51,554 nt of DNA from Oscillatoriales cyanobacterium PMM_0080. GTDB lineage: Bacteria; Cyanobacteriota; Cyanobacteriia; Cyanobacteriales; Microcoleaceae. The notes under the pieces were generated by a model. That model was given only the letters and a program-made list of their open reading frames with translations, was not told where the DNA came from and ran no database searches. The position numbers were made by a program, and so were the translations under genes. Each line of letters begins with the position of its first letter. The stretch's first letter is position 1. The DNA is taken from contig CASBQF010000028.1 of NCBI GenBank assembly GCA_949127775.1, forward strand, positions 1-51,554, given 5' to 3'. Below are positions 1 through 51,554 of this stretch, piece by piece.

Positions 1-119
1 ACTATTTATGCCCCGGAGATCCCCCTAAATCCCCCTTAAGAAGGGGGACTTTGAGAGCATTCTTGTCCCCCCCTTTTTAAGGGGGGTTAGGGGGGATCTC
101 TCTTAAGTGAACCGTATTG
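1..119. repeat. Palindromic MITE-like repeat, family B, cut by window edge
   Basis: The stretch is an internally palindromic, G/C-run-rich repeat (CCCCCTAAATCCCCC against GGGGGTTAGGGGGGA). It ends in CTTAAGTGAACCGTATTG. A second, complete copy is at 20986-21120. The terminal motif is shared with a different repeat family at 6680-6819, 19026-19160 and 48690-48824, which suggests that one transposase mobilises both. The left end lies outside the window. There is no coding capacity. Confidence 0.7.
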
Positions 120-182
120 AGATATGGGAAGGACTGAAGTCCTCACTACAAACCTATGATGTTGGTGTGGAAATTTTTCAGG

Positions 183-665
183 TTAAGCATTCGCTGACAG
201 AAAGGGAAGGCTTTCGGCTAGGTTGTCCTTGACTTCAATGCCCTGTTTTTTCGCCCAAAACTGGCTGAGAAAGTGAATTTGTCGCAAGCCGACAATTAAA
301 TTTAAACCTGGTATAAACATCCACCAAACTGTTAGCGGTTCTTTCAGCCCTTCTTGGCGATACAATTCGTTAACTGTGTTATAAAGTTTGAACTGCACGA
401 TGTAAATCCAAGCAATTCCGACGAAGGAAAACCAACCAAACCATCCGGGAACGTCGGGATCGAATATCCGTAAAGCTTGGGGGATGGCTACTCCTAATAC
501 AAAGGGTAATAAGCAAAGTGTTCCTGACCAACCTTTGCCGTTATAACTCCGCAATTCTTCTTGGATAATCCATTTGTACCAGCCGTAATATAGCATTAAG
601 CTGACTACTGAGAGCAAGATTACTCGCCACAAAATTCGTGGCTTTCCTAAAGGTTTATCGGACAT
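183..665 (-). CDS. Hypothetical multi-pass membrane protein
   Basis: A 160-residue protein with about four hydrophobic segments (roughly residues 13-31, 47-65, 76-95 and 112-132) and short polar ends, so an integral membrane protein is likely. The ATG at 663-665 opens a clean frame. I do not recognise a characterised family or any catalytic motif. It lies upstream of, and co-directional with nothing obvious beyond, the ThiO-like gene, which is on the same strand with a gap of about 50 bp on its other side. Function is not assignable; only membrane location is supported. Confidence 0.7.
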   Translation of the reverse strand: MSDKPLGKPRILWRVILLSVVSLMLYYGWYKWIIQEELRSYNGKGWSGTLCLLPFVLGVAIPQALRIFDPDVPGWFGWFSFVGIAWIYIVQFKLYNTVNELYRQEGLKEPLTVWWMFIPGLNLIVGLRQIHFLSQFWAKKQGIEVKDNLAESLPFLSANA

Positions 666-717
666 TTTTTAGATGTAGGATATGAATGGCTTTATTTATT
701 GTATTAACATTTGTTAA

Positions 718-1770
718 TTATTGCAAAATTGCTTCTCGGATCGATCGCGCGGTAGCAGGGGCCAGCAGCACACCGTTGCGGTAGTGGCCGCTAGCGATGA
801 AAACCTTGCTGTGACTGGGAAGCGCTTCGATAATTGGGGCTGGGCGTCCTTCCGGGCGCGGGCGCAATCCTGACCATTTTCTGAGGATTTCAGCTTCGGC
901 TAAGGCTGGACAAAGGGCGATCGCCCTTGCCATCACTCCGTCTAACATATCAGCATTCGCCTGAATTTCCCCACCATTTTCCGAAAACTCCACCGTCGCC
1001 CCCACCCAATATTCTTGATTTGCCAAAGGTACAATGTGAATGTCATCGCAGGTAATCACTGGTGCAAAATCTGGGTTTCCTAACGGATTTTTTGACCGCA
1101 AATGCAGCGCCTGTCCCAACACCGGGCGAATGTCCACCAATTCATTTAAGGATGCAGTGACAGCAGTAGAACCTAGGCCAGCAGATACAATTAGTCGATC
1201 GAACTTGCCACTATCAGCAATTTGGGCCCCTACAACTTCTACCCCAAACTCAAAAATCACGCCATTTTGTGTAGCAGCATCCACCAAAGCCAAAGTTAGC
1301 GCGATCGGATCGACTTGTCTATCTTGAGGCGAATAAATTGCTGCAATTATGTTATTATTTAACTCAAGATGAGGGCAAAACTCGCGCACTTTTTCCACAT
1401 CCCAAAGTTCCAATTTCAAACCTTGAGACTCGCGAGTTGCTATCAACTTTTCCCACTTACTTAGATTCTCTCCCTCCGCACAAAGCATCAAAATTCCCTG
1501 TCTGTTAAACGGAATTTTTCGCCCCGTAATTGCTTCCAATTCAGGAATCAAAGTTTCATACCGCTGAAGGCTGGTTTCCCGCAATTTCCAACTTCTGCCC
1601 TTAGTTTTGTGACTGATGACTCCCATCAAAACGCCGAGGGCTGCACCTGTAGAACCTTGTGCAGGTGGTTGTTTGTCGAATACAGTTACTTTTAATTCGG
1701 GAAATTTACTTAGTTCAAAGGCGATCGAAGCCCCGACAATACCGCAACCAATAATTGCAACGCGAATCAT
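718..1770 (-). CDS. FAD-dependent glycine/D-amino-acid oxidase family protein (ThiO-like)
   Basis: A 350-residue protein of the DAO flavoprotein family. The N-terminus has the dinucleotide-binding GxGxxG motif in IIGCGIVGASIAFEL, followed by an acidic residue at the end of beta-2 (VFDK). The C-terminus has the second FAD-contacting element GHYRNGVLLAPATA, where R-N-G is typical of glycine oxidase/ThiO. ThiO oxidises glycine to the imine used for thiazole synthesis in thiamine formation. In cyanobacteria it is often fused to ThiG, but here it stands alone. No thi genes are adjacent, so another amine substrate is possible. Confidence 0.75.
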   Translation of the reverse strand: MIRVAIIGCGIVGASIAFELSKFPELKVTVFDKQPPAQGSTGAALGVLMGVISHKTKGRSWKLRETSLQRYETLIPELEAITGRKIPFNRQGILMLCAEGENLSKWEKLIATRESQGLKLELWDVEKVREFCPHLELNNNIIAAIYSPQDRQVDPIALTLALVDAATQNGVIFEFGVEVVGAQIADSGKFDRLIVSAGLGSTAVTASLNELVDIRPVLGQALHLRSKNPLGNPDFAPVITCDDIHIVPLANQEYWVGATVEFSENGGEIQANADMLDGVMARAIALCPALAEAEILRKWSGLRPRPEGRPAPIIEALPSHSKVFIASGHYRNGVLLAPATARSIREAILQ

Positions 1771-1823
1771 TCAATTTTAGATTTTAGATTTTAGATTTTA
1801 TAGAAGAAAACGGGGCAGAAAAC

Positions 1824-1967
1824 CGGGCGGTTGAAACCGCGTCTATACAAACAAAACCCGGATGGTGCGCGGGTTGAAGAACGGGCAGTAAAAATTACGT
1901 TTTACGTTATTATCCTCAGTCCGCGGAGGCGGACATTGTTTGTATAGTCGCGGTTTCAACCGCCGTC
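1824..1967. repeat. Inverted-repeat element with ~27-bp terminal arms
   Basis: The left arm GGCGGTTGAAACCGCG-N-CTATACAAACA (about 1825-1851) is repeated in reverse complement at about 1937-1966. The arms enclose about 85 bp of non-coding DNA. Tandem ATTTTAG units flank it at 1776-1800. It is probably a small non-autonomous element between the ThiO-like gene and psbQ. Confidence 0.6.
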
Positions 1968-1981
1968 TACATCTAAAGCGA

Positions 1982-2425
1982 TTAGGCTTGAGGAAGTAGC
2001 TGCAAGAAAGTATCAAAATCCTTCACAGCTTTGCTATAACTAGCCGTGATTTTGGCATAATCAGCCAATTTAGCAGCGTTGTCAATTTCCACCAAATCAG
2101 CAAACAAACTCTTGGTCAAATCAAGGGCTTGCTGTTTGGATTTCGGCAACAAACTGCCCGAAACGGTTTTCATGGTGCCGCGCAAGTCGCCGAGAGGCCC
2201 GTGAATATAAGTTTTGGCATCAATCCAATTTTTTTTCTGAATTAGAGCTCCTAGGTTGTCCATGCGCGATCGGAACTCTGTCAGAGTAGGAACATAACGC
2301 TGAATCTGCTGAATCTGGGCTGCTGTGTAAGTCGTTGGAACTTTGACTTCGACACTACTGCAACTAACTAGAAATGCCATCAGAAATGACATCATTAAGG
2401 CAAGAATTGAACGGGGACGAATCAT
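1982..2425 (-). CDS. psbQ: Photosystem II lipoprotein CyanoQ (PsbQ homologue)
   Basis: A 147-residue protein starting with a hydrophobic signal and the lipobox LVSC, so it should be lipidated at that Cys and anchored on the lumenal side of the thylakoid. The rest is a helical bundle carrying the CyanoQ hallmarks YIHGPLG, an SLLPK segment, and the C-terminal FDTFLQLLPQA. CyanoQ stabilises the lumenal extrinsic face of photosystem II near PsbO/PsbV and the oxygen-evolving complex. Length and order match known cyanobacterial CyanoQ proteins. Confidence 0.93.
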   Translation of the reverse strand: MIRPRSILALMMSFLMAFLVSCSSVEVKVPTTYTAAQIQQIQRYVPTLTEFRSRMDNLGALIQKKNWIDAKTYIHGPLGDLRGTMKTVSGSLLPKSKQQALDLTKSLFADLVEIDNAAKLADYAKITASYSKAVKDFDTFLQLLPQA

Positions 2426-2572
2426 GTCGATTTTAGATTTTAGATTTTAGATTGCTCGTTGCGATCGCGTGGACAACGCCCCTACAGAAAGCTCGTTCCC
2501 AGGCTCTGCCTGAAAACGCAGACTCTTTGGCTGTGCCTCGCTAACTCAGCACCGAAAGTTAGGTACAAAAAT

Positions 2573-3424
2573 TTATTTTACCTCTTTTTGGCGCAGAAAC
2601 GCGATCAGAGCATCGCCAACTTTTTCTGAGCAATGTTCTTGAGGATAATGTCCCGCTTGTTCCAGTGTGACTAACTCTGCATTTTGCATAGAACTAACTA
2701 AGTTTTGAGCTGGTTCTAGACTCAGCCAAGGATCTGTTAATCCCCATACAAATAAGGTTGGTCGAGTCCATCCTTTCCAGCCGGATTCAATTTCTGCCAT
2801 TGACTGTGGCAATTGAATATTGCGGACTGTATTCATGAGCGATCGCCCTGCCTCCGAACTCTTCAGAAACGGGCGGCGATAAACATCTAAGTCCTTCTCT
2901 GATATGATCTGGCGACAACCGCCTTCGAGGGTTCTGTCCACCAAAAGTGGATCTTGGGTAATCATGTCGCCAATGAAAGGCAGTCCAAATTGCTGCATTT
3001 TCCAAGGCAATTTTATGTTTCCTGAAAAGGGTGTATTTATGACGGCTAAACGCTCAATTTTATCGGGATTTCGCAGGGCGTATTGAATGCCGGCAGATGC
3101 TAAAAATCCTTGGACAACGAGGTAAAATTTGTCTATTTCTAAAGCTTGAATAAAACCAGTGAGTGCTTCCACAAAAGCATCGGGAGTATAGGCAAAGTCG
3201 CGTTTGTCTGGTTTTGTCGATCGCCCGTAGCCCACCCAATCAGGCGCGATCGATCTAAATCCTTTTGCAGCCAAGTCTGGCATCATTGCAGTCCAAGTAA
3301 AACTCTGGGACGGCAAACCGTGCAGCAGCAGCACCGGAGGCTTATCAGATTCGTTAACTGGATTAGTTTCTAGATAAAACCATTGCAGCTTGCCTACTTC
3401 AACTATTTTCTCATCAATTGACAT
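2573..3424 (-). CDS. Alpha/beta-hydrolase-fold protein with atypical nucleophile elbow
   Basis: A 283-residue alpha/beta hydrolase related to haloalkane dehalogenase/epoxide hydrolase-like proteins. The oxyanion segment HGLPSQSFTW (35-44), PDWVGYGRS (61-69), acid region WGLTDPW and C-terminal catalytic-type His in AGHYPQEH are all present. The nucleophile elbow, normally VxHDWGG or VGHSxGG, reads VVQGFLAS (103-110): the nucleophile position is Gly106 and the preceding His is Gln. This suggests a changed mechanism or a non-catalytic role. It lies downstream of petCA on the same strand, behind a hairpin at 3454-3507. Confidence 0.85.
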   Translation of the reverse strand: MSIDEKIVEVGKLQWFYLETNPVNESDKPPVLLLHGLPSQSFTWTAMMPDLAAKGFRSIAPDWVGYGRSTKPDKRDFAYTPDAFVEALTGFIQALEIDKFYLVVQGFLASAGIQYALRNPDKIERLAVINTPFSGNIKLPWKMQQFGLPFIGDMITQDPLLVDRTLEGGCRQIISEKDLDVYRRPFLKSSEAGRSLMNTVRNIQLPQSMAEIESGWKGWTRPTLFVWGLTDPWLSLEPAQNLVSSMQNAELVTLEQAGHYPQEHCSEKVGDALIAFLRQKEVK

Positions 3425-3453
3425 TATTTTACTGATTATTTACCAAAGAATAA

Positions 3454-3507
3454 GGCGGGGATTCCCCGCCCTACTCACCGAATAGTTGGGTGCGTACACT
3501 AGCACCC
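3454..3507 (-). terminator. Hairpins downstream of petA
   Basis: Two stem-loops follow the petA stop codon: GGGTGC/GCACCC (3488-3493 with 3502-3507) and the GC-rich GGCGGGGATTCCCCGCC at 3454-3470. The second is followed on the minus strand by a T-rich stretch (TTATTCTTT). They are plausible terminators of the petC-petA transcript, but the T tract is imperfect. Confidence 0.45.
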
Positions 3508-3529
3508 ACCCAACCAATTACAGCCGCGC

Positions 3530-4537
3530 TTAGAAATTCATTTCAGCAGCTTGAACTTTTTCGACCTGTTTCTTCTTCAGAACCAGCATAACTTGAGCCA
3601 GCATAGTCAAAGCCAAGAAAGCGATGAACCCTGTAACTCGGCTGGAACTTTGCAGTACAATCTCTACATCTTTTTGACCGAAGCCACCAACATTAGGATT
3701 GTTTGTCAAAAGTTCACCGGCTGCAACTGTTTGTCCTTCAGTAACAATCAGTTCAGGGCCTGCTGGAATTGTATCAACAACCGCTGCACCTTCTGCCGGT
3801 TGAATTGTCACTTCATAACCGCCATCTTCTGGTGTGGCAATCTTAGAAATGCTGCCAGCTACCGAAGCATTATAAACAGCATTATTGCTCTTGGCGCCTG
3901 TCGGATAAACCTGGCCACGACCACGATTTCCGCCGACATAGATTAGGTATTTGCCGTAGTGAACGGATTTGTCAGTTTCAGGATTTGGGGACAAAACTGG
4001 GAATACCAATTCTTTGTACTGTTCCCCCGGCAACGGGCCGACTAAAACAATATTTTCTTGGGTTTCGCTGTAAGGTTGGAAGTAAAGATCGCCGACTTTT
4101 TCCTTCATTTCTTCGGGAATTCTGTCAGCGGGAGCAATCTTGAAACCTTCGGGCAACATCACAACTGCGCCCACATTTAAGCCACCTTTGGTGCCGTCGC
4201 CGACAACTTGCTGCACGCTAGTATCGTAGGGAAGTTTGACAATAGCTTCAAAAACCGTGTCAGGCAAAACAGATTGCGGTACTTCAATTTCAGTCGGTTT
4301 TGCACCGAGGTGACAGTTGGCGCAAACAATTTTGCCAGTTGCTTCGCGGGGAGTAGCTGGTGCTGTTTGCTGGGCCCAGAAAGGATAAGCAAATGCTGCT
4401 TGGGGAAGTGCAATGTCGCTGGTGAGGAAAAATCCTGCGGCGGCGATCGCAATTAAGGCAGTTTTGCCGATCGTCTTGACACTGTGGCGAAATATCGCAG
4501 ATAAGTTAGTTTGTGGCATCAGAGTATTCAATCTCAC
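3530..4537 (-). CDS. petA: Apocytochrome f, cytochrome b6f subunit
   Basis: Cytochrome f carries electrons from the Rieske protein to plastocyanin or cytochrome c6. The precursor has a cleavable signal ending AFA-YPFWAQ, giving mature Tyr1 (residue 51), the unusual axial haem ligand. The haem-attachment motif CANCH is at 72-76. A large lumenal domain follows, and a C-terminal membrane helix near 301-320 ends in KKKQVEKVQ. The frame opens at a GTG; an ATG at 4517-4519 would give a 43-residue leader closer to other cyanobacterial PetA precursors, so the true start is open. It is the downstream gene of the petC-petA operon. Confidence 0.97.
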
Positions 4538-4680
4538 TCAAAGGTCAGACAATTTTGTATTTTGAATTTGGGATTTGGAATTTGGAATTTGGAATTTTTA
4601 GACTGCTTTAGGAGGCTATTATCTTTGGGTTTTACCGCTGACTGTCAATCTAAAATCTAAAATCCAAAATCCAAAATCAT
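4538..4680. other. petC-petA intergenic spacer with simple repeats
   Basis: A 143-bp spacer between the two genes of the petC-petA operon. It contains short A/T-rich tandem units such as TTTGGAATTTGGAATTTGGA and TCTAAAATC repeats. No hairpin with a T run is obvious, so co-transcription is plausible. Confidence 0.5.
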
Positions 4681-5223
4681 TTAAGACCAGGTAGGTGCTT
4701 CACCGGTGCGGAAATCTGTTTCTTTCCAAGGGGTGAAAGCAATCTTGTCATCTGCGATAGTGACGTGGGCTAGGGCCAGAGACAAAGGCGCGGGCCCGCG
4801 CACCACTTTGCCCTCATTGTTGTATTGAGAACCGTGGCAAGGACAGATAAACCTGTTTTCGCTAGCATTCCAAGGCACGACGCAGCCTAAGTGAGTGCAG
4901 ACTGCATTGATGCCGTATTCGGCTAGAGATAAGTCTTCTTTCACCACAAGATAAGTGGGGTCGCCTTTGAGGCCTTGGGCCAAAGTACGATCGCCCGCAG
5001 GGTGAGAAGTCAAATATGTGCTAACGATGATGTCGTTGCCCAAGGCATCTTTAGCTGTGACACCGCCACCAGCAGCCCCACTCGACGGAGGAACAAAATA
5101 CTGGACAACGGGATAGAGTGCGCCCAGTGCCACACCTGTGACTGTACCGAACGTCAGCAAATTCATAAATTGGCGACGCCCCATATCGGGGACATCGGGA
5201 TTTCCAGCAGAAGATTGAGCCAT
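4681..5223 (-). CDS. petC: Rieske iron-sulfur protein of cytochrome b6f
   Basis: A 180-residue Rieske protein. The N-terminus carries a twin-arginine motif (GRRQFMNLL, residues 15-23) followed by an uncleaved hydrophobic anchor (about 21-44), as expected for a Tat-dependent signal anchor. The 2Fe-2S cluster ligands are in box I CTHLGC (Cys109, His111, Cys114) and box II CPCHGS (Cys127, Cys129, His130). It oxidises plastoquinol and passes electrons to cytochrome f, encoded just downstream by petA. The Tat translocase subunit TatC is encoded about 1.6 kb away at 6845-8350. Confidence 0.97.
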
Positions 5224-5430
5224 GACCTGCCTTTACGGTTTTAAGTTACGTTTGTTTGTTAGCTGTCAGCGAGCCTGTACGTGCAGACAACTCGGATAAT
5301 TGCCGCCACCTTTGCTCGCACAATTTTGAGGCCGCGAAAATTCGTTTAAGAATGCACCTTCCAGCCTTTATTAGAGTATTATTACATTTTTTGAACTTTT
5401 ATTGTTTAAGAGATTCACTCAGGAGAAACC
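5224..5430. promoter_or_regulatory. Divergent promoter region petC / DUF3067
   Basis: A 207-bp intergenic region separates the divergently transcribed petC (minus) and DUF3067 gene (plus), so it must hold both promoters. I cannot assign -35/-10 pairs with confidence. The plus-strand gene has a good AGGAGAAACC ribosome binding site just upstream of its ATG. Confidence 0.5.
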
Positions 5431-5748
5431 ATGACGGGCAAGGATTTACACCAGCTATTGCTGGAAAAATGGGGAAAATCTTATGATGTCAGATTGCGGC
5501 GGGCGCGGGGCAAGATTTTTGTACAGATCATGTGGAAATATTTGGAACAGGCGTCGTTTCCGATGACGGAGGCTGATTATTTTGAGCATTTGGATGCGGT
5601 GGCAAATTACCTCAACGGCTGGGGCAGTACGGAAAAGGTGAGAGAATTTATTGTAACTACTCGCGATCGCCCCCGTTTGGGCAAAGCTGTCAGTCTTCCC
5701 CTAGATTTGGGTGAAAGGGCTTCGGAGTGGTTGCTCGACGAGTTGTGA
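5431..5748 (+). CDS. DUF3067 family protein
   Basis: A 105-residue soluble protein. The N-terminal pattern TGKDLHQLLLEKWGKSYDV and the later ANYLNGWG segment are recognisable as the DUF3067 family, conserved in cyanobacteria and plastids. The ATG is preceded by AGGAGA at good spacing. It is divergent from petC, and family members often sit beside petC. That context hints at cytochrome b6f or Rieske biogenesis, but the role is an inference. No catalytic motif is visible. Confidence 0.85.
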   Translation: MTGKDLHQLLLEKWGKSYDVRLRRARGKIFVQIMWKYLEQASFPMTEADYFEHLDAVANYLNGWGSTEKVREFIVTTRDRPRLGKAVSLPLDLGERASEWLLDEL

Positions 5749-6133
5749 GTCAGTCCAGAGTCCAGAGTCAGGAGTCCGACGAGACCGATCGCCCATCTTG
5801 CGGTTTATCAAGTTTTGTGTCGCCCCGGCTGGTGTTTTTGACCTCAAAATCCCGAATATCGAAAGGGCTAGCTTGTGTGCCCACTGGCGGGCGGTGATAA
5901 ATTCAACTGTGGTGCATCTAATTTTAAAAGTTATTGTTTTACATTGAAAGTCTTGTCTGGCCGGCTTTGTTGCGCCCCCAACTGCGGGATAAAAGCACAG
6001 GGCGGCACGCGTCGCTCTATTAATTTTGGGCGATCGGGCTTCTAGCATACCAAAATCACCCGAACCAATTTCTGTCAACAATTTCACATACAATGAGTCT
6101 CAGATATCATGTGAAACTTAGGAGAATGTTGTA
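5749..6133. other. Intergenic region without a supported gene
   Basis: This 385-bp stretch between the DUF3067 gene and ccmK holds a short direct repeat (AGTCCAGAGTC near 5753-5770) and otherwise unique DNA. A minus-strand frame across it has no family signature and runs back into the DUF3067 gene, so I do not call it. The ccmK promoter must lie at its right end; TTAGGAGA at about 6118-6125 is the ccmK ribosome binding site. Confidence 0.5.
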
Positions 6134-6442
6134 ATGGGTGTTGCAGTTGGAATGGTTGAAGTCTTAGGATTTCCCGCTGCCGTGGAAGTTGCAGACTCAA
6201 TGGTGAAAGCAGCCCGAGTTACTTTAGTTCGCTACGAAAAGATAACCCGTGCTTATTGGACAATTATAGTTAGAGGAGATATCTCTGAAGTGCAAGCAGC
6301 CGTTGCTGCTGGGATTGAATCAGTTAAAAAGGTGGATGGCGGAAAGTTGCTATCCTACCACATCATTGCTCGTCCCCACGAGAATCTTGATTACATTTTG
6401 CCGATCGGCTACACTCCCGAAGTGGAACAGTTCCGAATGTAG
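6134..6442 (+). CDS. ccmK: Carboxysome shell hexamer protein CcmK with altered pore loop
   Basis: A single-BMC-domain protein of 102 residues, closest in text to CcmK1/K2: [20 protein letters not shown] at 5-24, then [10 protein letters not shown] and a short tail ending EVEQFRM. Such proteins form hexamers that tile beta-carboxysome facets, with the central pore made by residues about 36-41. CcmK1/2 have K-I-G-S-G there; this protein has K36-I37-T38-R39-A40-Y41, a bulkier, more positive loop. It is a solitary gene away from any visible ccm operon, with a strong TTAGGAG site and a terminator downstream. It may be one of the accessory CcmK classes; I cannot tell which without alignment. Confidence 0.9.
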
Positions 6443-6515
6443 TCAAAGTTTTGACAAAACTTTGGTGTTGAATTTTAACTTTTAGTAGTTGTTGAATTTT
6501 AACTTTTAGTAATTA

Positions 6516-6548
6516 TAGAGGCGCGGGCGATCGCACCTCTATATTTTT
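6516..6548 (+). terminator. Rho-independent terminator of ccmK
   Basis: The stem TAGAGG/CCTCTA encloses a GC-rich loop built around the HIP1-like GGCGATCGC. It is followed directly by TATTTTTT. Position about 75 bp after the ccmK stop fits termination of a monocistronic message. Just upstream (6465-6510) GTTGAATTTTAACTTTTAGTA occurs twice in tandem. Confidence 0.7.
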
Positions 6549-6564
6549 TGGCCGCAAGTCGATA

Positions 6565-6677
6565 GATAGACAAGATCATCAAAATAATTTGGACGGGCTC
6601 TCCGGCCCATCCCACAAACAATAAAATTTGGACAGGCATCTTGCCTGTCACAGTTATTTTTGTAATCTTGCCTATTG
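6565..6677. repeat. MITE-like repeat, family C
   Basis: The ends TAGACAAGAT and AATCTTGCCTATTG form imperfect terminal inverted repeats around hairpins such as GGACAGGCATCTTGCCTGTC. The element matches the organisation at 28439-28566 (TAGACAAGATTGCAAAA ... TTTTTGCAATCTTGTCTA). It abuts the family A element at 6680, giving two nested or adjacent insertions between ccmK and tatC. Confidence 0.6.
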
Positions 6678-6679
6678 CC

Positions 6680-6819
6680 CAATACGGTTTACTTAAGGCA
6701 AGGCTTTTTGACGAATTTCTTAAGTCAACCATATTGCGGTAGGGGCGGGTTTAGCTAAGAATTTATGAAATAATCGACTATATCAAGGCAAAACCCGCCC
6801 TCTTAAGTAAACCGTATTG
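6680..6819. repeat. MITE-like repeat, family A, copy 1
   Basis: A 140-bp non-coding element with terminal inverted repeats CAATACGGTTTACTTAAG / CTTAAGTAAACCGTATTG. Internal GGGGCGGGTT and AACCCGCCC arms make it a near-complete palindrome. Copies are at 19026-19160 (same orientation) and 48690-48824 (reversed, one end decayed). Confidence 0.8.
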
Positions 6820-6844
6820 ACCTATTTCCTACTATTGCTAATTT

Positions 6845-8350
6845 TCACCGCCCTAAAAGCTTCACCAAACCAACGCCGCCAAAGTAAAGAGCGAGCACCG
6901 CACCTCCCAAAAGACTTTGCGTTAAAGGATCAGTAGAAGGCGTTAAAACAGCACCTAAAACAGCCGCTCCCAAAACTACATAACGCCAGCCTGATAGCAT
7001 TTGCTTAGAAGAAACTATCCCCAAAACGCCGAGTAATACTTGGACGATCGGGATTTGAAAAGCTAAACCCGTGCTGAACATTAACAACAGTACAAATTTA
7101 AAGTATTTGTCGATCGACCATAATTGCTCTACAACATCCGCCCCGTAGGTAACAAAGAAGTTCAGCGCCGCCGGAATCAGAGCAATATAAGCAAATACCA
7201 GCCCGCCCAAAAAGAGGAAACTAGAACCAAAAAACACTGGCCCGAGCAACCCGCGTTCTTTGCGAGTCAAACCGGGTAGCACAAATAGCGCTATTTGGTA
7301 AAAAATAAACGGAGTCGCAATTAGCAAACCGCTATATCCGGCGACTTCGATAGAAACAAAGAAATATTCCCCGGGAGCTAGTTGCAAAAACTTGACTGGC
7401 CCGGCTGGTGCTTCTAGCAATTGTACGATCGGTCTTACATACAAAAAGCAGCCTACTACACCGATTGCTACGGCAATTATTGAGTAAAAAAGTCGCTGCC
7501 GCAATTCTTCTAAATGGTCGAACAAAGACATCTCAACTTCGTCGGGAAGTTCGTCGAGAAATTCGTCTTCGAGATTGCGGGAACCGATGAAATCATTGGC
7601 GATTTGTGCAATACTATTTTCCTTGCTAACTTCTTCATCTTCTAAGTTATTGACATCCGTAGCATCGTCGGCGATTGGTGCAATGCTATTTTCCTCTTTA
7701 ACTTGTTCGTCTTCTAAATTTTCGTCTTCTAAGTTACTGACATCCGTGAAATCATCAGCGATTGGTGCAATACTATTTTCCGAACTAACTTCTTCAGCTT
7801 CTAAGTTACTGACATCCGTGAAATCATCGGCGATTGGTGCAATACTATTTTCCGAACTAACTTCTTCAGCTTCTAAGTTACTGACATCCGTGAAATCATC
7901 AGCGATTGGTGCAATACTATTTTCCGAACTAACTTCTTTAGATTCTAAGTTACTGACATCCGTAGAATAATCAGCGATTGCTTCAATACTATTTTCCGGT
8001 TTAACTTCTTCAGCTTCTAAGTTACTGACATCCGTGAAATCATCGGCGATTGGTGCAATACTATTTTCTGAACTAACTTCTTCAGCTTCTAAGTTACTGA
8101 CATCCGTGAAATCATCAGCTATTGGTGCAATGCTATTTTCCGGTTTAACTTTTTCAATTTCTAAGTTACTGACATCCGTGAAATCGTCGGCGATTGGTGC
8201 AATATTTTCCGGGCTAACTTCTGCACATTCTAAGTTGTTGACAGCCATCAAATCATCAGCGACTGGTGAAATGCTATTTTCCGCGCTAATTTGTTCGAGG
8301 TTGTTGTCGGAATCTTGTTCGGATGTCTCCAAGTCTAAGGGCAGAGTCAT
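6845..8350 (-). CDS. tatC: Sec-independent translocase TatC with N-terminal acidic tandem repeats
   Basis: The C-terminal ~235 residues are a complete Tat[21 protein letters not shown], then six hydrophobic segments with the conserved [15 protein letters not shown] and TPSTDPLTQ elements. TatC binds twin-arginine signals in the TatABC receptor; PetC in this window is a likely client. Ordinary TatC is about 250 residues. Here residues ~24-268 are about ten copies of a 24-residue unit, consensus [18 protein letters not shown] plus AEEVSS, acidic and predicted soluble on the cytoplasmic side. One unit is shortened by one residue and one lengthened by five. The frame is intact throughout, and the ATG at 8348-8350 precedes the repeats; a start inside ELPDEVEM would give a normal TatC. 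Confidence 0.92.
7547..8281 (-). repeat. 72-bp tandem repeat array inside tatC
   Basis: About ten tandem units of about 72 bp, read on the minus strand, encode the acidic 24-residue repeat of TatC. Central units are almost identical at the nucleotide level (GACATCCGTGAAATCATC on the plus strand recurs), while edge units have drifted. This is the pattern expected from unequal crossover or replication slippage. Every unit keeps a length divisible by three. Confidence 0.9.
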
Positions 8351-8541
8351 AGGTATGTTTGATTTTATTTAAGTTTTACGTTTATTAGTCTTGGATGCAG
8401 GTACAATCAACAACCCGTTGATGGGTTAAGGTCGATCGTTCGATCGCCCTTTTCACTGTAACGCCAACCGTACAATTTTTGGCGAACCCTTGCCCAGTAA
8501 GATATATAATCTCTGAGTCATGTTGGTCAAACATAGTTTTT

Positions 8542-9489
8542 TTAACCGTCAATGACGATCGCAATTTTGCCAACAGCGCGGCCAGTTTCGCTGTAAACGT
8601 GGGCGGCGGCTACTTCTGGTAAGCTGAAAGTGCGATCGACAATCGGCTCAATTTTATCCGATTCGATTAACTCCCGCAAAAAATCTAAATCACTCGGATT
8701 GGGACTGGCGAGAATGAATTTAGCTTTTTTACCAGACATAAACGAGCTGAAAAACATCGGTGCGAGGTTATCAAAACTGGGCAAAGTCGAGATATAGACT
8801 CCCTCCGATTGCAGGACGTTTTCGCATTCAGCAAATGTTTTTGTCCCGACAGCATCCAAAATTATATCATACTTTTCTGACTGTATAGTAAACTCAATTT
8901 CTGTATAATCTAGAACATAATCTGCTCCCAAACTATTGACAAATTCTCTATTTTTAGCGCTGCAAACTCCTGTGACTTCCGCATTCATTGCTTTCGCTAC
9001 TTGCACCGCAAAAATGCCGACTCCGCCGGAAGCGCCGTTAATCAATACTTTGTATCCTGCTTTAATTTCACCCAAATCTCTCAGCGCTTGCAAAGCAGTC
9101 AAACCTGCGATCGGCACTGCTGCGGCTTCCGCATGAGTGATATTTTTAGGCTTAAAGGCGGCACTCGATTCTGGCACGACAGCGTATTCGGCACAAGCAC
9201 CGCCAGCCGTCGGATTTAAGAATGTATAAACTTCATCTCCGGGTTGAAATTTGGTGACATCTCGCCCGACTTCTACGACAACTCCCGAGATGTCTGAACC
9301 GACAATTCGAGGAAAGTTAAATCCTGTCAATAGTTGTAGGTGTCCTTGGCGGATTTTCCAGTCTACGGGATTGATGCTGCTAGCACGAACTCGTACTAAC
9401 AATTCGTTCGATTTGGCGATCGGCTTGGACAATTCTCGGTACTGCAATTCCTCGGCGGAACCGTAGCGATCGAACGCAACTGCTTTCAT
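8542..9489 (-). CDS. NAD(P)H:quinone oxidoreductase / zinc-less MDR alcohol dehydrogenase family
   Basis: A 315-residue medium-chain dehydrogenase/reductase. The N-terminal GroES-like domain has INPVDWKIRQG and GSDISGVVVEVG; the Rossmann domain has the nucleotide motif INGASGGVGIFAVQVAKA. No structural-zinc Cys cluster is present, which places it with quinone oxidoreductase-type NADPH enzymes. The substrate is unknown; quinones or reactive enals are typical for the family. It is divergent from the SDR gene at 9640, with about 150 bp between them. Confidence 0.85.
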   Translation of the reverse strand: MKAVAFDRYGSAEELQYRELSKPIAKSNELLVRVRASSINPVDWKIRQGHLQLLTGFNFPRIVGSDISGVVVEVGRDVTKFQPGDEVYTFLNPTAGGACAEYAVVPESSAAFKPKNITHAEAAAVPIAGLTALQALRDLGEIKAGYKVLINGASGGVGIFAVQVAKAMNAEVTGVCSAKNREFVNSLGADYVLDYTEIEFTIQSEKYDIILDAVGTKTFAECENVLQSEGVYISTLPSFDNLAPMFFSSFMSGKKAKFILASPNPSDLDFLRELIESDKIEPIVDRTFSLPEVAAAHVYSETGRAVGKIAIVIDG

Positions 9490-9639
9490 GGCAAATTTTT
9501 CTGTCTATTTCTAATAGAACATTTAATCATGTACAATTATCATATAGCAATTTTATTTCGTTTGTGAAGGGGATTTATTTTTTTTTGACCGCTCCAGCGC
9601 CAGAGGGCGCAGAGAAAGAGAAAAGATAGAGATGGAAAA

Positions 9640-10398
9640 ATGATTGATTTAACTGGAAAGGTGATTTTAGTAACTGGTGGCTCGAAAGGGATTGGTGCAA
9701 CGACGGTTCGGACTCTGGTTAATGCTGGGGCTGACGTGATTTTGCATTACTTTCGCAGTCAGGAAGCAGCGGAATCGGTAGCAGCAAGTGTCGCGGGCGA
9801 TCGCTGTTATTTATTAGCAGCAGATTTGATGTCACCAAATATGGCTTCGACTTTGTGGCAAGATGCTTTAAAATGGCGCGGTCATATTGATATTATAGTT
9901 AACAATGCTGGGATTATGCAGTCGGCTGGTATCGAGGACAATTTCGATATTTGGTCATCGGCTTGGCAGCAAACTCTACAAGTTAATTTAGTTGCGGTTG
10001 CTGATTTGTGCCGGGAAGCAATTCTGCATTTTCAAACTCGCAATGGTGGTACAATCATTAATATAGCAAGTCGCGCAGCTTTTCGTGGCGATGACCCGAA
10101 TTATTTACACTATGCTGCATCAAAAGGTGCGATCGTTTCTCTGACTCGCAGCATTGCTAGAGGCTTTGCGGCTGATAATATTTTGGCTTTTACTGTGGCG
10201 CCGGGATTTGTCAGTACAGAAATGTCGGATAAGTTTATTCAGGAGTGTGGCGAAGCTGAGGTTGTGCGCGATATCCCGATCGGCAAAATCGCCCCTCCTC
10301 AAGATGTTGCCAACGTGATCGCCTTTCTAGCGTCTGGTTTGGCGACGCACGCTACCGGGACAACGATCGACATTAACGGCGCTTCTTACGTGCATTAA
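9640..10398 (+). CDS. Short-chain dehydrogenase/reductase (SDR) family oxidoreductase
   Basis: A 252-residue classical SDR. The cofactor motif TGGSKGIG is near the N-terminus, NNAG follows at about residues 88-91, and the active-site pair is in YAASKGA, with the catalytic Ser in IASRAAF. The C-terminal DINGASYVH resembles 3-oxoacyl-ACP reductase-like SDRs. It reduces or oxidises a small carbonyl/alcohol with NAD(P)H; the substrate is not deducible. It is divergently arranged with the MDR reductase at 8542-9489, so shared regulation is possible. Confidence 0.85.
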   Translation: MIDLTGKVILVTGGSKGIGATTVRTLVNAGADVILHYFRSQEAAESVAASVAGDRCYLLAADLMSPNMASTLWQDALKWRGHIDIIVNNAGIMQSAGIEDNFDIWSSAWQQTLQVNLVAVADLCREAILHFQTRNGGTIINIASRAAFRGDDPNYLHYAASKGAIVSLTRSIARGFAADNILAFTVAPGFVSTEMSDKFIQECGEAEVVRDIPIGKIAPPQDVANVIAFLASGLATHATGTTIDINGASYVH

Positions 10399-10580
10399 GG
10401 CGATCGCACAACTTGCACAAAACATCTCATTGTAGGGTGCGCAATGCGCACCTTGCCACTACCTCCAAAGACTCACCTCGCACATTTTACCACCAACCAA
10501 TTTATAACCTTAGCCAGACGCGAAAACAGCAACAAAAGAATTAAGTTTAGATAAAATGCTAGCTTGAGAGAAACTGATTT

Positions 10581-11678
10581 ATGACAGCCGATAACAAAGC
10601 CAAAACAAAACGAGTTGCCATACTAATCGAAAACGGAGTTGAAGATTCCGAATTTCTGGTTCCTTACAACGGCTTAAAACAAGCAGGATTTGATGTAGTT
10701 GTCCTCGGTTCGCGGACAAACGAAAAATATGCCGGCAAAAATGGTAAAGTTGCCCAGCAAGCTGATGGAACTACCACAGAATCATTAGCAGCAGAATTCG
10801 ATGCAGTGATAATTCCCGGCGGTATGGCTCCCGATACAATGCGGACAAATCAGAATACAGTGCGGTTTGTCAAGGAAGCAATGGAACAAGGAAAAATCGT
10901 CGCTGCTGTTTGTCACGGCCCGCAACTTTTGATTGAAGCCGACGCGCTCAAAGGCAAAAATGCGACTGGTTTCTTAGCAATTAAAACCGACATGATCAAT
11001 GCCGGAGCTAACTACATTAACGAAGCTTTAGTTGTTGATGGCAACTTGATTACTTCCCGCCAACCGGGAGATTTAGGAATATTTACCACTGCAATTTTAG
11101 CCCGCCTCGGTTATGGTGGCAAAGCAGTCGGCTTACCCGAAGAAACCGACGCCAGCGCAGAATGGTGGAAACTAGCTAATGGTTGGGGTGGCTCGACACA
11201 AGGCGACATTGCAAAAGGTTTAAATACCGCCCTCGCAGGGGAACGTTATGCTTGCGAAGCGTTTCAGAACTATGCGGAAAAAACCGGAGATAGCGATTTG
11301 CGATCGCTCCTCACAGAAATGGTAAAAAATAAACAGCAACACATCCTCGCTCTCGAAAACCGCCTCAACGATTTCGGCGAAAAACCCTCAATTCCCGCCC
11401 AAATTGCTGACAAATACGCCAAATTAAAATCTTCAATCCAAGGAACCGATGAAACCTTCTTGTTGCGGAGCACCCTCGGCGATTTGCAAACAGGTATTGT
11501 CGATATCAACCACCTGCGGGCGAAGTTCACAGATCCGGTATCAACTGACATCTTTACACAGATAGAAGCGGATTTGTGCAAGTGCGAACAAGTCGTTGCT
11601 AAACTCTTCCGCGCCCGTGCAGTATCGCAGGAACTTAAGGCGCCTAAACCTTCGACTAGCCCCGCTGTCAAAATGTAA
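10581..11678 (+). CDS. DJ-1/PfpI domain fused to a ferritin-like DUF2383-type four-helix domain
   Basis: Residues ~10-175 are a DJ-1/PfpI (class I glutamine-amidotransferase-like) domain with the nucleophile elbow AAVCHGP (Cys111-His112) and the acidic EDSEFLVP segment. Such domains act as stress-induced glyoxalases, deglycases or chaperone-like proteins. Residues ~205-345 form a separate helical domain (ALAGERYACEAFQNYAEKTG, then KQQHILALENRLNDFG), recognisable as the DUF2383/PA2169 ferritin-like family. The fusion is not the usual architecture. Whether the helical domain binds metal is unknown; Glu/His residues are present. A hairpin at 11696-11752 follows the gene. Confidence 0.82.
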   Translation: MTADNKAKTKRVAILIENGVEDSEFLVPYNGLKQAGFDVVVLGSRTNEKYAGKNGKVAQQADGTTTESLAAEFDAVIIPGGMAPDTMRTNQNTVRFVKEAMEQGKIVAAVCHGPQLLIEADALKGKNATGFLAIKTDMINAGANYINEALVVDGNLITSRQPGDLGIFTTAILARLGYGGKAVGLPEETDASAEWWKLANGWGGSTQGDIAKGLNTALAGERYACEAFQNYAEKTGDSDLRSLLTEMVKNKQQHILALENRLNDFGEKPSIPAQIADKYAKLKSSIQGTDETFLLRSTLGDLQTGIVDINHLRAKFTDPVSTDIFTQIEADLCKCEQVVAKLFRARAVSQELKAPKPSTSPAVKM

Positions 11679-11695
11679 TCTCCAGGCGGATCAAC

Positions 11696-11752
11696 AAATT
11701 TGTAGTTGTGTCCGGGGGTGAGAACCCCCACCCAAAACACAACTACAAATTT
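11696..11752 (+). terminator. Long hairpin after the DJ-1 fusion gene
   Basis: A perfect 16-bp outer stem AAATTTGTAGTTGTGT / ACACAACTACAAATTT (11696-11711 with 11737-11752) encloses an inner GGGGG/CCCCC hairpin. A short TTTTG follows. It can act as a terminator for 10581-11678, or may be a small repeat element. Confidence 0.5.
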
Positions 11753-11848
11753 TTGATGCAATCATAAAATATACGCCTTTGCGGTAAAATAAAAGCCGAG
11801 CCTAAAAAGCTGACACTGAAGTAACTGCAAGGTGGAGATTTTTATTAA

Positions 11849-13249
11849 ATGGCTTCTATTTTTGTTTCAGCCGGACATGGCGGGTTTGAAGGAAGTTTGC
11901 GCGATCCGGGCGCGATCGCATTTGGGACAACTGAAGCCCAGGAACTTATTCTAACTCGGGATTTATTAGTACCTGAATTACGGCAGCGAGGCATAGACAC
12001 TTTCTCCGTACCAGATACTCTTAGCTTAATGGAAAGTATCGCTTGGATAAATAGTCGCTGTCAGCCGGGAGATGTAGCAGTTGAAATACACGCAGACGCT
12101 TTTTCTAGTCCCCAAGTTCGTGGTGCTAGCGCGTTTTATATTGGCAGCAACCCCAAACGAAAAGCAGACGCGGATTTAATCTTAAATGGCTATTTGCGCA
12201 GGTGTCCAGAAGTACCGAATCGCGGCGCAAAAGCAGATACAGAAGCAGGTGTTGGCAGCCTCGCATTTTGTCGGCGCGTAAACATTCCTTCGCTGTTAAT
12301 AGAAATCGCTTTTTTAACTAACATCGACGACTTGCGAATTCTTCAAACTCGTCGTCGCGATGTCGCCCTCGGACTCGCTGACGGACTCGAAGCTTGGTTA
12401 AAAAATACCGATTTGAAACCTTTGCCGACACCAACTCCTGCACCGACTCCTGCACCGACTCCTGCACCGACACCGACACCAAAACCGATAGTTTATCCCT
12501 TAATTAATATCCAAATTAACGGTGCGCCGTACGAAGAAAAAGGCATTTTGGTCAACGGAAATGCTTTTGTTCCTTCGGAAGTTCTAGACGCTCTCGAAAT
12601 CAAACCAGAGGCAGCCGATCGCCGAATCACGTACAATGGAGTAGTATTCGTGCGGGCGATCGATTTGCGCGATGGTGGCATTTCCGTAGCTTGGGATCAG
12701 TCCACAACATCAGTATCCCTGCGATCGCGCCGCGATATCCTCTCAGGTTTGGGAAAAATCATGGGTCGCGGTTTAACTACCCCCCAACAAATCACAGTAT
12801 TTCTCACAAAAACTAACAGCAAAGCGCTGGCAGCATTCCCCAATTTACCTCAAATTTACACACAAGAAGCAGGCGCAGAAGGCGTCAATCACGACGTAGC
12901 TTTTTGCCAAATGTGTTTAGAAACAAATTATCTCAACTTTGGCGGTGCTGTTAAGCCACAACAATTTAACTTTGCCGACATGGGAATAATTACCGCCACA
13001 AATTCTGGCCTCTCATTTCCCGACGCCCGGACAGGAATTAGAGCTCAAATTCAGCATCTAAAAGCTTACGCCAGCACAGAACCAATCAACCAACCTTTAG
13101 TTAAAGAAAACGTGCGTTTTCGCTTTGTCAAGCGCGCTGTCGCCCCCACCGTCAACGAACTTGCAGGCCGCTGGAATTCAGACCCTTTATACGGACAAAA
13201 AATCATCAATATCATCCGGCTTTTGTACGAAAATGCCAGTTTGTTATAA
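11849..13249 (+). CDS. Two-domain peptidoglycan hydrolase: amidase_3 plus glucosaminidase
   Basis: The N-terminal domain (~1-185) is an N-acetylmuramoyl-L-alanine amidase_3. Zinc/catalytic elements are SAGHGGFEG (His9), VEIHADAF and LLIEIAFLTN. A Pro/Thr linker ([16 protein letters not shown]) leads to a stalk-like domain (INIQINGAPYEEKG, ~219-290). The end (~305-466) resembles mannosyl-glycoprotein endo-beta-N-acetylglucosaminidase domains (VAFCQMCLETNYLNFGG, with the catalytic-type Glu). It would cleave both the peptide stem and the glycan strand of the cell wall. There is no signal peptide: the protein starts directly with MASIFVSAGHGG, and a GGAG site precedes this ATG. Export or cytoplasmic storage is therefore unexplained. 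Confidence 0.85.
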   Translation: MASIFVSAGHGGFEGSLRDPGAIAFGTTEAQELILTRDLLVPELRQRGIDTFSVPDTLSLMESIAWINSRCQPGDVAVEIHADAFSSPQVRGASAFYIGSNPKRKADADLILNGYLRRCPEVPNRGAKADTEAGVGSLAFCRRVNIPSLLIEIAFLTNIDDLRILQTRRRDVALGLADGLEAWLKNTDLKPLPTPTPAPTPAPTPAPTPTPKPIVYPLINIQINGAPYEEKGILVNGNAFVPSEVLDALEIKPEAADRRITYNGVVFVRAIDLRDGGISVAWDQSTTSVSLRSRRDILSGLGKIMGRGLTTPQQITVFLTKTNSKALAAFPNLPQIYTQEAGAEGVNHDVAFCQMCLETNYLNFGGAVKPQQFNFADMGIITATNSGLSFPDARTGIRAQIQHLKAYASTEPINQPLVKENVRFRFVKRAVAPTVNELAGRWNSDPLYGQKIINIIRLLYENASLL

Positions 13250-13280
13250 GTACATACACCAAAAATTATAGGTTTGTAGT

Positions 13281-13398
13281 AAGGACTTTAGTCCAATGGC
13301 ACTGAAATTTGGTAAATCACGGAGGATCAAACCATTGGAAACTCATTGTATACCAGCCAATCATTCAGACTTTTTCAGTGCCATTTGACTTTAGTCCT
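13281..13398. repeat. Inverted-repeat element (AGGACTTTAGTCC arms)
   Basis: AAGGACTTTAGTCC plus ATGGCACTGAAA on the left is mirrored by TTTCAGTGCCAT plus GACTTTAGTCCT on the right. The same AGGACT-TTAGTCC motif is scattered elsewhere (125-165, 32440-32520). It is a non-coding mobile-repeat type. Confidence 0.55.
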
Positions 13399-13445
13399 CT
13401 CCGTAACTTCGGTGGGTAGTTTGCTTTTTTCCACCCGATGTGTAA

Positions 13446-13502
13446 GGTGCGTCGCCATGATATTTACCATTGAATCCAAGAGATTAAAGATGGCGACGCA
13501 CC
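13446..13502. repeat. Inverted repeat GGTGCGTCGCCAT
   Basis: A 13-bp perfect inverted repeat (13446-13458 with 13490-13502) with a 31-bp loop. It lies in the 367-bp gene-free gap before the SLH gene. The remainder of that gap (13510-13616) is a pyrimidine run of CTTCCTT units, leaving the SLH gene without a purine-rich ribosome binding site. Confidence 0.55.
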
Positions 13503-13616
13503 CTACGAAAAAACACAAGCTTTTATTCCTTCTTCCTTCTGTCTTCTGTCTTATTCCTTCGTGTCCTTAGCGTCTTCGCGGTTCGTCCTTCTTCCTTCTT
13601 CCTTCTTCCTATCACT

Positions 13617-15641
13617 ATGGCTTCCAACATAAATCCCTTTTCAGACACTCAAAATCATTGGGCCAAAATATTCATTGACGGCTTAGTAGAACGAGCAGTA
13701 ATCAGCGGTTTTCCCGATCGCACTTTTCGCCCCAATACCAACCTCACCCGCGCCCAATTCGCCGCCATTGTCAGCAAAGCCTTTCCCGTACCCGACAAAC
13801 AGCCCTACATTCGCTTTATCGACGTTCCCGCCAACCACTGGGCCGCCGCCGCCATTGAAATAGCATATAAAAGAGGATTTATCTCCGGCTATCCCGACAA
13901 CCTGTTTAAACCCGAAAACAGGATTACCAGAGCCGAGGCATTAGTTGCCTTAGTCAGTGGCATATTTGGGTCAAACGCTGCACCGACAACCAATTTGGTT
14001 CTATCAAACATCTACCAAGATAGTACAGAAATTCCTAATTATGCCAAAAAGGCGATCGTCATCGCAACCCAATCCGAAATAGTCGTCAACGCCCCCAACT
14101 TAAACCTATTAAATCCTGCCGGAAATGCCACGCGAGCCGATGTCGCAGCCTGGGTTTATCAAGCCTTAGTATATCTCAAAAGAGCACCACAAATATACAA
14201 TCAATATATTATAGTTCTCAGTAAAGTGCCGCGACCAAAAGTTAGCGTTAGCCACCAGCGAGAATTTCGCGGAGTTTGGATCACATCCGTGTGGAATATT
14301 GACTGGCCATTCAGCGACAAACTCTCAGCAGAACAGGAAAAAACCGAAATGCTGAAAATTCTTGACAGGCTAGAAGAAATGAATTTCAATGCGATTATCC
14401 TCCAAGTTCGAGCTGCGGGCGACGCCCTTTACGCCTCCGAATTAGAACCTTGGAGTGCGTGGCTGACAGGAACCCAAGGAAAGCCGCCGCAACCTTATTA
14501 TGATCCTTTAACATTTGTCGTTGCAGAAAGCCACAAACGCAACATTGAAGTTCACGCTTGGTTCAATCCCTACCGCGCCAAAGTTTCATCAACTAAAACC
14601 CCTCCCAATGTCCGCCCTCACATCTCTGTTACCAATCCCGAATGTGTTTATCCGTGGGGCGATGATTTGTGGATGGACCCGGGAATTTCTTTAGTTCAAG
14701 ATAAGACTTACAACGTAATTTTAGACGTAGTAAAGCGCTACGATATAGACGGCGTTCACTTCGACGATTATTTCTATCCTTATCCGATCGCCGATCAAGA
14801 ATTTCCTGACAGCAAGATTTACAATAGTTATGTCTCTAGAGGCGGGCAAATGAGTTTAGGAGATTGGCGCCGAGAAAATGTAAACAAGTTAGTTAAAAGA
14901 CTAGGACAAGGAATTAAAACAGTCAAACCAAACGTCAAATTCGGGATCAGTCCCTTCGGGATTTATCGCCCGGGACAGCCACCACAAAGTCGCGGTTTAG
15001 ACGCCTACGAAGCACTGTATGCCGACTCCAAAAAATGGTTAGAATCAGGTTGGGTAGATTATCTAAATCCACAACTTTACTGGCGCATCGACCAAACAGC
15101 CCAAAGCTATCCAATGTTACTAGAATGGTGGCTACAAAATAACCCTCAAAATCGACATATTTACGTAGGGAACAACTTAGGAAGACTCGACGGCAATAAG
15201 TGGACTGTGCAGGAAATTAACAACCAAATTGAGATTACGCGAAACTCAAAAGAAAACTTAGCTTTGGGTAATGTTTTCTTCAGCATGAAAGCATTTAGCG
15301 AAAACCGCCAGCAAATTTACGATAATTTCAAATCGAATACCTATAAACAACCAGCCCTTGTTCCTGCGATGCCCTGGCAAAAGGGAACTCCTCCGCCCCC
15401 TCCTGTAGGAGTCGAAGTAAAGAAAGTAGGAAATAGCAATGTTTTGCAGTGGAGAAATACCGCAGATCCTAACATCCGTTCTTGGACGCTTTATCAAAAG
15501 AATGGTGATAACTGGAAACTCATCAAAATCATCAATGCAGATACCGTACAAGTAACGATAGGAACGGGAATTTATGCTTTGTGTGCGGTGAGTATCATGG
15601 CTGTAGAAAGTGTGGGAGTTTTCATAGAAATAGCAGCATAA
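13617..15641 (+). CDS. SLH-domain protein with GHL10 glycoside-hydrolase-like domain
   Basis: Three S-layer homology motifs occupy ~5-185 (NHWAKIFIDGLVERAVISGF is the first). They are followed by a GHL10/DUF187-type TIM-barrel domain (~215-560) starting REFRGVWITSVWNIDWPF, with acidic active-site-like residues in DGVHFDDYFYPY. The C-terminus (~590-674) looks fibronectin-III-like. Proteins of this kind are thought to act on cell-surface glycans. No signal peptide is visible at MASNINPFSDTQ and no Shine-Dalgarno precedes this ATG. The in-frame upstream DNA is a pyrimidine run encoding a fortuitously hydrophobic peptide without a convincing start. It follows the peptidoglycan hydrolase on the same strand. 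Confidence 0.85.
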   Translation: MASNINPFSDTQNHWAKIFIDGLVERAVISGFPDRTFRPNTNLTRAQFAAIVSKAFPVPDKQPYIRFIDVPANHWAAAAIEIAYKRGFISGYPDNLFKPENRITRAEALVALVSGIFGSNAAPTTNLVLSNIYQDSTEIPNYAKKAIVIATQSEIVVNAPNLNLLNPAGNATRADVAAWVYQALVYLKRAPQIYNQYIIVLSKVPRPKVSVSHQREFRGVWITSVWNIDWPFSDKLSAEQEKTEMLKILDRLEEMNFNAIILQVRAAGDALYASELEPWSAWLTGTQGKPPQPYYDPLTFVVAESHKRNIEVHAWFNPYRAKVSSTKTPPNVRPHISVTNPECVYPWGDDLWMDPGISLVQDKTYNVILDVVKRYDIDGVHFDDYFYPYPIADQEFPDSKIYNSYVSRGGQMSLGDWRRENVNKLVKRLGQGIKTVKPNVKFGISPFGIYRPGQPPQSRGLDAYEALYADSKKWLESGWVDYLNPQLYWRIDQTAQSYPMLLEWWLQNNPQNRHIYVGNNLGRLDGNKWTVQEINNQIEITRNSKENLALGNVFFSMKAFSENRQQIYDNFKSNTYKQPALVPAMPWQKGTPPPPPVGVEVKKVGNSNVLQWRNTADPNIRSWTLYQKNGDNWKLIKIINADTVQVTIGTGIYALCAVSIMAVESVGVFIEIAA

Positions 15642-15662
15642 AATATAAATGTAAGGATGAAC

Positions 15663-16288
15663 ATGAAAAATCTGCGACTTCCCGAACAAAGACGAAAAGT
15701 TTACATTGAAATCGCCCTGCGCCGATGCCGCCCGGTAGCGGCAGCACTTTAGAATTTCTCAGCAAAAGAACTTGGAACACGCCCGTGACTAACATTAAGA
15801 ATATTATCAAACAAACTCAGTTTGTTGTTGTAGGAGGAATTGCTACCAGGCTTTATATGCCAGAACGCATGACTGATAAACTTGAGATTTTAGTATTGAC
15901 TGATGATGCGGAAAATATCTATCAAGAATTAGTTGCTGGTGGTAGCATAAAAGTTGGAGAACTCAGCATAGGTGGTAGTAGTTGGCAACTACCAGATGGT
16001 AGTATTTTGGTTCTTGAATCACAACAACCTTGGGTTAGAGAAGCGATCGCAAATCCGAACATCGCCCCCGACAATTTGCCAATTATCGAATTGCCCTATT
16101 TGATATTAATGAAATTGCAAGCTAGTCGCGGTATAGATATTGGCGACTTGACGCGGATGTTAGGAGGGGCCGATGAAACTGCTTTAGAATTAGTAAGAAA
16201 GACAGTAAAAATTTACCTTCCTGATGCGGTGGAAGACCTAGAAAGTTTAATTGTACTAGGAAAATTAGAAAGGGGCGAATTAGCTTAA
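15663..16288 (+). pseudogene. Frame-disrupted gene, nucleotidyltransferase-like fold suspected
   Basis: An ATG at 15663, with AAGGA five bases upstream, opens MNLRLPEQRR-like coding (actual start MKNLRLPEQRRKVYIEI) that stops at TAG 15750-15752. The frame one base back (-1) continues from LEFLSKRTWNTPVTNIKNII for about 180 residues to 16288. Reading CTT-TTA across CTTTAG joins both parts into one sensible protein of about 208 residues. The longer part contains VVVGGIATRLYMPERMTDKLEIL, reminiscent of nucleotidyltransferase/AbiEii-like antitoxin-toxin proteins (GG...R...D), but this is a weak call. The ORF that starts at 15725 has no ribosome binding site. The gene is either decayed or shifted by translational slippage. 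Confidence 0.55.
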
Positions 16289-16306
16289 TAGAAATTTTGA
16301 AAAGTC

Positions 16307-16420
16307 CATCTCAATGAGTGAAGAGGGCGAAGCATGACCGCATATAAGTTATTAGTTATAATCCCATATTGATTGCGGTCATGCTTCGCCCCTACAAATA
16401 TATTTGCACTCATTGAGATG
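16307..16420. repeat. 114-bp nested palindromic element
   Basis: Outer arms CATCTCAATGAGTG / CACTCATTGAGATG (16307-16320 with 16407-16420) are perfect. An inner pair GGGCGAAGCATGACCGCA / TGCGGTCATGCTTCGCCC is also perfect. The element has no coding capacity and sits between two convergent genes, where it could also terminate both. Confidence 0.75.
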
Positions 16421-16458
16421 CACCGATTTTGATAGCGATCGCATTAACTTGCCGTCCA

Positions 16459-17538
16459 TTACTTTGACAGAAACCGCAGCAACTCCTGATTAAATTGCTC
16501 TGGCGCTTCATGGTGAGGAATATGACCAATGCCTGAAAGTTCTACCAGAGTGCTGCGAGAAATCACTTTTGCGGCACCGCGACTTAGTTCAGGAAAATTG
16601 CCCATTGTAGCCGCCACATCCGGGCTAATGTAGGCTCGCCCTAGGGCAATTCGGTCTTCTAAACCAACGATCAAAAGTGTTGGTTGAGTCAGCGCAGACA
16701 ATTCGTAGCGAATCGGTTCTCGGTAAATCATCTGCCAAGTTCTTGCCATTACCCGTGTCCAACGGCTATACTCTGCACTTTCACTCAGCCGAACACGAGT
16801 TTGAACAAAGGGCCGATCGCGCTCTGGAACCCAGGTTTTGACAAAGTTCCGCAAAAATCGCTCGATCGCACCTGGATCGCTCAAAGATTCATCTTGCTGC
16901 AATCGTTCGATCGTTTGAGGTGGCACTTTCAAGCGGTAATCTTCTAATCCTACGGGTGCTTCTAACACCACACGCTGGATGCGGTTTGGATAAAGCCGGG
17001 CTAACCGCACCGCCAGCATTCCACCCATCGAGTGTCCGACAATATCTACGGTTTGAATGTTCAGCGAATCGAGAAGCTGCGCGGTATTCATCCCCAGCAT
17101 ATCTAAGCTGTAATCCACATCCGGCTTGCTGGATTTGCCAAATCCGACTTGATCGGGGACAATTACGCGATAACCTGCGGTAGCAAGTGCTTGAATTGTG
17201 GCCTGCCAATAGTTACCCGAAAAGTTCCGCCCATGTAGTAGCAAAACCGTTCGTCCGTTAGCGCGATCGCCAGCCCGGATGTCCATGTAGCCCATGCGGA
17301 CTGGTTGCCCTTCGATCGTTAAATTCAAAAACTGAACTGGATGAGGATAGGGCAATCCTTCAAGTGCAATTCCGATCGGATTGCTGGCTGAAACTGCTGC
17401 TGATTGGGCGATCGCTGGAGACGCTTGAACTGCCCAAAAAGCCATACCGATCGAAGCGAGACAGACTAAGATAGCCAGAAATAAGCTAGCTAAAAACAGC
17501 GATTTGATTCGTAATATTTTTTGTTTGACCGTCAGCAT
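16459..17538 (-). CDS. Exported or membrane-anchored alpha/beta-hydrolase
   Basis: The preferred start is the ATG at 17536-17538, preceded by AAGGTAAG; it gives MLTVKQKILRIKSLFLASLFLAILV, a signal/anchor sequence. The mature part is a classical alpha/beta hydrolase. It has the oxyanion motif LLLHGRNFSGNYW, nucleophile elbow VGHSMGGM, acid in GLEDRIAL, and His in GIGHIPHHEAPEQF. The substrate is unknown; lactones, esters and epoxides are usual. It follows the yellow/MRJP-like gene by about 90 bp on the same strand and is probably co-transcribed from the TetR-type promoter at 18920-18949. An upstream GTG-initiated frame reaches 17601 but lacks a ribosome binding site. Confidence 0.85.
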   Translation of the reverse strand: MLTVKQKILRIKSLFLASLFLAILVCLASIGMAFWAVQASPAIAQSAAVSASNPIGIALEGLPYPHPVQFLNLTIEGQPVRMGYMDIRAGDRANGRTVLLLHGRNFSGNYWQATIQALATAGYRVIVPDQVGFGKSSKPDVDYSLDMLGMNTAQLLDSLNIQTVDIVGHSMGGMLAVRLARLYPNRIQRVVLEAPVGLEDYRLKVPPQTIERLQQDESLSDPGAIERFLRNFVKTWVPERDRPFVQTRVRLSESAEYSRWTRVMARTWQMIYREPIRYELSALTQPTLLIVGLEDRIALGRAYISPDVAATMGNFPELSRGAAKVISRSTLVELSGIGHIPHHEAPEQFNQELLRFLSK

Positions 17539-17629
17539 ACTGCTTACCTTTGTTGCAATTGAGTATCTCAACATCAGAGAAATTTGCTGGTTGTGTTCCA
17601 CATTGCGATCGTCAGAAAAAAGCTATTTT

Positions 17630-18832
17630 CTATCGTCCGGGCTGCCCTTTCGTTCCTGTCCAAACGCGGAAAATTTGATAAGGCGGCGTTCCTGCATCGG
17701 TGGGTTGACCTGTGAAAATCGAAGCGCGATGCAATTGGTTGATGTTGATGTAAAGCCAAGAATCTGCACCAAAGCGCACATTGTCTGCAAAAAGAAAGCG
17801 TTTGTCCTGCACGAGGCGCGTTAATTTCCCATCTTTACTCAAAACATCGATCGCATTTTCCGGCAAATTCGTGATGAAATGATTGCCCTCTGCATCGGTG
17901 CTAACGCCATCAGAAATCGGCTTATTTCCGACTAATTTAACCGCTTGAGCCAGTTGTTGAGATGAGGCTTGCTCTCGAAGTAACGAAGCCGGCACACTGT
18001 ACCATTTAGTGCCAGTCATCGCTCCATAAAAGACGGTTTCGCGATCGGCAGAAAGGGTAATCGGATTGACCGCAATCCGCGCTGGATTTTGCGATCCATC
18101 GGGACGACGAAAGGAAAGTTTTTTGCCTTCGACAACCATGTCAATATTCTCAGCCTGAAGGGACGGATGTCCCTCCCAGCGCCAAGTGCGGCGATTTTTT
18201 GTATCAACAACTAAAATGCCTGCTCGATCGCCACTGTCGGCAATATAGACAAAGCCTCGCTCTGTATCCACTGCCAGATCCTGCAAAATTTGACCATTCG
18301 GAGCCGCCGATGAGTCAAGATCCATGCGGAATGCGAGTTTGCCCGTGTTGATGTCAAAAGCCACCAGCTTCGGCTGTGCCGCGGGTTGGTTGTTGGGCAT
18401 CCAGTTGCCGTGATCGATTACCCAGAGGCGATCTTGATTGTCGATCGCCACCCCATGCGCTGTATTCAACACATCCTTACCACTACCAGGAGCAGCATTC
18501 CAGGTGGCATCGGGAAAAGGTTTCCATTTGTTCTCCCCAGGGAAGATTTCAATTAATTGAGCAGTCCCGCGTCGCATTCCGTGGACACTACCAAAGATGC
18601 GTCCCGTGCGAGACACCGTAATATTGCCTGGGGTAATTTCTAGATTCGCCACGAGTTCCAGTTGCCCGACTTGAGGTGTAGTGGCAGACTCGCGACTATC
18701 CGCCATTTGAGTAGCCTGAGTTTGAGATATATCGGCTGGTGGCGCAGGATTGGTAGCCGCGAATGTACAGCCAGCCGCAGTCAGCCCAAATGCCAACAAT
18801 GCGATCGGCATTAACTTTGATGTTTCTTTCAT
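17630..18832 (-). CDS. Yellow/major royal jelly-like lipoprotein (beta-propeller)
   Basis: The start is the ATG at 18830-18832 with GGAG eight bases upstream. The N-terminus MKETSKLMPIALLAFGLTAAGC has a lipobox (TAAGC). The remainder resembles the MRJP/yellow family: FGSVHGMRRG, LNTAHGVAIDNQDRLWVIDHG, LQDLAVDTERGFVYIADSGD and NPITLSADRETVFYGAMTG, as in six-bladed propellers. Bacterial members are annotated L-dopachrome tautomerase-related; the biochemical role is unproved. It is the first gene behind the operator at 18924-18935 and is likely co-expressed with the hydrolase downstream. Confidence 0.85.
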   Translation of the reverse strand: MKETSKLMPIALLAFGLTAAGCTFAATNPAPPADISQTQATQMADSRESATTPQVGQLELVANLEITPGNITVSRTGRIFGSVHGMRRGTAQLIEIFPGENKWKPFPDATWNAAPGSGKDVLNTAHGVAIDNQDRLWVIDHGNWMPNNQPAAQPKLVAFDINTGKLAFRMDLDSSAAPNGQILQDLAVDTERGFVYIADSGDRAGILVVDTKNRRTWRWEGHPSLQAENIDMVVEGKKLSFRRPDGSQNPARIAVNPITLSADRETVFYGAMTGTKWYSVPASLLREQASSQQLAQAVKLVGNKPISDGVSTDAEGNHFITNLPENAIDVLSKDGKLTRLVQDKRFLFADNVRFGADSWLYININQLHRASIFTGQPTDAGTPPYQIFRVWTGTKGQPGR

Positions 18833-18919
18833 TGTGATGCGCTCCAATCTATCAAAATACTGGGGTGGAAGCAGGTATCAGAGGAACCGCCAAAGGCTTG
18901 TCCTAACCTGCTTCATCTT

Positions 18920-18949
18920 AGATTAGACCAGTCTATTCCAAAATGTCAA
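18920..18949 (-). promoter_or_regulatory. Promoter with TetR-type operator in the spacer
   Basis: On the minus strand TTGACA (18944-18949) and TAATCT (18920-18925) form a sigma-70-like promoter with an 18-bp spacer. The palindrome TAGAC-CA-GTCTA (18924-18935) lies between them and overlaps the -10 box, an ideal repressor position. The motif resembles operators of NemR/AcuR-like TetR repressors, and a TetR gene of that look lies upstream at 19267-19863. The controlled genes would be 17630-18832 and 16459-17538. Confidence 0.72.
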
Positions 18950-19025
18950 TAGGTAGAATTGGATAAATGTGTAATTGTTTGTCGATCGAGCATCCAGCGC
19001 GTAGCGCATCAAGTGGGCTAAAAAT

Positions 19026-19160
19026 CAATACGGTTCACTTAAGGCTTTTTGACGAATTTCTTAAGTCAACCATATTGCGGTAGGGGCGGGTTCAGGTCAG
19101 AATTTATGAAATAATCGACTGTATCAAGGCAAAACCCGCCCTCCTAAGTAAACCGTATTG
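19026..19160. repeat. MITE-like repeat, family A, copy 2
   Basis: This 135-bp element has ends CAATACGGTTCACTTAAG and TAAGTAAACCGTATTG and is highly similar over its length to 6680-6819. It sits between the TetR gene and its putative target operon. Nothing else of note is visible in the 18833-19266 gap apart from the promoter. Confidence 0.8.
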
Positions 19161-19266
19161 GGCTGAAAATCAATAGCTTTGGTTTTTTTAAACAGACTGA
19201 TCTACAGTCCCAAACTTGCGGACAAGTTGAATGGAGACAGATCCAGCGATCGTTCAACTCTTTGAG

Positions 19267-19863
19267 CTACTTTAAAATCATCCCAAACATAAACTGAATA
19301 TAGTTTTTCAGCGGAGCATCACTTTTACTCACTTTCATTTGCAACAAAGCACCTTCCCAACTATTCAAACAAAACTCTGCTAATTCTTGAGCCTTTTGCT
19401 TTTCGGAGATTTCACCCGCAGTTTGGGCAGCTTGAATACACTCAGCAAACTGATCTCGCCAGCGATCTGTAGCTTCTTGCAACTTCCGGCGAAAGCGATC
19501 GTTTTGATCTGCCATTTCTTGGCTGAGATTGCCAAACAAACAGCCTTCTCGGTATTGCAGAGTTTCAAATTCCTCTAACTTAAAGGTAAAGTAACGCTTC
19601 AGCCGATTCAGAGGACTGAGATTGATATCACATAAATACTGTTCAACAATGCGATCGTGCATCTGAGAATCGTAATCGATGATTGCCAAGCCGAATTCCT
19701 CTTTGCTACTGAAGAAGTGATAAAAAGAGCCTTTCGGAACCCCAACCGCTTGCAAAACTTCCTGAATTCCAGCGTGGTTGTATCCTTTTTCCACAATAAT
19801 TCGTCGCCCTGCTTTGATCAGAGCAAGTTTCGTATCTTCTTTGATTGCAACTTTTTGGGCCAT
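19267..19863 (-). CDS. TetR family transcriptional repressor (NemR/AcuR-like)
   Basis: From the ATG at 19861-19863 the protein has 198 residues. The N-terminal TetR helix-turn-helix is at about 33-52 (IQEVLQAVGVPKGSFYHFF). The ligand domain contains REGCLFGNLSQEM, typical of the NemR/AcuR branch. Cys108 in that motif is near the position of the redox-sensing Cys of NemR, so electrophile or oxidant sensing is plausible but must be checked by alignment. Its likely target is the TAGACCAGTCTA operator at 18924-18935, upstream of the yellow-like/hydrolase gene pair on the same strand. Confidence 0.88.
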   Translation of the reverse strand: MAQKVAIKEDTKLALIKAGRRIIVEKGYNHAGIQEVLQAVGVPKGSFYHFFSSKEEFGLAIIDYDSQMHDRIVEQYLCDINLSPLNRLKRYFTFKLEEFETLQYREGCLFGNLSQEMADQNDRFRRKLQEATDRWRDQFAECIQAAQTAGEISEKQKAQELAEFCLNSWEGALLQMKVSKSDAPLKNYIQFMFGMILK

Positions 19864-20251
19864 CAACAATATCAGTAGATCAGTTGTTTTAGTCAGCTTT
19901 ATGAGCTTAACCTAATCTTCCTCATTTTGTCAATAAGGAAAAGCTTTAGTGCTGGTATAAAAAACACAATAATTCCGGGCTATCTAAGATAGTTAGCCAA
20001 TTTCCCAGGGCGAACCCCCCAAAGTTTCCCAAATGATTTCTGGCAATCCTGACAACAGATAAACGCTCAAGTTTAACACCAGTTTTTGTCTCCTCTTTTC
20101 TCTGAGTTCAACATCTGACACACTCAATAATTAATCAGTCTACCCATGTCAAAATCCATTTAGTGCCATGCTTCTTCCTTCCGATAGAAGACTTTTTGCT
20201 GGCAACTACGCTATCCTATTCCCAATATTTTGATATTGAGGAAAAAAAGCT
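19864..20251. other. Intergenic region without a recognised gene
   Basis: A 388-bp, A/T-rich divergent spacer between the TetR gene and the rhomboid gene. It must contain both promoters. A short palindrome-like GCTATCTAAGATAGT is at about 19979-19993. I see no coding, RNA or mobile-element signature. Confidence 0.4.
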
Positions 20252-20956
20252 GTGGTTCCCCTACGCGATGACAATCCTATCACTATCACTCCCTACGTTA
20301 CCTACGGATTGATTGCTGCAAACATATTAGTATTTTTGTACGAACTCAGTTTGGGCGATCGCCAATTAACCCAATTTTTCTACTCTTGGGCGGTAGTTCC
20401 TTGCCAGCTAAGCAATATGTGTCGGGTGGCGCTGCCTGTTTCGCCATTTCCCGAATGGACGACCCTAATTAGCTCGCAATTCCTGCACGCAGGATTTCTG
20501 CACATAGCTGGAAATATGTTATTTCTGTGGATTTTTGGCAACAACGTAGAAGACCGTTTAGGACACGTCAAATTTTTAATATTTTACCTTACTTGCGGCG
20601 TTTTAGCATCACTAACTCAGTGGTTTTTTTCCTCCGCATCCGCTATTCCTTCCCTCGGTGCTAGTGGCGCGATCGCAGGCGTGATGGGCGCATACATTCT
20701 CAGATATCCCCAAGCCAAAGTTTTGACACTGTTGCCCTTGGGCATTTTTATTACTACAGTCAGAGTCCCCGCTTTCTTCTTTCTCGGATTTTGGTTTGCA
20801 CAGCAAGCATTGAGCGGTTTGGCTTCATTGAATGCGCCGGCAAGTGTCGGCATGGAATCTGGAGGAGTTGCTTACTGGGCCCACGCCGGCGGCTTTGTTT
20901 TCGGTGCTATTCTCGGCCCTTTATTGGGATTATTTTCTGATGAAAATCAGATTTAG
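20252..20956 (+). CDS. Rhomboid family intramembrane serine protease
   Basis: A 234-residue polytopic protein starting at GTG, with GAGGA upstream. Rhomboid signatures are HAGFLHIAGNMLFLW (His79, His84, Asn88), the catalytic serine in GASGAIAGVMGAY (Ser138), and the catalytic His in AHAGGFVFG (His211), on separate membrane helices. It cleaves transmembrane segments of unknown substrates in the inner membrane. The insert between helices 1 and 2 containing CQLSNMCR is normal for the bacterial six-TM class. Confidence 0.92.
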   Translation: MVPLRDDNPITITPYVTYGLIAANILVFLYELSLGDRQLTQFFYSWAVVPCQLSNMCRVALPVSPFPEWTTLISSQFLHAGFLHIAGNMLFLWIFGNNVEDRLGHVKFLIFYLTCGVLASLTQWFFSSASAIPSLGASGAIAGVMGAYILRYPQAKVLTLLPLGIFITTVRVPAFFFLGFWFAQQALSGLASLNAPASVGMESGGVAYWAHAGGFVFGAILGPLLGLFSDENQI

Positions 20957-20985
20957 TCATTGGTTATTGGTTATTGGTTAAAAAC

Positions 20986-21120
20986 CAATACGCACTTAAC
21001 ATATTTATGCCCCGGAGATCCCCCTAAATCCCCCGAAAGCAAGGGGGACTTTGAGGGCATTCTTGTCCCCCCTTTTTTAAGGGGTGTGCCAGGGAGATAT
21101 GTCTTAAGTGAACCGTATTG
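20986..21120. repeat. MITE-like repeat, family B, complete copy
   Basis: A 135-bp element starting CAATACGCACTTAAC and ending CTTAAGTGAACCGTATTG, with CCCCCTAAATCCCCC/GGGGG internal arms. It matches 1-119. It is flanked by short tandem repeats TGGTTATTGGTTATTGG on the left and CCAATGACCAATGACC on the right (to 21198). Confidence 0.8.
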
Positions 21121-21208
21121 GGTTAGAAACAACAATTCAAACTAACACCAACAAATAACACCCAACAAATAACCAATGACCAATGACCAATGACCAATGA
21201 CTTCCTTT

Positions 21209-24200
21209 CTAGATAAACGTGAAGTCAAATGTTGACATAGCAGAAATCCCAGTAACACCATTTAATTTCGCCACAATGCGAGAATCAGCGCCGCTGAGAT
21301 TATTGCCATTGCCGTCATAAATGATATAGGTATTGCCGCCGGAATCGTAGGCAAACAAGAATGCACTTCCTCCCAGAATATTTGCAGAAACAGTTTTCTG
21401 GACGTTCAGCAGAACTTGAGTGTTACCGCTCAGATTCGGGAATCCGGGGGCAAAATTAAACTGATCGGCGATCGGCACACCGAGACCTGTGAAATCAGTA
21501 ATCACATCATATCCGCCCGCTGCGATCGCCGCCTCAATTGCCGCCGAAGAAGCCGCATCAAAGGTTGGGCCTGCATCCGCAGGGCTAGTGTAGCGGAATT
21601 GATTGCTACCGCCCCCTCCTGTCAGCGTATCTGCGCCCAGTCCCCCTATCAGCACATCGTTATCCAAACCGCCGTTAATCGTATCGTTGCCACCTCCACC
21701 GTCAGCAGTATCGCTACCAGCTAAACCGTTCAAATTATCTGGCAAAGAGCCACCAACCAACCTGTTCGGCCCGCTGTCGGCCGGCAAGATGGAAACGGTG
21801 ACAGTACCTACGCCCGGAAGTGTCCCGAATCCGTCGCTGACGCTGTAGGTGAAAGTAGTTGTACCCGCTACGTTGCCGGGGATGAACTGCACTCGATCGC
21901 CCAGATTGACAGCTATGCCCTGTGTTGGCGTGCCGACATTGATAATGCTCAGCGGCCCTTTTTGCGGGCTCGAATCGTTGGCGAGCACGTCAATGAAAGT
22001 GGGCAGCAAATTATTCGTACTCGTAAACACGATGCCGTCATTGCCAACAATCGGCGACAGGGTAGTTGGAACAGTTACCGAGGTATCGAAAGAATTGATG
22101 TTAATCGCGACTGAGGCTGCCGCCGTGCCACCTTGGTCGTCACCTACGCTGTAGCTGAAAGAACCGGCTTTCCCGATCGCATCAGCTTTAGGTTTAAATG
22201 TCAGTCCCAGTAAGTCTTGAACGGTTAACTTTTGGTTGATGGCGATCGGGTTCGTACCGGTAGTTACCTCACCAAAAGTCGGATTCGGAAGTCCTACAAC
22301 CGCGATCGACAGCGGTTGGCCCTCTGGGTCACTAGGCGCCGAAATACTCAGAGACAGAGGCAAATTCTGTAAACCAGTCAGCGTTTTGCCACTTTCGACG
22401 ATCGGCGGTTCGTTAGGAGTCGGAGACGTAAAACTGGGCGGAACCGGCCCCCCACCGAAAGGCGGAGGAGTTGGCGGTGCCGCAGTTGGAGTCGGAACGA
22501 TCGAAGGACTAGGACTCGGAGTTGTCCCCGTCGCAGTCGGAGTCGGACTCGGAACCTGAGTCGGCAATGTTCCAGGCGCGGGAGTTGGACTCGGAGTTGT
22601 CCCCGTCGGTGCGGGAGTTGGACTCGGAGTTGTCCCCGTCGGTGCTGGAGTGGGACTCGGAGTTGTCCCCGTCGGTGCTGGAGTGGGAGTTGTTGCTGGA
22701 GTTGGAGTTGTTGCTGGAGTTGGAGTCGGTGCTGGAGTGGGAGTTGTTGCTGGAGTTGGAGTTGTTGCTGGAGTCGGACTCGGAGTTGTCCCCGTGGGTG
22801 GTGGTGTCGTAGAAGGTCTTGTTCCTGCTGGTGTGCCAGAAGGAGTTGTTCCTGCCGGTGTGCCAGAAGGAGTTGTTCCTGCTGGTGTGGGTGAAGCACT
22901 TGTACCCGCTGGTGTGGGTGAAGCACTTGTACCCATCGCACCAGGAGAAGGTCTTGTCCCCTGAATCATGAAGGGATTGTCGTTGACGCGAGGTATTTGA
23001 GCTGTTGTAAATCTAGATTCGTCGATCGAGTTCGATCGAACATCAGTCAACACCGCCAAAAATTCCCCAGTTTGTCGGTCTCTAATAATCGTGTTACTAG
23101 AATTCGAGCCTTGACCTTGGAAAATTTCTAACTGCGTAAAGTTCAAACCTCCAGCCAGACCGATCGAATCTCCTACCTTAAAATCTCTAATTAAATCAGC
23201 ATCACCGATTTCGCGGCCGCCAGTCGTGAGAAACCCAGAGCCCGAGGGAGATGTTCCCACCCTACCGAGAACAAAAATATCCGAACCCTCGCCTCCTGTC
23301 AGAGTATCAGCACCGCGATCGCCCGAAAGAATATCATCCCCAGCATCCCCAAACAGAGAATCATTGCCATCGCCCCCAAAGATCAGGTCATCTCCGGCGC
23401 CACCGTCACCAGTATCGTTACCAGCACCGCCTGTGATGACATCCCCGCCGTCGCCGCCCAACAAAATATCATCACCAGCAGCGCCGATCAGACAGTCATT
23501 ACCCGTGTCGCCAAAAACAGTGTCATTGCCCTTGTCGCCAAAAATCAAGTCGTCCTCGGCACCACCGCGCAGACAGTCATTGCCTTTACCGCCGTACAGC
23601 GTGTCATTACCTTCAGAACCAAAGACAATATCGTTACCCTGATCGCCAAAAACGACATCATCGCCTTGGTCGCCAGTCACCAAATCATCGCCTTTGCCAC
23701 CCCGCGCGGTATCATTGCCGCGACCGCCCTCAACGATATCTTTCCCAGCGCCGCCGTTGAGAGAATCGTTACCGTCTTCGCCCCTGAGTATATCGTCTCC
23801 ATCCCGACCCAGAAGCGTATCATCGCCACCACGCCCGGAAATCGTGTCATTGAACAAGCTGCCGATCAAATAGTTATTGCCATCATTGGCGACGATTAAA
23901 CCATCGACAAATACTGGCTCTGGGGGAGGAGTCGGAACGGTCACAGCGGGCCGTGGCACCGGCGTGACTGAAATCCCCGGCCCCGTCCCCATCATCGTCG
24001 GAGTTGTTCCTGTCATCCCAGGAGAAGTCCCCGTCATCGTGGGAGAAGTCCCGGTCATCGTGGGAGAAGTCCCCATCATCGTGGGAGAAGTCCCCATCAT
24101 CGTGGGAGTTGTCCCCATCATCGTGGGAGTTGTCCCCATCACCGCAGGAGTTGTTCCTGGCGACGGCGCAGGCGAGGGCACCGTGCCGATAATATCTGAA

Positions 24201-24274
24201 ACATTTCCCCTGCTATCGAGTAATAGGAACGGTGGCCGCCCTTCGAGAAAACCTGCTGGTACTGCACTGGGCAT
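21209..24274 (-). CDS. Large RTX calcium-binding repeat protein (paralogue 1)
   Basis: A 1021-residue protein starting [12 protein letters not shown] without a signal peptide. A Thr/Pro/Met linker follows ([11 protein letters not shown] repeats, ~45-105). The first RTX block (~125-345) has nonapeptides of the GGxGxDxLx type. Then comes a conserved segment [18 protein letters not shown], a long PT-rich linker (~445-640), two cadherin/Big-like modules ([31 protein letters not shown]), a short second RTX block and a tail ending DFTFI. It is likely a surface or secreted adhesin-like protein exported by a type I system and folded by calcium outside the cell. Its start has the same AAAGGAGC leader as paralogue 2 at 24848. 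Confidence 0.9.
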
Positions 24275-24847
24275 TATTCTTGCTCCTTTAAACGCTACTC
24301 AAAAATTCAATGACTAAAACTTGTACACCAATACAATTCACCGATTTTGATCGGGTGAAAAACAAATTTTTTTCTAAATTTGCATCTCCCAGGACGATCG
24401 GCGAAATTGTATTTTTACCTTCTAACAAATTACGAATCAAGAAAGTATGACTGATATCAATTCCGGCTGCGCCGGAATGATATAGAGGAGACGGCAGTGC
24501 CGTTTCCCTACCGCGAGCAATTGTAGGGACATGGCACTGATATCAATTCCGGCTGCGCCGGAATGATATAGAGGAGACGGCAGTGCCGTTTCCCTACCCC
24601 GAGCAATTGTAGGGACACGGCACTGCCGTGTCCTCCTTTTATATCTGCTGATATCAATTCCGGCTGCGCCGGAATGATATAGAGGAGACGGCAGTGCCGT
24701 TTCCCTACCGCGAGCAATTGTAGGGACACGGCACTGCCGTCTCCTCCTACTGCCGCGAGCAATTGTAGGGACACGGCACTGCCGTCTCCTCCTACTGCCG
24801 TGTCCTCCGTTTATATCATTCCGATGAAGAGCGGATTTGATCTGACT
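24275..24847. repeat. Tandem repeat block between the RTX genes
   Basis: Three units of about 86-110 bp begin TGATATCAATTCCGGCTGCG at about 24452, 24538 and 24649. Each contains GGAGACGGCAGTGCCGT and GCAATTGTAGGGACA; shortened pieces follow to about 24820. CCGGCTGCGCCGG and ACGGCAGTGCCGT are short palindromes. The same GGCAGTGCCGT module occurs at 32640-32745 and 51330-51554. No gene is supported here; the RTX1 promoter must lie at its left edge. Confidence 0.8.
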
Positions 24848-27800
24848 CTAAATAAACTTAAAGTCAGATGCCACAATCAGCGTACTCAGAGCTCCAGGCA
24901 CTGTAGGAATAGTATTCAACACTGCCAAATCAAAAGCTGGGAGACTATCATCTGCCACATTCGGATCAAACCCGAGAACGTACTTATTAAAAGTATTGTT
25001 CAGGTAGACGAAGAAAGCTCCCGTTTTGCTCGAACCGTTTTGATTCTTCAACACTGCATTCACTGCTTGAGCGTTGTCAAATGTAGATTCAAACAAAATG
25101 ACTTCTTGCTTGCTGATGTTGTCGCCGCCGCTGCCGATATTCCTGACGATAAAACTGGTGAAATCGTTAGTAGTTCCCGAGTTGGTTAAACCTCCGAAAT
25201 TGGCAGACCGGAACAAGAATCTGTCAGTCCCGGTGCCAGTAATATTAAAGTCAGAAATGATATCAACGCCTTCGCTGGGAGTTTCGTAGTAGAAGAAATC
25301 ATTGCCAGCATCGCCCGTGAGCAAGTCAGAACCGTTCCCGCCGCCCAAAATGTCATTTCCCGCACCGCCGGAAAGCGAGTCGTTGTCATCGCCGCCCAAC
25401 ACCAAGTCGTTGCCGAAGGCGCCGCTGAGACAGTCGCTGCCGGCACCGCCGTCTACAGTGTCGTCGCCCGCTTCCCCGAACAGGGAGTCGGTGCCACCTT
25501 CACCCAAGATGTAGTCGTTGCCTGCACCTCCAAGTCCGGTGTCGCTGCCTTCTCCACCCAAAATTGTGTCTTCGCTGTCGCCGCCGGTGATTGAGTCGTT
25601 ATTGATACCGCCGTCGAGCAAGTTTCTGCCGAGGCTGCCGTCGAGGAAGTCGTCACCTGCACCGCCGTCTACAGTGTCGTCGCCTATGCCGCCCAATAAG
25701 GTGTCGGTGCCGGTTCCTCCAAGTATCGAGTCGTCACCGACTTCTCCCAAGATCGAGTCATTGCCTGTGCCGCCGTCAATGGTATCGCCATTGTCGCCGC
25801 CGGCTAGGATGTCATTGTCATTGCCACCGAACATCAGGTCGTTGCCTAGTCCACCAATCAGCGAGTCTATACCGTCACCGCCGTCGATCGTATCGTTGCC
25901 CAGTCCGCCATCGAGGGTGTCGTTGCCAATTCCGCCTAGCACCGAGTCGTTACCTGCTTGACCGAATTCGAGGTCGTCACCGCCCTTGCCATCGATGATG
26001 TCGTTACCGTCGCCCCCATACAGGGTATCGTTGCCGGCCCCACCGATGATGAAGTCGCTGAGGTTGCTGCCTGTAAAGGTGCTGGCTGGGAGTGCGGTGC
26101 GATCGACAATATTATCTACCACAGTGATACTGAAGGATGCCGGGGCGATCGTCGCAGACCCATCAGAGGCTGTAAACGTAAAACTATCGCCGCCACTTGT
26201 CGCTAGCAGATTGTATTTGACGATGTTGTTGTTGATGTCGTCTTGGGTAAATTTGCCACCGACGTTGAGGAATGTGCCGCCTCTTTGGACAAAGCCTCTG
26301 GTAGCATCGGGGGCTTTGGTAATCGTGTAAACGATTTCCGACGGATTGTTATCGGGATCTGTGACTAACAAATCAGCCGCCGTAATTGTCTGGGTAGGAG
26401 CACTTTTGGCAACCACCACACCGTTGTTAATCGCTAGCTTCGGCGGGTTACTGACATTGATGTTTACTACGGCCTGACTTGTGCCACCGCGACCATCTGA
26501 GATCGAATAGCTGAAGCTGTCAGTACCCGAGAACCCAGGATTCGGCGTGTATTTGAACGTGGTGCCGTTCAAGGCAACCAGGCTCCCTTTGGCCGTTGGA
26601 GTAAAAGTCGTGACAGTCAGAGGGTTCTTTTCCGGGTCAGTATCGTTGAACACAACGTTGAGACTGAGTTCTTGACCCGAAACCGTAGTGAAGTTGTCGT
26701 TAACTGCTACTGGAGGCTGATTCGGGAAGGGCGTGGGACTCAGACTTGGTGTCGGACTGCCTGTCGGTGTCGGAGTGCCTGTCGTCGGCGTCGGAAAGAC
26801 CAGACTAGGCGTCGGACTGGCTGTCGGCGTCGGGAACATCGGCGTCGGACTGGGACTAGGTGTCGGACTGCCTGTCGGCGTCGGACTGCCTGTCGTCGGA
26901 GTCGGACTATCTGTCGGTGTCGGCGTCGGACTTGCTGTCGGCGTCGGTGTTGGACTCGGACTCGGCGTCGGCAGAGGAAGCGGGGTGGCGCTGCCAGGAA
27001 CTGTGGGGGCAATTACAAAGGAGCTGCGCCCCAGGGTTCTGCTGTCCACTCCAGGTAATACTGCTAAAAAGTCGCCGCTGACGCCGTTGCGAATAATCGT
27101 GCTGCCGGCTTTGTTGTCTGTGCTTTGGAAGATTACTAAATCTTCAAATTTGAGATCGCCGCTTAAGCCGATCGCATCTTCACCTTGGCGAAAGTCTGTA
27201 AAAATATCAGCATCGGCGATATCCGGGCCACCAGTGGTGAGAAATGCCGGGTTAGTACCATTACTGCTGCTACCACTCGGGGAACTGAATGCACCGATCA
27301 CAAAGACATCTCTGCCTTCGCCTCCTGCCACGATGTCTTTGCCTGCTTCGCCCCAAAGCACGTCATTGCCGGCACCACCATCTATGATGTCTTCCCCGGC
27401 ACCGCCAAACACAATGTCATCGCCATCGCCCGCAAAAATTGTGTCCGCATCGGCATTACCGTAGAGCCAGTCGCCTCCTTCGTTGCCAAATAGCAAGTCA
27501 TCGCCATCGCCACCGAAGAGCGAGTCGTTACCTTGATCGCCCCAAACGACATCATTACCTCGATCGCCCAAGAAGCTATCGTCACCAGAGCCTCCGCGCA
27601 AGCTGTCGTTGTTTTTGCCCCCGAAAGCCGTATCTTTACCTTCGCCTCCGATTACCGTGTCATTGCCATCATTTCCGTACAGCAAGTCTGGGTTATTTCC
27701 CCCATCCAGGGAATCATTACCTTTGCCTCCGTACAAAGTATCGAGTCCTGAACCGCCGTCGAGAACATCGTTGCCCTCATTGCCGAACAGCACGTCGTCA

Positions 27801-28183
27801 TCGTCGTTGCCAAATAATAGATCGTCGCCAGCGGCTCCCCGGATATTGTCGTTACCGGCAAGCCCGGAAATCACGTCTGGCCCGGGACTGCCCACTAAGG
27901 AGTCGTTGGTTTCTGTGCCACGGATTACGCCGCCAACGATCGCGGGTACGGTACCTCTACCTCCGCCCAATGTGTCGTCTATCCCGCCAAATGTATCGTC
28001 GGAGGGACTGGGAGCTCGCGTCGGAGTTGGTGGTGTCGCTGGAGTTGGGGTTGTCGCCGGAGTTGGTGTTGTCGCCGGAGTTGGCACTGTTACAGGGGTA
28101 GGGGTTGGTCCGATCGTCTCGTCACCCCCGAGGTTAAATATCGGCCCACTTCCGAGAAATCCTGGTGGTACTGCACTTGGCAT
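24848..28183 (-). CDS. Large RTX calcium-binding repeat protein (paralogue 2)
   Basis: An 1111-residue paralogue of 21209-24274 with the same opening [11 protein letters not shown] and no signal peptide. A TPTPATTP linker leads to RTX block one (~98-296). A segment [18 protein letters not shown] matches paralogue 1. [10 protein letters not shown] linker follows, then a cadherin-like module ([20 protein letters not shown]), another beta module, and a long second RTX block (~700-1005; over twenty GGxGxD-type nonapeptides). The tail ends VASDFKFI. The short terminal DF-x-FI shared by both proteins resembles the C-terminal tails of type I secretion substrates. No T1SS genes are in the window. Confidence 0.9.
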
Positions 28184-28438
28184 AATTTTAGCTCCTTTAA
28201 ACGACGATCCCGATTAACTTTAAGAACTGATTAGTATCAGTTTGTCACCAAAAATCTGGCTTAAAATTGATTAATAATCCCGATCATTTCTAGCATACTA
28301 AATCAAAATTGCAACGGCGATCGATATTTTTTAACCCCGGCATCTTTCGAGCTAAAAATATTAATTGCACGTTTTGATGTTTGTTTTGGGTATACTTTAA
28401 TATCACCTCATTTCGATCGCCACCTCTGCCTCCGTTCA

Positions 28439-28566
28439 ATAGACAAGATTGCAAAATTCATTTTAGTCAAATTTTGTAACAGGCTCTCCGGCCTGTTCCA
28501 CAAGAAAAAACTTTTTGTGGGATGGGCCGGAGAGCCCGTCCTAGTTATTTTTGCAATCTTGTCTAA
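28439..28566. repeat. MITE-like repeat, family C
   Basis: Ends TAGACAAGATTGCAAAA and TTTTTGCAATCTTGTCTA are inverted. The inside holds GGCTCTCCGGCC / GGCCGGAGAGCC palindromes. It is related to 6565-6677. The remaining gap 28184-28787 holds the AACTGTC heptamer run at 28755-28785 (about five copies) and no gene. Confidence 0.7.
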
Positions 28567-28787
28567 TGCTACAAATCGGGCTTCGAGTCAGCACTTCGAG
28601 TCAGCACTGCGAATCTATCCAAAGGGGAGAAAAATTAAAATCTCCGGCCATTTGCCCTATGCTATAGCAACCGCCACATCGGTGAGGGCATAAATGACAA
28701 AAATGAATCGAGACGAGAACCCACAGCATCAACGGTTTGATTGCCGTACTCTGTAACTGTCAACTGTCAACTGTCAACTGTCAACTG

Positions 28788-30989
28788 CTATAGCTGCTGA
28801 CTAGAAACAGAGCTGTTAATTAGGGGCAGAAGCGGGCCAGTTTGTTCTTGTCCGTTGACGGCTAGTTCGCTGTGGCAAAGGTAAAGCAGGGAACAGCGAC
28901 TTAACAAATCTACCAGAATTCGCCGCAGTCGCTGTTGGTCAGCTACGGTTTCGTCTTCGGTTTCCCAAGGACGCCCAATTTGCGATCGCAAAAATAACGG
29001 AGCACCAAACAAAGTCGCCGCACCGCCTCGGAGCCACAGGGGCGAGCCGGCATCCAGCCAAAAGTGCCATTTGTGGGCGTGGCGGCTGCTGCGGTACTGA
29101 AAGATGTTGGCGAGGGTGACGGCTCGGGCTGCTGCGCCTTCGGGACGGACTGGAAACGGGTTTGCGGTGACGGTTCCTTGGCGCAATAACTGGATGAACC
29201 GGGCGATCGTTTCTGAGTCACCAGCATTTGTAGATTCTAGGCGCTGCATTCGCCCGTGTATTTCCCAGTAGTGGGCGGCGGTTTCCATTAACTCGCGCAG
29301 GGCTGATAGCCGATCGTACGCCAGGTATCGATCGTTCATCAAAAATTTCTGGATCGCTCGATCGATCAGGGCAATTGGACTCGGCAACAACCGCTCCTGC
29401 TGTTGCGACCGCTGTTGCTCGATCCACTCCACAATTTGCTCATAGGCGACAGCGGCTCGGTGTCCCAATCTGTCCCACCGGGGAAAGGCTGTAATTGCCA
29501 GTAATTGAGGTCGATCGATATCTGGACGAAAACAATGATCGGCGATTAAACCTGCTCTCACCAAGTCGATCGATTTGGAATTTTGGCTGCTTGATTGTAG
29601 ATTGAAAGTCGGATTAGGGTCTTCTGTTTCCACTTCCGGGTGTTTCTGGCTACCCAAAATTACCAGCATTTCGGCTACTGCATCTCGATCGACCAAACGG
29701 CCTAGTCCAGGATAAACTAACGCGAGCAGAGTCAGCAAAGCTCGAATCTCTGGCGTAGTCGATAGGGGACGCTGATCGTTGAGAGATACGGCGGCAATGC
29801 CCGATCGCGCCAGAATTTCCGTTAAGCTATAACGGGCGATCGCATCCATCCCAGGAGCAATTACGGCGATTTCCTGCGGCTCTACGGCTTTTGACTTCAC
29901 CGCATCCACGATAATTTCGGCGGTTTCTCGCAGCAGTTGAGCGCGGGAGGTGGTTTCGATCGATCGAACTGATCGAGGCAAACTCAAGCCTAAAGGATAA
30001 AAACCATCAGAATTAACAGCTAAATTTACCGCCAACTCCCCAATTTCTGGGACTAAACCCGCTTTTGCATCCAATTTTTCCACCAAACAGCGGCTTTCCA
30101 GTTGGGCTAGGTATTCCGTGTCAGCGCCCAAGCCCACACGCACTCCTCCATCCCGATTGTACGAGAACGCCCCCGCCGCGCCTGTGTCGAGCATTCGATC
30201 GAACAAATGGCGGCTGATAGCCGGATAATCGTCAACATCATCTGCAATCACAGCTTGGTATCTCGAAGCCAACTGCTGCTGATAACTCTCATCCTGCAAC
30301 AAATAGCGCCAGTAAAGTTCGCAAACAATCCCGTAAGTCAGGAATCCCCGCATCAAGCACCATTCCCGCCACCTTTCCAACAACTCTCCCATGCTAGTCC
30401 ATAGGTGATTCGAGCCTCCCTCCGCTGCAAATCCCTGTTCCAGAATGCTCTTAATCTCTTCTCTCGGCGTACCGCTGACAGCGGCCAATTGTAATAAGTC
30501 TAGAGTTCGACGCACCATGCGGTTTGGACTTACCCCTGTTTGTTGCAAAATCCCTTCGTCTAATTCGCGACGCCACAGTCTCGCGGCAAGTTCCAATTCT
30601 GTTTCAGGTTGCAGCCGCAGCGGAAATTGAGCCCTCAAATTCAATGACTTAACTAGCAGCGGCCAAAATAGCAATACTTCCTGCTCAAAAAAGCCGAAGG
30701 GTGTTGTTGAGTGAAAGGCATATTTTCCTTGGGTAGCTACGGCGATGCGATCGGCAAATTCCAACCGATTGTCCCCGTTAGCTGCTAACACTAAAATTGC
30801 TGGGGCGGTTTGTCCCGCCCGCCACCGCCCGGAAGCGCGGCTTGAAACTGTTGCGGGCAGAAGCTTGACGGTTTTGCTCCAAATGCAGAACTGCTCGACT
30901 AAGCGAGCCGTTTTTCCACTGCGGGCGGCTCCCACAATCCAAATTGAATCCGAGGCGGTTGTTCCCAATTTATCTAAATTTGTTACCAT
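28788..30989 (-). CDS. RecB/UvrD-like P-loop NTPase ('recombinase family')
   Basis: A 733-residue protein with Walker A GAARSGKT at residues 20-27 and a Walker B-like VIADDVDDYP. Later segments (EIAVIAPGMDAIARYSLTEIL, and RAVTLANIFQYRSSRHAHKWHFW) resemble helicase motifs of the UvrD/RecB/AddB type, but canonical motifs III-VI are not obvious. Cyanobacterial homologues are commonly annotated as recombinase or ATP-dependent helicase. A role in DNA processing is inferred. It is divergent from pxcA with a 52-bp gap. Confidence 0.75.
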   Translation of the reverse strand: MVTNLDKLGTTASDSIWIVGAARSGKTARLVEQFCIWSKTVKLLPATVSSRASGRWRAGQTAPAILVLAANGDNRLEFADRIAVATQGKYAFHSTTPFGFFEQEVLLFWPLLVKSLNLRAQFPLRLQPETELELAARLWRRELDEGILQQTGVSPNRMVRRTLDLLQLAAVSGTPREEIKSILEQGFAAEGGSNHLWTSMGELLERWREWCLMRGFLTYGIVCELYWRYLLQDESYQQQLASRYQAVIADDVDDYPAISRHLFDRMLDTGAAGAFSYNRDGGVRVGLGADTEYLAQLESRCLVEKLDAKAGLVPEIGELAVNLAVNSDGFYPLGLSLPRSVRSIETTSRAQLLRETAEIIVDAVKSKAVEPQEIAVIAPGMDAIARYSLTEILARSGIAAVSLNDQRPLSTTPEIRALLTLLALVYPGLGRLVDRDAVAEMLVILGSQKHPEVETEDPNPTFNLQSSSQNSKSIDLVRAGLIADHCFRPDIDRPQLLAITAFPRWDRLGHRAAVAYEQIVEWIEQQRSQQQERLLPSPIALIDRAIQKFLMNDRYLAYDRLSALRELMETAAHYWEIHGRMQRLESTNAGDSETIARFIQLLRQGTVTANPFPVRPEGAAARAVTLANIFQYRSSRHAHKWHFWLDAGSPLWLRGGAATLFGAPLFLRSQIGRPWETEDETVADQQRLRRILVDLLSRCSLLYLCHSELAVNGQEQTGPLLPLINSSVSSQQL

Positions 30990-31041
30990 ACCATAAATAC
31001 TTTAGTCACTAATGTATACAGCCAGCTAACCAGCTTAATTT

Positions 31042-32403
31042 ATGAATACTTCTCCGTGGAACAGGTTTGTTAAATACCTCTACAGCGCTCACCAGTGGTA
31101 CAGAGAAACGCCTGACAGGGCCCTGGAACAGGCCTATGATGCTGCGTTAGCAATTAAGGCGATCGAAGATGAGCATTTTGGTGGCCAAGGAATCTCCGAG
31201 CGATCTGGAGATTACGGACATAGCACCCTGTCTTACTTTAAATCCGAGCTGCAAAAATACCTCAAGGTCATCCAAACCAGGATGGTTGAGTTCAATGCCA
31301 GCCGTTCTTTTTTGGAATTGCCCGATCGCGTGGGAGCAAAACCGCAGGCGGGACACAGCGCCGATCATCACCCGCACGGATTAGGTTTAGACACTAAAGA
31401 TCGATCGTCCCTGGTATTTGAGAAACTAGAGTTTATTGATGGCATCATCGACAAATATATTAATAATAGTAGATCGACTGCGATCGTTCCACTTGTTAGT
31501 TCAGTAAATGTGCAAATTAAATCTACAAATAGCAATTCTCAGCCTAGCACAAATAACGGTTTAGTTAATTCTAATCAAACTCAAGCTGGGGATATGGAAA
31601 CTAACTTTGGAGAAGTAAACTTATTACCACGTTCACTTTTGGGAACCCTGAATCGAATCACCAAAGAGTTAGACCCAGAAGCCGAAAAAGAAGTAGTTAA
31701 AAACTTTCGCAATTCCAAAGTAAAAACAGTTATTTCCCTGAGATTTATTTTACTTTTGATTTTAGTTCCCTTATTGACAAATCAAATCTCCAAAAACTTT
31801 ATAGTCGGCCCAGTAGTTGACCATTTTAGAATCAAGCAAAATGCTCCGTTATTCATAAATGTCGATTTGGAAGAAGAAGCCTTTAAAGAACTGGAGAGAT
31901 TTGAGCAGCACCTAAAATTTGAAACATTAATTGGCATGGCTCCATCGCTTTCTTCCGAGGAAACAGAAAAGAAGATTTCCGAGAAAGCAGTTGAGCTAGC
32001 GCAGGAATACCGCTCTGAAAGTAATGGAGCCATTAAAAATATTTTTGCTGATTTGATTTCCTGCATGGCCTTTGCCGGGATTCTCATCACCAACAAGAGA
32101 GAGATTGAGATTTTAAAGTCTTTTATGGACGACGTGGTTTACGGACTTAGCGACAGTGCGAAGGCTTTCGTAATTATTTTGTTTACCGATGTGTTTGTCG
32201 GATTTCACTCGCCTCACGGTTGGGAAATAATTCTCGAAGGTTTATCGAGGCATTTGGGACTGCCAGAAAATAGGCAGTTTATATTTCTGTTCATTGCGAC
32301 ATTTCCAGTTATCTTAGATACGGTATTTAAGTATTGGATATTCCGCTATCTAAACCGCAGCTCGCCTTCGGCGGTTGCTACTTACAAGAATATGAATGAG
32401 TAA
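31042..32403 (+). CDS. pxcA: Proton extrusion protein PxcA (CemA homologue)
   Basis: A 453-residue protein. The soluble N-terminal half starts with WNRFVKYLYSAHQWYRETPDRAL, and the C-terminal half has four hydrophobic segments, including FRFILLLILVPLLTN and FVIILFTDVFVGFHSPHGWE. These are the hallmarks of PxcA/CemA. PxcA is needed for light-induced proton extrusion across the cytoplasmic membrane and for acclimation to light change and acid pH. Length fits the cyanobacterial family. Confidence 0.93.
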   Translation: MNTSPWNRFVKYLYSAHQWYRETPDRALEQAYDAALAIKAIEDEHFGGQGISERSGDYGHSTLSYFKSELQKYLKVIQTRMVEFNASRSFLELPDRVGAKPQAGHSADHHPHGLGLDTKDRSSLVFEKLEFIDGIIDKYINNSRSTAIVPLVSSVNVQIKSTNSNSQPSTNNGLVNSNQTQAGDMETNFGEVNLLPRSLLGTLNRITKELDPEAEKEVVKNFRNSKVKTVISLRFILLLILVPLLTNQISKNFIVGPVVDHFRIKQNAPLFINVDLEEEAFKELERFEQHLKFETLIGMAPSLSSEETEKKISEKAVELAQEYRSESNGAIKNIFADLISCMAFAGILITNKREIEILKSFMDDVVYGLSDSAKAFVIILFTDVFVGFHSPHGWEIILEGLSRHLGLPENRQFIFLFIATFPVILDTVFKYWIFRYLNRSSPSAVATYKNMNE

Positions 32404-32874
32404 TTGGCTCCTATCTATTCCTGTAAAATGACTACGAACGCGTTTGTTTTGAGGACTTTAGTCCTCATAGGTTTCTTTTGAGGATTTTAGTCCTCAAAAC
32501 AAACCTATGAGGGTTATTTTATAATATGAAATAGGTCTAATATCGTTTCCCGTTGCATCGGAATTATTTAACCGCAGAGAGCAAAGAGCGAGATTGGAGA
32601 GATGAATAATTCTGATGAAGAGCGAATTTGATATTACCCGAAATCAGGACACTCAAGATGCCGTTTCTTGCGCGCCAGATTAATTGTAGGGAAACGGCAC
32701 TGCCCTGTCCTCGCTTATCATTCCGGTGCAGCCGGAATTGATCTAATTTCCAAAGATAGTGTTTGATGCAAAAGTGCTTTTATACGCTACTCATAGGTAA
32801 GGTGCGCCGAAGAGCACCCTACATATACAGGTTATGGATAAGTCTTGAATGACCAATTACCAATTACCAATTGC
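32404..32874. repeat. Gene-free region made of several repeat pieces
   Basis: Left part (32440-32520): TTTGTTTTGAGGACTTTAGT arms and their reverse complement make a palindrome after pxcA, possibly acting as terminator. Middle (32620-32745): a decayed copy of the GGCAGTGCCGT module with TTAATTGTAGGGAAACGGCA and CCGGAATTGAT. Right (32845-32873): CCAATTACCAATTACCAATT tandem units. No gene is supported. Confidence 0.6.
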
Positions 32875-34134
32875 CTAATTCCAACGCTTCTTGCGCTGTC
32901 GCTGGTTCGCCACCGACTCCACGAGTCCCAGTCCGAGAAAATTACTCAGCAGCGACGCATTTCCGTAACTCAGGAAAGGTAGCGGAATCCCGGTAACTGG
33001 TGCTAAGCCGATGTTCATCCCGATATTGACGAATACTTGGAAAATTAACATTGATAGTACGCCGATCGCCAGCAATGAACCAAAATTGTCATTTGCAGTT
33101 TGTGCGATCGTCACCAAGCGGAAACAAATGACCCAAAACACCACCAGCACGGAAATACAGCCAATAAATCCCAATTCTTCGCCGATCGCGGAAAAAATAA
33201 AGTCCGTATGCTGTTCGGGAATAAAGTTAAGCTGAGTTTGGGTTCCGTGAAACAAACCCCTGCCTTTGAGTTCTCCGGCCCCGATCGCAATCCGAGATTG
33301 AATCAAGTGATATCCGCTGCCTAAAGGGTCTTTCTCGGGGTTTAAAAACCCTGTCAAGCGCATTTTTTGATAATCCTTCAGGACGCCCCAAAAAAGATGT
33401 CCGACGTGTCCAGAAACCACGTTCACCAGCACTGTAGCGAAAGTCCCGAACCAAGGCCAAGGTAGGGTTCGCCAAGCGATAAGACCTGCAATCACTACCC
33501 AGGCTACCCAAATCGGTGTAGATAGGTTGTTGAGAAGAACTGAGATTAGAGGAGAAAACAGCAATATTAGCCAGCCGGGATTGACATTACCCCAGTAAAA
33601 CATCCCGATTGTAATCGCGCCAAACACCAGGGAAGTACCTAAATTTGGTTCGGCAAAGATCAATCCCCAGGGTACGGCCATAATCGCCAGCATCTTCAAC
33701 ATATCCCTGACTGTGGGGACAGTCTTGTCGTGCAGGAGAGCTGCTAAGGTGATAATCATCCCTACTTTGGCAAATTCTGACGGTTGCAGATAGAAGCCTC
33801 CGATGTTGATCCACCGCTGGGCACCGAGTCCTGTAGTACCGATAAATCGCACTGCGATCAATGACAAGTTGATTGCTATGTAGATCGGCCATTTCCACTG
33901 AATTAATATTTCGTAGCGACAGCGGGAAATGATGATGGCGAGGACTAAACCGACTCCGCCAGTTACCCAGTGTCGCCACCAGTCGATCGATCCCTGGTTG
34001 ATTTCGACGCTGCGGATCATGATTCCGCCGAAGATGGTGAGCCCGACGCAAGCGGCAAACAACCAAGGATCTGCTTCTTCCCAGGGTTTGAAGATGGATG
34101 TCCAGCGGTTTCTGACTTGTATTCTTTGGAACAT
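32875..34134 (-). CDS. rodA: Rod-shape-determining peptidoglycan polymerase RodA
   Basis: A 419-residue SEDS-family protein with about ten membrane helices. Signatures are GAQRWINIGGFYLQPSEFAK, the DKTVPT...FAEPNLGTS region, and the C-terminal FVNIGMNIGLAPVTGIPLPF with SYGNASLL. RodA polymerises lipid II glycan strands with a class B PBP during lateral wall growth. It is a stand-alone gene; no PBP2 is adjacent in the window. Length matches cyanobacterial RodA rather than FtsW. Confidence 0.93.
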   Translation of the reverse strand: MFQRIQVRNRWTSIFKPWEEADPWLFAACVGLTIFGGIMIRSVEINQGSIDWWRHWVTGGVGLVLAIIISRCRYEILIQWKWPIYIAINLSLIAVRFIGTTGLGAQRWINIGGFYLQPSEFAKVGMIITLAALLHDKTVPTVRDMLKMLAIMAVPWGLIFAEPNLGTSLVFGAITIGMFYWGNVNPGWLILLFSPLISVLLNNLSTPIWVAWVVIAGLIAWRTLPWPWFGTFATVLVNVVSGHVGHLFWGVLKDYQKMRLTGFLNPEKDPLGSGYHLIQSRIAIGAGELKGRGLFHGTQTQLNFIPEQHTDFIFSAIGEELGFIGCISVLVVFWVICFRLVTIAQTANDNFGSLLAIGVLSMLIFQVFVNIGMNIGLAPVTGIPLPFLSYGNASLLSNFLGLGLVESVANQRQRKKRWN

Positions 34135-34304
34135 GAGGATTTTAGGATTTTAGATTTTAGATTTTAGATTATCGAGCCAATTTTCGGAAGTTGTGGATAT
34201 ATTTCGGATTCAGGATCTGCACCGTACTATGGAAGAGTTGGTGTCAGTATGTTACTTGATTCGGCGACTTGTACGGAGGTTCCGGGCCTTGAGCAATTGG
34301 CTAG

Positions 34305-34373
34305 GGTGCGCACTGCGCACAAATCTTGTAGCGCACTGCGCACAAATCTTGTAGCGCACTGCGCACCTTACCC
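34305..34373. repeat. 24-bp tandem repeat
   Basis: Three tandem units of GCGCACTGCGCACAAATCTT plus GTA, each holding the palindrome GTGCGC/GCGCAC type. They sit between rodA and the VOC gene. Confidence 0.7.
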
Positions 34374-34406
34374 AAATTCAGCTTGATAAGTCCTAGAATC
34401 GAATCC

Positions 34407-34754
34407 TCAAGCCGGTTCATAAAGGTACTCAAAACCGTTACCGTCGGGGTCTCTGCCGTAAAAAGACGCTGTACCGTCGCGGTGTTCGTGAATGTGGGTA
34501 ACGGAAACACCTTCGGCTTTTAGCTGTTGGTGGGCGGATTCGATTTCGGTACGATCGTCAAATACAAACCCAAAATGCGGGCCTGCTTGGTCGTAAGTCG
34601 GACTCAACAGCGCCAGTCCGTCCTCTCCTGCTTTCAAATAAGCCCAGTCTGCATCTTTCCAGACTAATTCCATGCCCAAGTTTAGGTAGAACTGGGTAGA
34701 TTTTTCTATGTCTTGCACGCAGACGGCTACGTGTCCCAATCGTTTTAGTTTCAT
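34407..34754 (-). CDS. VOC/glyoxalase family protein
   Basis: A 115-residue single VOC module pair. Likely metal ligands are His8 (RLGHVAV), His60 (GPHFGFVFDD) and Glu109 (GNGFEYLYEP), the usual H...H...E pattern; RDPDGNGFE is the family signature. It could be a glyoxalase I-like enzyme or a dioxygenase/resistance VOC member, and the substrate is not deducible. Homologues form a dimer. Confidence 0.88.
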   Translation of the reverse strand: MKLKRLGHVAVCVQDIEKSTQFYLNLGMELVWKDADWAYLKAGEDGLALLSPTYDQAGPHFGFVFDDRTEIESAHQQLKAEGVSVTHIHEHRDGTASFYGRDPDGNGFEYLYEPA

Positions 34755-34815
34755 GTCTACAAAATTTATGGTTGTGCTTTACTTGATTGTATCTTTTTTA
34801 TCATTTGTTGCTGGA

Positions 34816-37254
34816 TTAGTTAGCTATTTTTTCGGCTTGTTTGGTGGTGGCTAACTGTACTTTTTCTACTTGTTTGCTGGCATCCATTTCGCTGAAAAGT
34901 TGAATAGCACGGTCAAAATTTTCTTGGCTTTTCTCGATATTACCAAGTTTTTGTTCTGTGAGTGCTAGTTGATAGTAAGCTTCGGCTCGGTCTAATTTGG
35001 CGCTGGCTCGATCGAGTATTTCGATTGCTTCAGCTAGGTGTAACAGTGCTTGGTCAAATTCTCCCCGTTCTCGGTACAGCGCGGCTATACCGCTGAGAGC
35101 TTTGGCTTTGATGGTGCTGTACTGGTTTTGGTCGGCCTGGACGATCGCCTGGTGGTACAAACTTAAGGCTTTTTCGGTCTCTCCGAGGTTTTTGTAGGTG
35201 GCGGCTAGAAATACTAACTTGTATCCCGTGCCTACCAACTGACTGTCTTCGCGATCGACATAAAGTTTGTCGGCGAGTTCCTTCGCGGCTTTTTTGACTC
35301 CGACACAGGAGTTGAGGAAAGCTAACCCGACATCGATCGAATAGCTGTTAATGCCGATTTCTTCCCGCGATTTTTTCAGTTTTACAAAAATTTCCATAGC
35401 TGGTTCTAATTCCCGCATTTCTATTTGACAAAATCCTATATTAATCGCAGCGTTAACTTTCCAGAATTCCAGATTAGCTTGTTTTTCATTTTCAGGTTCA
35501 CTGCTTTTCGCTATACTTTGCAAAGATTTAGTGGCTTTTCTTTCGGATATTTGATGACATTCTATGGCTTGATTTATATCGCCTAATATCCGATAAGAAA
35601 CACCTAAAATACTGTATAGACCGCTCAAATAATAATCAGAAGTCACATTGTTGACAATGCGAGTAGTTGCTGAAATTATTGGCTGCAAGAAACCTAGTTT
35701 GTAGAGCGCTCTACCGAGTTTGTAATCTTTGGCAAACTGGATATTGATTTTTTTGAGGATGATGCTTGCAGCCTGCTCGAAACAGCTAATTGCTACATAG
35801 TGATAGTAAGCTTCAAAAGCTTTGAGCGCATCTTCTACAGTCTCAATCGTCTCCACGCTCTCTGTCCAAAACTCGGCGGCTTTGCGGTTGGCCGTCTCCC
35901 AGTCTCCGGGCGAGAGCCGATCGACTGCTTCTTCGCGAATTGCCGGATGCAGCCAGTATTCGCCTTTCTGAGACTCGACTAGCGATCGATGCAACAGCGA
36001 TTTAATGATTTGTCGCCGTCCAGCTTCGGGCACATCCCAAAGCAAACACAAAAGTCCGTCTGTGGGGACTGTCGGCACGTCTTGATAGCGGTAACAGCCC
36101 AAGCGGCACAGGAGTTGATAGGCTTCGTAATCTAGTTCTTGGAGTCGGTTGAATTGACTCGTCACTAAATTTTTTAAGTCGGTTTCAACAAGCGGATCGT
36201 CGCTGTTTTCTAGCCAGTAGGCTGTCATATCTCCATCAAAATCTTCTCGGATTGTCCCCCAAAGAATGCCCATTGCTTTGGCATTACCGCCGTAAACTTT
36301 GTGCATTTCTACGAGGGCGACAGGATCTATGTTGATATTACGATCGCCAAAAAACTGCTGCCAAACTTCCACCTCTAATCCTGGAAGCAGGTAGTGTTCG
36401 ACGGTTACGTCAGAGTCGCAAAGCCGATCGCGACTGGTAATGAGCGTTACCGACTGCACCGCCGCGTCAGCCAAAACTCGCAACAGTTCGACGTAAAGTC
36501 GGTGCGGTTCAATAAACTTACCTTGTCCATCGAGGGCGGCTTCCAAGTTGTCAATCAATACGCCGACTTTGAGAGTCTGAAGCTGGCGCTTCAGGCGCCC
36601 GAGGGTGACGCCAAAGTCAGGCCCTGGTTCTTCCTGAAAGTCTTGCTTGAGCCATTCTTCGATCGCGCTGTCTAAGGCGGTGATGTTCTCTGTCTCTTTT
36701 GCCATCAGCAGTTCAATTACTCGATCGAACCCTTGAGACTTGAGATACTGTCTGGCCAAAGTCGTTTTGCCCATACCGCCGGCACTTTGGATCACAATCA
36801 CTTTAGCGCCTTGGGCGACCAGAGTATTCAGATCCTCGATCGCCCCACACCGGCCCAAAAAGTTGGGGTTTTCGATTTCCAAGTCGGAATCATGTCCCAG
36901 AGGCGATCGCTGCGGAACAATTTGCCCGGACTGGGGTTCTAATTTAGAGTAGCTACGCCAATATCGGTCTACTACCGCTTGCAAGTTATCTTTTTTGACT
37001 TTTTCTCCTTCTCCAAACAAAGCTGAAAGCCGCTTCCACAAATTAGAAGCCGCGTCCTTTACAGTCCCTACTCCATATCCTTCACTTTCTGCCACCTGTT
37101 GGTACGTCCTGCCTTGCACCCCGATCCAAGCTTCGCGAAAGATAGCGCTGTCAAGGTTATCGAGATTTTTCAGGTTTCGAGCCACAAGTAACGAGTTAGT
37201 AAAATCCAGTGCTTGATCCGCTTCCATTGAGTCACCAGGTCTAGCGTTACCCAT
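34816..37254 (-). CDS. STAND NTPase: N-terminal HTH, NB-ARC-type ATPase, TPR tail
   Basis: From the ATG at 37252-37254 the protein has 812 residues; an ATG at 37225-37227 also fits. Residues ~10-97 resemble the N-terminal helix-turn-helix found in cyanobacterial WD40/vWA-MoxR-associated proteins (LDSAIFREAWIG ... TYQQVAESEGY ... LWKRLSALFGE). A P-loop AGGMGKTTLA is at about 158-167, a Walker B-like GVLIDNLEAALD follows, and a winged-helix/ARC-like region comes after. The C-terminal ~300 residues are TPR repeats (EKALSLYHQAIVQAD, FDQALLHLAEAIEIL). STAND proteins are switch ATPases of conflict or signalling systems. The gene is divergent from an array of small NfeD-C-like genes, a plausible functional partner set. 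Confidence 0.85.
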   Translation of the reverse strand: MGNARPGDSMEADQALDFTNSLLVARNLKNLDNLDSAIFREAWIGVQGRTYQQVAESEGYGVGTVKDAASNLWKRLSALFGEGEKVKKDNLQAVVDRYWRSYSKLEPQSGQIVPQRSPLGHDSDLEIENPNFLGRCGAIEDLNTLVAQGAKVIVIQSAGGMGKTTLARQYLKSQGFDRVIELLMAKETENITALDSAIEEWLKQDFQEEPGPDFGVTLGRLKRQLQTLKVGVLIDNLEAALDGQGKFIEPHRLYVELLRVLADAAVQSVTLITSRDRLCDSDVTVEHYLLPGLEVEVWQQFFGDRNINIDPVALVEMHKVYGGNAKAMGILWGTIREDFDGDMTAYWLENSDDPLVETDLKNLVTSQFNRLQELDYEAYQLLCRLGCYRYQDVPTVPTDGLLCLLWDVPEAGRRQIIKSLLHRSLVESQKGEYWLHPAIREEAVDRLSPGDWETANRKAAEFWTESVETIETVEDALKAFEAYYHYVAISCFEQAASIILKKINIQFAKDYKLGRALYKLGFLQPIISATTRIVNNVTSDYYLSGLYSILGVSYRILGDINQAIECHQISERKATKSLQSIAKSSEPENEKQANLEFWKVNAAINIGFCQIEMRELEPAMEIFVKLKKSREEIGINSYSIDVGLAFLNSCVGVKKAAKELADKLYVDREDSQLVGTGYKLVFLAATYKNLGETEKALSLYHQAIVQADQNQYSTIKAKALSGIAALYRERGEFDQALLHLAEAIEILDRASAKLDRAEAYYQLALTEQKLGNIEKSQENFDRAIQLFSEMDASKQVEKVQLATTKQAEKIAN

Positions 37255-37263
37255 ATGAAACAA

Positions 37264-37442
37264 CTCTAACAGACTTTTTCCGACTCGCTTACCCCCTCAA
37301 ACAGCCGACTTATATGGACTTTTGCCGACTGACATGACTCCTGGAGGCCGGCGAGACTGTTGAGTGTGGAAGGGAAGTTGACAGACAAGCTTCTGACATC
37401 CGCACAAATCAGGCTAATCTTTACACTCAGGAGCAAGCAGCT
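37264..37442. promoter_or_regulatory. Divergent promoter region with three CCGACT repeats
   Basis: This 179-bp gap lies between the STAND gene and the first small NfeD-like gene. CCGACT occurs three times (37280-37285, 37305-37310, 37325-37330), the last two inside GCCGACT. A TTGACA at 37378-37383 could be a -35 box for the plus-strand array, but no matching -10 is evident. TCAGGAGCA is the ribosome binding site of the first small gene. Confidence 0.45.
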
Positions 37443-37625
37443 ATGTCTATTAACAACGTTGAAAAAGCAATCGTCGATGAAGCAATCCGCCCTCAAGAAT
37501 GTGGTAGAGTGCGTTTTCAAAGCAGTTGGTGGCCTGCAAGATGCGATCGAGACATGACTTTTCAACCCGGTGATGTGGTTCGGGTAGTCGGAATCGACAA
37601 CATTACTCTGATTATTTCGGCCTAG
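37443..37625 (+). CDS. Small NfeD-C-like (OB-fold) protein, array copy 1
   Basis: A 60-residue protein made of one domain: EKAIVDEAIRP, CGRVRFQSSWWPARCD, MTFQPGDVVRVVGIDNITLI. The pattern (short strand, RP, G-[KR]-V, then G-x-x-V-x-V, then N-x-L) matches the C-terminal OB-like domain of NfeD proteins, without the membrane part. NfeD-C domains bind protein partners such as stomatins. It has an AGGAG site 12 bases before its ATG. It heads an array of paralogues divergent from the STAND NTPase gene. Confidence 0.82.
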   Translation: MSINNVEKAIVDEAIRPQECGRVRFQSSWWPARCDRDMTFQPGDVVRVVGIDNITLIISA

Positions 37626-37706
37626 CTGCCGATCGGGTAGCGATCCGAGCCATCAATTTTTCGCATCTCAAAGTTCAGGAAAATCTAAAATTAGGAACAG
37701 GCAATC

Positions 37707-38099
37707 ATGACAGTCAAAAATTTGGAAAAAGCAATCGTCGATCGAGCGATTCGTCATCAAGAATGCAGCAGAGTCGATTTCCAAAGCACTGAGTGGGCCT
37801 TCATATGCGACGATCGAGACATCATTTTTCAACTCCGTGGCAGGAATCGCATCGTCGGAATGGACAATATTACTCTGAAAAAGTTAAAGCTAGTTCAGAA
37901 TCAGGAGGCTACAACCACGACTATTATCAACCCAGAAAAAGCGATCGTTGATGAAGAAATTCGACCAGGCGATTGCGGGCGCGTTCATTTTCAGAACAGT
38001 TGGTGGCCCGCGAAGTGCGATCTAGACATGACTTTCCAACGCGGTGAATTGGTTAACGTACTTGGAATTGACAACATTACTTTGATCGTTGGGCCATAG
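37707..38099 (+). CDS. Double-domain NfeD-C-like protein, array copies 2a/2b
   Basis: A 130-residue protein with two tandem domains. Domain one (1-60) is degenerate: the WW of FQSSWWPA is EWAF and the G of GRV is S. Domain two (~77-130) is intact (CGRVHFQNSWWPAKCD). The linker contains AGGAGG (37903-37908) and, eight bases later, ACG (37917-37919, Thr71) exactly where the other copies have ATG. So two separate genes were joined by loss of the second start and of the first stop. An ACG start for domain two cannot be excluded. Confidence 0.82.
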   Translation: MTVKNLEKAIVDRAIRHQECSRVDFQSTEWAFICDDRDIIFQLRGRNRIVGMDNITLKKLKLVQNQEATTTTIINPEKAIVDEEIRPGDCGRVHFQNSWWPAKCDLDMTFQRGELVNVLGIDNITLIVGP

Positions 38100-38185
38100 T
38101 TGAAAATCAATGGATTAGCAAGTTAAAGCCGTCAGTTTGTTTTATTTCAATGTTTCGGAAAACTTGCAATTAGGAACTAAAAATC

Positions 38186-38368
38186 ATGACTGTCAGCCCT
38201 TTGGAAAAAGCGATTGTCGAAGAAGAAATTCGGCCTCAAGAATCCGGTCGCGTCCGTTTTCAAAGCAGTTGGTGGCCTGCGAAGTGCGATCTAGACATAA
38301 CTTTGAAACCCGGCGATGTAGTTCGGGTTGTGGGAATTGACAACATTACTCTCATAGTTGAAGGGTAA
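38186..38368 (+). CDS. Small NfeD-C-like (OB-fold) protein, array copy 3
   Basis: A 60-residue single-domain paralogue: EKAIVEEEIRPQESGRVRFQ, SSWWPAKCDLDITLKPGDVV, RVVGIDNITLIVEG. It keeps all family hallmarks and has a TTAGGAACTAAAAATC leader before ATG. It is 86 bp downstream of the double gene, so the array is probably one transcript. Confidence 0.82.
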   Translation: MTVSPLEKAIVEEEIRPQESGRVRFQSSWWPAKCDLDITLKPGDVVRVVGIDNITLIVEG

Positions 38369-38638
38369 TTCGGAGAAATTCTGTAGGTGGGGAGTCGTCA
38401 AATAGTTTCTATGCAGTTATCTAGAAGGCAGAATTTCATTACCAGAGTTGAATACCCGGGGATGGAAAACCTGACACTTTTATCTGAATGCAGAAGACAC
38501 TTCGATGTAGAATCCAGAATTTTAGTCCCAGCTTGTAATTGTTGGGATGAGAAGTATGACACTTTTATCTAACTGCAAAAGCACGAGCTTTTTGCATCAA
38601 TAAAGTTCAACACAACCTATCTTCAGGAGAAATCCGCC
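38369..38638. other. 270-bp gap between array copies 3 and 4
   Basis: It contains two imperfect copies of TGACACTTTTATCTGAATGC (about 38471 and 38557), about 86 bp apart. A small frame across it lacks any domain hallmark and overlaps this repeat, so it is probably leader DNA. A TTCAGGAGAAAT site precedes copy 4. Confidence 0.5.
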
Positions 38639-39028
38639 ATGTCTACTAACTATGTCCAAGAAGCAAGCTTTGTTGAAGAAGAAGGAATATTAGCTTTCGC
38701 TGATGAGGAACAAGTCAGCGGTTTGCAAAATCCCATTAAAGGTGTAGGAGAAGAGACGGTGGCTAGTTCGCAAAAAGCTAGCGCTGTTGTTGATGAAAAA
38801 GTGGCTGTCGGTGATGTAGAAACAGACCATCATCATCTAGCACCAAAAGCGATCGCTAAAGACGAAAAAGCGATCGTAGAAGAAGAAATTCGTCCGGGCG
38901 AATCTGGTCGCGTCCGCTTTCAAAGCAGTTGGTGGCCTGCGATATCAGACCAAGAAATTACTTTTAAACCCGGAGATGCAGTTCGAGTCCTCGCGATTGA
39001 CAATGTGACTCTGATTGTTGAAGGGTAG
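38639..39028 (+). CDS. NfeD-C-like protein with acidic N-terminal extension, array copy 4
   Basis: A 129-residue protein. Residues 1-75 are an acidic, low-complexity extension (YVQEASFVEEEGILAFADEE, then a HHH cluster in DHHHLAPK) absent from the other copies. Residues ~75-129 are the standard domain: KAIVEEEIRPGESGRVRFQS, SWWPAISDQEITFKPGDAVR, VLAIDNVTLIVEG. The extension could act as a tether or tag. The TCAGGAGAAATCCGCC leader supports the ATG at 38639. Confidence 0.8.
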   Translation: MSTNYVQEASFVEEEGILAFADEEQVSGLQNPIKGVGEETVASSQKASAVVDEKVAVGDVETDHHHLAPKAIAKDEKAIVEEEIRPGESGRVRFQSSWWPAISDQEITFKPGDAVRVLAIDNVTLIVEG

Positions 39029-39278
39029 TTGCTTTCGCATCTGTTTGTGGGGAGTCAGATTATTTTCGATTTTCGATTTGGCATAACTGATAATAATCGG
39101 GTTTGGAGTTGGCAGACAGTTGTATTCTTTGCTGAAACTAATGTCATTAGATGGCATTGATGTAGGAGGCAAAATTTAAATTTCAGACTTGCAATACGCA
39201 GAGATTTAAATTTTTAGCTATCAGGAGCAACTGTTCGTCTTCTCAACTAAATCCCACCCATTTTTAGGAGCAGTAATC

Positions 39279-39931
39279 ATGTCTTTTGACTATTTTGAAG
39301 AAGCAATTGTTGCAGAAGAAATTCGACCTAATCAATGCGGTCGCGTTCGCTTTCAATGCAGTTGGTGGCCTGCGAGGTGCGATAGAGGTATAACTTTTAA
39401 ACCAGGAGCACTGGTTTATCAAAAATTTGGGTTTAAAACCCTGTCCTTCTAGGACAGCTTTAATTTCTTAAAACTTTTTTCAAAAAGTCCGATAAGTTCC
39501 GATATCTGGGGTATAGTATAAAAGTCAAGGTTAAACTCCTTTGCGATCGTAAAACAGGACATGAGACACACTTTTACGCATAAACCGGGGGACAAAGTGC
39601 GGCGAAAACACTATAAACAGCCGAAACCGAAAATGTAGGTTTCAATCCAGCAAACACAACTTTTCTACTGGAAATCGTTAAGTAGGGTAGGGCATACCCG
39701 AACTCGCTTGCTTGTATCAAGCGTACGCTTTTGGAGATAAACTCGCTGGGGTTGTTGTGAGTCAGGCTTGTTAATTGGTGGTATACCACGGTTAAACAGT
39801 TTGAGTAATGCCGCAAGGACATAACGCTTTAAGGTATGTCGCAGAATTAAGAATCCTCGCACCGACCGGGCGGGGAGTGTCAAGTAGTCGGAATCGACAA
39901 GATTACGTTGCTGGTGGAGGGTGTAGCTTGA
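39279..39931 (+). pseudogene. NfeD-C-like copy 5, interrupted by a 464-bp insertion
   Basis: The 5' part (39279-39419) encodes 47 residues with every hallmark: AIVAEEIRPNQCGRVRFQCS, then WWPARCDRGITFKPGALVY. The 3' part (39884-39931) encodes VVGIDKITLLVEGVA and a stop. Joining them directly gives a 62-residue protein in frame, LVY-VVGIDK, matching the paralogues. The intervening DNA is an IS200/IS605-type element. As it stands, translation runs ten codons into the element and stops at 39450-39452. Confidence 0.88.
39420..39883 (+). mobile_element. Non-autonomous IS200/IS605-type element without transposase
   Basis: The left end carries hairpins GGGTTT/AAACCC (39429-39441) and CTGTCC-TTCTA-GGACAG (39441-39457). 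The right end has CCTCGC-loop-GCGGGG followed by AGTGTCAA (to 39883), as in IS200/IS605 right ends whose 3' part forms the TnpB guide-RNA scaffold. There is no target duplication, as expected for this superfamily. TTTAT (39415-39419) abuts the left end and would be the target/TAM motif. No tnpA or tnpB remains; small frames inside have no family features. Such elements need transposase in trans. Confidence 0.75.
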
Positions 39932-40441
39932 AATGCGCGAATGTGCGATCGCGCCGTCGCTAAGAAGGCTGTCTCTTCAAATCTCTTCACAGCAGGTGCG
40001 ATCGTCCTTTTTACCTCTTTTGGCTTCAATTGTTCTAGCGTTTAACCTCAACAAGAACTAGCCGTCGGCAATATTGTCGGCGCTTTTTTTGCTCCAGGAG
40101 CCGATCGCCACATCTTTGACCAAAAACTGGCGATTGATTTAAAAAAACTCCCCTAGATGGCATGGGACTGGTGGGCCCAATAATTGGTACGGTCGATCGC
40201 GCGTAAGCAGCCCCATCATCGACAATCGGCATCGGCGCAACATCAACATCCGCGCCAGAGGCTCTCAAAGCTTTGATAATTTGATAGTTAATCGATTCTC
40301 TGTCTTTGATTTGGGATAATCCGAACGTAATCCGAATCAGTGCTGAACTTTTTTTTTTAAACACAGTCAGGTCATCGCTACCCGCAGACCGACTAAACTT
40401 TTTGTTAGTCTAATTTAAATACATTGTGGAAGTGAAACAGC
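39932..40441. other. Gene-free region before guaB3
   Basis: The 510 bp contain several GCGATCGC-type sites and no convincing gene. A minus-strand GTG frame (40035-40364) has no recognisable family, no ribosome binding site and starts in an A/T homopolymer. A plus-strand stretch (about 40057-40158) reads LAVGNIVGAFFAPGADRHIF without a start, and could be a decayed gene. The guaB3 promoter must be near the right edge. Confidence 0.4.
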
Positions 40442-41605
40442 GTGAATATTGAAATTGGGCGGGGCAAAAGCGCTCGCAGAGCTTACGGCATAGATGAAAT
40501 CGCTCTCGTGCCCGGACAGCGCACCCTCGATCCGAGTTTGGCGGATACTAAGTGGCAGATTGGTGGGATCGATCGAGAAATCCCGATCATCGCTAGCGCA
40601 ATGGATGGAGTAGTCGATGTCCGCATGGCTATTTTGCTGTCGGAATTGGGAGCAATGGGCGTGCTGAACCTAGAAGGAATTCAAACCCGCTATGCCGACC
40701 CCCAGCCAATATTAGAGCGCATCGCCAGTGTCGGGAACCACGAATTTGTTTCCTTAATGCAGCAACTCTATGCAGAACCCATCAAGCCAGAATTAATCGA
40801 CCTGAGAATTAAAGAAATTAAAGCTGGAGGAGGGATTGCCGCCGTCAGCGGTACACCGGCCGGTGCGAGCAAATACGGCTTAAAAGTTGCCGCAGCAGGA
40901 GCCGATATATTTTTTGTACAGGCAACTGTGGTCTCGACAGCTTTTCTTTCCCCAGAGTCGATCGTATCTTTAGACTTGACCAAATTCTGTCAAGAGATGC
41001 CAATACCAGTAATTTTGGGCAACTGCGTGACCTACGAAGTTGCCATAAATTTAATGAAAACTGGTGCCGCAGGCATTCTCGTGGGCATAGGGCCGGGGGC
41101 TGCTTGCACGTCCCGGGGCGTATTGGGTGTCGGCGTTCCCCAAGCGACAGCGGTAGCAGACTGCGCCGCCGCGCGGGACGACTACTATCGCGAAACTGGC
41201 AAATACGTGTCGGTGATTGCTGACGGCGGTTTAATTACCGGTGGCGATATTTGCAAGTGCATTGCCTGCGGCGCTGATGGAGTGATGATTGGTTCGCCCT
41301 TTGCCAGGGCCGCCGAAGCTCCAGGCCGCGGCTTTCACTGGGGGATGGCGACTCCCAGCCCGGTTTTGCCGCGCGGCACTCGGATTCGCGTGGGGACTAC
41401 TGGGACTGTGGAGCAAATTTTGCGGGGGCCTGCGCTGTTAGATGACGGTACGCACAACTTGCTCGGAGCTCTGAAAACAAGCATGGGTACCTTGGGCGCT
41501 AAGGATATTAAGGAGATGCAGCAAGTGGAAGTGGTAATTGCTCCTTCTCTGCTGACTGAGGGTAAAGTCTATCAAAAAGCTCAGCAGTTGGGCATGGGCA
41601 AGTAG
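40442..41605 (+). CDS. guaB3: GuaB3-family IMP dehydrogenase-related protein
   Basis: A 387-residue IMPDH/GMPR-type TIM barrel without CBS domains. Signatures are [20 protein letters not shown], the catalytic-loop Cys in [20 protein letters not shown], and [20 protein letters not shown] with [19 protein letters not shown]. GuaB3 is the cyanobacterial/actinobacterial IMPDH-related group; its reaction may be GMP reduction (GMP to IMP) or IMP oxidation. It begins with GTG, preceded by GGAAG. It heads the conserved guaB3-yfr1-trxA neighbourhood. Confidence 0.93.
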
Positions 41606-41710
41606 ATTTATCGATCGAATCTCAGCTTACCTTGACAAAATTTATGGGATAGTCTCGAAATTTACAAAATCTTTTGCAATTATCGAGAAGTAGGTGTCAG
41701 AATAGAAGAA

Positions 41711-41781
41711 GCGGAGACACAAGTTTCCGTTCACTCCTCACACCACACTCCGCCCGGACTACTGTTCGGGCGGTTCCTTTT
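41711..41781 (+). ncRNA. yfr1: Cyanobacterial regulatory sRNA Yfr1
   Basis: The hallmark single-stranded ACTCCTCACAC lies at 41733-41743. It is preceded by a weak 5' stem-loop (CGGAGACACAAGTTTCCG) and followed by a GC-rich terminator CCGCCCG-ACTACTGTT-CGGGCGG with TTCCTTTT. Location between guaB3 and trxA is the known conserved Yfr1 context. Yfr1 is a ~55-70-nt Hfq-independent RNA that base-pairs with porin and other mRNAs via the CUCCUCAC motif. The exact 5' end is an estimate. Confidence 0.95.
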
Positions 41782-41887
41782 GTGACCAAAATCTTGGCTG
41801 TTGCTTACTAGGTAATGGATTGAAGGCTTTTAACTCCCAAGGGTGGGAGAGTAGCCAGAGGCAGGACTGTTTCAGTCTCAAGAATAG

Positions 41888-42051
41888 GCGTTGCTGAGAA
41901 AGGAGTATGAATTGCCTCCGAAATTGAGAGTAGGGGCAATTCATGAATTGCCCGGGCAATCCCTGGAATTTCCCGGGCAATTCATGAATTGCCCGGGAAA
42001 TTCCAGGGATTGCCTTCGCTAGGTGAATCATACCTAAATTCAGCAACGCCA
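41888..42051. repeat. MITE with perfect 60-bp palindrome
   Basis: Outer inverted repeats GGCGTTGCTGA / TCAGCAACGCC (41888-41898 with 42041-42051) bound 164 bp. Inside, 41956-42015 is a perfect 60-bp palindrome centred on AATTCATGAATT, built of GGCAATCCCTGGAATTTCCC and CGGGCAATTC arms. It separates yfr1 from trxA. The rest of 41606-42270 is unremarkable apart from yfr1. Confidence 0.85.
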
Positions 42052-42270
42052 AGCTTTTGTATGTAGGGTGCACTGGGCGCCTTGCTCCTATGGGTAGCCT
42101 GTCAAACATTTTTTTTTGCTGAAGTCCATATTCTTCCTTGTGCCTTGTTCCTTCAAAAACATCAGCACCTTCTGCCTTTGGAAGTCTGCTGTTCAAATCG
42201 TTGATGCAAGTGGTTACACTTTTTGCTAGACTTGTTATCCGAGAAATAGTATTTACAAGGATGGCTAGGG

Positions 42271-42594
42271 ATGTCAGCAGCCGCACAAGTAACCGACTCT
42301 ACCTTTAAACAGGAAGTGCTCGATAGCGAAGTTCCAGTTCTAGTGGATTTTTGGGCTCCCTGGTGTGGGCCCTGTCGGATGGTGGCGCCTGTCGTAGACG
42401 AAATTGCTCAGCAATATGAAGGGCAGGTGAAGGTAGTAAAAGTTAATACCGACGAGAATCCTAACGTGGCCAGCCAATACGGTATCCGCAGCATTCCGAC
42501 GCTGATGATATTTAAGGGCGGTCAACGGGTGGATATGGTGGTTGGGGCAGTTCCAAAAACTACTCTGGCCAACACTCTGGAAAAGTACATTTAA
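42271..42594 (+). CDS. trxA: Thioredoxin (m-type)
   Basis: A 107-residue single-domain thioredoxin with the redox motif WCGPC (Cys32, Cys35), the buried FWAPW context, the cis-proline [11 protein letters not shown] and the C-terminal VGAVPKTTL. It reduces target disulfides using ferredoxin- or NADPH-thioredoxin reductase. The start ATG has AGGGA nearby. The conserved guaB3-yfr1-trxA order supports the assignment, though a MITE has been inserted just upstream. Confidence 0.97.
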
Positions 42595-42918
42595 CCTTAC
42601 CGAAGAGCACCATTGTCAATAACTCTTTGACGGGCGGACAAAATGTTCACCCAAAAAGAAAATTCACTCTAGCGTGAAACAGGCCGGACAGCCTGTTAAA
42701 AGAGAATGGTGCAGGATCTAAGTTTAGGCAAACTGCGAGAAGCTTAACGCTGCTTTTTTGGGCAGCGAAAGCTAACTCGCGGACAAACCGGGGCAAAGCT
42801 AGTGAAAAAGTGATTAGTTACCAGCAGGGCAATTTGCTAGTGAATATTAACTTCTAAATTTGGCTTTTGCCCCTTAATTTTCATGATTTGACAAATTGTT
42901 ACCGTTTCGGAAAAATTC
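42595..42918. other. Intergenic region trxA-LOG gene
   Basis: This 324-bp gap has small hairpins: CAGGCCGGACAGCCTG (about 42681-42696) and CGCTGC-TTTTTTGG-GCAGCG (about 42748-42767). Either could belong to trxA termination or to an unassigned RNA, but no known RNA motif is recognised. No gene is supported. Confidence 0.4.
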
Positions 42919-43980
42919 ATGATTCCTTCTGGTCAAGGTTTTGAGTCCCTCCAAGCTGAAGCGATCGACTTAATCGATCGATTGCCAATGTTGAAGCACG
43001 AAGAGTGGATCGAACGATCGCTCTCGACGATAGTGCAAATGGCCGGAGACGAGCTCGATCGCCTAGACTGGAAAATTATCTCGTCGTCTCTGCGAGATAT
43101 GGAAAAGGCTTTCTCTATGTTTTATCCTTACCGCCACGTTCGCAAAATTGTGATTTTTGGTTCGGCGAGGGTGTCGCCAGAATCCCCAGAATATCTAATG
43201 GCGAGAGATTTTGCTAGAGCCATTGCCGAGCAGGGATTTATGGTGATTACTGGTGGGGGCGGCGGGATTATGCAAGCAGGGAATGAGGGCGCGACTGCTG
43301 AACGTTCTTTTGGGCTGAATATTCAGTTACCTTTTGAGCAAGGTTCTAATCCTTTTATTGCGGGCGACTCCAAGTTGCTCAATTTTAAATATTTTTTCAC
43401 TCGCAAGTTATTTTTTCTGCGGGAAAGCGATGCTTTGGCTCTGTTTCCGGGCGGTTTCGGCACTCTGGATGAGGCTTTTGAGTGTCTGACTTTGACTCAA
43501 ACTGGTAAGTTTGGGCCGGCTCCTTTGGTTTTGATCGATCGACCAGGGGGAGATTATTGGCACGATTGGAATACTTTTGTGCAAAAACAATTGCGGGGCC
43601 GGGGTTTGATTTCTGCTAACGATCGCAGCCTCTATACAATTACAGACGATATAAATGTTGCTTGCGAGGCGATCGCGAGTTTTTATCTGGTTTATCATTC
43701 CTGTCGCTACGTGGAGGGAAAACTGGTACTTCGCTTGAAGTCTGAACTTTCTGATGAGAATGTCGATCGGCTAAATACCGATTTTAGCGATATTTTGGTA
43801 GACGGTAAAATCGAAAAAAATCAAGCTTTGCCCGCCGAAACTACAGATGAAACTTTCGATTTACCGCGTCTAGTTATGCACTTTAACCAGCGGGATTCGG
43901 GGCGGCTTTATCAGCTAATTGCTGCGATCAATCAAATGGGTGCAGCTTCGCCTGCGGCGGCGCACCCAGAACAAAAGTAG
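42919..43980 (+). CDS. LOG family protein (lysine decarboxylase-like Rossmann fold)
   Basis: A 353-residue protein with a central LOG domain: VIFGSARVSPESPEY, VITGGGGGIMQAGNEGA, and the nucleotide-binding PGGFGTLDEAFE. LOG enzymes release cytokinin-type bases from their riboside monophosphates. The long cyanobacterial form has N- and C-terminal extensions (~1-70 and ~265-353) not present in the small plant-like LOG enzymes, and its substrate is not established. A PD-(D/E)XK-like gene follows 31 bp downstream. Confidence 0.88.
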   Translation: MIPSGQGFESLQAEAIDLIDRLPMLKHEEWIERSLSTIVQMAGDELDRLDWKIISSSLRDMEKAFSMFYPYRHVRKIVIFGSARVSPESPEYLMARDFARAIAEQGFMVITGGGGGIMQAGNEGATAERSFGLNIQLPFEQGSNPFIAGDSKLLNFKYFFTRKLFFLRESDALALFPGGFGTLDEAFECLTLTQTGKFGPAPLVLIDRPGGDYWHDWNTFVQKQLRGRGLISANDRSLYTITDDINVACEAIASFYLVYHSCRYVEGKLVLRLKSELSDENVDRLNTDFSDILVDGKIEKNQALPAETTDETFDLPRLVMHFNQRDSGRLYQLIAAINQMGAASPAAAHPEQK

Positions 43981-44011
43981 TTATTGGTAATTGGGAATAG
44001 GGAATTAATGT

Positions 44012-44614
44012 ATGGCTTACAGTGATTTTAGTTTGGCAAGCGTCAAAAAATCTTTAAATTTAACGATTTCGCCCAGACAAGATTTGTTTTCTGCCGTACC
44101 TGCTTTAGAATGCAGCAATCATTTAACAGAAACTTTAGCTTACAATGTGCCTTTTGCTCTGGCGAGTAATACGGAAAAATCACGATCGGAAATGATTATT
44201 GCACCGATTTTGTTGGAACTTACTAAACAGTTTCCCGATCGCATTAGTTTGTTTTCGGGAGTCGATTTTACGGTTGACAGCGACTTGGGATTAAACGGGA
44301 GTTGCGATTTTCTGATTAGTCGATCGGTAGAACTTCTGATTGTTAGCGCGCCGGCGATTTTAATCGTTGAGGCGAAAAAGGAAAATATTAATGCTGGGTT
44401 GGGTCAATGCGTGGCGGAAATGTATGCAGCTCAACTGTTTAATGAACGGGAGGGAAATCAGGTATCAAAGATTTATGGGGTTGTGACAACGGGAGAAATT
44501 TGGAAGTTTTTAACGCTGGAAGGTCAATTAGTTAAAATAGATTTATTAGAGTATTTTTTGAATCAGGTTGATCAAATATTGGGGATTTTGGCGATCGGCA
44601 TTCAGAATGGGTAA
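44012..44614 (+). CDS. PD-(D/E)XK nuclease-fold-like protein
   Basis: A 200-residue protein with a restriction-endonuclease-fold core: RSEMIIAPIL (Glu60), GSCDFLIS (Asp99), AILIVEAKKEN (Glu120-Ala-Lys122) and GLGQCVAEMYAA (Gln132). The order E...D...ExK...Q matches PD-(D/E)XK active sites of the type I restriction HsdR-N/Uma2-like kinds. It may be catalytic, as the key residues are present. It has no methyltransferase, TA or CRISPR partner nearby; it follows the LOG gene by 31 bp. Confidence 0.68.
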   Translation: MAYSDFSLASVKKSLNLTISPRQDLFSAVPALECSNHLTETLAYNVPFALASNTEKSRSEMIIAPILLELTKQFPDRISLFSGVDFTVDSDLGLNGSCDFLISRSVELLIVSAPAILIVEAKKENINAGLGQCVAEMYAAQLFNEREGNQVSKIYGVVTTGEIWKFLTLEGQLVKIDLLEYFLNQVDQILGILAIGIQNG

Positions 44615-44972
44615 TTGTTAATCGTTATTTGTTAATGGTTATTTGTTAATTGTTATTTGTTAATTGTTATTTGCTGCTGATTTATTTACAATTTGGTAAG
44701 ATCACATATCCTCAAAAAACATAAATATTGTAGGGGCGGGTTCGCCAACAATATTTGCCTAAAACCGATAATTTCGTAAACCCGCCCCCACCCAACGGTT
44801 GATCGTAATCTACCTCTTTTGAAATACCATAAAATACAACCCAAATCTGTATAAAACCTTAAAAGTTACTTCACCTACAAATAGTCACTAATTTTTACAC
44901 TAGATTATAACCAGTGTTAATTCTGAAACTTGTGCAAGCTCACTTCTCTTGAACTGACCAAAGGATGAAAAC
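44615..44972. other. Intergenic region upstream of cydA
   Basis: The left end holds a tandem repeat of GTTATTTGTTAATT (about 44618-44672, roughly four units). A decayed family-A-like piece (TAGGGGCGGGTTCGCC / AACCCGCCCCCAC) lies at 44730-44795. The right end must carry the cydAB promoter; AAAGGATGAAAAC is the cydA ribosome binding region. No gene is seen. Confidence 0.5.
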
Positions 44973-46415
44973 ATGGATATCTTATCTAACACCGTGGCGC
45001 TATCGCGGATGCAATTTGCGCTAACTGCCATATTCCATATGCTGTGGCCGGTTTTGACTACTGGAATGGGGATTTATCTGGTAATTGTTGAGGGAATGTG
45101 GCTCAAAACTCGCAATCCTGACTATTACCGTCACGCTCGCTTTTGGTCTCAACTTTATGTCCTAAATTTCGGGATTGGGGTGGCTTCCGGTATTCCAATG
45201 GAGTTTCAATTTGGCACAAACTGGGCACCATTTTCTGAAGCAGTTGGTGACTTTTTTGGTAGCATTTTAGGGTTTGAAGCTTCAATGGCATTTATGCTAG
45301 AAGCTGGCTTTTTAGGAATTATGCTGTTTGGTTGGGGGCGCGTTCACCCGATCGTCCATTATTTCGCTACAATCATGGTAGCCTTCGGCGCAAACCTATC
45401 CACCGTATGGATTTTAGTCGCTAACTCCTGGCTGCAAACTCCTGCGGGTGGAGAAATGGTCAACGGCAAATTTGTTGTCACCGATTATTTCCAAGCAATT
45501 ATGAATCCCTTTGCATTAAACAGCATTTTGCATATGTTTTTTGCAACCCTAGAAACATCCTTGTTTGTAATTGGTGGGATTAGCGCTTGGTACATTCTGA
45601 ATAAACGTAACGAAGCTTTTTTTGCCAAATCGTTAAAAATTGCGATCGCGACAGCAATTGCAGTTGCACCTTTGCAAATATTCATCGGACATTTGAGCGC
45701 CGAACAAGTCTATCACTATCAGCCCACAAAATTAGCAGCAATCGAAGCTAAATGGGAAACTTCCCCAGCCGGAAGTTCAGCCGATTGGACTTTATTGGCT
45801 TTACCTAATGAAAAAGCCCAGAAAAATGACTGGGAAATCAAGATTCCTAATGGCTTAGGATACGTTCTAGAATTCAAACAAAAACTCTCGGAACCAGTCC
45901 TCGGCTTAAAAGAATGGAAGCCAGAAGATCGACCCCGAATGGTGGGTTTAATCTACTACTGTTTCCGCATCATGTCCGGGATTGGATTCTTCTTTTTAGG
46001 ATTGATGTTGTTCAGTATCATTCAGTGGAGTAGAGGCAAACTTTCCGCTGAAAATATTAGCAGTCAATCTTGGCTGATGCGCGCTTGGGTATTAGCAGCA
46101 CCACTGGGATATATTGCCGTAGAATCGGGTTGGATTGTGCGTTGTGTGGGGAGACAACCCTGGGTTTTATACGGGCAAATTCGTACTGCTGATGGAGTGT
46201 CAAACATCCCCGCTACCAATGTTTTAACTTCTCTCAGTTTCTTTGCAGTTATTTACAGCTTTTTGTTTGTTTGCGCCTTGTATTTTGGCAGTCGTATTAT
46301 CCGCAAAGGCCCTAATTTAAATCTGCCGATTCCAGGTTTGGACAATCAACCTGCGATCGCAACTGAACCCGCAGAACACATTCCCGATCAACGTCCCGTA
46401 GAAGCACAACAATAG
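44973..46415 (+). CDS. cydA: Cytochrome bd-type quinol oxidase subunit I
   Basis: A 480-residue polytopic protein. The N-terminal LSRMQFALTAIFHMLWPVL supplies the conserved haem-ligand His22; GIPMEFQFGTNW and GRQPWVLYGQIRTADGVS are CydA signatures. The quinol-binding Q-loop is short (the KLAAIEAKWET region), as in the cyanide-insensitive (CIO)/S subfamily. The enzyme oxidises plastoquinol and reduces oxygen to water without pumping protons, probably limiting over-reduction. It is the first gene of the cydAB operon. Confidence 0.96.
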   Translation: MDILSNTVALSRMQFALTAIFHMLWPVLTTGMGIYLVIVEGMWLKTRNPDYYRHARFWSQLYVLNFGIGVASGIPMEFQFGTNWAPFSEAVGDFFGSILGFEASMAFMLEAGFLGIMLFGWGRVHPIVHYFATIMVAFGANLSTVWILVANSWLQTPAGGEMVNGKFVVTDYFQAIMNPFALNSILHMFFATLETSLFVIGGISAWYILNKRNEAFFAKSLKIAIATAIAVAPLQIFIGHLSAEQVYHYQPTKLAAIEAKWETSPAGSSADWTLLALPNEKAQKNDWEIKIPNGLGYVLEFKQKLSEPVLGLKEWKPEDRPRMVGLIYYCFRIMSGIGFFFLGLMLFSIIQWSRGKLSAENISSQSWLMRAWVLAAPLGYIAVESGWIVRCVGRQPWVLYGQIRTADGVSNIPATNVLTSLSFFAVIYSFLFVCALYFGSRIIRKGPNLNLPIPGLDNQPAIATEPAEHIPDQRPVEAQQ

Positions 46416-46423
46416 GAGATTAT

Positions 46424-47437
46424 ATGCAAGCTTTGGAGCATTTTCTCCCGGAAGTTTGGTTCGTGATTTTAGGTATCTTTCTCTTGCTTTACGTCATGCT
46501 AGATGGCTTTGACTTAGGCGTGGGAATCTTATCCCTAACTGCGGATGACGATGAACGTAGGGGCATTTTAATGACCAGTTTGGGCAACGTTTGGGATGCG
46601 AACGAAACTTGGCTGGTTTTGATGGGAGGCGCTTTGTTTGGCGCATTTCCCCTTGCTTATGGCACGATTTTAACTGCTTTGTACATACCGATTTGTATGA
46701 TGCTCTTCGGTTTGATATTTCGGGCTGTAGCCTTTGAGTTTCGCGAGCATTCTAACCGCAAGTTATTCTGGAATTACGCCTTTGGTGCGGGAAGCTTTTT
46801 AGCGGCTTTAGCTCAAGGATTTGCCCTAGGTGCGGTGCTTGAAGGCATTGCGGTTGATGAAGCTGGGCATTTTGTGGGTACTACTTGGGATTGGCTGGAT
46901 TGGCGATCGATCTTGGTGGCTTTGACACTCGTTCAAGGCTACGTTTTGATCGGTTCAACCTATCTAATTATGAAAACAGATGGGGAACTACAAACAAATC
47001 ACTATCGCACTGCTAAAATTGCGGCAGTGACGACATTGATCGGAGCAGTTTTAATTACGATTGCAACTCCGGTTTTTTATGAAAGTACCAGATCAAGGTT
47101 GTTCGATAAACCGCTAGTTTATATTTTTGCGGCGATTCCTGTGCTGGGATTGTTGTTGGTTGGACTCTTGCTGAGAAGTTTGGATAAAAAGCAAGAACGA
47201 ACACCGTTTATCTGGACAATTTTGATTTTCTTGCTAAGTTTTCTCGGCTTGGGATTGATTGTTTTTCCATACATTATTCCCACACAACTCACGATTTATC
47301 AAGCGGCTGCTGCACCTAGTGCTCTGGTATTTATGATTGTGTTCATTGGCTTTCTGATCCCGATTATGATTTTCTACAACATCTACAATTATGTGGTGTT
47401 TCGGGGGAAAGTCGCTGGCGGGCATTACGGGGAATAA
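46424..47437 (+). CDS. cydB: Cytochrome bd-type quinol oxidase subunit II
   Basis: A 337-residue integral membrane protein with about nine helices. The N-terminal PEVWFVILGIFLLLYVMLDG and GFDLGVG are typical, as are WDANETWLVLMGGALFGAFP and IFYNIYNYVVFRGKV. It starts eight bases after the cydA stop, with AGGAG upstream, so translational coupling is likely. CydB assembles with CydA. A hairpin TTTTGTAGTGAGG / CCTCACTACAAAA (47443-47455 with 47484-47496) lies immediately downstream and may terminate the operon. Confidence 0.96.
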   Translation: MQALEHFLPEVWFVILGIFLLLYVMLDGFDLGVGILSLTADDDERRGILMTSLGNVWDANETWLVLMGGALFGAFPLAYGTILTALYIPICMMLFGLIFRAVAFEFREHSNRKLFWNYAFGAGSFLAALAQGFALGAVLEGIAVDEAGHFVGTTWDWLDWRSILVALTLVQGYVLIGSTYLIMKTDGELQTNHYRTAKIAAVTTLIGAVLITIATPVFYESTRSRLFDKPLVYIFAAIPVLGLLLVGLLLRSLDKKQERTPFIWTILIFLLSFLGLGLIVFPYIIPTQLTIYQAAAAPSALVFMIVFIGFLIPIMIFYNIYNYVVFRGKVAGGHYGE

Positions 47438-47830
47438 AATAGTTTTGTAGTGAGGTTTTCAGCTTTTTATGAGGACTTGCATTCCTCACTACAAAATTAT
47501 CTAATAGACATCCCCAAAAAAGCCAGATTTGAACAGGCCCGAAAGCCTGTGCCACAATAATTATTGAAGATGTCTAATTTGCATTAGAGTCACTGACAGC
47601 GAGATTATTGATAAAATATTTATCGGTTAAACTGGACAGTCAAGCTCGCAAATCTCGCTGTTCCTGTAGTGTTTCACAGTTAATAGAAGTTGGGATATAG
47701 CCTTTCTCAGAAAGATGACGTAGCCGACGTGCATCGGGCATCGGGCATACCTTACTTTTTTGATAACCTCTGTACATAAGGTATAAAATAAGTATTGGAG
47801 TGAGTAAACTTAACCAGCGAGGCGAGAGAA
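47438..47830. repeat. Gene-free region with terminator-like hairpin and family C-type repeat
   Basis: It contains the cydB hairpin (47443-47496) and then an element bounded by TAATAGACATC and GATGTCTAAT (about 47502-47577) with an internal ACAGGCCCGAAAGCCTGT hairpin, distantly like family C. The DUF4058 promoter should lie in the right part. I see no gene. Confidence 0.55.
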
Positions 47831-48610
47831 ATGCCCTCCCCATTTCCGGGAATGAATCCCTACTTAGAACAACCAGAATTTTGGTCAGAAGTTCACAGCC
47901 GAGCCATTGTAGCAGCCGCAATCGCGATCGAACCTGAATTGAATCCCAACTATCGAGTTGCGGTGGAAAAGCGGATCTATCTCAGCGCATCCTCTGAATT
48001 AGTTGGAATTCCCGACATTTCCCTCGTCTCCAAACAATCAAACCCAATTCCATCGGTTTCTGGCACTACTACCCTCACTCGCACTGAACCTATCCTTGTT
48101 CAACTTCCGCTACCAGAAACTGTAGAAGAAAGCTATTTAGAAATTAGAGAAATGCCCAGCGGTAGAGTTATTACTGTTCTCGAACTGCTTTCCCCCAAGA
48201 ATAAAACCGCAGGAGAAGGACGAAATGCTTATGAAACTAAACGGCAGCAAGTGTTGGGGAGTCGCACCAACTTAGTCGAAATTGACTTGCTCAGAAGTGG
48301 CAAACCCATGCCGATTTTAGGAGTCACAGAGCGCACCGATTATCGGATTTTAGTCAGTCGCGGTTCTCAACTTCCTCAAGCTGAATTGTATGCTTTTAGT
48401 GTTAGAGATGTCATGCCTTGTTTGCGAATACCTTTGCAACCGCTAGATGTAGAACCAGAACTCGATTTACAGGCTGTATTAATGGGTGTTTACAATCAAG
48501 CTAGATTTGATTTAGGTATTGATTATTGTCAAGAAGCCCGCCCGCCTTTGAAAGCAGCAGATAGGGAGTGGGCAGATAATTTGTTGAGGCAGCAGGGAAG
48601 GCGATCGTAA
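47831..48610 (+). CDS. DUF4058 family protein
   Basis: A 259-residue soluble protein. The opening MPSPFPGMNPYLEQPEFWSE and later ITVLELLSPKNKTAGEGRNAY identify the DUF4058 family, widespread and multi-copy in filamentous cyanobacteria. The conserved LELLSPKNK and EIDLLRSG segments suggest a nuclease-like (PD-(D/E)XK) core, as has been suggested for such families, but no activity is established. It stands alone. Confidence 0.9.
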   Translation: MPSPFPGMNPYLEQPEFWSEVHSRAIVAAAIAIEPELNPNYRVAVEKRIYLSASSELVGIPDISLVSKQSNPIPSVSGTTTLTRTEPILVQLPLPETVEESYLEIREMPSGRVITVLELLSPKNKTAGEGRNAYETKRQQVLGSRTNLVEIDLLRSGKPMPILGVTERTDYRILVSRGSQLPQAELYAFSVRDVMPCLRIPLQPLDVEPELDLQAVLMGVYNQARFDLGIDYCQEARPPLKAADREWADNLLRQQGRRS

Positions 48611-48640
48611 GATGATTTTAGCTTTTAGATTTTAGAGAGC

Positions 48641-48680
48641 AATACGCTTGGCTTAACACTATTTATGCCAAGCGTATTAA
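48641..48680. repeat. Palindrome AATACGCTTGGC / GCCAAGCGTATT
   Basis: A 12-bp perfect inverted repeat with a 15-bp loop. Its right half, AGCCAAGCGTATT, is repeated just after the family A element at 48812-48824, so the MITE appears inserted next to or in this repeat. Confidence 0.55.
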
Positions 48681-48689
48681 TTTATAACG

Positions 48690-48824
48690 GAATACGGTTT
48701 ACTTAAGAGGGCGGGTTTTGCCTTGATACAGTCGATTATTTCATAAATTATGATCTGAACCCGCCCCTACCGCAATATGGTTGACTCAAGAAATTCGTCA
48801 AAAAGTGTTAAGCCAAGCGTATTG
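48690..48824. repeat. MITE-like repeat, family A, copy 3 (inverted)
   Basis: A reverse-orientation copy of 6680-6819: AATACGGTTTACTTAAG opens it, the GGCGGGTTTTGCC arm follows, and the other end is degenerate (AGCGTATTG in place of ACCGTATTG). It lies between the DUF4058 gene and the 3' end of the sensor kinase. Confidence 0.72.
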
Positions 48825-48826
48825 AT

Positions 48827-51064
48827 TTATAACGGAATCTCGATCGCAAATTCCGTGCCCTCACCCAAAACCGAACGGCATATCAAGGCTCCGCCGTGTT
48901 TCTCTGCGACAATTCGGTAACTGATGGCCAACCCCAAACCGGTGCCTTTCCCCATCGGTTTTGTCGTGAAAAACGGGTCAAATAACCGGAGACGCACGTC
49001 TTCTGTCATGCCGATCGCATTATCGGCAATTCTGATGCAAATACTATTTTCGTTAAGGGCTGCTGTGCTAATGCTAATAGTTGGTTTCCAGTCGCCACAA
49101 CCTGTTAGCGAAGCCCTCGGAGAGGATCGCCTTTTTTGCTTCCAAGCATCCTCCAATGCGTCAATACTGTTGCTAAGCAAATTCATAAATACCTGATTTA
49201 GCTGACCTGCATAACATTCAATTAAAGGCAGTTTACCGTAGTCTTTGATCACTCTAATTTCGGGATATTCGGATTGAGCTCGCAGTTTGCTGTGCAAAAT
49301 TATTAGCGTGTTATCTATGCCTTCGTGGATGTTGGCAGGCTGCTTTGCCGAGTCGTCTAAACGTGAAAAGTTTCGCAGACTCAGAACTATTTCGCGAATG
49401 CGATCTGCTCCCATTTGCATTGAGGATAAGATTTTTATCAAATCTTCTCTCACAAATTCTAAATCGATGTTTTCAATATATTCTTGAATTTCTACAGTTG
49501 GCTGAGGATAGTGATTTTGGTAAAGTTCCACAAGCTGCAACAAGTCTGTCATATATTGGCTGGCATAGGAAATATTGCCGTAGATAAAACTGACGGGGTT
49601 GTTGATTTCGTGAGCGACTCCTGCTACCATTTGACCGAGACTGGATAGTTTTTCGGTATGAATTAGGTGAGATTGAGTTTCTCGGAGTTCTTTGAGAGCG
49701 ATTTCTAGCTGCTGGGCTCTGTTATTGGCGATCGCCTCGGAGAGCCGCAAAGCATCCTCCGCTACTTTGCGCTCTGTCATGTCAAAAATGGCGCCGTTGA
49801 GCGATAAAACTTGATTTGCTGCGTTGAAAATGGCTTGACCTTTTTCTCCAACCCACCGCACATTTCCGTCGCAGTTAATCAGGCGATATTCGATCGTATA
49901 TGGTTGTTTTGTCTGAATCGCCCGATCGATAATTTGCTCGATCTGCTCCGCGTCATCGGGATGAACTATAGTCGGAAAAGCCTGCACCGGTTGCAGCATA
50001 AAGTTAGCTGCGGGATAGCCGGAAATAGCTTCTATGCCGTTGCTGATAAAAGTTAAGCTCGATCGCCCCGCATCGCTACAACGGTACACTGCGCCGGGAA
50101 TATTGGAAACTAACGATCTAAATTCTTGTTCCTTTTCCCGCAAAGCTGCCTCAATCCGTTTGCGCTCGCTAATGTCGCGAGCAAAGGCACACTGATATTC
50201 TTTGCCGTTAAATTCCAAATGGTCGATCGTAATTTCTACCGGAAAAATTCGACCGTACTTAGTGATATGATGAACTTCAATATTTACCGAACCGCACCGT
50301 TTTAAGACATTCCAGTGTAACTTCCAAGCAGTTTCGGGAAAATCTGGATTAATGTCGTGGATACTCAAATCGAGCAATTCTGTCGCAGAATATCCCAAAG
50401 AAGAACAAGCGGCATCGTTGACGTACAAAAATTTACCGTCCAATCCGATCCAGAATACCGCATCTGCCGATCGGTCGATCGCAAACTGAGTCAGTTGCAA
50501 TTTTTCCTCAACCCGGTGGCGCGAGGCAATTTCTTTTTCTAACTGTCCTTCCAGCGAATCAATATCTAAAGTGCGATCGACAATAGTGTCTTCGTCGAAA
50601 AGATCGATCAATTCTTTTTTTGCCAATTCTTCTATCTGGGTATGAGGCTGATCCTGATTTTCTTCTACCTGTTGTAACGGCTGTTTTTGCAGATTTTCTG
50701 TTTGATTTAAACTAGCATTAGCAATTGCTTGTGGCACGAGGGCGGCGAAAAGTACAAAAATCAAAGCACTTGCAGCTTTGAGAGTTACTGACAGCCAATA
50801 AATGGAATGCCAAACTGTCCAGATTGCGGTTAATTGAGCTACGCCGCAGAGCAGAAAACCAATGGCAAATACCAGAAAAGCCTTGCTGTGAGAACCTTGA
50901 CGGGTAAAATAAACTAAAGATAGGGCGATCGAGCAATAGGCTAGCGCCGTCAGCGAATCAAAAACAGCGTAAAGTTGTAACTCCGAGTGAGCGTCGCAGC
51001 CGAGTGTGGGAGATACAGCAACTGTTGAAAAAAAAATTGTTAATATTTGTTGCATAAAGTTCAA
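48827..51064 (-). CDS. Hybrid-free PAS sensor histidine kinase with ethylene-receptor-like domain
   Basis: A 745-residue kinase. Residues ~25-113 form three membrane helices that align with the ETR1/SynEtr1 ethylene-binding domain: FDSLTALAYCSIALSLVYF (Asp36) and GFLLCGVAQLTAIWTVWHSI. The copper ligand Cys is present (Cys73), but the partner His is Gln77. Two PAS/PAC domains follow (~196-305, ~310-430), then a kinase core: H-box GQMVAGVAHEINNPVSF, N-box NQVFMNLLSNSIDALED, G-boxes DNAIGM and GKGTGLGLAIS. The DNAIGM box has Ala where Gly is usual. No response regulator is adjacent, so it is an orphan kinase of unknown ligand. Confidence 0.9.
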   Translation of the reverse strand: MNFMQQILTIFFSTVAVSPTLGCDAHSELQLYAVFDSLTALAYCSIALSLVYFTRQGSHSKAFLVFAIGFLLCGVAQLTAIWTVWHSIYWLSVTLKAASALIFVLFAALVPQAIANASLNQTENLQKQPLQQVEENQDQPHTQIEELAKKELIDLFDEDTIVDRTLDIDSLEGQLEKEIASRHRVEEKLQLTQFAIDRSADAVFWIGLDGKFLYVNDAACSSLGYSATELLDLSIHDINPDFPETAWKLHWNVLKRCGSVNIEVHHITKYGRIFPVEITIDHLEFNGKEYQCAFARDISERKRIEAALREKEQEFRSLVSNIPGAVYRCSDAGRSSLTFISNGIEAISGYPAANFMLQPVQAFPTIVHPDDAEQIEQIIDRAIQTKQPYTIEYRLINCDGNVRWVGEKGQAIFNAANQVLSLNGAIFDMTERKVAEDALRLSEAIANNRAQQLEIALKELRETQSHLIHTEKLSSLGQMVAGVAHEINNPVSFIYGNISYASQYMTDLLQLVELYQNHYPQPTVEIQEYIENIDLEFVREDLIKILSSMQMGADRIREIVLSLRNFSRLDDSAKQPANIHEGIDNTLIILHSKLRAQSEYPEIRVIKDYGKLPLIECYAGQLNQVFMNLLSNSIDALEDAWKQKRRSSPRASLTGCGDWKPTISISTAALNENSICIRIADNAIGMTEDVRLRLFDPFFTTKPMGKGTGLGLAISYRIVAEKHGGALICRSVLGEGTEFAIEIPL

Positions 51065-51554
51065 TAAAACTTATCTGTATCAATACAAATTGCATCAAAT
51101 ATAATCATTTGATTTCGGTTGTGGAAATATTCACATAATTATATACTTTTTTCATTTTTTATTAAACAAAATTTTGGACTGTTTTTGATTAACAACGGTA
51201 GAATCTGAGTTTCAGGGCGATTGAGGCACAGGATAAGCTTGCATAAAAATTAAGTTTCTCATACTACGACTTAAAAACTTAGTTCGTTGGCGCCCATAAA
51301 CTTCAGAAACCCGGTTTCTGAGAAATCAGGACACGGCAGTGCCGTGTCCCTACAATTAATCGGGCGTAACATTGGAATTATTAATATTACCGAAATCAGG
51401 ATACGGCAGTGCCGTGTCCCTACAATTAATCTGGCGTAGCATTGGAATTATTAATATTACCAAAATCAGGACACGGCAGTGCCGTGTCCCTACAATTAAT
51501 CTGGCGTAGCATTGGAATTATTAATATTATCAAAATCAGGACACGGCACTGCCG
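51065..51554. repeat. Gene-free end with four GGCAGTGCCGT repeat units
   Basis: From about 51330 to the window end, units of about 70 bp begin ATCAGGACACGGCAGTGCCG and carry TACAATTAATCTGGCGTAGC and ATTGGAATTATTAATATTA. Four units are visible, the last cut off by the edge. The left part (51065-51320), upstream of the kinase start, is A/T-rich and holds the kinase promoter. The modules resemble those at 24452-24820 and 32640-32745. Confidence 0.75.

Follow-up and report, generated by a model that had tools for sequence, protein, structure and literature searches.

A STAND NTPase gene divergent from an array of small NfeD-C proteins in filamentous cyanobacteria: a candidate autoregulated switch and its partner

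Known systems and how the locus compares

Bacterial STAND proteins are many, and most of them have no known inputs or partners. The STAND gene described here is divergent from a set of small NfeD-C genes and lies in the window, that is, the whole 51,554-nucleotide stretch of Oscillatoriales cyanobacterium PMM_0080 that was analysed (contig CASBQF010000028.1). As in the STAND regulators MalT and AfsR, an HTH, an NTPase and TPRs are found in one chain; however, the HTH-like domain, which we label vHTH, is N-terminal here and the HTH of MalT is C-terminal, while AfsR has a SARP domain instead of the vHTH type. We know of no NfeD-C partner of MalT/AfsR-type regulators. The promoter adds a likeness to the AfsR type, with direct repeats spaced by roughly one turn of the helix, 11 bp for AfsR (accessible part of PMC10936776) and 10 bp at this locus, where protein binding is a prediction only.

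A survey of 361 cyanobacterial genomes (PMC11119718, accessible part) describes sigma-70-like proteins with NB-ARC, WD40, TPR_MalT or AAA_35 accessory domains, the same domain range as that of the STAND partners here. This likeness is one of domain range, and the window STAND matches Sigma70_r4 only at E 0.08; the word NfeD is absent from the accessible text of the survey.

With the classical partners of NfeD/stomatin operons, the window proteins share the OB-fold domain PF01957, but they are small and single-domain (one has two domains), without a protease or membrane part. Classical NfeD works on SPFH/flotillin membranes. Being frames of 57-130 aa with the NfeD-C domain only, the window proteins are not full-length NfeD/SPFH partners, and no SPFH gene was recognised, by reading, among the 51 window frames of at least 110 aa. 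Small non-catalytic domains that are fused N-terminally to a core NTPase or encoded adjacent to it are also known as EADs (Kaur et al. 2020), and NfeD-C resembles them in this. A domain copy fused to the core component occurs in 12 NfeD-C-STAND frames of other genomes and in none of the window; an effector-linked further copy was not found among the small proteins of the window, and NfeD-C is modelled as an all-beta barrel, whereas the EADs described in the accessible part of PMC7159879 are alpha-helical or alpha+beta. A literature search, with subscription journals mostly outside its reach, returned no paper joining NfeD with a STAND NTPase or NB-ARC, and the literature on NfeD and cyanobacteria held nothing on the pairing by title or in the accessible part of PMC11222466.

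Anatomy of the locus

The first-pass annotation had described an HTH-NTPase-TPR gene divergent from five frames with six copies of one domain, and this arrangement was found to be real by the frames, PF01957 and a home-made profile (Table 1). Its gap of 179 bp was corrected by comparing the start with those of relatives. The minus-strand open frame runs from 34816 to 37263; however, its TTG at 37263 is a questionable start, and the ATG at 37227 (MEADQAL...) is the more likely one: of 14 relatives retrieved by name, 13 have MEAD at this position and one has MDFE, and remoter proteins start similarly. With this start the intergenic gap is 215 bp.

Table 1. Coordinates of the features of the locus (window positions)
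Feature	Position	Strand	Basis or remark
STAND gene (N-terminal HTH-like, P-loop NTPase, TPR array)	34816..37227	-	803 aa from ATG; start inferred from homologues
TPR region	34849..35259	-	TPR_1 E 5.5e-15, TPR_12 E 1.5e-13
STAND NTPase domain	35824..36873 (approximate limits)	-	domain search
N-terminal HTH-like domain (vHTH)	36949..37227	-	five predicted helices
Direct repeat pair, period 10 bp, CAGACTTTTT CCGACTCGCT; candidate operator	37270..37289	+	repeat conservation
Three direct repeats, period 10 bp, CCGACTTATA TGGACTTTTG CCGACTGACA; candidate operator	37305..37334	+	repeat conservation
NfeD-C microprotein 1, 60 aa	37443..37625	+	PF01957 search, home-made profile
Two-domain NfeD-C protein, 130 aa	37707..38099	+	domain 1 (37713-37880) degenerate; domain 2 (37923-38093) intact
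NfeD-C microprotein 3, 60 aa	38186..38368	+	modelled five-stranded barrel, pLDDT 87
NfeD-C protein 4, 129 aa, acidic N-terminal extension	38639..39028	+	domain 38852-39022
Truncated last NfeD-C copy	39279..39452	+	domain part 39285-39419 (home-made profile)
Repeat element of ~470 bp, inserted in last NfeD-C copy	~39415..39884	.	genome copies
Remaining C-terminal end of interrupted NfeD-C copy	~39885..39931	+	sequence

The STAND sequence has a Walker A motif, SAGGMGKTT, and a weak NB-ARC match (E 2.5e-4, 20.8 bits, under the cut-off of 23.5); in a relative of 50% identity (L172) NB-ARC passes the cut-off with 25.1 bits. Judged by its sequence, the window protein may be placed among the NB-ARC/AP-ATPase-type P-loop NTPases that define STANDs, and the C-terminal repeat sensor of STAND NTPases is present as TPRs (TPR_1, Table 1). 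The vHTH shows a weak resemblance to sigma region 4 or LuxR-type HTH (the Pfam match mentioned above; Foldseek best E 0.27; model pLDDT 71), and the model does not securely make it a DNA-binding fold. A search for viral relatives of the STAND gave 6 pattern matches, none of them confirmed.

The five plus-strand frames hold six copies of the 57-residue NfeD-C (OB-fold) domain, starting at 37449, 37713 (degenerate), 37923, 38192, 38852 and 39285 by the home-made profile. Four of these frames pass the cut-off of PF01957 (NfeD C-terminal), with E 7.7e-12 to 2.9e-10, and the fifth falls short of it (E 0.017). Both sequence and OB fold place the small proteins in this family, the closest PDB entries being 3cp0, 3wwv, 2k5h and 8z5g; NfeD was the sole Pfam match over cut-off in the five, with no effector or signalling domain. 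The element that interrupts the last copy recurs three times in the genome outside this locus, nearly at full length and with 71-76% identity. Two RNA-family matches between 37000 and 40500 were both far under their gathering scores.

Linkage and the shared promoter

Among the 29 genomes of the genus, 18 have the array together with a STAND that is 72% or more identical, 10 lack both and one, L054, keeps the array without the STAND; the two are thus nearly always present or absent together (Fisher p 5e-7, kinship ignored). One of the 10 genomes with neither, G015, retains a STAND fragment. Where the site lacks the pair, the flanking genes are 1.6-3.9 kb apart (6 of 11 such genomes, those with both flanks on one contig) as against 6.3 kb in the window. 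Genus STAND paralogues of 48-58% identity (nine, L078-L086) and of 31-32% (five, L088-L092) gave no NfeD-C match at E 1e-3 within the stretch retrieved, and one of 68% (L087) does have it.

Outside the genus, in other genera of the same class, 83 NfeD-C domains were found in 80 windows of their own: 12 of them in fusion with a STAND, 24 in divergent orientation to one and 41 with no STAND in the fetched windows, some of which are short. In these windows, 37 STAND genes are fused to an NfeD-C or lie no more than 2.5 kb from one (404 kb), and 6 lie elsewhere (902 kb). Of the near pairs that are not fused, 27 once the frameshifted fusion L202 is set aside, 24 are divergent. Grouped by the flanking genes they have in common, the 40 paired loci make 29 groups, an upper bound because some contigs are short. 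A recurrent linkage, as anticipated by the first-pass annotation, holds for 18 of 29 genus genomes and for the 24 of 83 divergent cases; the outcome that the first-pass annotation named as counting against it is borne out in part, by the 41 of 83 domains without a STAND in the fetched windows and by the lone array of L054.

In the fusions, 12 single frames in other genomes, the order is NfeD-C, HTH, NTPase (L223 is broken within the NTPase; the TPR was checked in L183 alone). The fused STANDs form one clade (SH-aLRT 99), their HTH type differs and boxes occur in only 1 of 12. On the STAND tree, association with NfeD-C needs at least six changes, forced by supported branches; in the tree of the NfeD-C domain itself, two rows in the wrong frame (L043_DIV and L061_B) are to be ignored, and its 57 columns resolve little.

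The 10-bp-period direct repeats of the shared promoter are kept in 17 genus loci, and related repeats also occur in distant STAND/NfeD-C pairs; repeats of this kind, which the first-pass annotation had not anticipated, point to a transcription regulator. In the divergent pairs, 28 same-strand box pairs lie within 45 bp of each other, with a spacing of 10 bp in 12 and 20 bp in 6, every other distance occurring at most once. Tandem boxes stand before 11 of 24 divergent NfeD-C genes and before 3 of 41 with no STAND in the window. With a looser pattern, boxes were seen at 12 of 26 related STANDs that lack NfeD-C and face other genes, the box therefore following the STAND rather than NfeD-C, and the repeats look like a candidate operator of the STAND itself, although another regulator could bind them. 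These box counts are descriptive, since the tandem pattern was defined after the boxes had been seen, the 12 of 26 come from the looser pattern without a background count, and several loci are close kin; with a stricter pattern there is no box in the window. Two extensions were rejected. One was that NfeD-C orphans share the operator in trans (1 of the 32 has tandem boxes); the other was a regulon traced by an exact 14-mer in the genome itself, which beyond the two locus sites gave one exact site (apparently coding) and ten with one mismatch, as against 15 for a control pattern.

A proposed switch and the competing readings

We lean, with modest confidence, towards reading the locus as an autoregulated STAND transcription switch, MalT/AfsR-like, with the divergent NfeD-C as a dedicated small partner. 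The STAND would regulate transcription in response to a signal, with the MalT or AfsR layout of an HTH, a domain for ATP-driven oligomerisation, and TPRs as the sensor. Activated by a ligand, it would bind the candidate 10-bp repeats through its HTH, as a row of subunits along one face of the DNA, and binding at the shared promoter would set the expression of the NfeD-C genes and of the STAND itself. The NfeD-C products are probably OB-fold partner-binding domains and, because NfeD-C is fused directly before the HTH in one STAND clade, we infer that the separate proteins contact the STAND and act on it in trans, as co-regulator, anti-activator or tether according to the direction of their effect, closing a feedback loop. 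The pair is small and testable, the fusion showing which parts belong together and the promoter a possible binding place. If true, NfeD-C would have a function beyond the SPFH complexes of membranes, and there would be a handle on STAND control in filamentous cyanobacteria.

It is possible, though we find it doubtful, that the STAND regulates and the NfeD-C proteins are mere regulon output acting elsewhere, for example at SPFH/flotillin membranes, with no STAND contact. The similar boxes before STANDs facing unrelated genes fit such plain targets, as does the presence of the stomatin/SPFH partners 3wwv and 8z5g among the structures nearest to the NfeD-C model. Many family members also have an N-terminal tail, rich in Phe and poor in acidic residues, by which they could attach to a membrane, but this tail is absent from the window copies, and its amphipathicity is weak (11 of 45 hand-picked tails below a shuffle p of 0.1), so that an amphipathic N-terminal helix was not retained. 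Moreover, the fusion of NfeD-C to the HTH and the recurrent pairing on the STAND tree exceed what a target gene needs.

The first-pass annotation had taken the small proteins for ligands, adaptors or decoys of the STAND; a switch for immunity or cell death that works in this way, like the EAD systems, seems to us improbable. Conflict systems do include STAND NTPases (PMC7159879, accessible part), and here one domain is both fused to a switch and encoded beside one. However, the window small proteins have no effector domain, and PADLOC gave no match for the 2 small proteins and only two generic TPR models for the STAND (E 4e-5 and 2.5e-3), so that no known defence system was specifically matched. 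The pair also occupies one stable site in the genus between genes that read as housekeeping, its repeats are operator-like, and by word counts NfeD is unmentioned in the accessible text of PMC7159879 and in PMC8195603.

Selection also speaks against a conflict role. The intact NfeD-C copies are under purifying selection: dN/dS of copies 1 and 3 is 0-0.21, the same range as for the STAND and one flanking gene, which lends no support to the recurrent selection to which copy diversity had been ascribed; positive selection was rejected on these values, from short genes and small counts. Relaxation is apparent only in the degenerate domain and in the copy with the acidic extension; a value of 0.84 for copy 2b (G025 versus G004) comes from 4 changes and is given no weight, and copy 1 of G025, with an in-frame stop, and copy 4 of G004, at a contig end, were left out. 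Of the proposed roles, that of adaptor or partner is favoured by co-presence in the genus, the 24 of 83 divergent cases and the fused clade, and that of decoy is not supported, the evidence pointing neither for nor against it.

A neighbourhood inherited by descent with no functional link is very improbable: the single site makes the genus genomes non-independent, but the many distinct flanks outside the genus, the fusion, the changes on the STAND tree and the joint absence argue against it.

Beyond the autoregulated switch, a wider and still tentative reading is that NfeD-C might serve a broad range of cyanobacterial STANDs as their partner domain, acting in cis in fusions with the HTH and in trans where it is a separate microprotein under operator control; the OB-fold module would gate oligomerisation or DNA binding and replace the missing sensor in short STANDs. 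These short forms, of about 460 aa, have an HTH and an NTPase without repeats; counted by eye among the matches listed, they gave 18 of 39, and long STANDs 1 of about 110 (115 was used for long in the test).

Organisation of the locus and apparent constraint on its copies

Five short plus-strand frames carry six copies of one domain and face a single long frame, as the first-pass annotation had described; the intergenic gap, there put at 179 bp, is 215 bp, since homologues place the start of the long protein at the ATG at 37227. The small proteins match PF01957 (NfeD C-terminal domain, NfeD-C) in Pfam, over the cut-off in four of the five, and the model of the domain is a five-stranded barrel (pLDDT 87) with NfeD-C structures as its top PDB matches. 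The long protein, hereafter STAND, shows TPR and a weak NB-ARC match. The last copy is interrupted by a repeat element that we take to resemble a non-autonomous IS200/605-type element. CemA and IMPDH were named among the flanking genes by Pfam scan, and we recognise others, presumably, as FtsW, glyoxalase, thioredoxin and LOG.

Coordinates of features in the window
Feature	Position	Sequence	Remark
Membrane protein	6845-8350		acidic, near-identical repeats (16-letter unit) in a long array at the N-terminus; presumably TatC-like
Long frame, minus strand	34816-37263		STAND
Direct repeat pair	37270-37289	CAGACTTTTT CCGACTCGCT	10-bp period
Three direct repeats	37305-37334	CCGACTTATA TGGACTTTTG CCGACTGACA	10-bp period
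38-nt direct repeat	38459-38496 and 38544-38581		79% identical; located between copies 3 and 4
Repeat element, ~470 bp	39415-39884		three near-full copies and shorter ones elsewhere in the source genome

When the window was compared with up to three relatives, dN/dS was 0.10-0.17 for STAND, 0-0.21 for copies 1 and 3, and 0.07-0.16 and 0.03-0.06 for two flanking genes. Copy 2b gave 0.16-0.21, with one pair at 0.84 on four changes, the acid-extended copy 4 gave 0.32-0.57, and the degenerate domain 2a gave 0.52 and 0.84 against the window and 0 between the two relatives. The divergence of the copies thus looks like constraint plus decay of duplicates, and not diversifying selection or the recurrent selection proposed earlier: copies 1 and 3 are constrained, and raised values are found in 2a and 4.

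Linkage of the array to STAND

The genus sample held 29 genomes, the source included; named close-relative records are mostly Microcoleus, also Tychonema and others. The 60-residue NfeD-C array occurs in 19 of them and STAND (at least 72% identity) in 18, every one among the 19. The exception, G020, has its array at another place and without STAND (L054); in G023 STAND is divided between two contigs, and in G017 a decayed array is adjoined by a decayed STAND piece only. Ten genomes have neither, among them G015, which retains a 79% STAND fragment near a flanking gene. Where the pair is missing from the site, the flanking genes lie 1.6-3.9 kb apart on one contig in six genomes (G001, G008, G018, G019, G020, G024), against 6.3 kb in the window, and on separate contigs or not found in the other five. 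From this co-presence and shorter spacing, array and STAND have mostly been gained or lost jointly; the Fisher p of 5e-7 overstates the linkage, because the genomes are kin.

A domain profile search of 388 class genomes gave a match at E 1e-12 in 89, and 80 windows were fetched around the listed matches from beyond the genus, the weakest at E 2.7e-16. Among the 83 NfeD-C domains counted there (E 1e-10), the proposed linkage held for 12 that share one frame with a STAND and 24 (23 loci) divergent from one within 2.5 kb; it did not extend to 41 with no STAND in the fetched window, some windows being short. Two more are convergent with a STAND, two have one further off, one lies downstream of a NACHT protein and one is a frameshifted fusion (L202). 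STAND genes numbered 37 fused to or within 2.5 kb of NfeD-C (404 kb); the remaining 902 kb contained 6, of which two (in L184 and L223) belong to near loci. There are 40 loci with the pair, 37 from outside the genus and 3 from within it; they form 29 groups by common flanking genes, an upper bound since short contigs share little.

Fusion proteins and the shared promoter

Fused proteins run from an N-terminal tail through NfeD-C and a Cro-like HTH to the NTPase; TPR is present in L183, the one scanned, and two further fusions (G159, G190) are visible from coordinates alone. Divergent partners vary: HTH-NTPase-TPR, HTH-NTPase alone (~460 aa), HTH-NTPase-WD40 (L159, L206) and HTH-AAA_35 (L157). 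In a phylogeny of 79 NTPase domains, built by a quick method from rows partly picked via NfeD-C, the fused proteins form one clade (SH-aLRT 99), and 9 changes are needed to explain the divergent arrangement, of which well-supported branches force at least 6. Among the matches listed, judged by eye, divergent NfeD-C accompanies 18 of 39 assessable short STANDs and 1 of ~110 long ones.

The region between the start codons was aligned in 17 genus loci, leaving out L049 (no HTH remaining) and L054 (no STAND), and contains GACT boxes that recur every 10 bp within stretches that hardly vary among the loci. Beyond the genus, the usual form of the box is CTGAACTTT or CCGACTTTTT, and 28 same-strand pairs within 45 bp at divergent loci are spaced by 10 bp in 12 cases and 20 bp in 6. 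Tandem boxes lie upstream of 11/24 divergent NfeD-C, 1/32 without STAND, 2/9 beside a presumably PAS-like protein, 1/12 fused and 0/6 others. By a looser pattern, boxes also precede related STANDs that have no NfeD-C (12 of 26), and opposite the box-bearing ones lie other genes, one of them encoding a 347-residue protein with no Pfam match (L134); the repeats thus track the STAND.

The fusion indicates that NfeD-C and HTH-STAND would act in one complex or one pathway, and because of the repeats STAND is likely to control the divergent genes along with its own promoter; DNA binding by its HTH is plausible, not secured. Combined, these sequence features suggest a switch that controls itself and works with a small partner. 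AfsR uses direct repeats one turn apart, at 11 bp according to the accessible text of PMC10936776; the repeats here have a period of 10 bp. The conflict or immune role proposed earlier is without support in the present data. Small domains common to NTPases and their neighbours are described in the available parts of Kaur et al. 2020 (PMC7159879) and its 2021 follow-up (PMC8195603), where word counts return no NfeD; in a survey of cyanobacterial sigma factors (PMC11119718, in part), NB-ARC, WD40, TPR_MalT and AAA_35 are listed among the accessory domains, and flotillin is bound by the OB domain of NfeD (PMC11222466, in part). Our literature search on NfeD with STAND found no paper joining both.

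Related loci

Eight STANDs without NfeD-C (L134, L136, L137, L139, L141, L142, L145, L146) all have CCGACTGAC in the promoter and face a 205-350-aa frame of one kind, of which that of L134, when scanned, had no Pfam match; a gene reading as undecaprenyl diphosphate synthase comes next in five.

NfeD-C genes of a second type (type B; ~95 aa each, N-terminus MFNVVKAFGSIFST), either arrayed or single, occupy a separate locus in all 20 windows fetched for them from other genus genomes (L058-L077), the source's own copy being on contig C19 (C19:3-137). A relative of an HTH-NACHT-NCH2 protein lies within ~3 kb in 6/20 and another, 504-aa protein in 3/20. On the source's contig C187 (L056:5653-9131) a 149-aa NfeD-C protein is divergent from an 855-aa HTH protein in which no NTPase was recognised; the pair occurs in four genomes (L056, L094, L095, L096), with frames broken in some, and relatives of the 855-aa protein lie 1.6-3.7 kb from NfeD-C in four more (L188, L191, L208, L216). 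In one genome family the NfeD-C gene is directly 3' of a ~195-aa protein that we take to be PAS-like (L163, L170, L171, L175, L177, L180, L182, L200, L207, also L159), and 9/10 of the domains beside it form one clade.
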